From a virus, in IMG/VR virus record IMGVR_UViG_3300018465_000007, positions 1 through 42,385 of that record: a stretch of 42,385 bases of DNA; one strand, 5' to 3'. The position numbers and the translations under genes were made by a program. Numbering within the stretch: the first letter of the stretch is position 1; the number at the start of each line of letters is the position of its first letter. This document shows positions 1 to 42,385 of the stretch, piece by piece. The notes under the pieces were generated by a model that was not told the origin of the DNA, made no database searches, and worked only from the letters and a program-made list of their open reading frames with translations.

Positions 1-706
1 CAACGTTGTGGTACGCGACTGGCCTGCCTGCCTTGTTCTGCGCGTCCAGCGTCATGAGTCGGTCATCAAGGTACGCCTCGACTTCCTCGTCGGTCATGAC
101 TTGGTTCTCAATCTGCCGACCGTACTTGGTCGTGCCACCCTTCTTGAGCGGAATGGCCTTCACTCCGTCCATCGAGATGTAAACAATCTCGATTTCGGTA
201 AACCTCGGGTCCAGTTGCAGGAGCCAACGATAGATATTGGTCTGCAACTTGTGAGACGAGTAGGCGTTGTCGTAGTACGGCAACTTGTTGGTTGACTTCC
301 AATCCCTGATGAGCCTTCTCTTGCCTTGCCCAAGGACGCGAACAGAGTCAGGCTGACCAGAGATTGTCACACCCTTGTAGGTGCGCTCGTGGCGAACCTC
401 GATTTCCGCCCCTGCTCCACCGGTCTGCTCCAAGAGCGAGTGCACGAGTGTGCCACGCAGGGCAGGCCAGTTCTCGATAGGGTGCGAGAACCAGTCGTTC
501 GTCTTCTCAAGGAACACCTTGCGAGGGCACCCGAGCAACTGCGTCACGGAGATGCCGTCCGGGCGTTCCTTTGTTACCTGTTCCTTGATAAGGACAAGAA
601 CCTCGTGGGGGATAGAGTTCCACGAGCCCTCAGCCTCGGAGATAGCGAGGGCGTCAGCGAACAGGACGTTCGTTCCCGCATCGCTAATCCATCCAATCTG
701 AGCCAT
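1..706 (-). CDS. PD-(D/E)XK (RecB/Cas4-like) nuclease, 3' end outside window
   Basis: The reading frame is open to the window edge, so only the first 235 residues are visible. They carry the RecB/Cas4-type nuclease signature in order: a single Cys (C60, in GCPRK), GTLVH (residues 85-89), GQPD (117-120), RDWKS (134-138) and QTNIY (155-159). These match the G-x-x-x-H, G-x-x-D, D/E-x-K and Q-x-x-x-Y motifs of the PD-(D/E)XK superfamily. The protein is probably a DNA exonuclease used in phage replication or recombination. Whether it has the C-terminal cysteines that would make it a true Cas4-like Fe-S nuclease cannot be seen. The ATG overlaps the stop of the upstream gene by one base (TAATG), so it is translationally coupled in a leftward operon. 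Confidence 0.85.
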   Translation of the reverse strand, partial: MAQIGWISDAGTNVLFADALAISEAEGSWNSIPHEVLVLIKEQVTKERPDGISVTQLLGCPRKVFLEKTNDWFSHPIENWPALRGTLVHSLLEQTGGAGAEIEVRHERTYKGVTISGQPDSVRVLGQGKRRLIRDWKSTNKLPYYDNAYSSHKLQTNIYRWLLQLDPRFTEIEIVYISMDGVKAIPLKKGGTTKYGRQIENQVMTDEEVEAYLDDRLMTLDAQNKAGRPVAYHNV

Positions 707-918
707 TATGCCTCCAACGTCTCGAAATCGCGGACACGAGTCGTCTTGAACGTCTCGCCACCCGGCATCGGAATGAACATCTGCTCTCCGATGACGATTT
801 CGGGGAACGCGACCATCTGGTTCGGCGGGGACATCCTGCCGTCATGTGTGATAGTCCACGTCATTGACTTGTTATCGAGGACAAGCGTTGCCGCCTGTAC
901 CTCAACCTTCACCTTCAC
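706..918 (-). CDS. Small hypothetical protein (70 aa)
   Basis: The frame is open further upstream, but the GTG at 918 is chosen because it overlaps the stop of the SLOG gene (GTGA) and is preceded by AGAAGGGAG at a six-base gap. The protein begins MKVKVEVQ and looks like a small beta-rich domain; it has no cysteines. No family is recognised. It sits between the nuclease and SLOG genes and overlaps both by 1-4 bases, so it is part of the same leftward transcript. Confidence 0.7.
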   Translation of the reverse strand: MKVKVEVQAATLVLDNKSMTWTITHDGRMSPPNQMVAFPEIVIGEQMFIPMPGGETFKTTRVRDFETLEA

Positions 919-1361
919 TTTGCACTCCCTTCTGGCAGACCTACCGCCCAGCCGAGAGGCTCGAAGTAGGTATGTACCGGAATGCCCTTCTTGAGGGCAC
1001 ACTGTACCGCATCATACGTTCCCGCTGTCAACGGGAGCGTCGGTGCGAACAACGCGATGAGCATATCGCTCTCGCTAATCATCCACGCATTGCGGTTGTG
1101 GCCAGCACGCTTCCCCTCAACGTCCCAACGTGCATTATACACGGTGAGACTGGAAGACGGATATCGGTCTGCCCACGGTGCCGTTTCATGGGCCATCAGC
1201 ACAAAGTAATCGACGCCTGACGGGGCATCGCCAACGTTTACCGTGTGGCCCTGTTCGAGCAGGCGCTTGAGCACCTTCTCGACAAACGGAAAGTCGGTCC
1301 AGCCAACAGGCCGACCCCTCGCAGGGTCAGGCCCGCGACTGCCCGAGATGGCTACTCTCAC
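915..1361 (-). CDS. YspA/cpYpsA-type SLOG-fold protein
   Basis: 148 residues. It opens with MRVAISGSRG and has a downstream G-D-A-P-S-G-V-D segment (about residues 44-51), a K-R-A-G-H-N-R-N helix and a D-M-L-I-A-L-F strand. This order is typical of the SLOG Rossmann-like superfamily (YspA/DUF2493, related to DprA and LOG proteins). These proteins bind nucleotides or nucleotide-derived ligands. Its start overlaps the stop of the downstream-in-coordinate phosphatase gene (ATGA), so the pair is translationally coupled. A role in sensing, sequestering or breaking down a nucleotide ligand is inference. The fold assignment is fairly secure. Confidence 0.8.
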   Translation of the reverse strand: MRVAISGSRGPDPARGRPVGWTDFPFVEKVLKRLLEQGHTVNVGDAPSGVDYFVLMAHETAPWADRYPSSSLTVYNARWDVEGKRAGHNRNAWMISESDMLIALFAPTLPLTAGTYDAVQCALKKGIPVHTYFEPLGWAVGLPEGSAK

Positions 1362-1873
1362 AGCGACCTCAGGTACCTCTCGAACGTGAGGTTGCAGAGA
1401 ACCATGTCGGAACGCTTCTCACGAAGCATCCGGATGGCGTCATCCGCAGACATGCCCTCTCGCATGAGTAGTCGAACGACCACGAGAGACGAGCGGTTGA
1501 GGCCAGCCTGACAGTGAACCAGAACGCGCTTCCCGTTGTCAAGTTCCATCGCGGCAACCTCGACAGCACTGTTCAGCGTCTTCTCGTCCACCTTGAAGCC
1601 GTCATACATCTCGAAGGCGTATGTCTCGCCCTTGAAGTCGTACTTCTCCCACGGATACATCGACACGATTGTGTCAAAGTGCCCGTTGAGGTCGAGGTTC
1701 TCGACGTATCCGCCATGCCAGAGGTTGTCCTTGACATGGGTGATGGCCTGCATCTCGAAATACCCCCCGTGGATGGCAGCGCCCTCAACCCAGTGGTTGA
1801 AGGGATTGGCACCACGAGGGGCAACCCAGCCGACCGTCTTATCGACTGTCTTGTCACTCGTATTGAACGTCAC
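1358..1873 (-). CDS. Dual-specificity / tyrosine-type phosphatase
   Basis: 171 residues with the cysteine-phosphatase signature HCQAGLNRSS at residues 120-129: nucleophile C121, arginine R127, and serine S128. A likely general acid, D91, lies about 30 residues upstream as in dual-specificity phosphatases. The start is a GTG that overlaps the preceding stop (TAGTG). The substrate is unknown; it could be a protein, a nucleotide or an RNA 5' end. Its tight coupling with the SLOG gene suggests a shared task. It lacks signal peptide or membrane segments, so it should act in the cytoplasm. Confidence 0.88.
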   Translation of the reverse strand: MTFNTSDKTVDKTVGWVAPRGANPFNHWVEGAAIHGGYFEMQAITHVKDNLWHGGYVENLDLNGHFDTIVSMYPWEKYDFKGETYAFEMYDGFKVDEKTLNSAVEVAAMELDNGKRVLVHCQAGLNRSSLVVVRLLMREGMSADDAIRMLREKRSDMVLCNLTFERYLRSL

Positions 1874-2022
1874 TATCGAACCTCGCTCTCGTACTCACGG
1901 CACCTACGGCACCGTCTCTCCCAGTATGTGTGCTCCGGGGTCGAGTGGACCCCGGGCACCTTCTTCCACCAGTGCCTTCCGCTGGGAGACGAGCAGAAGA
2001 TGACGATGGGCTTACTTGACAT
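1873..2022 (-). CDS. Small hypothetical protein (49 aa)
   Basis: A short frame with start ATG at 2022 that fills the gap between the phosphatase gene and the 87-residue gene. It overlaps the latter by 11 bases and ends in TAG, sharing one base with the phosphatase start. It has a CRRC pair and a strongly basic middle section (WWKK, RRCRRCR). No clear Shine-Dalgarno site is visible, so it may depend on translational coupling. No family is recognised. Confidence 0.55.
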   Translation of the reverse strand: MSSKPIVIFCSSPSGRHWWKKVPGVHSTPEHTYWERRCRRCREYESEVR

Positions 2023-2275
2023 AGCAGTGGACGACGATGGAGCCACCCTGCCCGAACGTTGCCGTTCCGACGTAGCGGGCTCCCTCAGGAACGTGCTCGC
2101 CAGTGAAGACGAGGTACACGACACGCGCCTTGGTGTGGGCTGTCGTCTCGGCCTCGTACCAGATGACGGGCGTACCCTCCTGATTGCCGAAACTAAGCGG
2201 ACGCCACACGGAGGGCGGGTCGATTACCTGAAACGGCGCGTGGTCCAGTGCCGTCTTCCAAATCTTCCGTGACAA
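2012..2275 (-). CDS. Hypothetical protein (87 aa)
   Basis: The TTG start is supported by a near-perfect Shine-Dalgarno site (GGAGGT seven bases upstream) lying inside the 3' end of the integrase gene, giving an 83-base overlap. The protein is a compact mixed alpha/beta domain with a central V-V-Y-L-V-F-T-G strand and a C-terminal run of valines and isoleucines. No catalytic motif or family is recognised. Its overlap with the integrase could make it an integrase-linked accessory such as a directionality factor, but it is not obviously basic or helix-turn-helix, so that is speculation. Confidence 0.68.
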   Translation of the reverse strand: MSRKIWKTALDHAPFQVIDPPSVWRPLSFGNQEGTPVIWYEAETTAHTKARVVYLVFTGEHVPEGARYVGTATFGQGGSIVVHCYVK

Positions 2276-3098
2276 GTCGGATACCTCCGTTGTTCCTTGG
2301 GTCCAGACGGGCCGCTTCCGCGAGGTCCGTCAGGTCCATGCTGACATATCGTTGAGTAGTTGCTACAGTAGCATGTCCCAACAACTTTTGCAACGCAAAG
2401 ACGTTGACACCGGCCCGAACAAGCCTCGTAGCGTAATGGTGGCGCAACTGGTGAGGATGAACCTTGACGCCAGCACGCTTGGCGACCGTATCAACGATGC
2501 CGTTGACCGTATCGTACGTCAACTTGCTTCCGTCGTGGTTTGGCACCAGCCAATCGGACCGGTCGTTATCGCTGAGAGCCATAATGGCCTCAACTGACTC
2601 ATCCGTCAGCGGAACGAAGCGTTCCTTGTTACCCTTGCCGAGAACCTTGAGGACGAACCCGACGCCAGTCTCGAATGTCATCGAGCCCTTGTCGAGGTCT
2701 GTCACTTCGCTGGCCCTGAGGCCGTTGAGCAACAGGCAGATGACGGCACGGTCCCGCTTAGACTCGCAGGATGCCACCAGAGCGTCCACAATATTCGCTG
2801 CGGGGCTTTCTACCCCAACCGAGTGTCTTCGTACCGGAGCCTTGACAACCTCGAAAGGGGAATGTTCTAGGAGCCCTCGCTGGACGAGCCAACGATGGAA
2901 CGCACGCACTGTGGACCAGAAGCGCCCAGCGGACGCTTCCTTGTAGTTCGTCTCAAGGTGTCGCTTGTATGCGGTGACGCCCTCGACAGTGAGCGGAAGG
3001 CCAGCCCGGTACCAACGCTCCAAGTCCTTGCGGTACTCAGTGCGCGTTCTCGGGCTGGCCTGCATCTCACAGTAGGCGTTGACTTCTGACTCGAACAT
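2193..3098 (-). CDS. Tyrosine recombinase (phage integrase)
   Basis: 301 residues from the ATG at 3098, one base after the previous stop and preceded by GCAGGGG. The N-terminal half (residues 1-95) resembles a SAM-like core-binding domain. The C-terminal half carries the complete catalytic set: R128 (in GLRASE), K155, H216 with R219 (HQLRH), H242 (LGHAT) and nucleophile Y251 (RYVSM). This catalyses site-specific integration or excision, or resolves genome multimers. It points to a temperate lifestyle. No attP core was recognised next to it. It sits within the leftward operon rather than beside a repressor. Confidence 0.95.
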   Translation of the reverse strand: MFESEVNAYCEMQASPRTRTEYRKDLERWYRAGLPLTVEGVTAYKRHLETNYKEASAGRFWSTVRAFHRWLVQRGLLEHSPFEVVKAPVRRHSVGVESPAANIVDALVASCESKRDRAVICLLLNGLRASEVTDLDKGSMTFETGVGFVLKVLGKGNKERFVPLTDESVEAIMALSDNDRSDWLVPNHDGSKLTYDTVNGIVDTVAKRAGVKVHPHQLRHHYATRLVRAGVNVFALQKLLGHATVATTQRYVSMDLTDLAEAARLDPRNNGGIRLVTEDLEDGTGPRAVSGNRPALRVASA

Positions 3099-3099
3099 C

Positions 3100-3342
3100 T
3101 TACCCCTGCAACTTGAATGACCAGTTCTGCTCGTTCTCGCCAAGCATCATCCGCAGGCGAAGCCCGCAGTTGAGGCAGTCAACGAAGCACGAGATGCGCT
3201 GACGCGAGAACCGGTCAACCGTGTAGGTCGGCTTGGTTCGGATGTTGTACTCCGTGTGCCCGCAGTTGATGCACGGCGGGTACTGCGGGGTGTTGTCGAT
3301 GTACTTCTCACCGAGCCTTGCGAGCCTTGCGAGTAGACCCAT
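3100..3342 (-). CDS. Zinc-ribbon protein (80 aa)
   Basis: It carries two CxxC knuckles, C-I-N-C-G-H near residue 24 and C-L-N-C-G-L near residue 56, separated by a basic strand region with several arginines, as in small nucleic-acid-binding zinc ribbons. The start ATG at 3342 follows AAAGGAAG by six bases. It lies directly upstream of the integrase, one base apart, so the two are co-translated. The function is unknown; DNA binding or transcription control are possibilities. Confidence 0.75.
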   Translation of the reverse strand: MGLLARLARLGEKYIDNTPQYPPCINCGHTEYNIRTKPTYTVDRFSRQRISCFVDCLNCGLRLRMMLGENEQNWSFKLQG

Positions 3343-3469
3343 CGGATGCTTCCTTTCCCTTCTTAGCGATGACCGGCAGCGTAACGGTGAGCAGGCCCCG
3401 GGAGTTGACGGGCATAGCGGACTTCCGCTTCGCCAACTTCTTCTCTCGCTGCTCGTAGTTCTTCGGCAC
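3308..3469 (-). CDS. Small basic protein (53 aa)
   Basis: The GTG start at 3469 has an AAGGAGG site six bases upstream. Third-position GC is high in this frame and low in the competing frame, so this is the coding frame from here on. The product is rich in Lys and Arg with an A-M-P-V-N-S-R-G strand segment and a K/R-rich C-terminus, suggesting nucleic-acid binding. It overlaps the previous gene by 107 bases and the next by 35. No family is recognised. Confidence 0.6.
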   Translation of the reverse strand: MPKNYEQREKKLAKRKSAMPVNSRGLLTVTLPVIAKKGKEASDGSTRKARKAR

Positions 3470-3566
3470 GCTGGCCCTCCTTGTGCTTGCCATCGTACTT
3501 CATGCGACGGCGCTTGTCAAGCCGGTTCAGTGCCTTCACTGCGCGCTTGTCAAGTGTGGCGTACAT
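3363..3566 (-). CDS. Small basic protein (67 aa), 3' half overprinted
   Basis: It starts at ATG 3566 after GAGGGATAACA. The first 35 residues are charged, helical and lysine/arginine rich with codon use like its neighbours. The last 30 residues read through the region coded by the overlapping 53-aa gene in another frame and look non-coding in composition. Either this is a genuine overlapping pair, or a frameshift has split one longer basic protein. Confidence 0.55.
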   Translation of the reverse strand: MYATLDKRAVKALNRLDKRRRMKYDGKHKEGQRAEELRAAREEVGEAEVRYARQLPGPAHRYAAGHR

Positions 3567-3568
3567 TG

Positions 3569-3748
3569 TTATCCCTCGACTGTGACGACTGTGACGGTGA
3601 AATACTCACCAGTGTCCGACTCGTACTGGCCCTCCACATAGAGGTACCAGACGTTGCCCTTCCGATAGGCAATCCCACCCCCGGCCTCGATGAGGCGAGG
3701 GGTAGGATACCCTGTCTGGACAACTCCGTCAATGGCGACTCGCTTCAC
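3569..3748 (-). CDS. Small hypothetical beta-rich protein (59 aa)
   Basis: The GTG at 3748 overlaps the preceding stop (GTGA) and has a GAGGGAG site upstream. The reading gives MKRVAIDGVV then a G-G-G-I-A-Y strand, a W-Y-L-Y-V-E-G-Q-Y strand and a final F-T-V-T-V-V-T-V-E-G, clearly an all-beta small domain such as an SH3-like barrel. No cysteines. It ends two bases before the next start. Function unknown. Confidence 0.65.
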   Translation of the reverse strand: MKRVAIDGVVQTGYPTPRLIEAGGGIAYRKGNVWYLYVEGQYESDTGEYFTVTVVTVEG

Positions 3749-3951
3749 GCGGATGTCTCCCTCTCGACCGCTTCGAGCACCTTCTCGCAGCGCGCAATCT
3801 TGTTGCGCGCATGGTCAAGGTCACGGTGCACGAAGTCGCGGTCGTTATACGCACCGTACAGCCGGTCCGCAGTGTTGCGTTCCGAGACTGCCTGTGCCTT
3901 CACGAGCCCAGCCAGCCACTTGATGCTGGCCAGTTCCTCGTCAGTGAACAT
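3745..3951 (-). CDS. Small helical protein (68 aa)
   Basis: The ATG at 3951 is preceded by AAGGAGAAACA, the start context used by many genes here. The sequence is charged and heptad-like (L-A-G-L-V-K-A-Q ... C-E-K-V-L-E-A-V), suggesting a coiled coil or helical hairpin. It contains one cysteine and no membrane segment. No function recognised. Confidence 0.65.
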   Translation of the reverse strand: MFTDEELASIKWLAGLVKAQAVSERNTADRLYGAYNDRDFVHRDLDHARNKIARCEKVLEAVERETSA

Positions 3952-3960
3952 TGTTTCTCC

Positions 3961-4347
3961 TTACAGCCTGTTTCTCTTGGCGCGCTCTAGGCGCATCTTC
4001 TGGACGGACGGGGTGATGAACTTGGGGCACCCGCAGACGAGCGAGCCAGCGTTCCAGCACGTCCCGTCATCGGGGTCGCGGTCGGACCACGCCCCCTCGC
4101 TGTGGGGGTGCTTGCACGATGCGCACAAGACCTCTCCCCACGGCGAGATGTTGTAATCCGACAGGATGGTCACGACCTTGGTGTGCTCGTCAGCGACGGG
4201 CGCTTCAAGGGCCTTCTTTGCCATGCACGAGGCACACAGTTCTCGGTCTGTGTACTCAGCGCACGGCCTCTGTGCACCCCAAAACATGCGGATGCACCCA
4301 ATGCGTGCGGTTGCTTCTGCAACCTCGCGCAGCGTCGGTCCGTTCAC
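3961..4347 (-). CDS. Cys-rich protein (128 aa)
   Basis: A GTG at 4347 with GGGAGGAACAA upstream is preferred over the longer frame, whose first 60 residues are Ser/Arg/Thr-rich read-through of the previous gene. The protein has clusters C-A-S-C (twice), a C-x-W-N-A-G segment and C-G-C near the C-terminus, with interspersed histidines, consistent with two zinc sites. The start overlaps the stop of the small membrane peptide gene by four bases. Function unknown; probably a metal-stabilised binding protein. Confidence 0.65.
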   Translation of the reverse strand: MNGPTLREVAEATARIGCIRMFWGAQRPCAEYTDRELCASCMAKKALEAPVADEHTKVVTILSDYNISPWGEVLCASCKHPHSEGAWSDRDPDDGTCWNAGSLVCGCPKFITPSVQKMRLERAKRNRL

Positions 4348-4430
4348 TTGTTCCTCCCGAACCACAGGTCCGCGATGTGCCAGATGAGATAGAGGACGAA
4401 CAGCAGGAACAGGAGCGTGTTGCCGTCCAT
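4344..4430 (-). CDS. Tiny single-span membrane peptide (28 aa)
   Basis: The frame starts at ATG 4430 two bases after the lipoprotein gene's stop and ends in a TGA that overlaps the next GTG. It encodes MDGNTLLFLLFVLYLIWHIA followed by a short polar/basic tail: one hydrophobic helix with a charged C-terminus. The length and tidy overlaps argue for a real gene. It may help the adjacent lipoprotein at the membrane, which is inference. Confidence 0.6.
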   Translation of the reverse strand: MDGNTLLFLLFVLYLIWHIADLWFGRNK

Positions 4431-4432
4431 CG

Positions 4433-4822
4433 TTACTTGATGTCGATGTCGGGGATGATGGTGGACGGACGGAAGATGACCTTGTAGTGGTCAGCCGAGA
4501 CGTTCGCACCCTCCAACTGCTCGACAAAGTAAGTCACGTTGTCGCTCAGTCCGAGAAAGTGCTTCTTGTACTGACCTTCGCCGGTCTTGCACGTCACGTT
4601 CAGTTCGTACTGCGTGCGGTCATTGCCGAGCGAGCAGTAGCCCTCGATGGACAGGAGGTACTGGTCGGTGATGCCGTTCATGAAGACGACACGCCGCAGA
4701 ACCTTGAACTGGTCGGCCTCCTGACCGATGTTGTACGAGATGGTGTCGGCCTCACGCGAGCAGGCACCCACTGTGAGCATGACCATCAGGCCCAGCATGA
4801 GGGCCGTGAGCATCTTCTTCAA
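4433..4822 (-). CDS. Secreted lipoprotein
   Basis: Starting at TTG 4822, just after the upstream stop, the N-terminus reads MKKMLTALMLGLMVMLTVGA then a Cys. This is a basic n-region, a hydrophobic core and a lipobox (V-G-A-C), with lipidation expected at residue 21. The mature part of about 108 residues is a beta-rich domain with a further pair of cysteines. Actinophages often encode such lipoproteins, some linked to exclusion of superinfecting phages; that role is inference here. It would be anchored on the outer face of the host membrane. An ATG at residue 4 is an alternative start, but its spacing to the SD is poor. Confidence 0.75.
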   Translation of the reverse strand: MKKMLTALMLGLMVMLTVGACSREADTISYNIGQEADQFKVLRRVVFMNGITDQYLLSIEGYCSLGNDRTQYELNVTCKTGEGQYKKHFLGLSDNVTYFVEQLEGANVSADHYKVIFRPSTIIPDIDIK

Positions 4823-4823
4823 G

Positions 4824-5237
4824 TTAGAACTCTCCTTCCACGTAGTCGTACTTGTTCTCGACGGGGCCACAACAGCCGTCGCAGCCGTGGACGAACCACG
4901 TGTCAGTCCCGTCGCGCCAGTTGAGGAACGCAGCGGAGTCAGGGTTCGGATGGCCTACCCCATGCTCGCAGATGTCCTCGATGAGCGTGGTGCTGCGCAT
5001 GACCTGACGAGAGCCGGTCAACTTGTGCAGCGTCGGCTTGTGCAGGACGCATCCCTTCGGAGCACCCTGCTTGCGGGTGGCCTTGCACTGCTCCTTGGTG
5101 TGGGTTCTCCCGCCCTTGCCGATGTAATCGGACACGCCCACGCTCATCTCAGCCATGATGGCCTGCTTCATGAGCGCACGAGCAAACGGGTCGGTGAACC
5201 CAAGGTCATCGAGCAGCGTCTCGACCTTGCTTCCCAT
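4824..5237 (-). CDS. Hypothetical protein (137 aa) with C-terminal Cys cluster
   Basis: It begins MGSKVETLLDDLGF and continues as a helical N-terminal half, then a basic middle region, and a C-terminal segment H-G-C-D-G-C-C-G. Other cysteines at K-E-Q-C, G-C-V-L-H and I-C-E-H-G could complete a zinc site. The start overlaps the stop of the neighbouring zinc-ribbon gene by one base. No family recognised. Confidence 0.7.
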   Translation of the reverse strand: MGSKVETLLDDLGFTDPFARALMKQAIMAEMSVGVSDYIGKGGRTHTKEQCKATRKQGAPKGCVLHKPTLHKLTGSRQVMRSTTLIEDICEHGVGHPNPDSAAFLNWRDGTDTWFVHGCDGCCGPVENKYDYVEGEF

Positions 5238-5539
5238 TACTTGCCTCCCTTCTGGCAGTGTGGACAGTTGGGGTCATAGCGGGTCCATCCGCACTCGGGG
5301 CAGAACCCTCCATCGGCATAGGCGAACCCGCAGTTTGGGCAGGGCTCGATAACGGCCTGACCCGTAACACCCTTGAGGACTGGTCCCTTAGTAACCGTTC
5401 CCGTGAGGTCAGGCTTCGCCGTCTGCTCGTAAGGCTTCGGGTCCTTGCGGACCACGGTGATGCGCTCACCCTTCTTTGCATGGGCCGTTCCGTCCTTCTT
5501 GACGTATCCCTTGCGGGGCTTGCCCTTAGGCCAAGGCAT
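5237..5539 (-). CDS. Double zinc-ribbon protein (100 aa)
   Basis: The N-terminal 60 residues are Lys/Pro-rich and likely disordered (MPWPKGKPRKGYVKKD...). The C-terminal 40 residues hold three knuckles, C-P-N-C-G, C-P-E-C-G and C-P-H-C, enough for a rubredoxin-like or double zinc ribbon. The basic tail plus ribbon suggests nucleic-acid binding. A strong promoter lies just upstream at 5566-5594, so this gene starts a transcription unit. Confidence 0.75.
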   Translation of the reverse strand: MPWPKGKPRKGYVKKDGTAHAKKGERITVVRKDPKPYEQTAKPDLTGTVTKGPVLKGVTGQAVIEPCPNCGFAYADGGFCPECGWTRYDPNCPHCQKGGK

Positions 5540-5565
5540 AACTTTCTCCTGTGGTGTGTCTCACC

Positions 5566-5594
5566 AGTATACCCTATCCCTCAACCCTTGTCAA
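5566..5594 (-). promoter_or_regulatory. Consensus leftward promoter
   Basis: On the minus strand this reads TTGACA, a 17-base spacer, TATACT, matching the sigma-70/SigA-type consensus. It lies within the last codons of the endonuclease VII gene and drives the zinc-ribbon gene at 5539 and those beyond. A palindrome (CCCTTG-A-CAAGGG) overlaps the -35 box, a likely operator. Confidence 0.75.
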
Positions 5595-5909
5595 GGGACC
5601 GCCGTTCTCGGCGTAATCTTCGAGGTAGTCTGCCGCTGCCCTGAGCATCGCCGGGTTATCCTCTGCATAGCCCAGCATCAAGTTGCACTGGTGGCAGAGG
5701 ATACCACGGATAGACTCGGGGCCTTCCTTCTTGTGGTCGTGGTCAATCACAAGCCGCTGCAACTTGCCAGACACAACCGAGTCAGGGCTACCGCAGATGG
5801 CACACACCTTCGGTGCGTACACCTTGACATACTGCTGCGGTGTAATCCCAAACTTCTTTCTCATATCCGACAGGTGCTCAATCGCAGCCCGCCTGACCCG
5901 ACTCACCAT
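5574..5909 (-). CDS. Recombination endonuclease VII (HNH-type)
   Basis: 111 residues with the endonuclease VII core: zinc pair C36-x-x-C39, the I-D-H-D-H motif (D56-H59), then R-G-I-L-C-H-Q-C-N with C72, C75 and N76, followed by the typical L-G-x-x-E-D-N-P-x-M-L helix. T4 endonuclease VII family enzymes resolve branched DNA before packaging, or nick DNA. The protein is about the usual length for the stand-alone domain. It forms its own unit between a terminator-like hairpin at 5936-5962 and the promoter at 5566. Confidence 0.92.
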   Translation of the reverse strand: MVSRVRRAAIEHLSDMRKKFGITPQQYVKVYAPKVCAICGSPDSVVSGKLQRLVIDHDHKKEGPESIRGILCHQCNLMLGYAEDNPAMLRAAADYLEDYAENGGPLTRVEG

Positions 5910-5931
5910 AGGTACCCTACCCCTTTTCTGC

Positions 5932-5962
5932 GAAAACGGCTAACCGATACCCAGTTAGCCGT
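5932..5962 (-). terminator. Rho-independent terminator (leftward)
   Basis: A perfect nine-pair stem (ACGGCTAAC / GTTAGCCGT) with a nine-base loop is followed on the minus strand by TTTTC. It lies between the 128-aa gene ending at 5977 and the endonuclease VII gene, and should end leftward transcripts from upstream. Confidence 0.75.
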
Positions 5963-5976
5963 CTCAGACATACAAC

Positions 5977-6363
5977 CTACCCTCCAAACCTAACCGGAAC
6001 CCGGGCGACAGTCCCGACTCCTGCCTTGTCCTTGTCACGCTTACGCTTGCGCTTGCACTGCTCGCAGAGGGTGAGCAGCCAGCCGTATCGCTGGTCCATC
6101 GAGCCCCTCTGGCCGCACCACTCGCACGTGACAGAGGCCAGCCTTGTAAGCAGGCTCAGGAAACGCTCGTACTCGGGCACGTAGGGCGACGTATAGATGC
6201 GAAGACCGCCAAACTTTTCCTTGACTTGGACAATCTTGACGTTCTCGGGCTTCATGGCAAAGGCCATCTCGACCATGCCTGACCACCCCGCACCGACAGA
6301 GGCGAGCCCCTGTTCGAGCGTGTACCCGCCATAGTTCACGAAGGCGGGGCCAGTCTCAACCAT
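5977..6363 (-). CDS. Zinc-finger protein (128 aa)
   Basis: The ATG at 6363, overlapping the previous stop and preceded by GGAGAAAGAAG, is preferred to the ATG six codons upstream. It contains C-E-W-C-G-Q and C-E-Q-C-K knuckles about 26 residues apart, after an alpha/beta N-terminal half, and ends in a K/R-rich tail. This suggests a metal-stabilised nucleic-acid-binding protein. Function unknown. Confidence 0.7.
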   Translation of the reverse strand: MVETGPAFVNYGGYTLEQGLASVGAGWSGMVEMAFAMKPENVKIVQVKEKFGGLRIYTSPYVPEYERFLSLLTRLASVTCEWCGQRGSMDQRYGWLLTLCEQCKRKRKRDKDKAGVGTVARVPVRFGG

Positions 6364-6526
6364 TCTTCTTTCTCCATTCATCGAACGAGAGGTCCGTGAG
6401 TCCGTCTAGCGACTGGTCTGCCCAGTCGTAGTAGGCGTTCTTCTCGGGGTCCGTCTCGATTATACCGAGTTTAGCATTGAGCCAGCGACCAATGTTAGAA
6501 ACAATAGTCGCAAGTGCAGTGAGCAC
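6356..6526 (-). CDS. Small acidic protein (56 aa), start uncertain
   Basis: The frame extends further upstream, but that part is Arg/Pro/Ala-rich read-through of the neighbour. The GTG at 6526 gives MLTALATIVSNIGRWLNAKL then an acidic D/E-rich C-terminus ending W-R-K-K-N-G. A GGAGGG lies only about three bases before this GTG, so the start is uncertain. The product has a hydrophobic/amphipathic N-terminal helix. Confidence 0.5.
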   Translation of the reverse strand: MLTALATIVSNIGRWLNAKLGIIETDPEKNAYYDWADQSLDGLTDLSFDEWRKKNG

Positions 6527-6803
6527 GACCCTCCATCTTCCGCGTCTGCGGATTGAACCAGCGAGAACCGGAACGGCACTGATACGTGTGTGCCGAAGCC
6601 TTGGACACCGGGCTGTCGCCATGCGTGCTGGTGGTCGCATGACGCACAGGCGTGGTGCCGACGCACCCGCATGCCTCAATGTCGGCAGCGAGGGCAGCGG
6701 CACACTCCGCGATGTCGTCCGGGTTCATTGTCTTGTAGGACCCCTCCCGAAGGCGAGTCCATCCGCTGAAACCGGGCGCTTCCTTGACGTGAATACCGGG
6801 CAT
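6495..6803 (-). CDS. Hypothetical protein (102 aa) with C-terminal Cys motif
   Basis: It starts MPGIHVKEAP at ATG 6803, four bases after the previous stop. The C-terminus has C-T-C-D-Y-C, with earlier cysteines at A-E-C, A-C-G-C and Y-Q-C-R, probably binding a metal. A central His/Thr/Ser stretch is likely flexible. No family recognised. Confidence 0.62.
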   Translation of the reverse strand: MPGIHVKEAPGFSGWTRLREGSYKTMNPDDIAECAAALAADIEACGCVGTTPVRHATTSTHGDSPVSKASAHTYQCRSGSRWFNPQTRKMEGRAHCTCDYCF

Positions 6804-6806
6804 GAC

Positions 6807-7145
6807 TTACCGCCAGACGGAGGTTCCGCCACGAGCCTGACGGATGTGCTTGCAGTGGCCATCGGCATCCAGCCCGCGCTCGTACTGGAAGGACGGGCAC
6901 GAGCACTCGTAGACGTAGCGAGAGGCAGTGCCGTCGCCCACGTCGGTGCGAGTGACCGTGTACGCCTTCAAGTAATCGTGCTCTGACGGAACCTGAGTGC
7001 GCTTGACCGGGGACAGGGCCGACTCGATGCGGGCGATGTTCGCCTTGATGTCCTTGACCACGCCCTGATAAACGGCAAGGTCGCGGTTGAACGCATCGAG
7101 CAGGGCTTCGAGGGTTTCCTTGTTGAGCGAGAAAGTGACTTCCAT
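6807..7145 (-). CDS. SWIM-type zinc finger protein
   Basis: 112 residues. The first 45 are a charged helical, probably coiled-coil segment. The C-terminal half has the SWIM signature C-x-C-x(n)-C-x-H: Y-E-C-S-C-P-S-F-Q-Y followed 12-13 residues later by G-H-C-K-H-I. SWIM fingers bind DNA or proteins and are common in phage and mobile-element proteins of unknown role. The ATG follows AAGGAGTAACA, the best SD context in this region. Confidence 0.8.
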   Translation of the reverse strand: MEVTFSLNKETLEALLDAFNRDLAVYQGVVKDIKANIARIESALSPVKRTQVPSEHDYLKAYTVTRTDVGDGTASRYVYECSCPSFQYERGLDADGHCKHIRQARGGTSVWR

Positions 7146-7147
7146 TG

Positions 7148-8326
7148 TTACTCCTTGATGCTGCCGCGAGTCAGAACCGTGGTCGGGCGGTGACTGCGAT
7201 TGTCGATTTCGTGGCCCTTGACGGTCGCCACGAGATTGATAGTGTCGCCCTCGCTCAGGCCCTCGATGCCCCGGGTGGTCGAAGACGTGAACCAGAGAAG
7301 GTCGTGGTTGTCCACGCTCATCCGGAGAACGTATCCGAAACCGTAAGCGTTTTCGTAGCCACGCTTGAGGGTGACGGTGACATCGGTGAAAGTAAGACGC
7401 TGGCCAACCTCACCGACGAAGGTGGACTCAGGGCGGTCCTCGACAGCGGCACGCTCCTGCTGGCGCAGGCCAAGGATGACCGCGCTACCAAGGATGCCGA
7501 CATGACGCCACTGGACACCGGGAGCAGCGGCGAGGCGAACGATGTCGTTCATCCAATCGCTGTTGCCGGTGGGGTTCTCGATGGCCTGCATGGTATTCAT
7601 GAACAGGGCCACACTCTCGGGGTCCTCGGGGTAATCGCGCTCGAACTCGGCAAGTTCCTTGCCCCGGGCAGAGAGCCACGCACGCACGAGTTCGGCGGTT
7701 GCAGCCTTGTCCTCGTCCTCGGCCTTCTGCTTCGAGACATACCCGCCCTTGGCGACAAGCCGTGAGGCGATGGTGATGATGGCCTCAGGGTCATAGAAGC
7801 GCGTAGCACTCCTGCCCCAACCACCGATTTCCTCGTCGCTGAACGAAAGGTCGTTGACAGCATTCAGCCAGTTGACGATGGCCGCAGGCGAATGGCCGGT
7901 GTAGTCCTTGATGCAGGACGAGCCGACCTGAAACAACGCAGCGTCACCCGGGATGCGGACAATGTAGGTGTCGTTGCGGTCACGCAGCGTTCGGCAGTGG
8001 TCGCAGTAGTTCACCTTGTCGGGCACGTAATCGGTGCGCTCGACGCCCGGTGCGTACGTGATGAACGGCGAGCCGTCGCCAAGAGCGGAGATGGTGCCCA
8101 CGAACTCGTAGTCACCGAGCCGAAGCGTGCCGCTGGCCTCGATGGCAAGGCCAATCCACTCGACGGACGTGATGCCGTCGTCATTGGGGATGCTCATACG
8201 GTCGCCATAGACGGCGGTCGGAGCGGGGAAGCCATGACGCAGGGCGCGACGAGCGATGCGCTCAACGCGGGCGTCGATGATGTCAGTAGCGTCAACCGGT
8301 ACTGACCCTGACCAGAGAGTTGTCAT
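7148..8326 (-). CDS. Phage zinc-ribbon protein with C-terminal OB-like domain (392 aa)
   Basis: After an N-terminal alpha/beta section come C-D-H-C-R (about residue 107) and V-G-S-S-C-I-K-D (about 133), a split zinc ribbon found in phage and plasmid proteins of unknown function. The middle is helical and charged. The last 100 residues (E-V-G-Q-R-L-T-F ... G-D-T-I-N-L-V-A-T-V-K-G-H) read like a beta-barrel such as an OB fold. A DNA-binding role in replication or repair is plausible but not shown. It is the first gene of a unit with its own consensus promoter only six bases upstream of the ATG. Confidence 0.72.
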   Translation of the reverse strand: MTTLWSGSVPVDATDIIDARVERIARRALRHGFPAPTAVYGDRMSIPNDDGITSVEWIGLAIEASGTLRLGDYEFVGTISALGDGSPFITYAPGVERTDYVPDKVNYCDHCRTLRDRNDTYIVRIPGDAALFQVGSSCIKDYTGHSPAAIVNWLNAVNDLSFSDEEIGGWGRSATRFYDPEAIITIASRLVAKGGYVSKQKAEDEDKAATAELVRAWLSARGKELAEFERDYPEDPESVALFMNTMQAIENPTGNSDWMNDIVRLAAAPGVQWRHVGILGSAVILGLRQQERAAVEDRPESTFVGEVGQRLTFTDVTVTLKRGYENAYGFGYVLRMSVDNHDLLWFTSSTTRGIEGLSEGDTINLVATVKGHEIDNRSHRPTTVLTRGSIKE

Positions 8327-8332
8327 ACGATT

Positions 8333-8361
8333 AGGTTACCTCGACTCCGTGAGTCTGTCAA
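8333..8361 (-). promoter_or_regulatory. Leftward promoter with operator-like palindrome; probably leaderless
   Basis: The minus strand reads TTGACA, 17 bases, TAACCT. The -10 box ends six bases before the ATG of the 392-aa gene, so the transcript would start at or next to the start codon. The spacer holds a perfect inverted repeat GACTC-ACG-GAGTC, a probable repressor site. Confidence 0.75.
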
Positions 8362-8379
8362 GTAGGGAAGTGATGTTAG

Positions 8380-8700
8380 TTAGGCAATGATAGCACGGTA
8401 GAGCCGTGCCAGCAACCCGACCTTGATGCCCCGGTCGTTCTCGTCCGTGATGAACGGGAAGCCGTTGCGGGCAGCGTCGAACTGCGCCTCTCGCTTGCTG
8501 GTCATCCAGTAGTATGTGGTCACCCAGTAGGAGCCACGATAGAAGACGCAGAGAAGCGAGCCGACTTGGTATTCCTCGAAGCCATATGTTTCGATAGCGT
8601 CGAGAGCATTGGCCAGTCGAGCATAGGCGTCATACTCGGTCGTGTCGCCTTCCGGGTTCGGGTTGATGCGAGCGACAAACTTGTGTGGTGTCTTGTACAT
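8380..8700 (-). CDS. Hypothetical protein (106 aa)
   Basis: The ATG at 8700 overlaps the previous stop (TAATG) and sits after GGAGAAGG; a start four codons earlier lacks spacing. The protein is alpha/beta with an aromatic stretch G-S-Y-W-V-T-T-Y-Y-W-M in the middle. There is no metal motif or signal peptide. No family recognised. Confidence 0.68.
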   Translation of the reverse strand: MYKTPHKFVARINPNPEGDTTEYDAYARLANALDAIETYGFEEYQVGSLLCVFYRGSYWVTTYYWMTSKREAQFDAARNGFPFITDENDRGIKVGLLARLYRAIIA

Positions 8701-8984
8701 TACCTTCTCCAATCCTGAACCTTGGCCCGGTACTGGCGCATGAACGACGCACGCTCAGAGTCATCGAGGTCCGTGACTGCGAACAGCATCAGAATGTTAT
8801 GGTCGAGGGAGGCAACGTCACCGATGAGATTGCCGTCAGCGATGAGGAACCCATCGCTGGTGATGGACAGGCCACCGATAGTCGGCTCAGTCCAAGCCTC
8901 CCCTAGGATGTAGGCCACGATAGCCGCCATCCGGGGGGACATGGCCGTGAACCGAGATGGATGCAACTTCTGTGCAAGTGTCAT
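8700..8984 (-). CDS. Hypothetical protein (94 aa)
   Basis: It begins MTLAQKLHPSRFTAMSPRMA, then a glycine-rich beta section and an acidic helix ending in a basic W-R-R. One-base overlaps with both neighbours (stop/start) place it firmly in the operon. No recognisable domain. Confidence 0.65.
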   Translation of the reverse strand: MTLAQKLHPSRFTAMSPRMAAIVAYILGEAWTEPTIGGLSITSDGFLIADGNLIGDVASLDHNILMLFAVTDLDDSERASFMRQYRAKVQDWRR

Positions 8985-9178
8985 CAGCCTTCGCCTCCGT
9001 GGTCTTCCAGACCCTCAGTGATGTAGAAGTTAGCCGTGTCGTCCTCGTCATCCACAATGCCGAGGCGGTCGATGATGTCAGCAAGGGACAGGAGGTACAA
9101 GTCCTCCGTCCCTGTGCCGATGTCGTTCGGGTCCTCGATTTCCTTGGAGCCGAACAGGCGCTTGATGAACCCGAACAT
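8984..9178 (-). CDS. Small acidic protein (64 aa)
   Basis: The basic/hydrophobic N-terminus (MFGFIKRLFGSK) is followed by an acidic stretch with D-D-E-D-D. The amphipathic start could attach it to a membrane, but this is weak. The ATG at 9178 follows AAAGGGGAAACA. Function unknown. Confidence 0.62.
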   Translation of the reverse strand: MFGFIKRLFGSKEIEDPNDIGTGTEDLYLLSLADIIDRLGIVDDEDDTANFYITEGLEDHGGEG

Positions 9179-9189
9179 TGTTTCCCCTT

Positions 9190-10152
9190 TCAGTGGGAGT
9201 AGACAACGTGCATTGTGGCACGGTCGGTTGCCGAGAGAAGCGAGTCCTCGTCATCCTCGTCATCCTCGTCATCGCTGGCGTGCTGGTGGGGCACGTCGAT
9301 GAACGTGGTTCCGCTGATGATGTAGAACTCTCCGACCGTGTTGCATTCCGTGCACACAGCCGCTCCGGTGATGTCGTCGTCACCGTCTTCGATGTCGATG
9401 AGGGACTCGACCCAATGGCCCTCGTGGTACCAACCGGCAACATCGTCACCGGTATCCTCGTCTTCGGTGTCCTCGAACCGGGAGTCGGTCGAGGAAACTT
9501 CGGGCTTGGTCCACGCAGCGGGCGGGGTGTACGGAACGATGTTCCCACCCTTGCCCGATGACGGGATGTACTTGGTTCCGCCGTTCGGCGTCCACTTGCT
9601 GCCGCCCATCGGACCCGGCTCAGTCGAGTACCAGATGCCGCCCTTCTTGGTCCAAGACTTGCCACCATCAAGGCGCACAGTCTCGTCCTTCGTCATGACG
9701 ACCAGCCGAGAGTAGCCGATGGCCTGCTCGACAAGGTAAACAAGTGCCGGGTTCTTCCACCAGAGGGTCGGAAGTTGGGTGAGAACGTCCTTCACAAACT
9801 GGCTCGTGTCGCTCTCGCCCTTCTCGGTCGGGATGCGGATGATGCCATTGTGGAAGATGTGAACCTCACCCACGGTCGGGTCAGTGTAGATGAATGGATG
9901 GCTCAGTTCCTTGCACGGCGCACCGTGGGTCGCCAGCCGATAGTGAGCAACGTACTCAATGTTAGGCTGTCGGTCGATGCGCTTGAGAAGGTCATGGAAG
10001 GCGTCATACTCCTTCGGAGAAAACTTCTCCACGTGCACGATGCCATTCTCTCGCCACGAGATGCCGAAGCCATCCGGGTTCTTGGTCCGGTTGTAGTTGA
10101 GCACGTCGTTGGGGACGTTGCTCCCCTGCTCGCGGTGGATGATGATGCACAT
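9190..10152 (-). CDS. Class II glutamine amidotransferase (Ntn-hydrolase) domain protein
   Basis: 320 residues from ATG 10152; the upstream extension is Arg/Ala/Pro-rich read-through. The catalytic N-terminus is M-C-I-I-I-H, where C2 becomes the N-terminal nucleophile after Met removal. It is followed by N-P-D-G-F-G (25-30), H-Y-R-L-A-T-H-G (70-77), H85-P-F and H-N-G-I-I (101-105), the standard class II GATase set. It should release ammonia from glutamine for a partner ligase. The C-terminal 130 residues are Gly/Pro-rich then strongly acidic, with a C-T-E-C pair. The partner is probably the adjacent amidoligase, 22 bases upstream in the same operon. Confidence 0.85.
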   Translation of the reverse strand: MCIIIHREQGSNVPNDVLNYNRTKNPDGFGISWRENGIVHVEKFSPKEYDAFHDLLKRIDRQPNIEYVAHYRLATHGAPCKELSHPFIYTDPTVGEVHIFHNGIIRIPTEKGESDTSQFVKDVLTQLPTLWWKNPALVYLVEQAIGYSRLVVMTKDETVRLDGGKSWTKKGGIWYSTEPGPMGGSKWTPNGGTKYIPSSGKGGNIVPYTPPAAWTKPEVSSTDSRFEDTEDEDTGDDVAGWYHEGHWVESLIDIEDGDDDITGAAVCTECNTVGEFYIISGTTFIDVPHQHASDDEDDEDDEDSLLSATDRATMHVVYSH

Positions 10153-10174
10153 TGTTTCTGTTTCCCTTTCCGGA

Positions 10175-11386
10175 TTAGGAGATGCTGCGGAGGATTTCGC
10201 TAAGGTCGAACGTAGCGGTGAACGGGCTGTCCGTCCGGGCACGGCGAGGGCTGTACCCGGTCGGGCGACCCGGACGGTTGGCACCCTCGCGCCGGTTGTA
10301 CTGGCGCACGGGGCGTCCCGTTCGAGGCGAGATGCGGACACCGGCCTCGTCCGTCGTCACGACCGGGGTCGTGCGGCGGGTAGCCTCACCGGTCGGGGCG
10401 GGCTCGACGCTCACCACGGTCGGGAGAACGATGTCGTCCGCGACGATGATGAGATTGTCGAACCGCTCGACAAGGTAGGCAGCGAGGTTCGGGTACGTGC
10501 GCCGGTTCTCGGCCTTCATGACCCAGCGCATGAACGCGACAGGCTTGGCAGCCGCAACCGACCGATTGGTACGGGTGTACTCAATCATGGCCACGGTCCA
10601 CTCAAGGTTCTTGAAGAACCGGTCGAGGCGCAGCGTGCCACGCGGCAGCCGGAACTCGAACCGCATCTGCCCGGACGGGCAGTTGAGGGCCTGATAACGC
10701 TGGCTCGAACCGCTGTACCAAGAGGCCACACCGCTCTCAGGCATGATGCGGTCAACCTCCTGCTGGCGACGGGTGTCGTCGGCAAGGTGGTCGAGGCTAG
10801 CCCACTGGCGAGCGGAAGTTTCGGTGCGCTGGCTCATCTTGAGCGACCAGACGGGGCTCGTGTGGATGAGGGTCAGGAACCGGTACAGGTGACGCCCGTT
10901 CTCAAAGGCATTCTTGCTGATGTTGACATGCATGCCAGCCTTGTCGTTGTCATGCGAGCGGAAACCCGCATGCACGAGCATCTGGAACATGTCGGCCAGT
11001 TCACGCCGCTTGCTGTGCCAGTAGGAGAGGGTAGCCGGGTGGCTGACAAACTCCGGACCGGACACGGACCCGTCATGCTTGGCCATCCAGAACATCTTGG
11101 GGCGGCGCATGTCGGCAGCCTGCTCGTTGGTGAACCGGGAGCGGACACGGAGCCCGTTCTCATCCAACTTGTAGTTGTCGGTTTCCAGTTCGACGCCAAG
11201 GAAGTAATCGAAGGGGTCGTTTGCGACCTTGTTCATCTTCCAGAGGCGCGGACGGTAGGAATAGTTATGGACGACCGCCCCACGGATGGCCGAGCCCTCG
11301 AAGCGGGCCAACTTGCACGTTTCGCACGTGCAGTCCTGCGGGACGTGAGTCTCAAGCGTGTCGTTGAGACGGTTGTTGAAGGTCAC
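10175..11386 (-). CDS. Amidoligase-family (carboxylate-amine ligase-like) enzyme
   Basis: 403 residues with the signature of the putative amidoligase family (glutamine-synthetase-like fold): G-V-E-L-E-T (64-69), K-H-D-G-S-V-S-G-P-E-F (103-113), G-M-H-V-N-I-S (151-157), and a downstream R-F-E-F-R. These carry the predicted metal- and ATP-binding acidic residues and the catalytic His. The family is predicted to form amide bonds on peptides, small molecules or cell-wall components. An N-terminal C-T-C-E-T-C cluster (19-24) may bind zinc. The C-terminal 80 residues are Arg/Pro/Thr-rich and likely disordered. GTG start with AGGGAG eight bases upstream; strong promoter at 11420-11449. With the neighbouring GATase it makes a two-gene ligase plus ammonia-donor set. 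Confidence 0.82.
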   Translation of the reverse strand: MTFNNRLNDTLETHVPQDCTCETCKLARFEGSAIRGAVVHNYSYRPRLWKMNKVANDPFDYFLGVELETDNYKLDENGLRVRSRFTNEQAADMRRPKMFWMAKHDGSVSGPEFVSHPATLSYWHSKRRELADMFQMLVHAGFRSHDNDKAGMHVNISKNAFENGRHLYRFLTLIHTSPVWSLKMSQRTETSARQWASLDHLADDTRRQQEVDRIMPESGVASWYSGSSQRYQALNCPSGQMRFEFRLPRGTLRLDRFFKNLEWTVAMIEYTRTNRSVAAAKPVAFMRWVMKAENRRTYPNLAAYLVERFDNLIIVADDIVLPTVVSVEPAPTGEATRRTTPVVTTDEAGVRISPRTGRPVRQYNRREGANRPGRPTGYSPRRARTDSPFTATFDLSEILRSIS

Positions 11387-11419
11387 GGAAGTGTCTCCCT
11401 GTCTGTTGGTGTGGGTGCG

Positions 11420-11449
11420 ATTGTATCACTGTTTGTTTCGGGCTGTCAA
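11420..11449 (-). promoter_or_regulatory. Consensus leftward promoter for the amidoligase operon
   Basis: On the minus strand: TTGACA, 18-base spacer, TACAAT. It lies in the short gap between the 82-aa gene and the amidoligase, giving a leader of about 27 bases. No inverted repeat is obvious within the spacer. Confidence 0.75.
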
Positions 11450-11465
11450 CCTTCCAGCCCCACCC

Positions 11466-11714
11466 TCAAACCCTCGCGGGGCGGGCGTCAGTCCCGACGT
11501 AGCCGATAAACGGAAGGTCGGGCCTGAGATTGCGGACGCCCTCGGTAAAGGTGGGCGTCAGGAACGAATGGGTAGCCGTCTCCGTGAAGGTGGCACGGCA
11601 TCCCAGCCCGGACGGGAACCCCAGCCGGGTGAAGTGGAATGTTTCGGTCGGGTCAGCCCCGCCCTTGCAGTCACCGCAGATGCTTTCATCGCGGTTGATG
11701 ATGAGGGTGGCCAT
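11466..11714 (-). CDS. Hypothetical protein (82 aa)
   Basis: ATG 11714 overlaps the previous stop (TAATG). MATLIINRDES is followed by C-G-D-C and then a beta-rich stretch with Thr/Phe alternation (T-E-T-F-H-F-T). The single CxxC plus a later Cys could bind metal. The last gene before the amidoligase promoter. No family recognised. Confidence 0.62.
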   Translation of the reverse strand: MATLIINRDESICGDCKGGADPTETFHFTRLGFPSGLGCRATFTETATHSFLTPTFTEGVRNLRPDLPFIGYVGTDARPARV

Positions 11715-12040
11715 TACATGCACCAGTAGGTTTCTCCGCGCATGTCCATCGCCCAATCGACAGATGCCCGGTCACGGTCCCACTTCGCAGCGGCCTTCGT
11801 GCCGGGACGATGCGGGTTGTTGTTCTTGCGGTACTCGGACCGGCGCTCAGACTCGGCCTTGCATGCGGGGCAATCCCAATCATGGGGGCCGTATCCACCG
11901 GATGACTTGTGCTTAGGGGTCGGCTTGACCTCCTGAGCGAGGCGGATGACCTCACTTTGCCAGAACGTGATGTCCTCAGGTGATGCACACCCGGACTCGA
12001 CTTCCTCGCGGAGTCGCTTGACGGCCTGCTCAAGGTCCAT
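11714..12040 (-). CDS. Hypothetical protein (108 aa) with a CxxC pair
   Basis: The N-terminal 40 residues form a charged helix (MDLEQAVKRLREEVES...). The middle has D-W-D-C-P-A-C-K and the C-terminus is Lys/Arg/Trp-rich, ending Y-W-C-M. The ATG follows GGAGTAACA. It is probably a small metal-stabilised binding protein; function unknown. Confidence 0.65.
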   Translation of the reverse strand: MDLEQAVKRLREEVESGCASPEDITFWQSEVIRLAQEVKPTPKHKSSGGYGPHDWDCPACKAESERRSEYRKNNNPHRPGTKAAAKWDRDRASVDWAMDMRGETYWCM

Positions 12041-12042
12041 TG

Positions 12043-12324
12043 TTACTCCCTCACTGGTGACAGGTCGGAGTCATTCACGACAACCCGCCATGACGGCTGA
12101 TTGATGTCGCGTACGACCTTCGCATTGTAGAGACGATTACCGCCCTTGTGGCGGCACTCACCCGGGGACCAGACGTACGAGCGTTCGAGCACTTCAACGA
12201 TGCGCTCGCCGTTCTTGTACGAAACAATCTCGCCAACCTCGGGGCCTTGCAGCCGGTCGGGGTTGACCTCGGGGAGCGGATGACCGATGGGCCATGCACT
12301 GCGAAAGTTGCAGACGTGAGACAT
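12043..12324 (-). CDS. Hypothetical protein (93 aa)
   Basis: The start ATG 12324 overlaps the stop of the Cys-rich gene (TAATG) with GGAGGGG upstream. MSHVCNFRSAW leads into a beta-rich domain with V-G-E-I-V-S-Y-K-N-G and an R-V-V-V-N-D-S-D terminus, resembling a small barrel. Two cysteines (C5 and one in G-E-C-R-H). No family recognised. Confidence 0.62.
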   Translation of the reverse strand: MSHVCNFRSAWPIGHPLPEVNPDRLQGPEVGEIVSYKNGERIVEVLERSYVWSPGECRHKGGNRLYNAKVVRDINQPSWRVVVNDSDLSPVRE

Positions 12325-12557
12325 TATTCCCCTCCCGGGATGTTTGCGTTGCGCCACTGGTACCAGCCCGCAATCGCGCGGTTGTGATTGGATGCATGGA
12401 TGCAGTCATCGGACCCGCAGAATAGGCACCACTCGGGTTCGAGGAACATGTAGCACACACAATGCGTGCCGTCCGGGTTCTTGACGTTGCACGGCCCGAT
12501 GAATGACGGGTCATGTTCGGTGCGGTCATGCCCGCAGCCGGTTCGTTGACACTTCAT
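12324..12557 (-). CDS. Small Cys/His-rich protein (77 aa)
   Basis: Nine cysteines and several histidines in 77 residues: C-Q-R-T-G-C-G-H, C-N-V-K, C-V-C-Y, W-C-L-F-C-G and D-D-C-I-H. This spacing suits two zinc sites. ATG 12557 has CGGAG eight bases upstream; a TTG two codons earlier is the alternative. Function unknown. Confidence 0.65.
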   Translation of the reverse strand: MKCQRTGCGHDRTEHDPSFIGPCNVKNPDGTHCVCYMFLEPEWCLFCGSDDCIHASNHNRAIAGWYQWRNANIPGGE

Positions 12558-12559
12558 GT

Positions 12560-12850
12560 TCAATACTCCGGGGTGACGATGGACTCAAACACGACCTCGG
12601 GCACGAGTCCCTCGCGGTCGAGGATTGCGAACATGAGTCCAGCGGATGTCCAATCATCGCCGCACTCGGAGGTTGCATTGTCGTTGATGTAGGCACGGAT
12701 GCCCGGACCCTTGACCCGGACGGTATCGCCGCAGTCAAACATGCTGCGCGTGAAGGTGTAGCCGAAGGTGGACATGAGGCTGACCAGACGGTCAAACCGC
12801 ATATGCCTGACCTCGGGGTCAGACATGATGGGGAAGTCGCTTACGTACAT
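12560..12850 (-). CDS. Hypothetical protein (96 aa)
   Basis: The long upstream extension is Arg/His-rich read-through of neighbouring genes; ATG 12850 with TTAGGAGCATC upstream is the likely start. It begins MYVSDFPIMSDPEV and has an alpha/beta pattern with W-T-S-A-G-L-M-F-A-I-L. No known motif. Confidence 0.65.
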   Translation of the reverse strand: MYVSDFPIMSDPEVRHMRFDRLVSLMSTFGYTFTRSMFDCGDTVRVKGPGIRAYINDNATSECGDDWTSAGLMFAILDREGLVPEVVFESIVTPEY

Positions 12851-12876
12851 GATGCTCCTAACTATGATGGTCGGTT

Positions 12877-12895
12877 GTGACAGGTTGACTGTCAC
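12877..12895. promoter_or_regulatory. Perfect inverted repeat, possible operator or RNA hairpin
   Basis: GTGACAG-GTTGA-CTGTCAC is a seven-pair palindrome that overlaps the stop codon of the 71-aa gene and sits 27 bases upstream of the next start. There is no U-run after it, so an operator or an intercistronic RNA hairpin is more likely than a terminator. Confidence 0.45.
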
Positions 12896-13107
12896 TTGAT
12901 GCTGACGATGCGACCCTCGCGGATGACGATTGACGCAAACGAGTTGCGGATGCGGTCGGGCCGGGTCGAGACGACCACGCCATGCGTGCCGTCGCGGTAC
13001 TCGGAGCCGAAGAACGATGTTTCGATGATGTCCTCGGGTCCGAGCGTGCCTCGAACCTTGAGCGCATCCTTCGCGGCCTTCTTGGTGACGTAAGCGAGTG
13101 CCATCAT
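12892..13107 (-). CDS. Hypothetical protein (71 aa)
   Basis: Starts MMALAYVTKKAAKDALKV (two consecutive ATGs; GAAAGGG lies upstream), then a loop and strands ending V-I-R-E-G-R-I-V-S-I-K. Basic N-terminal helix and beta C-terminal half; no cysteine or known motif. Confidence 0.6.
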   Translation of the reverse strand: MMALAYVTKKAAKDALKVRGTLGPEDIIETSFFGSEYRDGTHGVVVSTRPDRIRNSFASIVIREGRIVSIK

Positions 13108-13113
13108 GATTGA

Positions 13114-13290
13114 TTACCCTTTCACGGTAATGATGTTTCCGGTCCGGTCGGTTGCCGGGAGGTTGGATGTCAGCGCACGCTTGACCCACGGGGAGTGAGT
13201 CACGATGCGCACGGGACGCGGAGCGGGATGCCGTCCGCAATCACCGGATGACCACGGCGTAAGCGCGGTCCCGCAAGTCTTGCACTTCAT
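13114..13290 (-). CDS. Small zinc-ribbon-like protein (58 aa)
   Basis: The ATG at 13290 overlaps the previous gene's stop (ATGA). M-K-C-K-T-C-G at the N-terminus and G-D-C-G-R-H about 13 residues on form a possible zinc ribbon, followed by an Arg/Pro-rich tail. The longer frame upstream is read-through. No function known. Confidence 0.6.
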   Translation of the reverse strand: MKCKTCGTALTPWSSGDCGRHPAPRPVRIVTHSPWVKRALTSNLPATDRTGNIITVKG

Positions 13291-13586
13291 GCTGCGTCGA
13301 TGACCTCTTGCACTTGAAGGTTGGCCGGGGTGAACGGTTGCGTAGCGCGCCGGAACATGAATGTTACCACGGTTCCGCCACGGATGATAGCGACGATGGT
13401 ATCGCCGTTCGAGTGTTCGGACCACGCATGCCCGACCATCCCGGTACGCATGATGCGAACCGCAGTGTCGCGCTTGCACGTGCGAGCGTAGCCGTCCGCA
13501 CGGGTGATGATGCTCTCGATTGTTTCCGGGTCGAGGATGATGCCCAACCGTGACGTAGCGCGGTCGAGCGCGTGCCTCGTATGCAT
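13287..13586 (-). CDS. Hypothetical protein (99 aa)
   Basis: ATG 13586. Helical N-terminal half (L-D-P-E-T-I-E-S-I-I-T-R) and a beta C-terminal half (D-T-I-V-A-I-I-R-G-G-T-V-V-T-F-M-F). The H-A-W-S-E-H and R-R-A-T-Q-P-F segments recall toxin-like or growth-inhibitor small domains of mobile elements, but I do not make that call. Overlaps the next gene by four bases. Confidence 0.6.
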   Translation of the reverse strand: MHTRHALDRATSRLGIILDPETIESIITRADGYARTCKRDTAVRIMRTGMVGHAWSEHSNGDTIVAIIRGGTVVTFMFRRATQPFTPANLQVQEVIDAA

Positions 13587-13592
13587 GGATGC

Positions 13593-13694
13593 TCAGCCCT
13601 TCGGATGATGGCACTTATGGCAGTGAGTCCGGATGGTGCCATCCATCCGAACCGGCCAGTTGACTAGGCGGCAGAGTCTACAAACCCACGGCAT
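13593..13694 (-). CDS. Tiny zinc-ribbon peptide (33 aa)
   Basis: ATG 13694, TGA at 13595-13593. The peptide reads M-P-W-V-C-R-L-C-R-L-V-N-W then 15 residues later H-C-H-K-C-H-H-P-K-G. Paired CxxC knuckles with flanking His are convincing for a one-ribbon zinc protein. It exactly fills the gap between the 181-aa gene and the 99-aa gene. Confidence 0.6.
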   Translation of the reverse strand: MPWVCRLCRLVNWPVRMDGTIRTHCHKCHHPKG

Positions 13695-13700
13695 GATGGT

Positions 13701-14246
13701 TCAGTGAGCCTTTCCGCGAATGACGGTCCAGACGATAGCCTGTAGCGCGCTAGCGGGGATGCCCTGCTCGTGCGCGACCGTCCGGTACGCATCCGCAATC
13801 TCGCGGTACTGGACAATGGTCGGAGCCTCGATTGTACCCTCGGATGCAGCGCGAGCCGCCCAAACGTCAACCGTGACCTCGTGGTCAATGCCCATGATGT
13901 TCTGGTAAAAGCGGGTGACCTTCGGGCCGCTCAGCGCGTCCGGATTGCCGCCCATGATGAGGTTAGCCTTGCGAACATTCGCGCCGAACATGCCCGCGAC
14001 CGCCCAAACCGGGGAGCCGGATGCATAAGCGCGCATGATGGTTTCCGCAGCCGCGACATTCTCAGCCCACCGCTTGCGCGGGGAGAGAACCGCGATAACG
14101 CGGGCCGCAGTGTCGGCACTCACGCCGTACTCACGAGCGAACCGCTCAGCCGTAGCGTGAGCCGTTCGGTACCAGTCTGTACCTAGCATGATGTCCTCAA
14201 CCGTCGCGCGGTCGAGAACCGTTCGGATGTTAGCAGCGTAATCCAT
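13701..14246 (-). CDS. Conserved phage-type helical protein, possibly HhH-GPD-like (181 aa)
   Basis: An all-helical protein. The segment G-P-K-V-T-R-F-Y-Q-N-I-M-G followed by V-T-V-D-V-W-A-A-R-A-A resembles the helix-hairpin-helix and the catalytic Asp stretch (V-D-x-H/W-x-x-R) of EndoIII/AlkA-type DNA glycosylases. An earlier R-V-I-A-V-L-S-P-R-K-R-W segment could be the substrate-side helices. This glycosylase-like reading is inference; it could equally be a DNA-binding protein with that fold. It is the first leftward gene after the control region; AAGGGG lies upstream of its ATG. Confidence 0.68.
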   Translation of the reverse strand: MDYAANIRTVLDRATVEDIMLGTDWYRTAHATAERFAREYGVSADTAARVIAVLSPRKRWAENVAAAETIMRAYASGSPVWAVAGMFGANVRKANLIMGGNPDALSGPKVTRFYQNIMGIDHEVTVDVWAARAASEGTIEAPTIVQYREIADAYRTVAHEQGIPASALQAIVWTVIRGKAH

Positions 14247-14273
14247 TGTGCAATCCCCTTCGGGTGATACTCA

Positions 14274-14316
14274 ACCGGCCCGGAGCATAACGCATCCGAG
14301 CCGGTTTGTGTTTTTT
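14274..14316 (+). terminator. Hairpin with T-rich tail, possible rightward terminator
   Basis: Arms ACCGGCCCGGA and TCCGAGCCGGT (one mismatch on this strand) with a ten-base loop, followed on the plus strand by TTTGTGTTTTTT. It would stop any rightward (antisense) transcript entering the control region; no plus-strand gene upstream explains it. On the minus strand it lies in the leader of the 181-aa gene. Confidence 0.45.
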
Positions 14317-14687
14317 GTGTTTAGTGTGTGTTCGTTCGTTGACTCATACGGCCCGCGTACCCGGAGGGTACTATCGTTCCGTTTTTCCATCCTCCGCTTT
14401 TCCGTTTGCCGTTCGTTCGCGCTACCTTTGTCGGGCCGGTCACCGGGTAATCCGGTTGACTAGCACTCTAGCGCGGGGAACGGTACCGGCGTGTTCGCTA
14501 CCGGTTGCCAACCCGGCGCGTACCCTCTTGGATGCCGCTATCGTCGTTCGTCGTTCGGCTCGCGGACCCGAGCCTATGTAAGCGAATAAGCCTGTACGTG
14601 GTTCCCGGTCGGGAGGATTACCCTCCGTCAGCGATTGTCACGGCCCCGGCGCCCTCCGGGTCGTTCGGCGTATTCGGTTGTGCCATT

Positions 14688-14715
14688 ACATTAGCACCGC
14701 TACAGGGGATGTCAA
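14688..14715 (-). promoter_or_regulatory. Leftward promoter in control region
   Basis: Minus strand: TTGACA, 16-base spacer, TAATGT. It would transcribe the early leftward genes beginning at 14246, with a leader of about 430 bases. The nearest palindrome copy is about 107 bases upstream. Confidence 0.6.
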
Positions 14716-14818
14716 TACATTGAAGGTTGCGGTTCGGTTACGAAAAGGTTGCGAAAAGGTTGCGGTCATTCGTACGCGGGATGGTGCTCGCGCTACGCGC
14801 GCATGCGAGGGTAGGGGA

Positions 14819-15223
14819 TTAGAACATATGTTCTATTCGAGCATGCCCGAGCGTGAACCGGCCCGGTTTAGAACGTATGTTCGCGCTTTAGAACATATGT
14901 TCTAATCGTGCTCGACCGGCTCGACCGGTTGCGCTTCTCGACCGGTTTAGAACATATGTTCTAATCGGTTCGAACCGGCCCGGAAACCCTGCTCGACCGG
15001 TACCCGGAAACCCTGCCCGAACCTAGGCGCGTAGCGTGCCCGGAAACCGGCCTAGAATGCCCGTAGCGGGCCGACAATCCCGAACCGATACCCGAACCCT
15101 ACCCGGCCACAATCCCGAGCCTAGCGGGCATCCTAGGCGGTCGGAATAGAACATATGTTCTAATCGGTACCCTGCCCGTTCGAACCCCTGCCCGAGCCGA
15201 ACGGTTTAGAACATATGTTCTAA
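14819..15223. repeat. Palindromic repeat cluster, six copies (left)
   Basis: Cores GAACATATGTTC at 14822, 14891, 14950, 15149 and 15209, and GAACGTATGTTC at 14871 (12 bases each). Most copies extend to TTAGAACATATGTTCTAA. Start-to-start distances are 49, 20, 59, 199 and 60 bases, close to multiples of ten. The core fits the GAAC-N4-GTTC form of Gram-positive LexA boxes, but flanks are TA rather than CG. Likely binding sites for a dimeric phage or host repressor, or for an initiator or partition protein. Confidence 0.85.
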
Positions 15224-15234
15224 TCGCGGGCAAA

Positions 15235-15265
15235 CAAAAACCGGCCCGGGCGAACCCGAGCCGGT
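15235..15265 (-). terminator. Rho-independent terminator with TTCG loop
   Basis: On the minus strand: ACCGGCTCGGG, loop TTCG, CCCGGGCCGGT, then TTTTTG. An eleven-pair stem (one wobble) closed by a very stable UUCG tetraloop. It ends the kinase-like transcript 15 bases after the stop codon. Confidence 0.88.
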
Positions 15266-15279
15266 CGTTTGTGTGTGTG

Positions 15280-15768
15280 CTACCAGACTCGACCGCTCAC
15301 GCCAAACCCGAGGTCGGTAATCTTGATGCGACCGTTTGCCGTGACGCGGTAGTTTCCGTCGTGCATGTCGGGGAGCCGGAACATCCCGCGCGACCGTGCC
15401 CGCTCGTACTCTGCCGCGCTTGCGCTTGCGCTCGACTCTGCCCGGAACGGCATTGCGAGAACCTCGACCGGGCCGTCTGCCGTCTCGACCGTGAACAGCG
15501 CGACCGGGGAACCGTACTGCCCGAGCCCCATATCGCGGAGCGTGCCCGACGTGAAAGCCTCGTACTCTGCCCGGTTCGAACCCTCGTACCCGGGATTGTC
15601 AATCTTGTACACAAACCGCTTGCGCGAGTCCGCGTACGCGGTTCGGCAGAGTCCGCGACCGATGCGCGGGAGGTTACCCTCGACCGTGGCCAGCGCGTCG
15701 CGCTTGCACCCGACATCCATACCCGTCTGCCGCTCGACCGTCACGCTTGCGATACCGTTCCGACCCAT
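15280..15768 (-). CDS. Minimal protein-kinase-like protein (162 aa)
   Basis: The ATG at 15768 follows GGGAGA at a suitable distance; the same frame stays open to 16278, but that part overlaps palindromes and has no coding character. Kinase-like motifs in order: V-Y-K-I with K55 (ATP-binding lysine position), an acidic E-Y-E helix (68-70), D-M-H-D-G-N (134-139, catalytic-loop type) and I-T-D-L-G-F-G (150-156, DFG type). At 162 residues it is far shorter than a standard kinase (about 250), so it is a reduced kinase-like fold; activity is uncertain. It is the only gene inside the control region, has its own promoter with an operator copy abutting the -35, and its own terminator. Confidence 0.68.
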   Translation of the reverse strand: MGRNGIASVTVERQTGMDVGCKRDALATVEGNLPRIGRGLCRTAYADSRKRFVYKIDNPGYEGSNRAEYEAFTSGTLRDMGLGQYGSPVALFTVETADGPVEVLAMPFRAESSASASAAEYERARSRGMFRLPDMHDGNYRVTANGRIKITDLGFGVSGRVW

Positions 15769-15823
15769 CGTAGCGTCTCCCGTTCGGTACCCTGCCCGGC
15801 TCGTTTGGCCGGTTCCTGCGGGA

Positions 15824-15852
15824 ACCGTAATCCCTACCCTGCCCGATGTCAA
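15824..15852 (-). promoter_or_regulatory. Promoter of kinase-like gene with abutting operator
   Basis: Minus strand: TTGACA, 17-base spacer, TACGGT (weak -10). The palindrome at 15852-15869 runs directly into the -35 box, so a protein bound there should block or modulate RNA polymerase. The leader to the ATG is about 50 bases. Confidence 0.6.
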
Positions 15853-16439
15853 TAGAACATATGTTCTAAAAACGCGGTTGTAACCAAACCGTAACCTTCC
15901 CGCAACCTTTCTACCCTGCCCGAACCCTGCCCGACCGGCCCGTACGCGCGAGCATCCTATACGCGGGAACGGGTTTAGAACATATGTTCCAACCCTCCCG
16001 AGCCGTACCCGTGCGGGCCGCATACCCGACCGGGGAGGATACCCGGCTATGCATAAGTACCCGACCGGTTTACGTTCAAACCGCCATAGCGGCCCGTTTC
16101 CCGACCGAGCCGACCGATACCCTACCCTGCCCGATAGCGGGCCGTGACGGGCCGTTCTAGGCGGTTGTGCGCAATGCGTACTGTGACAGTGTGTGTTTAC
16201 CCGGAGTGTGTGGGTGTATAGGTATGCGTGTGAGTGTATAAACTTGCAAAGACTACAATCCGCGCGAGTGTCGCACATTCGGATAGAACATACGTTCTAA
16301 ACATTGCGCGAGGGTACGAGGGTAGGCGCGTTTAGAACATACGTTCTAATGCTGCTAGCGTGTGTTAGCAGCATGCACGGAACAGAACATATGTTCTATT
16401 AGGCCCCTTCTCACGGCTCCATTAGAACATACGTTCTCG
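15852..16439. repeat. Palindromic repeat cluster, six copies (right)
   Basis: Cores at 15855 and 16385 (GAACATATGTTC), 15978 (GAACATATGTTC, followed by C) and 16286, 16335, 16425 (GAACATACGTTC). Spacings are 123, 308, 49, 50 and 40 bases. Same family as the left cluster; the ATAC variant dominates toward the right end. Confidence 0.85.
16350..16373. repeat. Inverted repeat beside palindrome array
   Basis: TGCTGCTA and TAGCAGCA, perfect eight-pair arms around an eight-base centre, between palindrome copies 10 and 11. No U-run follows. It may be a second operator type or a structural element of an origin. Confidence 0.5.
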
Positions 16440-16619
16440 TCTCCTAGCGTCTTTAGGAAATACAAGCCACTTTGAAAGTAACCGGTCTGGACCTGTTATC
16501 CAGTTATTTTCTCGCTACCGCTGACGAGCACGTTACTAGCACTCAGGACTACACATTACATACACTTACTGTCAAGTCTATGAAGTCTAAGATTACCTAG
16601 AGAACACTTGATATTACTG

Positions 16620-16649
16620 TTGCAACCCCACTATCAACACCTGTATACT
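16620..16649 (+). promoter_or_regulatory. Rightward promoter for nucleotide-metabolism operon
   Basis: TTGCAA, 18-base spacer, TATACT, about 150 bases before the first rightward gene. The leader carries a GGAGGAA without a usable start and an inverted repeat CTACTTATA / TATAAGTAG (16673-16700) that could act as operator or RNA hairpin. Confidence 0.6.
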
Positions 16650-16800
16650 CCACCTGTAAGACCGGAGGAACACTACTTATATAGATAGTGCTATAAGTAG
16701 CACTAATAACGGACTGGCCGCGCGGTTCAAGTTGCGGCAGGGCTGGTCCGTATGCTATGATGAGCAACGCTTCTAAGAGTCCACTAGATGAGGTACCAGA

Positions 16801-17115
16801 GTGCCCACACCCCCGCCCGGAACAAGGCTCATCCTTGTTGCCGAGGATGCACTTGAACTGTTCGGCACCCGCACCGAAGACGGCGACCGACTCTCGTTCG
16901 AGTGGGGAGAGCCAGACGAAAACGGCTGGTACACCCCCATCGTCACGCGCACACAGGTCGTGCCGCCTGACGAGGAAATCAGGTTCCAGACTTCCGCTGG
17001 CCGCATCGAAGATGCATTCGCCCGGATGTATCCCAACGACCCCGGATTGGTGAGGGACATGTACCACCACTTCATCCGGCGTCTTTCTATCCCTACTGAG
17101 GATGAGTCATGGTAG
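16801..17115 (+). CDS. Hypothetical protein (104 aa)
   Basis: GTG start at 16801 with GAGG upstream. An acidic alpha/beta protein (L-I-L-V-A-E-D-A-L-E-L-F ... W-G-E-P-D-E-N-G-W) ending in a helical segment with M-Y-H-H-F-I-R-R-L. First gene of the rightward operon; overlaps the next by seven bases. No family recognised. Confidence 0.65.
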   Translation: MPTPPPGTRLILVAEDALELFGTRTEDGDRLSFEWGEPDENGWYTPIVTRTQVVPPDEEIRFQTSAGRIEDAFARMYPNDPGLVRDMYHHFIRRLSIPTEDESW

Positions 17116-17306
17116 AAGAACCCATTGTCGAGGAAGTCGCCCCGCCTCGTAAGCAGGGACAGGACTTGGGCATCACCATGCCCGTCTTCCTCGTTCCAGA
17201 GAACCCACGTGTCGGTCATAGGGCCGATGCAGACGCTTGGACTCGCTCGAAGAAGTTGACGTACAAGCGCAAGATTGCAGCGCAGCGAAAGGCGAAGGGC
17301 AAGTGA
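17109..17306 (+). CDS. Small basic-tailed protein (65 aa)
   Basis: ATG 17109 inside the end of the previous gene. Acidic N-terminus (MVEEPIVEEV), Pro-rich middle, and a K/R-rich C-terminal helix (K-K-L-T-Y-K-R-K-I-A-A-Q-R-K). Its stop overlaps the GTG of nrdJ, so translation of the reductase is coupled to it. Function unknown. Confidence 0.62.
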   Translation: MVEEPIVEEVAPPRKQGQDLGITMPVFLVPENPRVGHRADADAWTRSKKLTYKRKIAAQRKAKGK

Positions 17307-19768
17307 CAGAACTCAACGAACAGCGAACCAAGGTCTTCCTCGACCGCTATGCCCTCAAGGATACTGACGGTATCCCCGTAGAGGGCACGCCAGAGGAAAT
17401 GTGGGACCGTGTGGCCCACAGCATCGGCACGACCGACGATGAGCGTCGTGAGTTCAGGCGCATCTTGCAGGACTTCAAGTTCGTCCCCGGTGGTCGCATC
17501 CTTGCTGGTGCTGGCACCAACACGGAAGTCACCTACTACAACTGCTATGTCATCCCCATCGAGACGAAGGCCCGTCGTGAGAACCGCGCCACGTCCCTGA
17601 GTTGGGGGACCGACCTTGGCTGGTCGCCGCTGCCTGACCCGGGCTCCGACTCCCGTGAGGCCATCCTCGACACGATTTCCGTCATGGTCGATATCATGTC
17701 CCGTGGCGGTGGTGTCGGCATCAACTGGTCCGTGCTTCGCCCGAAGGGTACACACCTGTCGAGGGTCAACGGCACGACATCCGGACCGGTCAGTTGGATG
17801 GATGTTGCGTCTCACGCCGTCCAGACCGTCACGCAGGGCGGCTCCCGTCGTGGGGCAGCAATGTTCATGCTCGATGACTGGCACCCCGACGTGCTTGAGT
17901 TCATCAATGCCAAGCGTGACCACAACAAGATTACCGGTGCCAACGTCAGTGTTGCCGTATCGGATGCGCTGATGGATGCCGTCGAGCACGACACCGTTTG
18001 GGTGTTTGGCTTTCCCGACACGTCGCACCCGGCATACAACACCGAATGGGACGGCGACCTCCGTGGATGGGCCGAGAAGGGCTATCCCGTTATCGAGCAC
18101 GGCGAGATTGCCGCTCGCCAACTGTGGCGCAAGATTGCTGAGGCGGCATGGGACAACGGCGAGCCCGGGATTGTCTTCCTTGACCGCTACAATGACCTGT
18201 CCACAGCCAAGGGCACTGAGCGCATCATCTGCGTCAACCCGTGCGGTGAGCAGGGTCTTGGCCCGTACTCTGTCTGCAACCTTGGCAGCATCAATCTCAA
18301 TGCCTACATCAGGGACAAGAAGACGTACACGATGAAGACCGGTGCCGAGTTCGACTGGGCTGGCTTCATCAAGGACGTTGAGACTTCTGTCGTGTTCCTC
18401 GATAACGTCGTGGACCAGAACTACTACTTCCTGCCCGAGAATGAGGCTGTCCAGAAGGACTTGCGTCGTATCGGACTGGGAGTGATGGGTCTGGCCGATG
18501 CCCTCATCAGGCTCGGACTTCGCTATGGCTCTGACGAGGCAATCGAGTTCACCGACCGTGTGTTCGGAACGATGCGCACTGCCGCCATCCGTCGCTCGTG
18601 CGACCTTGCGCAGCAGAAGGGCAAGGCCCCGGCGTGGGACCTCAAGAGCACCTACAAGCGCCCATACTTCGCTGACTACATGGGAACCCCGCTGGGTACC
18701 CAAATCAGGAAGTACGGTCTGCGCAACATGTTCCTGCTTACGCAGGCCCCGACCGGAAGCACCAGCATCCTCGCTGGCGTCAACTCCGGTATCGAGCCCT
18801 ACTTCGCGTTCGAGTACACAAGAAAGGACCGCACGGGCACCCATAAGGTGTACGCGCCAATCCTTGCCGAGTGGGAGGCAGAGCACAAGGGCGTCGGCGT
18901 TCCGAGTTACTACGTCACGTCTGCTGGTGTGACCGTCGAGGAACACATCGCCATGCAGGCGGCGGTCCAGAGGTACGTTGACTCGTCCGTCAGTAAGACC
19001 ATCAATGCCCCGAACGAGCACACCATCGAGGATGTCGAGCGCGCGTACACGCTTGCCTACAAGTCCGGGTTGAAGGGCCTCGCCTACTTCCGTGACGGCA
19101 ACGGTCGTGAGCAAGTTCTGTACAAGGAGGACCCGGATGCCGTACCAGCCGCAAACGCTGAACCAGACGAGTCCGTACATGAACTGGCTCGACTGCGAGC
19201 AGAGAATGAGTACCTACTCTCCACTATCGCAGACCTTGGACCTGACCTCATCGAGTTCGACCGCCCCGACGTACTCTCGGGAACCACGCAGAAGGTCGCA
19301 ACCAGAGCCGGAAGTGCCTACGTCACCGTCAATCGAGACGCTGACACTGGCAGACCTGTCGAGGTCTTTTTCAACGTTGGGAAGGCAGGCTCAGAGGTCG
19401 CAGCAATGGCTGAGGCCCTTGGCCGACTTGCTTCGCTCGCGCTCCGCAAGGGAGCAACCATCGGTGGAGTCGCAAATCAGTTGGATGGAGTCGGAGGAAC
19501 CTCTCAGTTCAACCGCTCTATCCCGCATGCTATCTCCACAGCCCTCACGGTGGAGAACAAGCGAGCCTTTGCCAAGGTGGCTGATGAACCGAAGGTCCAA
19601 CTCACTGTTTCGAACCCTGACGGAGACTTTGAGTTCGAGGGTGTCTTGAAGTCGAGTGAGCCTCGCGGCGGCGGTCGTTTCGACATCTGCCCCGAGTGCC
19701 ACAATGCGTCACTCTCATATCAGGAGGGCTGCTCCAAGTGCGCCCTTTGCGGATACTCCGCGTGCTAA
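17303..19768 (+). CDS. nrdJ: Class II (adenosylcobalamin-dependent) ribonucleotide reductase
   Basis: 821 residues from the GTG at 17303 (GTGA overlap). It reduces ribonucleotides to deoxyribonucleotides using adenosylcobalamin. Visible hallmarks: V-P-G-G-R-I-L-A-G (61-69), redox C81 (N-C-Y-V), G-G-G-V-G-I-N-W-S (135-143), Q-G-G-S-R-R-G-A (178-185), active-site N312-P-C314-G-E316 with partner C325 (V-C-N-L-G-S), a P-T-G-S-T-S segment, a TSCPD-like domain near residues 670-735 and a terminal zinc-ribbon/thiol tail with C-P-E-C, C-S-K-C and C-G-Y-S-A-C. No separate small subunit is present, as expected for class II. A thioredoxin-like gene follows 11 bases later, a likely reductant. Confidence 0.96.
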   Translation: MTELNEQRTKVFLDRYALKDTDGIPVEGTPEEMWDRVAHSIGTTDDERREFRRILQDFKFVPGGRILAGAGTNTEVTYYNCYVIPIETKARRENRATSLSWGTDLGWSPLPDPGSDSREAILDTISVMVDIMSRGGGVGINWSVLRPKGTHLSRVNGTTSGPVSWMDVASHAVQTVTQGGSRRGAAMFMLDDWHPDVLEFINAKRDHNKITGANVSVAVSDALMDAVEHDTVWVFGFPDTSHPAYNTEWDGDLRGWAEKGYPVIEHGEIAARQLWRKIAEAAWDNGEPGIVFLDRYNDLSTAKGTERIICVNPCGEQGLGPYSVCNLGSINLNAYIRDKKTYTMKTGAEFDWAGFIKDVETSVVFLDNVVDQNYYFLPENEAVQKDLRRIGLGVMGLADALIRLGLRYGSDEAIEFTDRVFGTMRTAAIRRSCDLAQQKGKAPAWDLKSTYKRPYFADYMGTPLGTQIRKYGLRNMFLLTQAPTGSTSILAGVNSGIEPYFAFEYTRKDRTGTHKVYAPILAEWEAEHKGVGVPSYYVTSAGVTVEEHIAMQAAVQRYVDSSVSKTINAPNEHTIEDVERAYTLAYKSGLKGLAYFRDGNGREQVLYKEDPDAVPAANAEPDESVHELARLRAENEYLLSTIADLGPDLIEFDRPDVLSGTTQKVATRAGSAYVTVNRDADTGRPVEVFFNVGKAGSEVAAMAEALGRLASLALRKGATIGGVANQLDGVGGTSQFNRSIPHAISTALTVENKRAFAKVADEPKVQLTVSNPDGDFEFEGVLKSSEPRGGGRFDICPECHNASLSYQEGCSKCALCGYSAC

Positions 19769-19779
19769 GGAACAAGAAC

Positions 19780-20025
19780 ATGGAACTTCTCTATTTCACA
19801 GCCAAGTGGTGCGTTCCGTGCCGGTCCTTCGGGCCGGTCATGGAACAGGTCACGGAGCCGCCCGTCACCAAGGTTGACGTTGACTACAACACTGAGATGG
19901 TGAACCTCTACGGTGTCATGTCAGTCCCGACCGTCATCCTCGCCAAGGACGGCTTCGAGGTCGCCCGGTTCTCCGGGGCTCGTGACCTCGATTACGTCAA
20001 CAAGTTCGTATCCTCCCACAAGTAG
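19780..20025 (+). CDS. Thioredoxin-like protein
   Basis: 81 residues from ATG 19780 after TAAGGAACAAGA. The thioredoxin active site W-C-V-P-C (residues 9-13) lies after the first strand and the cis-Pro motif S-V-P-T-V is present at about 47-51. At this length it is a minimal thioredoxin/glutaredoxin-like fold. Its place just after nrdJ makes it the likely electron donor that recycles the reductase thiols. Confidence 0.9.
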   Translation: MELLYFTAKWCVPCRSFGPVMEQVTEPPVTKVDVDYNTEMVNLYGVMSVPTVILAKDGFEVARFSGARDLDYVNKFVSSHK

Positions 20026-20036
20026 GAGCAAGCACT

Positions 20037-20237
20037 ATGACTCAGCCAATCAAGTTGGACTTCGATGACCCGACCATCTTCGCCAAGTGTGGCGGTGCCT
20101 GCACGCGCCACTTTCCGGGTAAGAAGGTTGGCACCTACTTCGCCAAGGCATATACTGTCCGCAAGTGGAAGCGCCATCCTAAGTGCGACAACTGTGGCTC
20201 GCCTATGGTCTTCCTCTACGAAGTAAAGGAGTCATAG
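20037..20237 (+). CDS. Small zinc-binding protein (66 aa)
   Basis: ATG 20037 with AGGAGCAAGCACT upstream. Cysteine pairs K-C-G-G-A-C-T-R-H (about 18-25) and C-D-N-C-G-S (about 50-55) form a zinc ribbon, with basic residues between. Function unknown. Its stop overlaps the next GTG. Confidence 0.68.
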   Translation: MTQPIKLDFDDPTIFAKCGGACTRHFPGKKVGTYFAKAYTVRKWKRHPKCDNCGSPMVFLYEVKES

Positions 20238-20791
20238 TGAAGAAGGTTCTCGGGGGCCTCGCGGCAGTCATCCTGCTGCTCGCTCTTTCATTGCCGGTTC
20301 TCGCCGGTCAGGATAAGGTTGTCATCTGCCATGCCGCAGGGCTCGACGGAACAACCAAGTACGTCACGCTTGAACTGGCATGGCCTGCCGTCTACGGCGA
20401 GGCCGGTCATTTCTACGAGAATGGCACCCCTCGTGCTGGTCACGAACAGGACTATCTCGGCGCATGCAAGGGAGATGAGCCATCCCCAACCCCTACCTCC
20501 ACACCCACGTCCACATCGAGCCCTACCCCATCGGTAGGGCCCACAGCCACACCAACACCTTCGGCGGAACCTACGAGCACTCCCACAGCGAGCCCCTCGC
20601 CCACTGTGGAGCCGAGCCCGTCTTTCACGTCCTCGCCGTCATCCACTCCGAACTTGACACCGCCGCCGACAGACACAGAGCAGACAGCGGAGAGTAGCCC
20701 CAACAAGGTGAACTACTTTCTGTTCATGCTGTTCGCCCTGCCGATTGCGTTCGCGTTCGGGTACTTCCTGACAAGCCGCCGTTTGAGGTAA
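20237..20791 (+). CDS. Secreted, membrane-anchored surface protein with Pro/Thr-rich stalk
   Basis: 184 residues; the GTG at 20237 follows AAAGGAG at the right distance. Signal peptide (MKKVLGGLAAVILLLALSLP, cleavage near residue 22), then an ectodomain of about 55 residues bounded by cysteines (V-I-C-H-A and Y-L-G-A-C) with G-H-F-Y-E-N-G-T-P. Such domains occur in actinobacterial surface proteins. Next comes a Pro/Ser/Thr stalk (about 78-150), a transmembrane helix (about 160-180) and a basic tail R-R-L-R. No LPxTG motif, so not a standard sortase substrate. It is probably displayed on the infected cell, where blocking superinfection or altering the envelope are guesses. Confidence 0.78.
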   Translation: MKKVLGGLAAVILLLALSLPVLAGQDKVVICHAAGLDGTTKYVTLELAWPAVYGEAGHFYENGTPRAGHEQDYLGACKGDEPSPTPTSTPTSTSSPTPSVGPTATPTPSAEPTSTPTASPSPTVEPSPSFTSSPSSTPNLTPPPTDTEQTAESSPNKVNYFLFMLFALPIAFAFGYFLTSRRLR

Positions 20792-20795
20792 CACA

Positions 20796-20930
20796 ATGAA
20801 CAACCTCCTGTTCTCGCTCGCCCTCTTTGCCAACATCGTGTTCGGTGTGGTAAGATACGTGGTCTGGCCCCTGCTCCTGATTATGGTCCTTGGACCGTTC
20901 GGGCTGCTGGTCTGGCTGTTCATCCACTGA
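20796..20930 (+). CDS. Small two-span membrane protein (44 aa)
   Basis: ATG 20796 with GAGGTAACACA upstream, four bases after the surface-protein stop. MNNLLFSLALFANIVFGVV, a short R-Y link, then a second hydrophobic run ending W-L-F-I-H: two membrane helices. A holin or a helper of the surface protein are both possible. Confidence 0.65.
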   Translation: MNNLLFSLALFANIVFGVVRYVVWPLLLIMVLGPFGLLVWLFIH

Positions 20931-20948
20931 GCGGGACAGGAGGTTCGT

Positions 20949-21593
20949 TTGTTCCAGCCCACGGTCAGGCTCATTGCGCTGACCCAACCACTTGAGGGCT
21001 TTGCTGAGCCCACAGACATTATCGAGTACGCCGGTCGCGTCGATTACGGCCCCAACTCGCTCGCCAAGATGGGCGACCCCGACATCATCCAGCGTTGGGT
21101 GAAGTCCGGTCATGAGTCGATGATTGAGATGGCGGATGCCACGTTCGAGATTACTTGCTCCCGCGTGGTGACACATGAACTCGTGCGCCACCGCATCGCG
21201 TCATACCAGCAGGAGTCGCAGAGGTACGTCAAGTACGATGACGAGGACCCCAACGACCTGTTCTTCATCCCACCGGAGTTGAGCAAGACAGAGGCTCTCA
21301 TCCTGCAACATGCGTATGAGGACGCCCTGACCGCCTACAAGAAGTTGAAGTCCCTCGGCGTGAAGTCCCAACTGTCCCGGTACGTTCTACCGAATGGGAC
21401 CAGAACACGCATCATCATGAAGGCGAACCTTCGTGAGTGGCGTCACTTCTGCCGTCTCCGCTGCCACCCATCGGCGCAGCCCGAGATGCAAGTCATCGCA
21501 AATCAAATCCTTGCTGAACTGAACTCACTCTACCCGGAGGTATTTGTCGATGTCGCGGAAGACCTTGAGGCTGGAAGACGGGCGGTACGTTAG
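20949..21593 (+). CDS. thyX: FAD-dependent thymidylate synthase
   Basis: 214 residues, TTG start with AGGAGGT five bases upstream. It carries the ThyX motif R80-H-R-I-A-S-Y-Q-Q-E-S-Q-R-Y93 (R-H-R-x7-S-x-R) and a downstream R-x-x-x-R-C-H-P-S-A-Q segment. ThyX methylates dUMP to dTMP using methylene-tetrahydrofolate, FAD and NADPH. It acts with NrdJ to supply DNA precursors. Length is typical of the family. Confidence 0.95.
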   Translation: MFQPTVRLIALTQPLEGFAEPTDIIEYAGRVDYGPNSLAKMGDPDIIQRWVKSGHESMIEMADATFEITCSRVVTHELVRHRIASYQQESQRYVKYDDEDPNDLFFIPPELSKTEALILQHAYEDALTAYKKLKSLGVKSQLSRYVLPNGTRTRIIMKANLREWRHFCRLRCHPSAQPEMQVIANQILAELNSLYPEVFVDVAEDLEAGRRAVR

Positions 21594-21717
21594 GCATCCA
21601 GACCGGATTGATGTCGCCATCGAGAAGGTAATGCAGTGGCCGTATTACTGTCCCGGCCCGTGTTTCCCAATCGTGTATCGTGCGTGGATGTCCCACTTCG
21701 CGTTTCAACTCGCCTAA
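21550..21717 (+). CDS. Small hypothetical protein (55 aa)
   Basis: ATG 21550 lies inside the end of thyX (44-base overlap) but has an excellent GGAGGT site eight bases upstream. Encodes MSRKTLRLEDGRYVRHPDRI followed by an aromatic Cys-containing segment (Y-Y-C-P-G-P-C-F-P). Possibly a metal-binding or small regulatory peptide; no family recognised. Confidence 0.6.
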   Translation: MSRKTLRLEDGRYVRHPDRIDVAIEKVMQWPYYCPGPCFPIVYRAWMSHFAFQLA

Positions 21718-21722
21718 TAGTA

Positions 21723-21803
21723 TAGGGGCAGTGACAAGCATCTGCGTTTCTCCCGCGTAATCTTTATACAGGCCGGAGGCCAGAACAAGCGGCTGCCCCC
21801 TTA
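21723..21803 (+). promoter_or_regulatory. Stem-loop region between thyX unit and membrane genes
   Basis: AGGGGCAG (21724) and CTGCCCC (21793) can pair across about 60 bases that themselves contain a GGCC-GGA-GGCC hairpin. It lies in the only real gap of this operon and may be a processing site or attenuator. No U-run follows. Confidence 0.4.
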
Positions 21804-21848
21804 CGTAACTCCTGCCGTATATGAAAGTTGTGGCGCAGGATGAAGTCT

Positions 21849-22154
21849 ATGGAAGCCATCATCGTCGGTATGTTCGGTGTCCTCACGGCAGGCATCGTAC
21901 AGGGCATCGGCTACTATTTCAATCGGAAGTCTGGTCTGAGTGACGCCCAAGAGGCTTACCAAGGAGTCCTTGAGGGTATGAACAAGACAATGGCCAGTCG
22001 CGTTGCCGACCTTGAGAAGCAAGTCGAAAAGTTGGTGGCAAAGAACGAAAGCCTCGAAGCAAAGGTCGATGACCTCGAAGGTCAGGTCCGCGAACTCACC
22101 CGCGAGAACCTCGACCTCTCTCGCCGCCTCATTGCCGCAGGGGTGAAGGCTTAG
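21849..22154 (+). CDS. Membrane-anchored coiled-coil protein (101 aa)
   Basis: ATG 21849 with AGGA eight bases upstream (ATG 21840 is an alternative). One N-terminal transmembrane helix (MEAIIVGMFGVLTAGIVQGI), then a long heptad-repeat coiled coil (R-V-A-D-L-E-K-Q-V-E-K-L ... L-E-A-K-V-D-D-L-E-G-Q-V-R-E-L). The layout resembles some phage lysis or membrane-scaffold proteins. Paired with the following three-span protein, eight bases away. Confidence 0.72.
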   Translation: MEAIIVGMFGVLTAGIVQGIGYYFNRKSGLSDAQEAYQGVLEGMNKTMASRVADLEKQVEKLVAKNESLEAKVDDLEGQVRELTRENLDLSRRLIAAGVKA

Positions 22155-22161
22155 GTCTAGC

Positions 22162-22479
22162 ATGAACGAAATCATCGACCTCGTAGGTATCTCAGGACTC
22201 GTGGCTATGTTCTCAGGCATTTCGATGGGTTGGTACCTCGCGGCGCTGAACCAGTACGTTCCGGTACGCAGTGTTCGTCGCTCGCTCATCACCAACGTTG
22301 TCGCCTCCATCTCGTTCATTCTGCCGGTCGCCCTTGAGCGCACCATCACGCAGCATCCGAACTTGCAGCCCGACCAGTGGTTCGTCATGTGGGCACTGCT
22401 CATGACGTTCATGATGGCAGCAGATGTCTCCAACTACATCATCTGCCACATGGTAAGGGACCGCAGAAACAACAGTTGA
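22162..22479 (+). CDS. Three-span membrane protein, holin candidate (105 aa)
   Basis: ATG 22162. Hydrophobic segments near residues 8-30, 42-60 and 74-96, basic ends (R-S-V-R-R, R-D-R-R-N-N-S). Small multi-span proteins like this are common phage holins, but no endolysin is next to it, so the call is inference. Confidence 0.68.
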   Translation: MNEIIDLVGISGLVAMFSGISMGWYLAALNQYVPVRSVRRSLITNVVASISFILPVALERTITQHPNLQPDQWFVMWALLMTFMMAADVSNYIICHMVRDRRNNS

Positions 22480-22504
22480 CAGGCACGGTAATCCGTGCTA
22501 GTCT
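22476..22504 (+). promoter_or_regulatory. Rightward promoter with palindromic spacer
   Basis: TTGACA, 17-base spacer, TAGTCT. The spacer contains the perfect inverted repeat GCACGG-TAAT-CCGTGC, a probable operator. It overlaps the stop codon of the three-span gene and drives the short basic-protein gene ahead of the tRNA array. Confidence 0.72.
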
Positions 22505-22557
22505 ACCGACATACACATCTCAGTGGACTGTACTTTTCGTCCGGAAAGGAGGAACCC

Positions 22558-22572
22558 ATGATAGATACCTAG
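22558..22572 (+). other. Four-codon mini-ORF (leader peptide MIDT)
   Basis: ATG-ATA-GAT-ACC-TAG preceded by GGAAAGGAGG five bases upstream. A second GGAAAGGAGG follows the stop and serves the real gene at 22589. This duplicated ribosome-binding site with a tiny ORF looks like a translational leader. Confidence 0.5.
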
Positions 22573-22588
22573 GAAAGGAGGTACTGTC

Positions 22589-22771
22589 ATGGACGTGCTC
22601 CTGCCGAAGCCGAAGGGCAAGAAGCAGAAGAACAAGGGGCGCAAGGTCGGGCGTAACTACCGTTGGGGCGAGGGCTTCGACGGCAAGAGCCAGACTCACA
22701 CGATGACCAAGTACCGTGCTCGTCACGGTATCGGTCCCGGCCCTCGAAAGAAGAAGTTGCAATCCGCATAG
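22589..22771 (+). CDS. Small highly basic protein (60 aa)
   Basis: ATG 22589 with AAAGGAGGT upstream. Very Lys/Arg/Gly-rich (MDVLLPKPKGKKQKNKGRKV ... R-K-K-K-L), probably RNA- or DNA-binding. It is the last gene before the tRNA array and shares its 3' end with the array promoter at 22757-22785, so a role near tRNA or rRNA is conceivable but unproven. Confidence 0.7.
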   Translation: MDVLLPKPKGKKQKNKGRKVGRNYRWGEGFDGKSQTHTMTKYRARHGIGPGPRKKKLQSA

Positions 22772-22785
22772 GATTGTGATATAGT
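22757..22785 (+). promoter_or_regulatory. tRNA-array promoter with palindromic spacer
   Basis: TTGCAA, 17-base spacer, TATAGT. An inverted repeat AATCC-GCATA-GGATT overlaps the -35 and the spacer. About 40 bases before the first tRNA; the transcript begins just before the hairpin at 22795-22818. Confidence 0.72.
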
Positions 22786-22794
22786 ACGAAATCT

Positions 22795-22818
22795 GCCGGG
22801 GGGTCTTGGCTCCCCGGC
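22795..22818 (+). terminator. GC-rich hairpin before first tRNA
   Basis: GCCGGGG and CCCCGGC, seven perfect pairs around a ten-base loop, six bases before the first tRNA. Only TTC follows, so it is a weak terminator at best and may instead protect or mark the 5' end of the tRNA precursor. Confidence 0.45.
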
Positions 22819-22823
22819 TTCAC

Positions 22824-22909
22824 GGAACCTTGGCAGAATGGTAAATGCGCATCGCTGGAAACGATGAGACTGCAAGGTCACAGAGGTTCGAGTCCTCTAG
22901 GTTCCGCCA
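22824..22909 (+). tRNA. tRNA-Ser(GGA)
   Basis: Acceptor GGAACCT / AGGTTCC, anticodon loop CTGGAAA, long variable arm as expected for serine, encoded GCCA end. 86 bases. Reads UCC and UCU. Confidence 0.93.
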
Positions 22910-22911
22910 AT

Positions 22912-22996
22912 GGATGCTCGTATAGGAGCACTAAACCGCCTCGAAAGCGGTGATTACCGAAAGGTAGTAGGGGTTCGAGTCCCTTAGCATCCGCCA
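22912..22996 (+). tRNA. tRNA-Ser(CGA)
   Basis: Acceptor GGATGCT / AGCATCC, anticodon loop CTCGAAA, long variable arm (hairpin TACC-GAAA-GGTA), CCA encoded. Reads UCG. Confidence 0.93.
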
Positions 22997-22998
22997 AT

Positions 22999-23074
22999 CT
23001 CTCGCTAGCACAGTGGACAGTGCAGGACGGTCCTAACGTCAAGGTCACAGGTTCGAGTCCTGTGCGAGAGGCCA
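22999..23074 (+). tRNA. tRNA-Arg(CCT)
   Basis: Acceptor CTCTCGC / GCGAGAG, loop GTCCTAA, CCA encoded. Reads AGG, a codon rare in this phage's genes. Confidence 0.9.
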
Positions 23075-23076
23075 AT

Positions 23077-23161
23077 GGAAGTTCGCATAGGCGTGCTTAT
23101 CGCTCTTGAAAAGCGTGATTGCCGAAAGGCAGTGTGGGTTCGAGTCCTACAACTTCCGCCA
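23077..23161 (+). tRNA. tRNA-Ser(TGA)
   Basis: Acceptor GGAAGTT / AACTTCC, loop CTTGAAA, long variable arm with GAAA loop, CCA encoded. Reads UCA and possibly other UCN codons. Confidence 0.93.
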
Positions 23162-23163
23162 AT

Positions 23164-23249
23164 GGAAACGACCCGAATGGTCGAGGAACCTGTTTGCTAA
23201 ACAGGCGCGCTGTAAGGCGTTTAGGGTTCGAGTCCCTACGTTTCCGCCA
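23164..23249 (+). tRNA. tRNA-Ser(GCT)
   Basis: Acceptor GGAAACG / CGTTTCC, loop TTGCTAA, long variable arm, CCA encoded. Reads AGC/AGU. Completes the serine set together with GGA, CGA and TGA. Confidence 0.93.
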
Positions 23250-23251
23250 AT

Positions 23252-23326
23252 GGTTACTTAGCCAAGAGGAAAGGCATGTGGTTGCAACCCACATCATCGT
23301 CGGTTCGAGTCCGACAGTAACCTCCA
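23252..23326 (+). tRNA. tRNA-Cys(GCA)
   Basis: Acceptor GGTTACT / AGTAACC with discriminator U73 (a cysteine identity base), loop TTGCAAC, CCA encoded. Confidence 0.93.
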
Positions 23327-23330
23327 CTAA

Positions 23331-23395
23331 ATGTCTACCACCGTGTAGGTCAGTCGGACACCCGAAGCGCGCTTGAACGAGGGGGTTGCAGACAT
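23331..23395 (+). other. Inter-tRNA spacer with tRNA-sized closed repeat
   Basis: The gap between tRNA-Cys and tRNA-Ala starts ATGTCT and ends AGACAT (six perfect pairs, 65 bases apart), the size of a tRNA but without a recognisable T-arm or anticodon arm. It may be a decayed tRNA or a small structured RNA; a promoter overlaps its 3' end. Confidence 0.4.
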
Positions 23396-23415
23396 CGGTC
23401 GAGTTGTGATACGAT
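23386..23415 (+). promoter_or_regulatory. Internal tRNA-array promoter
   Basis: TTGCAG, 18-base spacer, TACGAT, 14 bases before tRNA-Ala. An inverted repeat GTGAT / ATCAC surrounds the -10 box. It would start a second tRNA transcript. Confidence 0.6.
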
Positions 23416-23428
23416 ACATCACTGCAAT

Positions 23429-23503
23429 GGGGTTGTAGCACAATGGGAGTGCAGTTGCCTTGCAAGCATCAGGTTCGGGGTTCGAGTCCCCGCTTCTCCA
23501 CCA
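23429..23503 (+). tRNA. tRNA-Ala(TGC) with tandem U-U acceptor mismatch
   Basis: Anticodon loop CTTGCAA. Acceptor GGGGTTG / CTTCTCC keeps the alanine identity pair G3-U70 but has T-T at 5:68 and 6:67. T-arm is normal and CCA is encoded. Only alanine tRNA in the window. Confidence 0.85.
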
Positions 23504-23505
23504 AT

Positions 23506-23586
23506 AGGCCACGTACTAACCTGTCAGGTGACAGGAAGCGTCTCCAAAACGCTCAGTCAGGGGTTCGAGTCCTCCGGGGTCTGCCA
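23506..23586 (+). tRNA. tRNA-Trp(CCA), atypical D-arm
   Basis: Anticodon loop CTCCAAA on the stem AGCGT / ACGCT. Acceptor AGGCCAC / GGGGTCT has one mismatch and one wobble. The D-arm is unusual: a tight CCTGTC-AGGT-GACAGG hairpin instead of the normal arm. CCA encoded. Identity from the anticodon is clear, function less certain. Confidence 0.7.
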
Positions 23587-23588
23587 AA

Positions 23589-23664
23589 CAGGGTGTAGCG
23601 CAGTTGGTAGCGCACTCGCTTCGGATGCGAGTGGTCGTAGGTTCGAGTCCTACCGCCTTGACCA
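23589..23664 (+). tRNA. tRNA-Pro(CGG)
   Basis: Acceptor CAGGGTG / CGCCTTG (wobbles), loop TTCGGAT, standard D- and T-arms, CCA encoded. Reads CCG. Confidence 0.9.
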
Positions 23665-23666
23665 AT

Positions 23667-23753
23667 GGGGCCGATGGTAAATGGGTATAAATCACCTGTC
23701 TGTAAAACAGTCGCCTTCTGGCTATGTCAGTTCAAATCTGACCGTCCCCACCA
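23667..23753 (+). tRNA. tRNA-Tyr(GTA)
   Basis: Loop CTGTAAA, long variable arm as in bacterial tyrosine tRNAs, T-loop TTCAAAT, acceptor GGGGCCG / CGTCCCC with one mismatch, CCA encoded. 87 bases. Confidence 0.9.
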
Positions 23754-23755
23754 AT

Positions 23756-23830
23756 GCCTTCCTAGCACAATGGTAGTGCAACACTTTCGTAAAGTGTAGG
23801 TTCACGGTTCGAGTCCGTGGGTTGGCTCCA
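23756..23830 (+). tRNA. tRNA-Thr(CGT) with tandem U-U acceptor mismatch
   Basis: Loop TTCGTAA. Acceptor GCCTTCC / GGTTGGC pairs except T-T at 4:69 and 5:68. Other arms normal, CCA encoded. Reads ACG. Confidence 0.88.
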
Positions 23831-23831
23831 T

Positions 23832-23907
23832 GCCCGAGTAGTTTAGCGGCGAAAACGGTTGGCTTACATCCAACTTACCGTAGGTTCGAGTCCTACCTTG
23901 GGTACCA
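23832..23907 (+). tRNA. tRNA-Val(TAC)
   Basis: Acceptor GCCCGAG / CTTGGGT, loop CTTACAT, CCA encoded. Reads GUA and GUG. Confidence 0.9.
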
Positions 23908-23908
23908 T

Positions 23909-23983
23909 CAGAGTGTAGTGTAGTGGCAACACACCGCGTTTGGGGCGCGGTAGCCGGGGGTTCGAGTCCCTCCACTCTGACCA
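23909..23983 (+). tRNA. tRNA-Pro(TGG)
   Basis: Acceptor CAGAGTG / CACTCTG (perfect), loop TTTGGGG, CCA encoded. Reads CCA and wobble codons. Confidence 0.92.
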
Positions 23984-23985
23984 AT

Positions 23986-24061
23986 GCCTTGCAAGCACAT
24001 CTGGATGTGCACATCCTTGGTAAGGATGAGGTAGAGGGTTCGAGCCCCTCGCTTGGCTCCA
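23986..24061 (+). tRNA. tRNA-Thr(GGT) with tandem U-U acceptor mismatch
   Basis: Loop TTGGTAA. Acceptor GCCTTGC / GCTTGGC with T-T at 4:69 and 5:68, the same defect as tRNA-Thr(CGT). CCA encoded. Reads ACC/ACU. Confidence 0.88.
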
Positions 24062-24063
24062 AT

Positions 24064-24137
24064 GGCCCTGTCGTCTAATGGCAGGACACCACCCTCTCAA
24101 GGTGGGAACCGGGGGTCAGTACCCCGTGGGGCTACCA
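24064..24137 (+). tRNA. tRNA-Glu(CTC) with non-standard T-loop
   Basis: Loop CTCTCAA on CCACC / GGTGG. Acceptor GGCCCTG / TGGGGCT. The T-loop reads GTCAGTA in place of TTCRANY, so T54 and A58 are lost; no other tRNA here does this. CCA encoded. Confidence 0.82.
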
Positions 24138-24138
24138 T

Positions 24139-24212
24139 GCGTTACTGGTGTAATGGCAACACAACAGTCTTCCAAACTGTTGTTACGAGTTCGAGTCTCG
24201 TGTGACGCTCCA
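24139..24212 (+). tRNA. tRNA-Gly(TCC)
   Basis: Acceptor GCGTTAC / GTGACGC, loop CTTCCAA, CCA encoded. Reads GGA/GGG. Confidence 0.92.
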
Positions 24213-24213
24213 T

Positions 24214-24288
24214 CGCGGACAGGACAAACGGCAAGTCACCGGGCTCATAACCCGGAGATACTCGGTTCGACTCCGAGGCCCGCAACCA
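24214..24288 (+). tRNA. Initiator tRNA-fMet(CAT)
   Basis: Loop CTCATAA on the stem CCGGG / CCCGG, i.e. three consecutive G-C pairs next to the loop. The first acceptor pair is C1-A72 (CGCGGAC / GCCCGCA). Both features define bacterial initiator tRNA. CCA encoded. Confidence 0.9.
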
Positions 24289-24289
24289 T

Positions 24290-24365
24290 ACCTTCGTAGT
24301 TCAACGGATGAACTGGGGTCTTCTAAGCCCTGAGTATGCAAGTTCGAGTCTTGTCGAAGGTGCCA
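24290..24365 (+). tRNA. tRNA-Arg(TCT)
   Basis: Acceptor ACCTTCG / CGAAGGT (perfect), loop CTTCTAA, CCA encoded. Reads AGA/AGG. Confidence 0.92.
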
Positions 24366-24367
24366 AT

Positions 24368-24444
24368 GGTGGTCGAAGCCAAACAGGTTGAGGCACCGGG
24401 TTGTGACCCCGGTTAACTGGGTTCGAGTCCCAGCAATCACCCCA
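24368..24444 (+). tRNA. tRNA-His(GTG)
   Basis: Loop TTGTGAC on CCGGG / CCCGG. An encoded extra G at the 5' end faces discriminator C73, the histidine identity pair. CCA encoded. Confidence 0.9.
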
Positions 24445-24446
24445 AT

Positions 24447-24522
24447 AGTCGCTTAGCGCAGTGGTTAGCGCACTTGCTTGACATGCAAGAGGTCGTCAGT
24501 TCGAGCCTGACAGTGACTACCA
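24447..24522 (+). tRNA. tRNA-Val(GAC)
   Basis: Acceptor AGTCGCT / AGTGACT, loop TTGACAT, CCA encoded. Reads GUC/GUU. Confidence 0.92.
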
Positions 24523-24524
24523 AT

Positions 24525-24601
24525 ACCGACGTACTCCAATCGGCAGAGAGAGCAGGCTCAAACCCTGTACAGTGCGAGTTCGAGTCTCGCGGTCGGTACC
24601 A
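24525..24601 (+). tRNA. tRNA-Leu(CAA) with short variable loop
   Basis: Loop CTCAAAC. D-arm has the three-pair, leucine-type form (CTC / GAG with GGCAGA). The variable region is only ACAGT (five bases), so the usual long leucine arm is missing; 77 bases in total. Reads UUG, a codon frequent in this phage. Confidence 0.88.
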
Positions 24602-24610
24602 AATAAAGAG

Positions 24611-24639
24611 TTGACAAGTTCCTTCTTGTCTGCTACACT
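24611..24639 (+). promoter_or_regulatory. Promoter of the RNase P RNA gene
   Basis: TTGACA, 17-base spacer, TACACT. The inverted repeat GACAAG / CTTGTC overlaps the -35 and spacer. Predicted start at about 24646, just before the P1 helix of the RNase P RNA. Confidence 0.8.
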
Positions 24640-24645
24640 CTCGTC

Positions 24646-24958
24646 AAGAGATTGATGGACTGACGCTCTACGGAGAGGAAAGTCCCCGCTCCCAGTTGCA
24701 GCGTTGAGGCTAACGGCCTTCCACCGCAAGGTGCGCATTAGAGCAACAGTGACGATGCCGGGAAACCGGAGTGAAACGGGCAATCTGAACGTGGAGAAAG
24801 ACAGACACCTACTGGGGAGCAACGCCACGGTGTCGGGTGTTCGAAATGGAGTTGTGCGGTAACGTACAATCAAGAAGGATGTCAGTCACCTGTTGTGGGA
24901 GGTCTTCGGACCGACTGGACCACAGGGACACAGAACGGGGCTTACAGTCAATCTCTGA
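24646..24958 (+). ncRNA. rnpB: RNase P RNA (catalytic subunit), phage-encoded
   Basis: About 310 bases with the universally conserved RNase P RNA landmarks in order. P1 is a nine-pair helix (AGAGATTGA at 24647, TCAATCTCT at 24948). P2 is GACTGAC (24658) with GTCAGTC (24881). CR-I is GAGGAAAGTCC (24675). A GAGCAACAGTGACGATG stretch is followed by GTGAAACGGGCAATCTGAAC (24771), then GGAGCAA (24816). The CR-IV-like AGAAGGAT comes just before the P2 3' strand. CR-V is ACAGAACGGGGCTTACAG (24930), whose CGGGG can pair with CCCCG of CR-I to make P4. RNase P removes 5' leaders from tRNA precursors. It lies inside the phage tRNA array with its own promoter and no overlapping ORF of merit. It is somewhat shorter than bacterial type A RNA (about 380-400). 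Confidence 0.93.
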
Positions 24959-24964
24959 CAACAT

Positions 24965-25039
24965 TGGGAAGTGGCCAAATGGTAAGGCAACACGCTCTGA
25001 ACGTGTAGAGTCTAGGTTCGAGTCCTAGTTTCCCAGCCA
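24965..25039 (+). tRNA. tRNA-Gln(CTG)
   Basis: Acceptor TGGGAAG / TTTCCCA, loop CTCTGAA, CCA encoded. Starts a few bases after the RNase P RNA. Reads CAG. Confidence 0.92.
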
Positions 25040-25041
25040 AT

Positions 25042-25118
25042 CGGGTCTTCGTCTAACGGACTAGGACTTCTGACTTTCAATCAGGACAATACGGGTTCGA
25101 CCCCCGTAGGCCCGACCA
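25042..25118 (+). tRNA. tRNA-Glu(TTC)
   Basis: Acceptor CGGGTCT / AGGCCCG, loop CTTTCAA, T-loop TTCGACC, CCA encoded. Reads GAA/GAG. Confidence 0.9.
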
Positions 25119-25122
25119 ACAT

Positions 25123-25198
25123 TCTCGTGTGGTGTAATGGTTGCATGACCGGCTGTTAACCGGTGAGGTTCTAGGTTCGAGTCCTAGCATGAGAGCCA
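25123..25198 (+). tRNA. tRNA-Asn(GTT)
   Basis: Acceptor TCTCGTG / CATGAGA, loop CTGTTAA, CCA encoded. Confidence 0.92.
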
Positions 25199-25200
25199 AT

Positions 25201-25277
25201 ACTGTCGTACCCCAATAGGCAGAGGGAACAGGTCGAGAGCCTGTACAGTCCGGGTTCGAGTCCCGGGGGCAGTACCA
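25201..25277 (+). tRNA. tRNA-Leu(GAG) with short variable loop
   Basis: Loop TCGAGAG on ACAGG / CCTGT. Leucine-type D-arm (CCC / GGG with GGCAGA). Variable region ACAGT only. Acceptor ACTGTCG / GGGCAGT ends in a G-G mismatch. CCA encoded. Reads CUC/CUU. Confidence 0.88.
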
Positions 25278-25279
25278 AT

Positions 25280-25356
25280 ACCGCTGTAGCACAATGGATT
25301 AGTGCAAAACGCTACGAACGTTTAGGTTGGGGGTTCGAGTCCTCTCAGCGGTGCCA
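25280..25356 (+). tRNA. tRNA-Arg(ACG)
   Basis: Acceptor ACCGCTG / CAGCGGT (perfect), loop CTACGAA, CCA encoded. Needs A34-to-inosine editing (host TadA) to read CGC; reads CGU, CGC and CGA. Confidence 0.92.
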
Positions 25357-25358
25357 AT

Positions 25359-25435
25359 ACCGGAGTACCCCAAATGGCAGAGGGAGCGCGTTCAGACCGC
25401 GTATAGTGTGAGTTCGAGTCTCACTTTCGGTACCA
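25359..25435 (+). tRNA. tRNA-Leu(CAG) with short variable loop
   Basis: Loop TTCAGAC on GCGCG / CGCGT. Leucine-type D-arm. Variable region ATAGT only. Acceptor ACCGGAG / TTTCGGT. CCA encoded. Reads CUG. Confidence 0.88.
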
Positions 25436-25438
25436 AAT

Positions 25439-25513
25439 GGGTCGCTAGCACAATGGTGGTGCAGGAGCCTCTTACCCTCCCGGTTCCCGGTTCGAGCCCG
25501 GGGCGACTCTCCA
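25439..25513 (+). tRNA. tRNA-Lys(CTT)
   Basis: Acceptor GGGTCGC / GCGACTC, anticodon loop CTCTTAC, T-arm CCCGG / CCGGG, CCA encoded. The only lysine tRNA; reads AAG, which is nearly the sole lysine codon in the phage genes. Confidence 0.88.
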
Positions 25514-25515
25514 AT

Positions 25516-25591
25516 ATCTACGCAGCACGATGGTCCGTGCAACTCCCTGATAAGGAGTAGGCTGGTGGTTCGAGTCCACCCGTAGGTACCA
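25516..25591 (+). tRNA. tRNA-Ile(GAT)
   Basis: Acceptor ATCTACG / CGTAGGT, loop CTGATAA on ACTCC / GGAGT, CCA encoded. Reads AUC/AUU. Confidence 0.92.
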
Positions 25592-25592
25592 T

Positions 25593-25668
25593 GCTCCCCC
25601 AGTTTGCGGGTAGAAATGTCGGCTTGTCACGCCGAAGACAGCGGGTTCGAGTCCCGTAGGGAGCGCCA
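25593..25668 (+). tRNA. tRNA-Asp(GTC)
   Basis: Acceptor GCTCCCC / AGGGAGC (last pair mismatched), loop TTGTCAC on TCGGC / GCCGA, discriminator G, CCA encoded. Confidence 0.92.
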
Positions 25669-25670
25669 AT

Positions 25671-25746
25671 GCGAATGTAGCACAGTCGGCAGTGCGTCAC
25701 CTTGCCAAGGTGAAGGTCCCGGGTTCGAGGCCCGGTATTCGCTCCA
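25671..25746 (+). tRNA. tRNA-Gly(GCC)
   Basis: Acceptor GCGAATG / TATTCGC, loop TTGCCAA on TCACC / GGTGA, CCA encoded. Reads GGC/GGU. Confidence 0.93.
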
Positions 25747-25748
25747 AT

Positions 25749-25823
25749 GCCCTTGTCGTTCAACGGCTAGGACTCCGCTCTTGTAAGGCGGGTATCTCGG
25801 TTCAAATCCGAGTGGGGGCTCCA
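25749..25823 (+). tRNA. tRNA-Thr(TGT)
   Basis: Acceptor GCCCTTG / TGGGGGC (wobbles, no U-U mismatch, unlike the other two Thr tRNAs), loop CTTGTAA, T-loop TTCAAAT, CCA encoded. Reads ACA. Confidence 0.92.
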
Positions 25824-26003
25824 ACCATATTGGTCCGTTGGCGGGGAACCGGACGTTAAACCGAACCGTCTCAATGATACGGCTACGTCGTGAGGAAACT
25901 CGAACCACACGATATGCCCAAGGGGGTCGCCCTACTTTCGGGTTCGCGGCGACTGGGATGTCTGGAAACGGAGCATCGCGGGAACTCTCCTACTCCGCAT
26001 CAA
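25824..26003 (+). ncRNA. Structured non-coding RNA candidate between tRNA-Thr and tRNA-Phe
   Basis: 180 bases with no ORF of merit and dense local pairing. GTCCG / CGGAC and CCGT / ACGG lie near the 5' end. A TCGTG / CACGA stem encloses a GAG-GAAA-CTC tetraloop hairpin. GTCGCC (25926) pairs with GGCGAC (25948). GATG (25957) pairs with CATC (25974) around TCTG-GAAA-CGGA. GCGG (25978) pairs with CCGC (25995). The two GAAA tetraloops and successive hairpins suggest a folded, functional RNA. I recognise no family; it is not a tRNA or tmRNA. Confidence 0.55.
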
Positions 26004-26004
26004 T

Positions 26005-26081
26005 GCTGCTGTAACTCAGTTCGGTAGAGTAGGAGCCTGAAAAACTCCCGGTCGTGGGTTCGAGGCCCACTGGCAGCACCA
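26005..26081 (+). tRNA. tRNA-Phe(GAA)
   Basis: Acceptor GCTGCTG / TGGCAGC, loop CTGAAAA, D-arm with CTC / GAG, T-arm normal, CCA encoded. Confidence 0.9.
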
Positions 26082-26083
26082 AT

Positions 26084-26157
26084 CGCAGTGTAGCCAAGCG
26101 GCAAGGCAGGGGTTTCATAAGCCTCCATCGGTGGTTCGAGTCCACCCACGGCGACCA
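26084..26157 (+). tRNA. tRNA-Met(CAT), elongator (or Ile2)
   Basis: Acceptor CGCAGTG / CACGGCG (one mismatch), loop TTCATAA on GGGGT / GCCTC. Lacks the initiator's G-C run. It could be elongator methionine, or an isoleucine tRNA whose C34 is changed to lysidine; sequence alone does not decide. Confidence 0.85.
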
Positions 26158-26158
26158 T

Positions 26159-26233
26159 TGGGTTCTGGCCAAACGGTAAGGCAAGTGCCTTTGAAGCACT
26201 AGACTCTAGGTTCGAGTCCTAGGAGCCCAGCCA
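26159..26233 (+). tRNA. tRNA-Gln(TTG)
   Basis: Acceptor TGGGTTC / GAGCCCA, loop CTTTGAA, CCA encoded. Last tRNA of the array. Reads CAA/CAG. Confidence 0.92.
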
Positions 26234-26239
26234 AAGAGG

Positions 26240-26622
26240 GTAGCACGGGAGACGATGACAAAGCCCCGTGACATCTGCTGGACGGCGAGCGTCCCACTTC
26301 CTTCGAACTATATAAGGGCCTCGCTTAGCGGCGGGGTCTGGAACGTGCCGGAATAGTCTCTGCCGCAGAGTGGGGACATATCGGGACTACGGTGGCAGAT
26401 AACTGCAAAGGGTCCTACGTGGGCAGTGGCCGACGCGATGAGCGGGCTGCGTCTAAACGGGGTACGTGCAGGAGCCTTGCCAGAGGCGAAACCATGCCGG
26501 GAGGCTAACGTAGGGTTGCGTGGTTACTAGTTCACTGCTATTGACCAACTTTGCACGCGCATGTGGGTAGGCAATCCCATCGTTCACCACTTAGCCTAGT
26601 GGTCAAAAGGGCGACTAAATGA
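26240..26622 (+). ncRNA. Large ornate non-coding RNA candidate after the tRNA array
   Basis: About 380 bases lacking coding character and full of hairpins: CACGGG / CCCGTG (26244, 26265), GGACG / CGTCC (26280, 26290), CTCTG-CCG-CAGAG (26358), GCAG-ATAA-CTGC (26395) inside GGAC / GTCC, GACGC / GCGTC (26432, 26449), AGCCT / AGGCT (26473, 26502), TGGG / CCCA (26564), and ACCACT / AGTGGT (26586, 26598). A terminator hairpin follows. Phages are known to carry very large structured RNAs (GOLLD, ROOL) at this position beside tRNAs; I cannot match it to either from memory, so it may be a new class. Confidence 0.6.
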
Positions 26623-26664
26623 GAAGCCTCGTCTCCCCTGCGGAGGCGGGGCTTCGCTGTTTCC
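26623..26664 (+). terminator. Terminator closing the RNA-gene array
   Basis: GAAGCCTCGTCTCC and GGAGGCGGGGCTTC form a 14-pair stem (two wobbles) around CCTGC, followed by GCTGTTT. The U-run is short, but the stem is strong. It lies ten bases before the small-terminase start and separates the RNA module from the virion genes. Confidence 0.7.
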
Positions 26665-26673
26665 GGAGAACAA

Positions 26674-27345
26674 ATGGCAGGAGTATCCATCCCCGAGGCG
26701 CGTCACGCCAATAGCAGAACAGCCATGCGCGACACCGAGGGCAGTAAGGCAACAGGAGCAGTCTCCCGCACTCGCAACCTTTCAGGCGAGAAGCGCGGTC
26801 GAGGACGCCCTGCTGGTTCGAAGAACAAGTCCAAGTCGCTTGTTCCGACCGAACTTGCCAACCAGATGCTTCTTTCGTTCGAGGGCCAAATCCCGCCTGA
26901 GCACTTTGAGTACCTCAAGCGGGTCGTCAAGGGCGGCGATGTCGTCTCGACTGAGAAGGAACTCGACATTCTCATCGTTCTGCTCGGTAGAAACCTCCAC
27001 CCGGCGCTCATCGGAGAGATGGCCGGTGAGGAAGAAATCACCGTTGACGAGGAAACCGGCGAGATTACCACTAAGAACAAGGTTGTCTTCCGTCGTGATG
27101 TTACAGAGCGCCTAAAGGTGCTGAACAGTCTCCTGTCGCTTCGTCATCAGGTTGAGAAGAACAAGGATGACGGAAAGGACGGCGAACAGCCGCTTATCAA
27201 GATTGTCGCAGACCGAAACCTCCTTGACGGCGGAAGATTGGGCGTCCTTGTTGGTCGAGTACCCGGCCCTGTGGTTGGAGACTCTGACGGAACTGGACGG
27301 AGCGCCATTCCGCCTCGAACCGTATCAAGTCCGCTTCCTGAATGA
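26674..27345 (+). CDS. Terminase small subunit (by position) with AT-hook-like motif
   Basis: 223 residues; ATG 26674 with CCGGAGAACAA upstream. R-G-R-P-A-G-S-K-N-K-S-K (about 43-54) is an AT-hook-like DNA-binding motif. The middle is helical and acidic (E-L-D-I-L-I-V-L-L-G ... G-E-E-E-I-T-V-D-E-E-T). It lies directly before the large terminase, as small subunits do, and would recognise phage DNA for packaging. The last 40 residues overlap the large-subunit gene in another frame and look low-complexity. Confidence 0.72.
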   Translation: MAGVSIPEARHANSRTAMRDTEGSKATGAVSRTRNLSGEKRGRGRPAGSKNKSKSLVPTELANQMLLSFEGQIPPEHFEYLKRVVKGGDVVSTEKELDILIVLLGRNLHPALIGEMAGEEEITVDEETGEITTKNKVVFRRDVTERLKVLNSLLSLRHQVEKNKDDGKDGEQPLIKIVADRNLLDGGRLGVLVGRVPGPVVGDSDGTGRSAIPPRTVSSPLPE

Positions 27346-28642
27346 CCGTAGTGTCTTCCGGCTCGTAAACAAGTCTCGCCAGATTGGCTTCTCGACTGTT
27401 CTGGCCGGGGAAGTCGTCCATAAGGCGTGCACGCATCCTGCCTACAAGGCAAACATTGTCTCCATCAACCAGAAGGAGGCATCGGACAAGATTTCGACTG
27501 CCGGTAACCTGTATCACAGCATTCCGGACGAGTTCAAGGAGTCGGAACCGGCGCTCAAGCCGGTCCTGTGGACCAATGCAACCGACGAAATCTCGTTCCA
27601 CCGCCCGCCAATCACGTCGAGCATCGTCAGCCAGCCAGCATCGGCGGCTGTTCGTGGTGGACGCAAGGACATCTACTTTGACGAGTTTGCGCACATTCGT
27701 GATGCCGTCAAGTTGTACAGGGCAGCAATGCCCGCTATCACGCGAGGCGATAGTCGCCTAACCATCATCAGCACTCCGCTCGGCCAGAGCGGTCTGTTCT
27801 ACGATATCGCCAGCAACGAGCAGGCGTATCCTCAGTACAGCCGCCATGCAGTGCCGTGGTGGGAGTGCTCTGCAATGGTCAAGCCTGAACTGTACGACGA
27901 GTCGCTTGCGATGGCACACCTTATCGAGGGCTCTGAGGACCGCGTTCTCAAGTACGGCACCGATAAGTTGAAGGTCATCTACGACGGCTTCGGTGGCGAC
28001 CTTATTGGCTTCCAGACAGAGTACGAAGCGACGTTCGCTGACGAGGCAACGGCCTACTACACGTGGGACCTCATCGTCAACTGCACCGACTCAGAACTTC
28101 CGGTCTGGCGCGAGTGGAACCCGAACTATGAGTCTCAGGGCTTCATCAGCATCGGTGTTGACCTTGCTAAGGAGCGCGACCAGACGGTTTTCACCGTCGT
28201 TGAGCACTTCGATGACGGCAGGAAGGTTGTTCTGTTCACTCGTGCGACTCAAGATGAGTACCACGAGCAGTTTACTTACCTTGAAAACCTCATCAAGGCG
28301 ACTCGCGCGAACCGCGTGACCATCGACCAGACTGGCGTGGGCCAGAAGTTCGTTGAGGACGCCAAGAGGCTCCTTCCGGGCGTAAACATCGAGGGTGTCG
28401 TCTTCACAAACGCCAAGAAGGAGAAGTGGGCAACATCCTTCAAGGGCGCGATGCAAACTGGCATGGTCACGTGGCCTAACATCGGTGACCTTCGCCGTCA
28501 AATCCACGAAATCAAGCGAACGAAGACAGAGACTAACTTCTACAAGTTCGCTGGCAAGGCAGACGACTACTTTTGGAGTCTGATGCTCGCACTCTACGGT
28601 GAGGGTCGCGTCCCCGGGCGCATCTCCTTCGTAGGGGGCTAA
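27224..28642 (+). CDS. Terminase large subunit
   Basis: 472 residues from the TTG at 27224; the longer frame starts in sequence coding for the small subunit. ATPase: K-S-R-Q-I-G-F-S-T (50-58, Walker A type), Y-F-D-E-F-A (151-156, Walker B with D153/E154), and I-S-T-P-L-G coupling motif (181-186). Nuclease: S-I-G-V-D-L-A-K-E-R-D (D312), V-T-I-D-Q-T-G-V-G, and a late K-A-D-D-Y-F-W-S. It drives DNA into the prohead and cuts it. The 122-base overlap with the small-subunit gene, with no obvious SD before the TTG, leaves the start uncertain. Confidence 0.93.
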   Translation: MTAEDWASLLVEYPALWLETLTELDGAPFRLEPYQVRFLNDRSVFRLVNKSRQIGFSTVLAGEVVHKACTHPAYKANIVSINQKEASDKISTAGNLYHSIPDEFKESEPALKPVLWTNATDEISFHRPPITSSIVSQPASAAVRGGRKDIYFDEFAHIRDAVKLYRAAMPAITRGDSRLTIISTPLGQSGLFYDIASNEQAYPQYSRHAVPWWECSAMVKPELYDESLAMAHLIEGSEDRVLKYGTDKLKVIYDGFGGDLIGFQTEYEATFADEATAYYTWDLIVNCTDSELPVWREWNPNYESQGFISIGVDLAKERDQTVFTVVEHFDDGRKVVLFTRATQDEYHEQFTYLENLIKATRANRVTIDQTGVGQKFVEDAKRLLPGVNIEGVVFTNAKKEKWATSFKGAMQTGMVTWPNIGDLRRQIHEIKRTKTETNFYKFAGKADDYFWSLMLALYGEGRVPGRISFVGG

Positions 28643-28664
28643 TCAAAAGAGAGGGCCTAGAGCC

Positions 28665-28856
28665 ATGAGCGAGAACCGACCTGTGCCGGTCAGGTGCTCG
28701 TGCGGTACGTTGTTCGGCTATGCTGAGGCGAGCGGAGAGCGCATCGCCATCAAGCACCGCGACCTCTATCGCATTATCCGTGGTTCTGTAGAAGGTCCGT
28801 GCCGAAAGTGTGGCAGCACCGTCAAGTGGTCTGCTACCAAGGTAACGGAGGACTAA
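28665..28856 (+). CDS. Com-like zinc-ribbon protein (63 aa)
   Basis: V-R-C-S-C-G-T-L-F-G-Y at the N-terminus and G-P-C-R-K-C-G-S-T-V-K-W near the C-terminus give a two-knuckle zinc ribbon of the size and pattern of Mu Com-type regulators. Those bind mRNA and control translation of a neighbouring gene; that function here is inference. Lies between terminase and portal. Confidence 0.75.
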   Translation: MSENRPVPVRCSCGTLFGYAEASGERIAIKHRDLYRIIRGSVEGPCRKCGSTVKWSATKVTED

Positions 28857-28863
28857 GAGCCAC

Positions 28864-29076
28864 ATGGACACCCGCGACCTAGACCGTCTTGTAACAAAGA
28901 CCGAACTCAATCCGTTCGTGAAGATTGCACTTCGCCGTGTGCGCAAGGCTGTCGAGGCGGGCGATGTTACTGGCTTCACGCTCAGTAAGCACTCATGGAG
29001 CGTCAAGGTCGCTGACCCGAAGGGCCTGTCCTGCACATGGACCTTTACATTGAAGGATGAAAATGGCAGCAAGTAG
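28864..29076 (+). CDS. Small hypothetical protein (70 aa)
   Basis: MDTRDLDRLVTKTEL then a basic helix (K-I-A-L-R-R-V-R-K-A-V-E-A) and a beta C-terminal half (S-W-S-V-K-V ... T-W-T-F-T-L-K-D). It overlaps the portal start by 14 bases. No family recognised. Confidence 0.68.
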   Translation: MDTRDLDRLVTKTELNPFVKIALRRVRKAVEAGDVTGFTLSKHSWSVKVADPKGLSCTWTFTLKDENGSK

Positions 29077-30496
29077 AAGAACGACTCGAACACGCGCTGC
29101 CTCTCCGGTGGTTGAGCGTACTCAGATTACTCAGCCGACTCCGAGGCTCACTGCTAACTTTGGCATCCTTGGTGTATCCAAGGACGGGTCCTCTCTCTAC
29201 TTTGACCGTGGCCGTAAGGCGAGGTACGCGACGTACTACGAAATGTACCGTCAGCACCCGACCGTTCGTGCCGCAGTTGAGAAGATTGCAAAGGTCGCCG
29301 TGGCGAACGGCTACCGCTTCGTCCCGTCTGTTGCTGACGAGAACCTCGCAGAACAGCGCGTAGACGCGCTTCGCAAGTTCTTCCGTTCATCCAACGGTAG
29401 CCAGTTGCTACGTTCGGCGTACCGCGACCTTCTGATTTACGGTGAGGCATTCTGGCTCGTCGTTCAGGACGGTTCGACGGCCAAGAACCCGCTGAGCGCC
29501 CGCAGGCTGCACCCGCAGTTCATGGACGAGAAGACTTCGAGCGGCGAACTCACCGGCTGGCGTTTTGGCCCGCTGACTGAGAACGAGAACGCAATCGAGT
29601 ACAAGCGCGAACAGGTCATCCACTTCAAGTTCGATGACCCGGATAATGACATCCGTGGCCTGTCGCTCCTGTCATCGCTCGAACTGACAGTTGCCTCAGA
29701 CCTGTTCGCCATGAAGTTCAACGAGCGGTTCTTTGAGAACTCCGCTCACACTGGCGTCATCTTCAACATGAAGAACTCCACCCCCGACGAGGTTGAGCGC
29801 AACCGTACGTGGATGGAGCAGAACTACGTCGGTACCGAGAACGCACACAAGCCTATCATCCTCGAAGGCGACATCGAAGTCAGCAAGTCTGTTTCGACCC
29901 GCGCCGAGATGCAGTTCATTGAGGGTCGTAAGTTCAACCGCGAGGAAATCCTCTCGGTACTCGACGTTGACCCGTCCAAGATTGGCATTAACGAGAACAG
30001 CAACCGCAGTGTTTCCAAGGAAGCGGACAACACCTTCCGTCAGGAAAACATCGCGCCGTTGCAGTTGGTTATCGAGGAAGAAATCAACAACCATCTCATC
30101 CTGACGTTGTTCGGTTGGGAAGACATCCTGTTCCGTCAGAACGACGCAAGCCGTCGTGACCAGTTGGACATGATGAAGTTGTATGCAGAGGCAGAGCGTC
30201 TCGGCGTTATGTCCATCAACCAAGTCAAGGGTGAACTCGGGTTGCCTCCGACAAAGGGCGGCGATGTTCACTTCGTTCAGACCGCAGCGGGAGCAATCCC
30301 TGTCGAGTGGCTGGACGACGTAGCCAAGAGATTGATTGGTCCTTCGGGCCAGCCGATTACCGGGCAGGGTACTGAAAACCAGCCACCTACTGCCGACCAA
30401 GGTCCAAACCCAGCACAGCCAAGCGGCTCCGGGGCTCCGAACAACACGGGCTCAGGAACCGACACTCAGGCTGGGACTGACCAAAACGACGGGTAA
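29063..30496 (+). CDS. Portal protein
   Basis: 477 residues. ATG 29063 has AAGGA five bases upstream, better than the ATG two codons earlier. HK97/SPP1-type portal features: an N-terminal segment with Y-Y-E-M-Y-R-Q-H-P-T-V-R-A, L-I-Y-G-E-A-F-W-L-V, H-P-Q-F-M, a conserved G-L-S-L-L-S-S-L, F-F-E-N-S-A-H-T-G-V-I-F, and an S-K-I-G-I-N-E-N-S-N-R-S-V segment. The dodecameric ring through which DNA is pumped. The C-terminal 60 residues are a Pro/Gly/Gln/Asn-rich disordered tail. Confidence 0.93.
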   Translation: MAASRRTTRTRAASPVVERTQITQPTPRLTANFGILGVSKDGSSLYFDRGRKARYATYYEMYRQHPTVRAAVEKIAKVAVANGYRFVPSVADENLAEQRVDALRKFFRSSNGSQLLRSAYRDLLIYGEAFWLVVQDGSTAKNPLSARRLHPQFMDEKTSSGELTGWRFGPLTENENAIEYKREQVIHFKFDDPDNDIRGLSLLSSLELTVASDLFAMKFNERFFENSAHTGVIFNMKNSTPDEVERNRTWMEQNYVGTENAHKPIILEGDIEVSKSVSTRAEMQFIEGRKFNREEILSVLDVDPSKIGINENSNRSVSKEADNTFRQENIAPLQLVIEEEINNHLILTLFGWEDILFRQNDASRRDQLDMMKLYAEAERLGVMSINQVKGELGLPPTKGGDVHFVQTAAGAIPVEWLDDVAKRLIGPSGQPITGQGTENQPPTADQGPNPAQPSGSGAPNNTGSGTDTQAGTDQNDG

Positions 30497-30499
30497 CGA

Positions 30500-31831
30500 A
30501 TGAGCAACGCCTTCAAGTATACATTCCCGATTGCCAAGGCTGAGAAGCGTGAGGACGGTTACTACATCGTCGGCTATGCTTCTGGTCCCGAGGTTGATAC
30601 CGAGGGCGAGCGCATGGCACCAGAGGCCATCGAAAGGTTCTCTGAGCAGATTAACTCTGCCGACGAGGACATGCGCCTCGTTTACCGTGACGCGCACGCG
30701 CCTGATGGCGTTATGCGTGACCTTGGCGAAATCACAAAGGCTTGGGTGACGGAGAAGTTCCACCTTGGCATCGAAGTCAAGTTGGACGAGGACAACCCCG
30801 CATCCATGCTCTTGTTCAAGAAGTTGAAGAAGGGCAAGCAGTACGGCATGTCTGTCGCTGGTCACGTTGTTGACTATGCGATGGAGTTTGTTACCGAAGT
30901 CGGTAAGTCCGTGCTCACCTACAAGAACGTGGTGCTTGACGAAATCAGCAACACGACAAGACCGGCGTGGTATCCGTCCTTCGGGACTGTCCTCGCCAAG
31001 TCACTCAAGGATGCGTCCTCCGACGCTCCGGTAGGAGATAACCTAGTGGACGACGAAACCACTGACGGCCTCCTTGACGAAACTGTCGAGGACGCTACCA
31101 AGTCCGACGACGAGGCAGTCGTTGAGGACACGACCGAGAAGGCTGATGAGGCCGTCGAGGTTGAGGCCGCTGTCGAGAAGGCAAGTGACGCCGCTCAGGA
31201 TGCATCTTCGGCTGCATATATTGAGGCATCGCTCATCGCCCTCCTTGGCGGCGAGTCTGGCGAGGAAGACGATATGGCTCCGCTCCGTACCGCACTCGCC
31301 GCAGTACAGCAGTTCATCGCACAGGAGACTGCCGAGATTGGCACTGAGGAAGACTCCACGGAGTCTGGCTACATGGGCTGGTCTGCTTCGGACAAGGCTC
31401 TTGCCGATGAAGTTGCCAAGGCTGGACGTAAGTTGAGTGGGGCTACCTCCGCTGAACTGCGCGGTCTGTATGAAACAATGACGGAAACCCTGACCACTCT
31501 CGGCGTCATCGAGGCTGAGACGGTCGAGGTTGAGGACTCTAGCGAGAAGTCGGCTTCTGCCGCAGAGGAAGATACCGTTGAGAAGACTGAGGACGTTGAG
31601 GCGACGGCTGACACGGTTACGAAGTCTGAACTCGACGCTCTTGCTGCTGCGCTTGCGAAGGCAAACGAGCGCATCGCTGAACTTGAGGCTCGCCCAGCCA
31701 CCCAGTTGCCGGGGCTCATCACTGATGAGACTCGTAAGGCCGCTGAGGATGAGTTGGCCGAAATCCTCTCCAAGGCAAGCCCATCTGAAAAGATGAGGCT
31801 GGCGTTCGCTGCCCGCACGGGCGGCAAGTAA
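30500..31831 (+). CDS. Capsid maturation protease (XkdF-like) fused to acidic scaffold
   Basis: 443 residues. N-terminal 150: V-G-Y-A-S-G-P-E-V-D-T-E-G-E, a candidate active-site R-D-A-H-A-P-D region (about residue 65) and K-G-K-Q-Y-G-M-S-V-A-G-H, matching XkdF-like putative serine proteases. The remaining 270 residues are very acidic, Ala/Glu/Thr-rich and predicted coiled coil near the end (A-L-A-K-A-N-E-R-I-A-E-L-E), as expected of a scaffold that is degraded on maturation. It sits between portal and major capsid gene, the normal place. Confidence 0.8.
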   Translation: MSNAFKYTFPIAKAEKREDGYYIVGYASGPEVDTEGERMAPEAIERFSEQINSADEDMRLVYRDAHAPDGVMRDLGEITKAWVTEKFHLGIEVKLDEDNPASMLLFKKLKKGKQYGMSVAGHVVDYAMEFVTEVGKSVLTYKNVVLDEISNTTRPAWYPSFGTVLAKSLKDASSDAPVGDNLVDDETTDGLLDETVEDATKSDDEAVVEDTTEKADEAVEVEAAVEKASDAAQDASSAAYIEASLIALLGGESGEEDDMAPLRTALAAVQQFIAQETAEIGTEEDSTESGYMGWSASDKALADEVAKAGRKLSGATSAELRGLYETMTETLTTLGVIEAETVEVEDSSEKSASAAEEDTVEKTEDVEATADTVTKSELDALAAALAKANERIAELEARPATQLPGLITDETRKAAEDELAEILSKASPSEKMRLAFAARTGGK

Positions 31832-31863
31832 TCTAGCCTTACGGCTAGGAGAAGGAACCACTA

Positions 31864-32745
31864 ATGGACCAGATTACCATTCGTAAGGCTCTCGACCTCG
31901 CTTCGACGGGCTCCTACCTCATCCCTGAGGTCGTTGACAACGCTATCCGCGACTATGCAACGAAGGAGCCGGTTCTGGCGAACGTCGTGAACCGCATCCC
32001 TTGGGCTACGAACACCTACTTCATCCGTAGGCGTGACGCCCTGCCGACCGCTACTTGGAGCGTGGACGGTGGAGCCCTCCCGGCTGCTACCCAGTCCACC
32101 TACAAGAAGGTCAGCAAGACCGTGGCCTACCTCTACACCCGTGGAGAGGTCACCGGTCCTATGCAGCGCGCAGCAGGCTCCCTGTACAACGCGCTTGCGC
32201 TCGAAGTCGAGGCGCACTCCCGTGCCCTCATCGAGCAGTTGAGCACCGACATCGCAACCGCGACGGGCTCATCGAACGACATCACCGGTATCCTTCACCA
32301 GATTGACACCGATGACTCGACCAACTGGGGCGCTACCGGTTCCGGTACCGTCTCGGGTGGCGCAGCAACGCTGTCGCTCGCCAAGATTGACGAGGCAATC
32401 GACACCGCTCGCGGTGAGGTTGACCTTATCGTCACCAGCAGGGCCGTTCGTCGTAAGATTAACGCTCTGTTGCAGGCGCAGCAGCAGTTTGTGGACAGGA
32501 CTGAGATTGCCGCAGGCTTCCGTGTCCTGACGTACGATGGACTCCCTATCGTTACGGACCTCCACTGGGAGACGAACACGGACATCCTGTTCATCAGGCG
32601 TTCGGACGCTAAGTTGCTCGTCCATCAGGACTTCACTTACGAAGACTTGGCCAAGACCAAGGACTCAAGTGACTTCATGATTAAGGGCTACTTCGGCTTC
32701 GCGCTTGAGGGCCGTCCGGTTCATCTCAACAACTTCACGCTCTAA
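31864..32745 (+). CDS. Major capsid protein (HK97 fold)
   Basis: 293 residues; strong SD (GGAGAAGGAA) and a short hairpin before it. Pattern typical of HK97-type capsid proteins: I-P-E-V-V-D-N-A-I-R, a middle G-E-V-T-G-P-M-Q-R-A-A, L-E-V-E-A-H-S-R-A-L-I-E, the loop G-I-L-H-Q, and a C-terminal Y-F-G-F-A-L-E-G-R. Forms the icosahedral shell. Followed by two hairpins that may dampen read-through. Confidence 0.9.
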   Translation: MDQITIRKALDLASTGSYLIPEVVDNAIRDYATKEPVLANVVNRIPWATNTYFIRRRDALPTATWSVDGGALPAATQSTYKKVSKTVAYLYTRGEVTGPMQRAAGSLYNALALEVEAHSRALIEQLSTDIATATGSSNDITGILHQIDTDDSTNWGATGSGTVSGGAATLSLAKIDEAIDTARGEVDLIVTSRAVRRKINALLQAQQQFVDRTEIAAGFRVLTYDGLPIVTDLHWETNTDILFIRRSDAKLLVHQDFTYEDLAKTKDSSDFMIKGYFGFALEGRPVHLNNFTL

Positions 32746-32751
32746 TCGGCG

Positions 32752-32811
32752 TGACGCTGTTGAGCGTCATTGAGTTGACCGTGGGAAGGGTTGCTTTCAG
32801 GCAGCCCTTCC
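32752..32811 (+). terminator. Double hairpin after the major capsid gene
   Basis: First TGACGC-TGTTGA-GCGTCA (32752-32769), then GGAAGGGTTGC / GCAGCCCTTCC (32784-32811, one wobble, loop TTTCAG). There is no long U-run, so this is probably a partial terminator or mRNA-stabilising element. TTGCTT / TACACT could also form a weak promoter over the second hairpin. Confidence 0.6.
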
Positions 32812-32837
32812 TGCTACACTCGGAGGTAAGCCACTAG

Positions 32838-33272
32838 ATGGCAGATACAGTTCGCCTACTGAGCGTCAAGGGACGCGCTCAACTCATCGAGAGGTTTTAC
32901 TTCTATGATGGTGAAGTCCCTATCGTGAACGGAGTCGTTGAAATCCCTCAGGACCGTCCTGAGTGGGTGCAACGTGCATACATCATGGGCTATCGCTTCG
33001 ACCCGGAGACTGAGGAAGTTCTCACTCTGGACGAGGCACTTGCCGGTGGCAAGGTAACAGTCGCCCCGGTCACTGAGGAAACTCAGGAGACGGAGAGCAC
33101 CGAGAGTGCAGGAGAAGACGTTGAAGGTTCTGATGATGGGGGACAGTCCCCTAGCGAAGACGGGGTTCGGGAGAGTGAACCAGAAGGCAATGGAAGCCTT
33201 CCTGAGGCAGGGTTGGACAGTGGCGTCGGTGACGGGACTGATGACGAGCCTACCGGAGGACCGACCGAATAA
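32838..33272 (+). CDS. Hypothetical virion-associated protein with acidic tail (144 aa)
   Basis: Residues 1-75 form a compact domain (V-R-L-L-S-V-K-G-R-A-Q-L-I-E-R-F-Y-F-Y-D-G-E ... Y-I-M-G-Y-R-F-D-P). The remaining 70 are Glu/Ser/Gly/Asp-rich and disordered. The last 50 codons overlap the glycosyltransferase gene in another frame. Placed after the capsid gene, it could be a head decoration or assembly factor (inference). Confidence 0.68.
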   Translation: MADTVRLLSVKGRAQLIERFYFYDGEVPIVNGVVEIPQDRPEWVQRAYIMGYRFDPETEEVLTLDEALAGGKVTVAPVTEETQETESTESAGEDVEGSDDGGQSPSEDGVRESEPEGNGSLPEAGLDSGVGDGTDDEPTGGPTE

Positions 33273-34359
33273 CGTCCAGTTCTTTGTTCCCGAGGTCGGG
33301 GACCAGATGGGCCTCAAGAGGTCAATCGAGGTTTTCGAGAACAAGGAGTTTGAGCCTGACCTCATCTACATGACCGGCGACACGGGCAGCATTTCCTTCG
33401 CGGCAAATGTAATCCCTGAGGATATGCCGTTTCTGGCATATGTTCCAATCGAGGGTGAGCCCTTGATGAACTCGTCGTGGCGGGCTCTGCTGAGCCACAT
33501 CGACTTTTTCACGTGCTCCGAGTACGGAGTCACGACGGTCAAGAACAGCATCAACAAGGATATCGACTTCGTTTACCACGGCGTTGACAGGGAGTTGTAC
33601 TCACCGCTCAGCGACGAGGAACGAAGCGAGTACCGCGAGCGGCTGGGATGGGACGGTAAGTTCGTAGTTACTTCGGTCGCGCAGAACGTTCGTCGCAAGC
33701 AGTTGACACGCCTCATCGAGGCGGTCGCCATTCTCAAGCACAGGTACAATCAGCGCAACATTCTCCTTTACCTCCACACCGTCCCATTCCAGAACCACTG
33801 GCTTGAGGGCTGGAACCTCCCTGAGGTTGCGACAGCCTTCGGCGTCAATCAGGAAGTTGTCTTCAATCCGATGATGGACGGCTTCGGGAAGGGTGTCCCC
33901 GAGAGAGGGGACATGGACGTACCGGGGCTGCGTGAACTTGTTGGCTCTGCTGACCTGTTCGTCCTGCCTTCACAGGTCGAGGGCTTCGGCCTTCCGATTG
34001 TCGAGTCTATGGCGGTCGGGACACCGGTTCTAGTAACAAAGTACGCCGCTGGCTGGGAAGTCGCCAAGTCTGGTGGCGGTGTAGGCATTCCGGTCTACGA
34101 CTGGGAAATCCACAAGAGCGGAACGCGCTACGCAAATGTATCCCCGGAAGAACTCGCCAAGAACATCCTTGGACTCAAGCGCGACCCTCGCAAGTTGGCT
34201 CGCATGAGGGCGCAGGGCCTCGAAGCCGTGCCGCAGTTCGACTGGTCAAAGTTTGAGGAATACGTCGTTGCCAAGGCTCAAGAGGTCCGCTCCCGGCATG
34301 AGGCAGGGACAGTCGTATCGGCAGAGGTCAGTCAGGGGCGGGAGGAAGCCGGGTCGTAG
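33121..34359 (+). CDS. GT-B fold glycosyltransferase (GT4-like)
   Basis: 412 residues from TTG 33121, which has GGAG six bases upstream; the GTG at 33106 is the alternative. M-K-V-L-M-M-G-D-S-P opens a Rossmann domain; the C-terminal domain shows V-A-Q-N-V-R-R-K-Q, L-F-V-L-P-S-Q-V-E-G-F-G-L-P-I-V-E-S-M-A (E-x7-E) and V-G-T-P-V-L-V-T. It should transfer a sugar from an NDP-sugar. Inside the head cassette, the likely target is a capsid or tail protein, as reported for some actinophages. Confidence 0.9.
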   Translation: MKVLMMGDSPLAKTGFGRVNQKAMEAFLRQGWTVASVTGLMTSLPEDRPNNVQFFVPEVGDQMGLKRSIEVFENKEFEPDLIYMTGDTGSISFAANVIPEDMPFLAYVPIEGEPLMNSSWRALLSHIDFFTCSEYGVTTVKNSINKDIDFVYHGVDRELYSPLSDEERSEYRERLGWDGKFVVTSVAQNVRRKQLTRLIEAVAILKHRYNQRNILLYLHTVPFQNHWLEGWNLPEVATAFGVNQEVVFNPMMDGFGKGVPERGDMDVPGLRELVGSADLFVLPSQVEGFGLPIVESMAVGTPVLVTKYAAGWEVAKSGGGVGIPVYDWEIHKSGTRYANVSPEELAKNILGLKRDPRKLARMRAQGLEAVPQFDWSKFEEYVVAKAQEVRSRHEAGTVVSAEVSQGREEAGS

Positions 34360-34528
34360 GCCCGGATACTTCGAGCGCCTTCGTCTGGCTATGGCCGACC
34401 AGAGGCGCATGCTCTCGCTTACATCCAAGGCTCGCCTGACCGCTGCTAGTCGTCGGTCGGCATCTCGGCAGGGTTCACTCCTGCGCAGAACCAAGCGCAA
34501 GCGTAGCCGCCTGCTAAGGAAGTCCTAA
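34298..34528 (+). CDS. Small highly basic protein (start uncertain)
   Basis: A frame of up to 91 residues rich in Arg/Lys/Ser overlaps the end of the glycosyltransferase gene. ATG 34298 gives 76 residues, and ATG 34391 gives 45 (MADQRRMLSLTSK...). No start has a convincing SD. The C-terminus R-R-T-K-R-K-R-S-R-L-L-R-K-S suggests nucleic-acid binding. Ends one base into the next gene. Confidence 0.5.
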   Translation: MRQGQSYRQRSVRGGRKPGRRPGYFERLRLAMADQRRMLSLTSKARLTAASRRSASRQGSLLRRTKRKRSRLLRKS

Positions 34529-35100
34529 TGGCTCAACTCATCACTGCTGAATACTTCCAAGAGCAGATGGCAACTCTCGGACTCAAGTCCACGTTCTCGC
34601 CTAGCGCCTACGTCATGGACACACTCATCACTGAGGCGTCTGATTGGGTCGAGGCGTATTGCGACCGCAAGTTCGAGTTGCAGGAAGTCACAGAAACAAA
34701 GTACGGACCAGTCCGTCCAGACCGTCGCTACGTGGCCGACTACTACCCTGTAGTGTCGGTCACTTCTGTTTACTGGGACAACGAGACTGGCCAGAACGGC
34801 TCGTTCGCAACTGACCAGTTCCGTTCTCGTCTTGGTGGCATCATCGAGTGGAAGTCGGCACTGCCGAACGGTGCGATGTATGCCGGTTACTGGTACCCGG
34901 AAATCTTCTACACAATCACCTACGTGACGGGCTACAGCGTCATCCCGTCCAACGTCCAGCGCGCAACCGCGTTGAAGATTGCCGTCCTGTTGCAGCCTCA
35001 GTATCAGGGTCCTCAGGAGCGCGAGGTCTTCATGGTTACGAACCTCGAAGCCCTCATCATTGACCTGTTGGAGCCGTTCAGGAGAGAGAGGCTCGGATAA
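34528..35100 (+). CDS. Head-tail connector (gp6-like)
   Basis: 190 residues. Pattern of the DNA-packaging adaptor family: an N-terminal helical Y-F-Q-E-Q-M, D-T-L-I-T-E-A-S-D-W-V-E-A-Y-C-D-R-K-F, then a long beta insertion and C-terminal helices (A-T-A-L-K-I-A-V-L-L). Position directly after the head genes supports it. Confidence 0.78.
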   Translation: MAQLITAEYFQEQMATLGLKSTFSPSAYVMDTLITEASDWVEAYCDRKFELQEVTETKYGPVRPDRRYVADYYPVVSVTSVYWDNETGQNGSFATDQFRSRLGGIIEWKSALPNGAMYAGYWYPEIFYTITYVTGYSVIPSNVQRATALKIAVLLQPQYQGPQEREVFMVTNLEALIIDLLEPFRRERLG

Positions 35101-35624
35101 TGCCTATCAGCATCACCGTCAAGGTAACCGGCCTCCCGCAGGCTAGGGCGATGGTGAAGCGGGTGGTGGACATCGCCAATGACAAGGACGCGGCATCATT
35201 CAAGGCCCTGAACAAGGTTGCGGATGTTTTCGATAAGAACTTCGCATCCGAGGGTTCTGATGTTGGCGGCTGGGCAGACCTTGCGGAGCGCACGGTCCGC
35301 GACCGTGAGGCGCAAGGCTTTGGTGGCGAGCACCCAATCCTCATCCGCTACGGCGACCTGAGGCGCATCGCCGCAACGTCACTCAAGACCGTGAAGCGAG
35401 AGACTCGCTTGTCAGCGAGCGATGCGCGCGGAAGCACCATCAACGTCGCCGTCAAGGTGACTGATGGCCGTATGGAAGTTGTCGGTACCGGTGAGAAGGC
35501 GATGAACCAAATCCCGGGCCAGAACCGACCAGCACGTCCGTTCTGGTACGTCAACAACAACGTAGAGAACGCGGCAAGGGACGGCGTTGTCGATTACATC
35601 GCTGATGAACTCAGGAGACTTTAG
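35100..35624 (+). CDS. Virion morphogenesis / tail-completion protein (gpG/gpS-like)
   Basis: 174 residues. G-W-A-D-L-A-E-R-T-V-R-D-R, then H-P-I-L-I-R-Y-G-D-L-R-R and I-P-G-Q-N-R-P-A-R-P-F-W-Y-V, a pattern of phage virion-morphogenesis proteins (L-x-x-T-G-x-L-r ... R-P-F-L). Acts at the head-tail joint. ATG overlaps the previous stop (TAATG). Confidence 0.75.
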   Translation: MPISITVKVTGLPQARAMVKRVVDIANDKDAASFKALNKVADVFDKNFASEGSDVGGWADLAERTVRDREAQGFGGEHPILIRYGDLRRIAATSLKTVKRETRLSASDARGSTINVAVKVTDGRMEVVGTGEKAMNQIPGQNRPARPFWYVNNNVENAARDGVVDYIADELRRL

Positions 35625-36100
35625 TGGAAAGTATCGTAGATGCCATTGTGGCAGAACTTGAGACGTTCCGCATCACTGAGGTCACAGGATGCGCCGACAT
35701 CATGACAATCGAGGCGGTTTACTGGGGCGACCCGGGCATCATCCCGGTCAACTCCTACCCGGCATTCACTGTGCAGCCCGTCAGGGACTTGCCAGACATC
35801 GAGACAACTGGTTACGAGGTCCGTGACCACGAAGTCCTTATCACGTTGCTCATTGACTCTCGTGCGTACTGGGATGCTAGCACCCTAGAGGCCACAGGAG
35901 ACAGGCAACTCGTACAAGTCATGGAGAGAGTACGCAACTGGTTCCGTACCGACCACAACCGCTCGCTGAGCGGACTGGACGGGACTAGGGAGGTTAGGGC
36001 CTCAGGCGTGGACTACATGATGCAAGTGCGTGGCTCGGTCATTGCCAAGTCCGCACAGGTCACGCTGACTGTCAACAAGCAGCGTCAGCGCGTACAGTAA
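35624..36100 (+). CDS. Tail terminator-like protein
   Basis: 158 residues, GTG start overlapping the previous stop. N-terminal helix, then P-A-F-T-V-Q-P, an E-V-R-D-H-E-V-L-I-T-L-L-I strand and a helix Q-L-V-Q-V-M-E-R-V-R-N-W; a layout typical of tail-terminator/minor tail U proteins placed just before the tail-tube gene. Assigned mainly by position and fold pattern. Confidence 0.65.
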   Translation: MESIVDAIVAELETFRITEVTGCADIMTIEAVYWGDPGIIPVNSYPAFTVQPVRDLPDIETTGYEVRDHEVLITLLIDSRAYWDASTLEATGDRQLVQVMERVRNWFRTDHNRSLSGLDGTREVRASGVDYMMQVRGSVIAKSAQVTLTVNKQRQRVQ

Positions 36101-36115
36101 AGAGGAAGCATAACT

Positions 36116-37066
36116 ATGGCCCTTGGCGCACTTGGCTACGTCGGATATGGAGTAGAGTCTGTCGAAGGCACTCAGGTCGCTCCGACCAAGTACCTCCCGG
36201 TATCCTCGTTCTCCTTTGAGGACTCCAACGACTTCATCGTGCCTGACCAGATTAGGCACAGCCGTGACCGTTACATCGCAATGGCGGCTCCGTACGCAGT
36301 CTCAGGCTCGATGGAGATGGAACTCATCCCTAACGGGGTGGCCCACCTTCTCAAGTCCGCGTTCGCGGCTACCATTGTCACGTCTGCATACGCAGGCGGC
36401 GGTTACCAGCACGTTATGACACCGGCATCTGCGGCTCCGACGTTTACGTTCGAGTCCAGTGCGGCTGACGTTCTCGTCATGCGCTACGGTGGCGTGCGTG
36501 TCAACACCATCGAAATCAAGGCAGCATTCGGAGAGATTGTTACGGCATCGTTCGGACTCGAAGGAGTCAACCGTGTCAAGCAGGGTTCGGCCAACACGCC
36601 GACCTATGTGGACACCGTACCGTTCCACTTCTCGGGCGCTGACCTCAAGGTCGCTGGCGGAACGCTCCTGACCACGGTCAAGGACTTCACGTTCGGCGTC
36701 AACAACAACATCGAGCGCGTCGGTACGCTCCGCAAGACTCGTTCTTGGAAGCGTCTTGACTTGGGCATGCGTGAAGTAACTTTGGCCCTGACCATCGACT
36801 TCACGGACACGTCCGAGTACGACAGGTTCCTCAACGAAACCATCTTCGATGTTGACCTTCACATGGCGGGACCGATTGGAACCGGAATGGGCACCAACCC
36901 ATCCGTCCTCCGTATCCAAATCCCGAATGTTAGGTGGAACAAGGTCAACGTTCCGCTCGGCGCAGGCGACATGCTTGAGCAGGCGGTCGAGGCCCTGATT
37001 GTCGCTCCTATCGGTGGCGACATCTTCACCGCGACACTCGTCAACGACGAGCCGACCGTACCGTAA
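36116..37066 (+). CDS. Major tail (tube) protein
   Basis: 316 residues. G-Y-V-G-Y-G-V-E-S-V-E-G-T near the N-terminus, then a beta-rich body with strands such as G-S-M-E-M-E-L and V-T-L-A-L-T-I-D-F-T, the usual pattern for phage tail-tube proteins that start with G-x-E-x-x-Y-G-T. Located between tail terminator and tail-assembly chaperones. Polymerises into the tail tube. Confidence 0.85.
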   Translation: MALGALGYVGYGVESVEGTQVAPTKYLPVSSFSFEDSNDFIVPDQIRHSRDRYIAMAAPYAVSGSMEMELIPNGVAHLLKSAFAATIVTSAYAGGGYQHVMTPASAAPTFTFESSAADVLVMRYGGVRVNTIEIKAAFGEIVTASFGLEGVNRVKQGSANTPTYVDTVPFHFSGADLKVAGGTLLTTVKDFTFGVNNNIERVGTLRKTRSWKRLDLGMREVTLALTIDFTDTSEYDRFLNETIFDVDLHMAGPIGTGMGTNPSVLRIQIPNVRWNKVNVPLGAGDMLEQAVEALIVAPIGGDIFTATLVNDEPTVP

Positions 37067-37086
37067 GGTCCATAGCGTTCTGTTTG

Positions 37087-37116
37087 CCCGAACGGTACAA
37101 ATCTGTATCGTTCGGG
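37087..37116 (+). terminator. Hairpin after the major tail gene
   Basis: CCCGAACG / CGTTCGGG with inner TACA / TGTA pairs, at least 12 pairs in all. No U-run, so probably an attenuator or mRNA-stabilising structure. A second hairpin GCCCC-ATCA-GGGGC (37136-37149) lies just before the next SD. Confidence 0.6.
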
Positions 37117-37166
37117 TGAACGAACGACACCACTAGCCCCATCAGGGGCAGGGAGAAGGAAATACA

Positions 37167-37502
37167 ATGGGTATCCTCCGTAGGGCGTCCACCGAAACCA
37201 AGACAATCATGTTGGACGAGTCCGACTCAATCACCGTCCGCGCTGACATCTCGAAGCGCGAGTTCAACGCACTCGTCGCGCACATGCCGAACAAGGCTGA
37301 TGGTGCGCAGATGACCATTGTCGAGACGACCGAGTTTACCGCTCAGTTGTTCGACGTTCTCGTCCTTGGCTGGACCCTCGCTGAGGGTAAGCCGTCTATC
37401 GAGGACTACGAAGACCTCTCCGCAGAGGCAGCAACGGCTATCGACGCCGCTCTCGCTGAGCACTTCGAGTCTCTCCTTCCGTCGAGCGCCGAGGGAAAGT
37501 AG
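37167..37502 (+). CDS. Tail assembly chaperone, short form (gpG-like)
   Basis: 111 residues, acidic alpha-helical (S-I-T-V-R-A-D-I-S-K-R-E-F-N ... Q-L-F-D-V-L-V-L-G-W). Lies between tail tube and tape-measure genes. Its last sense codons G-G-A-A-A-G before TAG form a slippery site giving a longer fusion; the short form is the main product in this family. Confidence 0.82.
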   Translation: MGILRRASTETKTIMLDESDSITVRADISKREFNALVAHMPNKADGAQMTIVETTEFTAQLFDVLVLGWTLAEGKPSIEDYEDLSAEAATAIDAALAEHFESLLPSSAEGK

Positions 37503-37801
37503 CCTTCGACCTAGCGCGCCAGCATGCGATGGGTAACCGCACGGACAACGTTCGTCGTCGTAACCCTCGTCTCGCTAGGGCGTTTGAACTCTACTTGCAG
37601 TGCAGAACGGTCCAGTTGTTCCACATCCGTGTGGAGAAGGACCGTGGCAAGCGAGTCGAGAACAAGGTGACAGAGTTTGTCACTGGCTACTCACAACTCC
37701 CTGAGGCTGGCGGGGTCCTAGACCAACCAGTATGGGTAATGGCAGTTTTCGAGCAGTTTAGGGCTGGCGAGAACGCAGTTGCCGCAAAGACACTCTCGTA
37801 A
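37167..37801 (+). CDS. Tail assembly chaperone, -1 frameshift fusion (gpGT-like)
   Basis: The slippery heptamer G-GGA-AAG (37493-37499) lies right at the stop codon of the short form. After a -1 slip, reading continues GTA-GCC-TTC-GAC with no stop until 37801, adding 100 residues (V-A-F-D-L-A-R-Q-H-A-M-G ...) for a total of 211. The second frame has no good SD of its own at ATG 37529. Programmed frameshifting here is conserved among long-tailed phages; the fusion helps wrap the tape measure. Confidence 0.8.
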
Positions 37802-37814
37802 GGGGAAATCCCAC

Positions 37815-37907
37815 ATGGCCCATGCTCGTATCATCATCTATTGCGATACCGCAACATTTGATGGTACGGGCGTGGGCCTCCTTTTTCATGTAAGGCGCTA
37901 TGTCTAG
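37815..37907 (+). CDS. Tiny hypothetical protein (30 aa)
   Basis: ATG 37815 after AAGGGGAAATCCCAC; it ends in a TAG inside the first codons of the tape-measure gene. Reads MAHARIIIYCDTATFDGTGV then L-L-F-H-V-R-R-Y-V. Plausible SD and overlap, but too short to be sure. Confidence 0.45.
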   Translation: MAHARIIIYCDTATFDGTGVGLLFHVRRYV

Positions 37908-40900
37908 TCTGAGCGATATCACCCTTGTTATCAAGGTCATCACGGACGCTACACCGGTCGATAGGCTCAACTCGTCTATCTCCCGTATGGACCGCACTTC
38001 CGGCCAGATGGGTCAGACGATTGGCCGTCTCAACCGCTCTATCTCTCCGTTGCAGAACCACTTTGCGGGCCTGTCTGACAAGTTGGGCATGGCAGAGCGC
38101 AAGATGGACGCCGTGTTCCGTGCTGGTGTCCACCTGCAGGCAATGGGCCGCGACCTCATGGGTGTTGGCCGTGACATTGCCGGTTTCGCTCAGAACATCG
38201 TAGAAACATACGCCGAGTACGACTTCATCCTTCGTCAGGCTTCCTTGGCCTTGAACACGAATGTTACGTGGACGAAGAAGTTGGACAAGGCCATTCAGGA
38301 CACGGCAATCACGCTCGGTAAGTTCAAGCCGACAGAAGTTGCTGCTGCCTTCCGTATTTGGGGTGCCGCTACCGGTGAGGTAATCGACTCAGAGACGAAG
38401 TTGGCGCGCGTCACGCAGACTGTCAAGGACATCATGATGGCTACCGCTATGGTCGGCGGCTCGCTTGAGTCTAACTTGCAGGGCGTCTACGGTGTCACTC
38501 AGCAGTATAACCTTGGACTGGATAAGGCCGGGTATGTGACAAAGGTTCTGTCGCTCTTGACGGAGCGTACAGCCCTCAACTTCGGTGACCTCGCCTCCGC
38601 GTTCGTCTACGCTGGTTCCTACACTGGCGCAATCGGCGTCAAGTTCGAAGACGTTGCTCAGGCCCTTGGTGTCATGGCTGACGCAGGCTTCCGTGGCTCT
38701 AAGGCCGGTCGTGGACTCTCGATGTTCTTTGAGGGCATCACGGCTCCGTCTGGACCGGCTAAGAAGGCCCTCGACAAGTTGGCTAAGTCTATGGGCGCTG
38801 TCTCATGGAAGAAGTGGATTTTCCCGAAGGGCGAGTTCAAGGGCATGCGCGACCTCATCACAAAGATGTCGGGTGCCCTTGAGAAGATGACTCCTGTCCA
38901 GCGTGCTGCGTTCCTCGCTCAGGCTGGCTCGAACAACGCTGTTCGTGCGGCCATCCCGCTCATCAACCAGCAGATTGCCCTTTGGGACAAGCAGCGCAAG
39001 TCAGGCGAGAAGTTGACTTCCATCCTTGACGAGCAGAAGTACAGCCTCAAGACGGCTGATGCGTTCTTCTCGCAGATGTCCACATCGTTCCTTGAGTCGT
39101 TTGATGCCGTCATCGGTGCGTTCAGCAACTCCTTCTTCCCAATCATTCAGATGATTGCCATTCAAATCATGAAGTTTGCTGGACCAGTCCTTGATACCGC
39201 AAAGGCTGCCCTCAAGGACTTGGCTGCGTGGATGGAGGCCAACCCGGCGTTCACTGAGTTGGTTGTCAAGATTGGCGCTATCGCGGCGGTAGTCCTGACG
39301 CTCTCCGGTGCATTCCTCGTCGCGCTCGGCACGATGGCATTCTTCTACTCCAACATCATCCTGCTCGGCGCTGGCCTTGTTCCGCTTGTCTCGATGTTTG
39401 CGACACTGGCCCTCGTCTTTGCGGGCTTTGCTGTCAAGGTTGCTACGAATGCTGGCGGCATCTCTGATGCGCTGCTCAACCTGTTCAATGCCTTCAAGCG
39501 CATCTTCGACATCATGATGGGCGGCAAGGACGGCGCACAGGTTTTGAAGGACGTTGCCGGTGGCATCAACGATATCGTCAACTCTGGCATCAAGATTGTT
39601 GCCGACGCCATCAACGCAATCGCAGACGCGCTCAACCAGTTGACTCCGGAACAGGTCGGCATTATCCGTGATGTCGGCGCTGCGTTGCTCGCTATCGTCC
39701 TGCTCAACCGTGGCCTTGGGCTCGTTGCTGGTGCCCTTGGCGGCATCGTCACGAGCATTCTCGGGCTCGGCAGCATCACGAAGTTGATTGGCATTGGCCA
39801 GAAGGTCATCCTTCCGTTCGTCGGCGGCTTCCTTGCTCTTGGTGGAGTTGTCGCCAGAGTCATCGGCCTCATCGCGGCATTCGTCGGTGGCCTTACGCCT
39901 GTCGGCTGGGTCATCATGGGCATCATCGCTGCAATCACGGCGTTCGTTGCTGCGTACCAGACTAACTTCATGGGCTTCAAGGACTTCATCGACGGCCTCA
40001 TCGTCTGGTTCCAGACCGAACTTCCGGGCGCTATCAACGAGGCTATGGCCACAATCGGTACGATTGTTGGTCAGATTTTGAACCCAATCACCGAAAAGTT
40101 GCCTAGGATTATCGAGTTCTTCCAAGGCATCCTTGACTCTCTCGCTGAGAACTGGGTTCCTGTTCTTGAGCACCTTGCTGAGGTCGCTACCGGCGTCTTC
40201 ACAAACATTCAGACGGTCATCGGTGAGGTTGTCGCTCAGGTCATGGAGCACGTCGGCCCGCTCGTTGATGAACTGGCCAAGTTGGGCAATGTCATCTACG
40301 AGTTCATCGGACCGGCATGGAATGCCCTTGTGACAATCGTTGGTGCCGTGCTCGGCGCGGTCATCAAGGCTGTTGTTGATTTCGTCAACTGGATTGCTCC
40401 TTACGTTCAGGGCTTTGTTGACTTCTTCCTTCGTACGTTCGGTGCGCTCGCTGAGGGCGTCATCCGCGCGGTTGGAAACTTCATCTCTTGGGTTCTGGAC
40501 GCCATCAAGGCTTTCGTCAAGTTGCTCAACGGCATCATCACAACCTTCACTGGTTTGCTGACCGGCAACTGGGACAAGGTTTGGGAGGGGCTCGGAACCA
40601 TCGTCGGGGCGTTTGTTGACGCCGTGACCGGCTTCATCCGCCTTGTTATCGACTCCATCACGAACATCATCAGGACTGGTCTTGGCATCGTGACCGGCAT
40701 CTTCGAGGGCATCTTCGGCTTGAAGCCGGGTTCTATCCTCGCAACGGTCGGCTCGTTCATCTCCACGTTCATCACGAACATTGGGAAGTTCATCACTGAT
40801 GTCACGACCAACATCGGCAAGTTGCCCGACAAGATGATTTCGATTGGCAAGGACGTTGTGCTCGGCCTGTGGGAGGGCATCAAGTCCATGTTCAACTGGA

Positions 40901-41298
40901 TGGTCAACAAGATTACGGACTTCATCTCCGACGTAATCCCGGGTCCTATCAAGGACTTCCTTGGCATCCAGTCACCGTCTAAGTTGATGGCGGGCATCGG
41001 AACGAATATCGTTGACGGCCTCGCAATCGGTATCTCCAAGAACAACGCAGCGTATGATGCGATGCTGGCTCAGGCTACGGCCATCAGCAGCGTCGGTGCA
41101 GAACTCGCTGCCGGAACATTCTCCGTAGCACCAGTTTCACTGTCTACGTCGTCTGATGCGACAAGGACAGTCAACCTCAATGTTGACGTTACTTCCGGCG
41201 ACGGAAGTGTCAGCGGACTCGACATGAGCACGCTCGCGGACCTCATCACAGGCTCCGATATGGTTCGTGCTCTTGAGCATATGGCAAGTGTGGACTAA
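37900..41298 (+). CDS. Tape measure protein
   Basis: 1132 residues, the longest gene. N-terminal 200 residues helical with the TP901/phage-tail-tape-measure core (G-V-T-Q-Q-Y-N, L-T-E-R-T-A-L-N-F-G-D-L-A-S-A-F, G-R-G-L-S-M-F-F). Then many hydrophobic helices (about 400-720), repeated V-x-x-F-x-x-W-I segments, and a C-terminal S-P-S-K-L-M-A-G-I-G region common in these proteins. Sets tail length; about 1.5 angstrom per residue implies a tail near 170 nm. Confidence 0.95.
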   Translation: MSSLSDITLVIKVITDATPVDRLNSSISRMDRTSGQMGQTIGRLNRSISPLQNHFAGLSDKLGMAERKMDAVFRAGVHLQAMGRDLMGVGRDIAGFAQNIVETYAEYDFILRQASLALNTNVTWTKKLDKAIQDTAITLGKFKPTEVAAAFRIWGAATGEVIDSETKLARVTQTVKDIMMATAMVGGSLESNLQGVYGVTQQYNLGLDKAGYVTKVLSLLTERTALNFGDLASAFVYAGSYTGAIGVKFEDVAQALGVMADAGFRGSKAGRGLSMFFEGITAPSGPAKKALDKLAKSMGAVSWKKWIFPKGEFKGMRDLITKMSGALEKMTPVQRAAFLAQAGSNNAVRAAIPLINQQIALWDKQRKSGEKLTSILDEQKYSLKTADAFFSQMSTSFLESFDAVIGAFSNSFFPIIQMIAIQIMKFAGPVLDTAKAALKDLAAWMEANPAFTELVVKIGAIAAVVLTLSGAFLVALGTMAFFYSNIILLGAGLVPLVSMFATLALVFAGFAVKVATNAGGISDALLNLFNAFKRIFDIMMGGKDGAQVLKDVAGGINDIVNSGIKIVADAINAIADALNQLTPEQVGIIRDVGAALLAIVLLNRGLGLVAGALGGIVTSILGLGSITKLIGIGQKVILPFVGGFLALGGVVARVIGLIAAFVGGLTPVGWVIMGIIAAITAFVAAYQTNFMGFKDFIDGLIVWFQTELPGAINEAMATIGTIVGQILNPITEKLPRIIEFFQGILDSLAENWVPVLEHLAEVATGVFTNIQTVIGEVVAQVMEHVGPLVDELAKLGNVIYEFIGPAWNALVTIVGAVLGAVIKAVVDFVNWIAPYVQGFVDFFLRTFGALAEGVIRAVGNFISWVLDAIKAFVKLLNGIITTFTGLLTGNWDKVWEGLGTIVGAFVDAVTGFIRLVIDSITNIIRTGLGIVTGIFEGIFGLKPGSILATVGSFISTFITNIGKFITDVTTNIGKLPDKMISIGKDVVLGLWEGIKSMFNWMVNKITDFISDVIPGPIKDFLGIQSPSKLMAGIGTNIVDGLAIGISKNNAAYDAMLAQATAISSVGAELAAGTFSVAPVSLSTSSDATRTVNLNVDVTSGDGSVSGLDMSTLADLITGSDMVRALEHMASVD

Positions 41299-42385
41299 TG
41301 GCAACGACTACTTGGAACGTCTCTAAGGACTCACGTATCGCGGATAACGGCGGAACATCGCTCGGAGCAGGAGCGTCGGACTTCAACCCGACCGGACTGT
41401 ACTCGGGCTTCAAGTACCGCACCCTCTTGGGCTTCTCGTACTCGTTCTCCGGAATGGTGTCGATTACATCTGCTGTCCTGTGGATGCGCTCGTCTACACA
41501 GAACTACGTTGCCTTCGGCTCCGACCCTGATGTTACCGTTCGTCGCCTTTCTTCCTCTTGGTCGGAAGGCACGAGCGTCAGCATGTCTGGCTCCAACGCA
41601 GTTGACTGGGACAACCAGCCGGGTGTCACTGGCTCAACCGCAACTGGCGACATGACGACATCCGAGTTGACGTGGGACAGCATCGACATCACAACCCTCA
41701 TCCAAGAGGCGTTTGCCGCTGGCGTATTCTACGGCCTGCGCTGCTACGCCCCGGATGAAGGGTCCGCTGCTGACGTTTGGGAGATGTGCTCTCGTGAGTA
41801 CAGCACTTCCAGCGACCCATACATTGTTGTCACGTACACGACCAACACCGCTCCTAACGCCCCGACGAGCCTGTCCCCTACAGCCGATGCTGTTGTCACG
41901 GGCTTGACCCCCACATTTGTCGGAACGTTCTCCGACCCTGACGCTGGCGACCTCATGGCCAACGCACAGGTCATCGTGTACGAGGACGACGGCGTTACCG
42001 TCAAGTGGGACTCTGGTTCCTTTGCGGCAACCGGTGCGTCCTTCTCGAAGGTCTATGCCGGTGCGGCCCTGACTGGAAACACCTTCTACAAGTGGAAGGG
42101 TCGTACCGCTGACGATGACGGTGCGTGGGGTGCCTACTCCGCGTTGCAGAGGTTCAAGGTCAACTCGACCCCGAACGCTCCAAGCATCAGCCTGTCTGAG
42201 TCACCGACAACCGATGTCAAGACGCTGACGCCTACGTTCAACATGACCCACTCTGACCCGGACGTTTCAGACTCGCAGATGACAGGGTACACCCTCATCC
42301 TCGAAACTTCTGGCGGCTCGGCTGTGTGGAACTGGGGAGACGTGACCGTAAGCGCTACAGTTTCCAAGGCTGTGCTCTACTCTCG
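41298..42385 (+). CDS. Tail protein with DNRLRE-like and Ig/FN3-like domains, 3' end outside window
   Basis: At least 362 residues; ATG overlaps the tape-measure stop (TAATG). Residues 1-175 are a beta-rich domain with A-D-N-G-G-T-S-L-G-A-G and a closing D-P-Y-I-V-V-T-Y-T, as in DNRLRE-type surface domains. From about 180 two similar repeats start N-T-A-P-N-A-P and N-S-T-P-N-A-P, each with L-T-P-T-F and S-D-P-D, typical of fibronectin/Ig-like repeats in distal tail or fibre proteins. It probably contacts the host surface. Confidence 0.75.
   Translation, partial: MATTTWNVSKDSRIADNGGTSLGAGASDFNPTGLYSGFKYRTLLGFSYSFSGMVSITSAVLWMRSSTQNYVAFGSDPDVTVRRLSSSWSEGTSVSMSGSNAVDWDNQPGVTGSTATGDMTTSELTWDSIDITTLIQEAFAAGVFYGLRCYAPDEGSAADVWEMCSREYSTSSDPYIVVTYTTNTAPNAPTSLSPTADAVVTGLTPTFVGTFSDPDAGDLMANAQVIVYEDDGVTVKWDSGSFAATGASFSKVYAGAALTGNTFYKWKGRTADDDGAWGAYSALQRFKVNSTPNAPSISLSESPTTDVKTLTPTFNMTHSDPDVSDSQMTGYTLILETSGGSAVWNWGDVTVSATVSKAVLYS

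Follow-up and report, generated by a model that had tools for sequence, protein, structure and literature searches.

A bacterial type A RNase P RNA encoded within a phage tRNA array

An RNase P RNA gene between tRNA-Leu and tRNA-Gln

The DNA analysed here (the window, a 42,385-base fragment comprising positions 1 to 42,385 of IMG/VR record IMGVR_UViG_3300018465_000007) encodes a bacterial type A RNase P RNA between two tRNA genes of a dense phage tRNA array (Table 1). An RNA with RNase P landmarks had been proposed between tRNA-Leu and tRNA-Gln in an earlier, sequence-only reading, and both its identity and its flanks were borne out: the Rfam scan gave RF00010 as the sole RNase P match in the window (cmscan; 137.2 bits against a curated cut-off of 100 bits), spanning the full model (1-367) without truncation, and ARAGORN placed the two tRNA genes on either side. 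The feature had been taken to start at 24605, a span that takes in the promoter; the RNA proper begins at about 24647. The E-value of 3.6e-42 ruled out a chance motif match. An archaeal RNase P RNA (RF00373) was also considered and rejected, as the window reached 47.2 bits with that model, where 84 are required, vs 137.2 bits with RF00010. The contig encodes a terminase large subunit (TerL) and a portal protein, which lie 2-4 kb from the RNase P RNA, together with ThyX, ribonucleotide reductase and integrase-family genes, and therefore belongs to a tailed phage.

Table 1. Positions of the RNase P RNA, its structural elements and neighbouring features in the window
Feature	Position	Strand	Details
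RNase P RNA, bacterial type A (phage rnpB)	24647..24960	+	RF00010, 137.2 bits, E 3.6e-42; covariation, 10 distinct sequences
P1, 5′ strand	24647..24655	+	9 bp; pairs with 24948-24956
P1, 3′ strand	24948..24956	+	
P2, 5′ strand, GACUGAC	24658..24664	+	7 bp; pairs with 24881-24887; 100% paired, 3 covarying pairs
P4, 5′ strand, AAG(U)CCCCG in CR-I	24680..24688	+	Bulged U at 24683; 100% paired, 3 covarying pairs
P4, 3′ strand, CGGGGCUU in CR-V	24936..24943	+	
P6, 5′ strand, GUUGC	24695..24699	+	100% paired, 3/5 pairs covary
P6, 3′ strand, GCAAC	24819..24823	+	In P17 loop, part of GGAGCAA
P18 with GUAA tetraloop	24851..24870	+	
Sigma70-type promoter, TTGACA-17-TACACT	24611..24639	+	Extended -10 (TGC); predicted start about 24646
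Palindrome, GACAAG-TTCCTT-CTTGTC	24613..24630	.	Inside promoter spacer
tRNA-Leu(CAA), upstream neighbour	24525..24601	+	45 nt before RNase P RNA; ARAGORN
tRNA-Gln(CUG), downstream neighbour	24965..25039	+	4 nt past RNase P RNA match; proposed cis substrate; ARAGORN
tRNA array, 33-35 genes	22824..26233	+	Median spacer 2 nt; ARAGORN
Promoter-like site, TTGCAA-17-TATAGT	22757..22785	+	Before first tRNA of array
Terminase large subunit (TerL), phage hallmark	27152..28642	+	tblastn to phage terminases; 49 viral relatives
Portal protein	29057..30496	+	PF04860, E 2.1e-48

The secondary structure was taken from the Rfam alignment, with helices added by hand. The nine-pair P1, the 7-bp P2, CR-I, CR-V and P4 with its bulged U are as the sequence-only reading had described them. 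The core by which we defined membership of the RF00010 class, CR-I GAGGAAAGUCC and CR-V ACAGAACxxGGCUUA forming P4 with a bulged U, is present, with 8/8 P4 pairs in all ten distinct sequences of the family described below and compensatory changes in two of them (L059 and L060). The P6 pseudoknot, which together with P16/P17 distinguishes RNase P RNA of type A from that of type B, joins GCAAC in the P17 loop (24819-24823) to GUUGC upstream of P7 (24695-24699); it has 5/5 pairs in all ten sequences, and three pairs change on both sides. P18 has 8/8 pairs with a GNRA loop (GUAA) in the window, and 90% of its cells are paired across the family. Further helices in the window RNA are P5, P7-P12, P15-P17 and a P19-like stem between P2 and P4. 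The motif GGAGCAA (about 24816) had been listed as a conserved landmark, a role that it did not retain: it is not CR-IV but P17-loop sequence, whose GCAAC is the 3′ strand of P6. The CR-IV strand of the window RNA is GGAGAAAG. In RNase P RNAs the L15 GGU pairs with the tRNA 3′ CCA, and L15 reads GGGU at 24835-24838 of the window; it reads GAGU in four relatives (L054 and L056-L058), and the motif is absent in L051.

The phage RNA shares with bacterial type A RNA (rnpB, RF00010; E. coli M1 RNA) CR-I, CR-V, P1, P2, P4 with its bulged U, P5, P6/P16/P17, P7-P12 and P18 with its GNRA loop. It differs in being phage-encoded, in lying within a tRNA array and in having no terminator of its own. The structural differences are a P3 reduced to a short stem (CUC-UACG-GAG, with a UACG loop), the absence of P13/P14, the P19-like stem between P2 and P4, and a P4 of CCCCG/CGGGG. 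No sequence able to hold P13/P14 was found in the window RNA between GUGAAACGG (24771) and the CR-IV strand; these are usual peripheral helices of type A that stand outside its defining core. For a type A RNA, 137.2 bits is a modest score. Judged by its core structure, the phage RNA is a genuine type A RNase P RNA. The P4 5′ strand CCCCG was absent from real bacterial P RNAs in an exact scan of 84,980 genomes, and a host search with the phage P4 strand over these genomes returned P RNAs of Thermoplasmata archaea and otherwise only chance coding-sequence matches.

Conservation and covariation among related phages

A search with TerL identified 49 viral relatives. The RNA was found in 10 of the 29 relative records searched, with scores of 128-140 bits in eight and 90-94 bits in two, giving 11 full copies with that of the window, 10 of which are distinct. 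All full copies sit between tRNA-Leu(CAA) and tRNA-Gln(CUG). Two further contigs (L002 and L010) begin within the RNA, just upstream of tRNA-Gln, and when these are counted the slot is occupied in 13/13 family members that cover it. The relatives with the RNA come from many IMG data sets and from other metagenomes. There was no RNA match in four relatives with differently ordered tRNA arrays (L026, L028, L044 and L045; 46-61% TerL identity), nor in the searched relatives that have no tRNA array.

Identity of the P RNA among the distinct copies ranges from 99.7% down to 62%. Across the ten sequences, 95.5% of cells are paired in the named structure, a percentage biased towards the window because the structure was partly derived from it, and 46 of the 85 pairs are changed on both sides at least once, a count less affected by that bias. 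The covariation score was 0.41 compared with 0.135 ± 0.012 in shuffles, and 0/500 shuffles scored as high. As a control, the 3′ partners were slid by 1-3 columns, after which only 32-39% were paired. P2, P4, P5, P6, P8 and P12 are 100% paired, and every one of them varies in sequence. P4 CCCCG/CGGGG is remade as CGGCG/CGCCG in L059 and L060, and P6 GUUGC/GCAAC is remade as GCUGC/GCAGC, GUGAC/GUCAC or GAGCC/GGCUC, with pairing intact in both helices; core columns are invariant among the copies. The fold has been kept with covariation that includes the long-range P4 and P6, and is therefore maintained by selection as RNase P RNA. Such a signature is that of a working RNase P RNA and not of a relic. 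Because TerL and the portal gene lie on the contig, relatives carry the RNA in the same slot and its helices covary, we regard it as phage-encoded.

For L008 (G003) and L060, TerL is 82% identical to that of the window, whereas the P RNA is only 62% identical and is closest to that of L059. This difference suggests that the array with its P RNA was probably exchanged between related phages.

Promoter, 3′ end and proposed role of the RNA

The sequence-only reading had also given the RNA a consensus promoter of its own, and TTGACA-17-TACACT was found 7-8 nt upstream of the RNA 5′ end, agreeing with the consensus at 10/12 positions and with a predicted start that agrees with that 5′ end. A sigma70-like promoter with a 17-bp spacer was read by eye at the same place in all other full copies; the spacers differ, and the -35 boxes are weaker in L051 and L060. 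No terminator-like site was found on the plus strand between 22300 and 27200. In 8/10 distinct copies, 1-6 nt separate the end of the RNA match from tRNA-Gln, the exceptions being L051 (109 nt) and L059 (698 nt). A gap of 1-6 nt leaves no room for a terminator, so the 3′ end of the RNA must come from processing, and since the enzyme that cuts at the 5′ end of a tRNA is RNase P, an RNase P cut at the 5′ end of tRNA-Gln is the simplest source. The mature 3′ end of the window RNA would in that case be 24964, which is 8 nt beyond P1. Abutting tRNA-Gln and having no terminator, the RNase P RNA is itself predicted to be part of a pre-tRNA transcript.

The 3′ CCA is encoded in 33/33 of the ARAGORN tRNA genes, and with the median spacer of 2 nt this means that cutting by RNase P would by itself be enough to separate most of the tRNAs. 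The earlier count of 35 tRNAs stood in part: ARAGORN finds 33, an Rfam match at 24064-24134 brings the number to 34, and a weak tRNA-like stretch at 23507-23581 is perhaps the 35th. Dense clusters with very short spacers are also characteristic of the tRNA arrays of T4, mycobacteriophages and huge phages; those arrays have been described as dependent on host RNase P, whereas here the RNase P RNA is phage-encoded. The protein subunit RnpA (PF00825), which a complete phage-encoded holoenzyme would need, had a match in 0/13 phage records, all of which are fragments and which include RNA carriers of 111, 63 and 51 kb; in the control, PF00825 had a match in 10 of 14 genomes. From the lack of an RnpA gene in these fragment records, we infer that the phage RNA uses host RnpA.

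Taken as a whole, the reading that we consider probable is that the phage RNase P RNA, with host RnpA, matures the phage array and is self-released from it. The RNA would be transcribed from its own promoter inside the array and assemble with the host RnpA protein, and the holoenzyme would cut the closely spaced phage pre-tRNAs at their 5′ ends, supplying extra RNase P capacity for about 34 additional tRNAs. Cleavage at the 5′ end of tRNA-Gln, either in cis or by a second copy acting in trans, would make the 3′ end of the RNA. Given the 1-6 nt gap and the absence of a terminator, we propose that the enzyme is in this way freed from its own substrate transcript. Maturation of the phage's own tRNAs is the best-supported role, as judged from the position of the gene, which agrees with the sequence-only reading; that reading had further speculated that host RNase P may be limiting, altered or a defence target. 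The distances to tRNA-Gln in L051 and L059 count against the proposal, as they indicate that abutment is not obligatory. The shortened P3, the missing P13/P14, the modest score and the L15 changes in several relatives weigh against it too.

The main rival, compatible with maturation of the array but in itself unlikely, is that the phage P RNA takes the place of the host RNA on RnpA, which would turn tRNA maturation towards the phage tRNAs or dampen the processing of host tRNAs; catalysis may then matter less than protein capture. Because no phage protein subunit was found, any holoenzyme must use host RnpA, and the strong promoter consensus (10/12 positions) would let the phage RNA compete for it. 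However, a decoy needs no intact P4, bulged U, P6 or CR-I/CR-V core, yet all of these have been kept with covariation, and the location within an array of substrates suggests array processing. It is quite improbable that the RNA is a general supplement of ribozyme acting mainly on substrates other than the phage tRNAs, such as phage mRNAs, other non-coding RNAs or host precursors, and that it lies where it does because phages collect small RNA genes in their arrays. Although bacterial RNase P cleaves mRNAs and other RNAs as well (review PMC11143913), and insertions separate the P RNA from tRNA-Gln in two family members, the slot is fixed in 13/13 covering members, unrelated phages likewise have the RNA within tRNA arrays, and array-less relatives gave no RNA match. 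A captured, non-functional remnant of host rnpB, or bacterial contamination or mis-assembly, is scarcely credible and already refuted unless the alignments are wrong: such misfiling does occur among INPHARED rnpB records, but the RNA occupies the same slot in phage-TerL relatives drawn from many IMG data sets, which rules out contamination of the window, TerL and portal lie within a few kb (2-4 kb), and 46 pairs are compensated while core columns are invariant.

Among the trans-acting ribozymes of cells, RNase P RNA is the classic example, and laboratory RNase P RNA-tRNA conjugates cleave in cis. As in these engineered conjugates, the P RNA is predicted here to be covalently joined to a pre-tRNA; they are laboratory constructs, whereas the joint transcript of the phage is predicted to be natural, with the tRNA 3′ of the P RNA. 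The theta ribozymes (HDV-like; PMC10879173) offer another comparison, as they too are phage ribozymes in a tRNA region with a proposed role in tRNA processing. They are, however, small and self-cleaving and have been proposed to act on 3′ trailers (PMC10879173), in contrast to a trans-acting RNase P RNA that would act on 5′ ends. Natural fusions of P RNA and tRNA could be used to investigate cis cleavage and the processing of multimeric pre-tRNAs, the latter an open question according to a 2024 review (PMC11143913), and the diverged viral set could be compared with cellular P RNAs. If the proposed role is correct, phage takeover of translation would widen from tRNAs and synthetases to the enzyme that matures tRNAs, with the implication that infection can be limited by host RNase P or can proceed around it.

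Three promoters near the array in the window (22476-22504, 22757-22785 and 24611-24639) contain, between their -35 and -10 boxes, a palindrome whose arms are 6 bp long. Similar promoter palindromes were seen in L007 (7075), L009 (2902), L012 (1585), L016 (6927) and L017 (1996). The arms differ between the window promoters (GCACGG/CCGTGC, CAATCC/GGATTG and GACAAG/CTTGTC) and in most phages. Such a palindrome was present in 3/15 promoter-like sites of the window vs 0.07 in Markov-shuffled controls; its varying sequence argues against a single sequence-specific repressor. Two other stretches of the array region were noted. Just past the last tRNA, 26327-26590 weakly resembles manA RNA (24.4 bits against a cut-off of 55.2; E 0.002) and is possibly a diverged structured RNA. 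A gap of ~180 nt between tRNA-Thr(UGU) and tRNA-Phe(GAA) (25824-26004), kept in position in most relatives (170-331 nt) and with no gene assigned to it, may hold another RNA.

RNase P RNAs in other large phages

The viral collection was scanned with two DNA patterns built on CR-I and CR-V, and 19/34 records that matched them had an RF00010 match, several of these inside tRNA arrays and tightly flanked. The sequence-only reading had not known of such an RNA as a routine phage feature and had missed that the same embedding in tRNA arrays recurs in other large phages. The order Cys-P RNA-Gly, with 6 nt on each side, occurs in G033 (463 kb) and G035 (155 kb) and likewise in G042. Thr-P RNA-Gly occurs with gaps of 0 to 2 nt in G039 (162 kb) and G051, and with 61 nt downstream in G050 (190 kb). 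Other arrangements are Trp-P RNA at 0 nt in G045 (363 kb), Leu-P RNA at 17 nt in G048 (98 kb) and Gln-P RNA-Val at 71 and 106 nt in G034 (168 kb). A reduced match in a 171-kb phage (G062, also L112; 221 nt, 71.7 bits), placed as Arg-P RNA-Arg with slight overlaps with the tRNA-Arg genes, is possibly a minimal P RNA.

The TerL models PF17289 and PF03237 miss most jumbo phages, and PHROGs were used instead. Phage hallmarks were found in G035 (TerL, portal and endolysin), in G039 (baseplate wedge, tape measure and virion proteins) and, pooled, in the G034/G045 set (TerL and portal); TerL was also found in G048 and in G062. In G030 and G049 (372 and 497 kb), the P RNA has no tRNAs nearby and the two Pfam models tried gave no TerL; some records of this kind may be bacterial.

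In a tree of 28 P RNAs, the window family formed a single clade (100/99). One common origin for all phage P RNAs was rejected by the AU test (p 1e-4), albeit with a difficult alignment and long branches, and this rejection of a single clade indicates that phages have taken up P RNA more than once. The deep branches of the tree are weakly placed, and it points to no particular donor. With slightly less than even confidence, we suggest a broader picture that combines a natural self-releasing ribozyme-substrate transcript, several separate uptakes of P RNA into the arrays of large phages and a partial autonomy from the host in tRNA maturation.

In the literature searched, whose scope excluded preprints and most subscription papers, we found no account of RNase P RNA as a virus gene, still less as a recurrent one, and could not find its setting (virus-encoded, embedded in tRNA arrays and recurrent) described there. 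Megaphages analysed under full Rfam yielded only tRNAs and one tmRNA (PMC8172020), and RNase P is not mentioned in a survey of huge phages (PMC7162821). Five P RNAs were compared by blastn, a method not very sensitive for this RNA, with 50,697 phage records, and no true phage isolate with a similar RNA was found; the matches were either faecal contigs that lack annotation or bacterial DNA deposited as phage. The rnpB-bearing INPHARED records that are bacterial DNA include Salmonella AGRM01000002, the flank of Acinetobacter phage MD-2021a and Microcystis phage MaAM05. The last of these (MW495066.1; L187) has fabI, engB, mtgA and glyS with an rnpB-like stretch near 115323, and looks like a bacterial chromosome fragment filed as phage.

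An archaeal RNase P RNA (180 bits) was seen in a dense cluster of 19 tRNAs at 2119-5452 of JAIBJG010000095.1 (L117), which belongs to a Euryarchaeota MAG with another P RNA elsewhere. Genes of cellular appearance, among them an MFS transporter-like ORF, lie on this contig; it was rejected as a viral parallel and treated as probably cellular, maybe a chromosomal contig of another archaeon. Among 86 proteins encoded near the other phage P RNAs (L136-L145), three matched phrog_850, annotated as 'RNA-binding protein' (best E 6.9e-79), and these proteins are perhaps linked to phage RNA handling.
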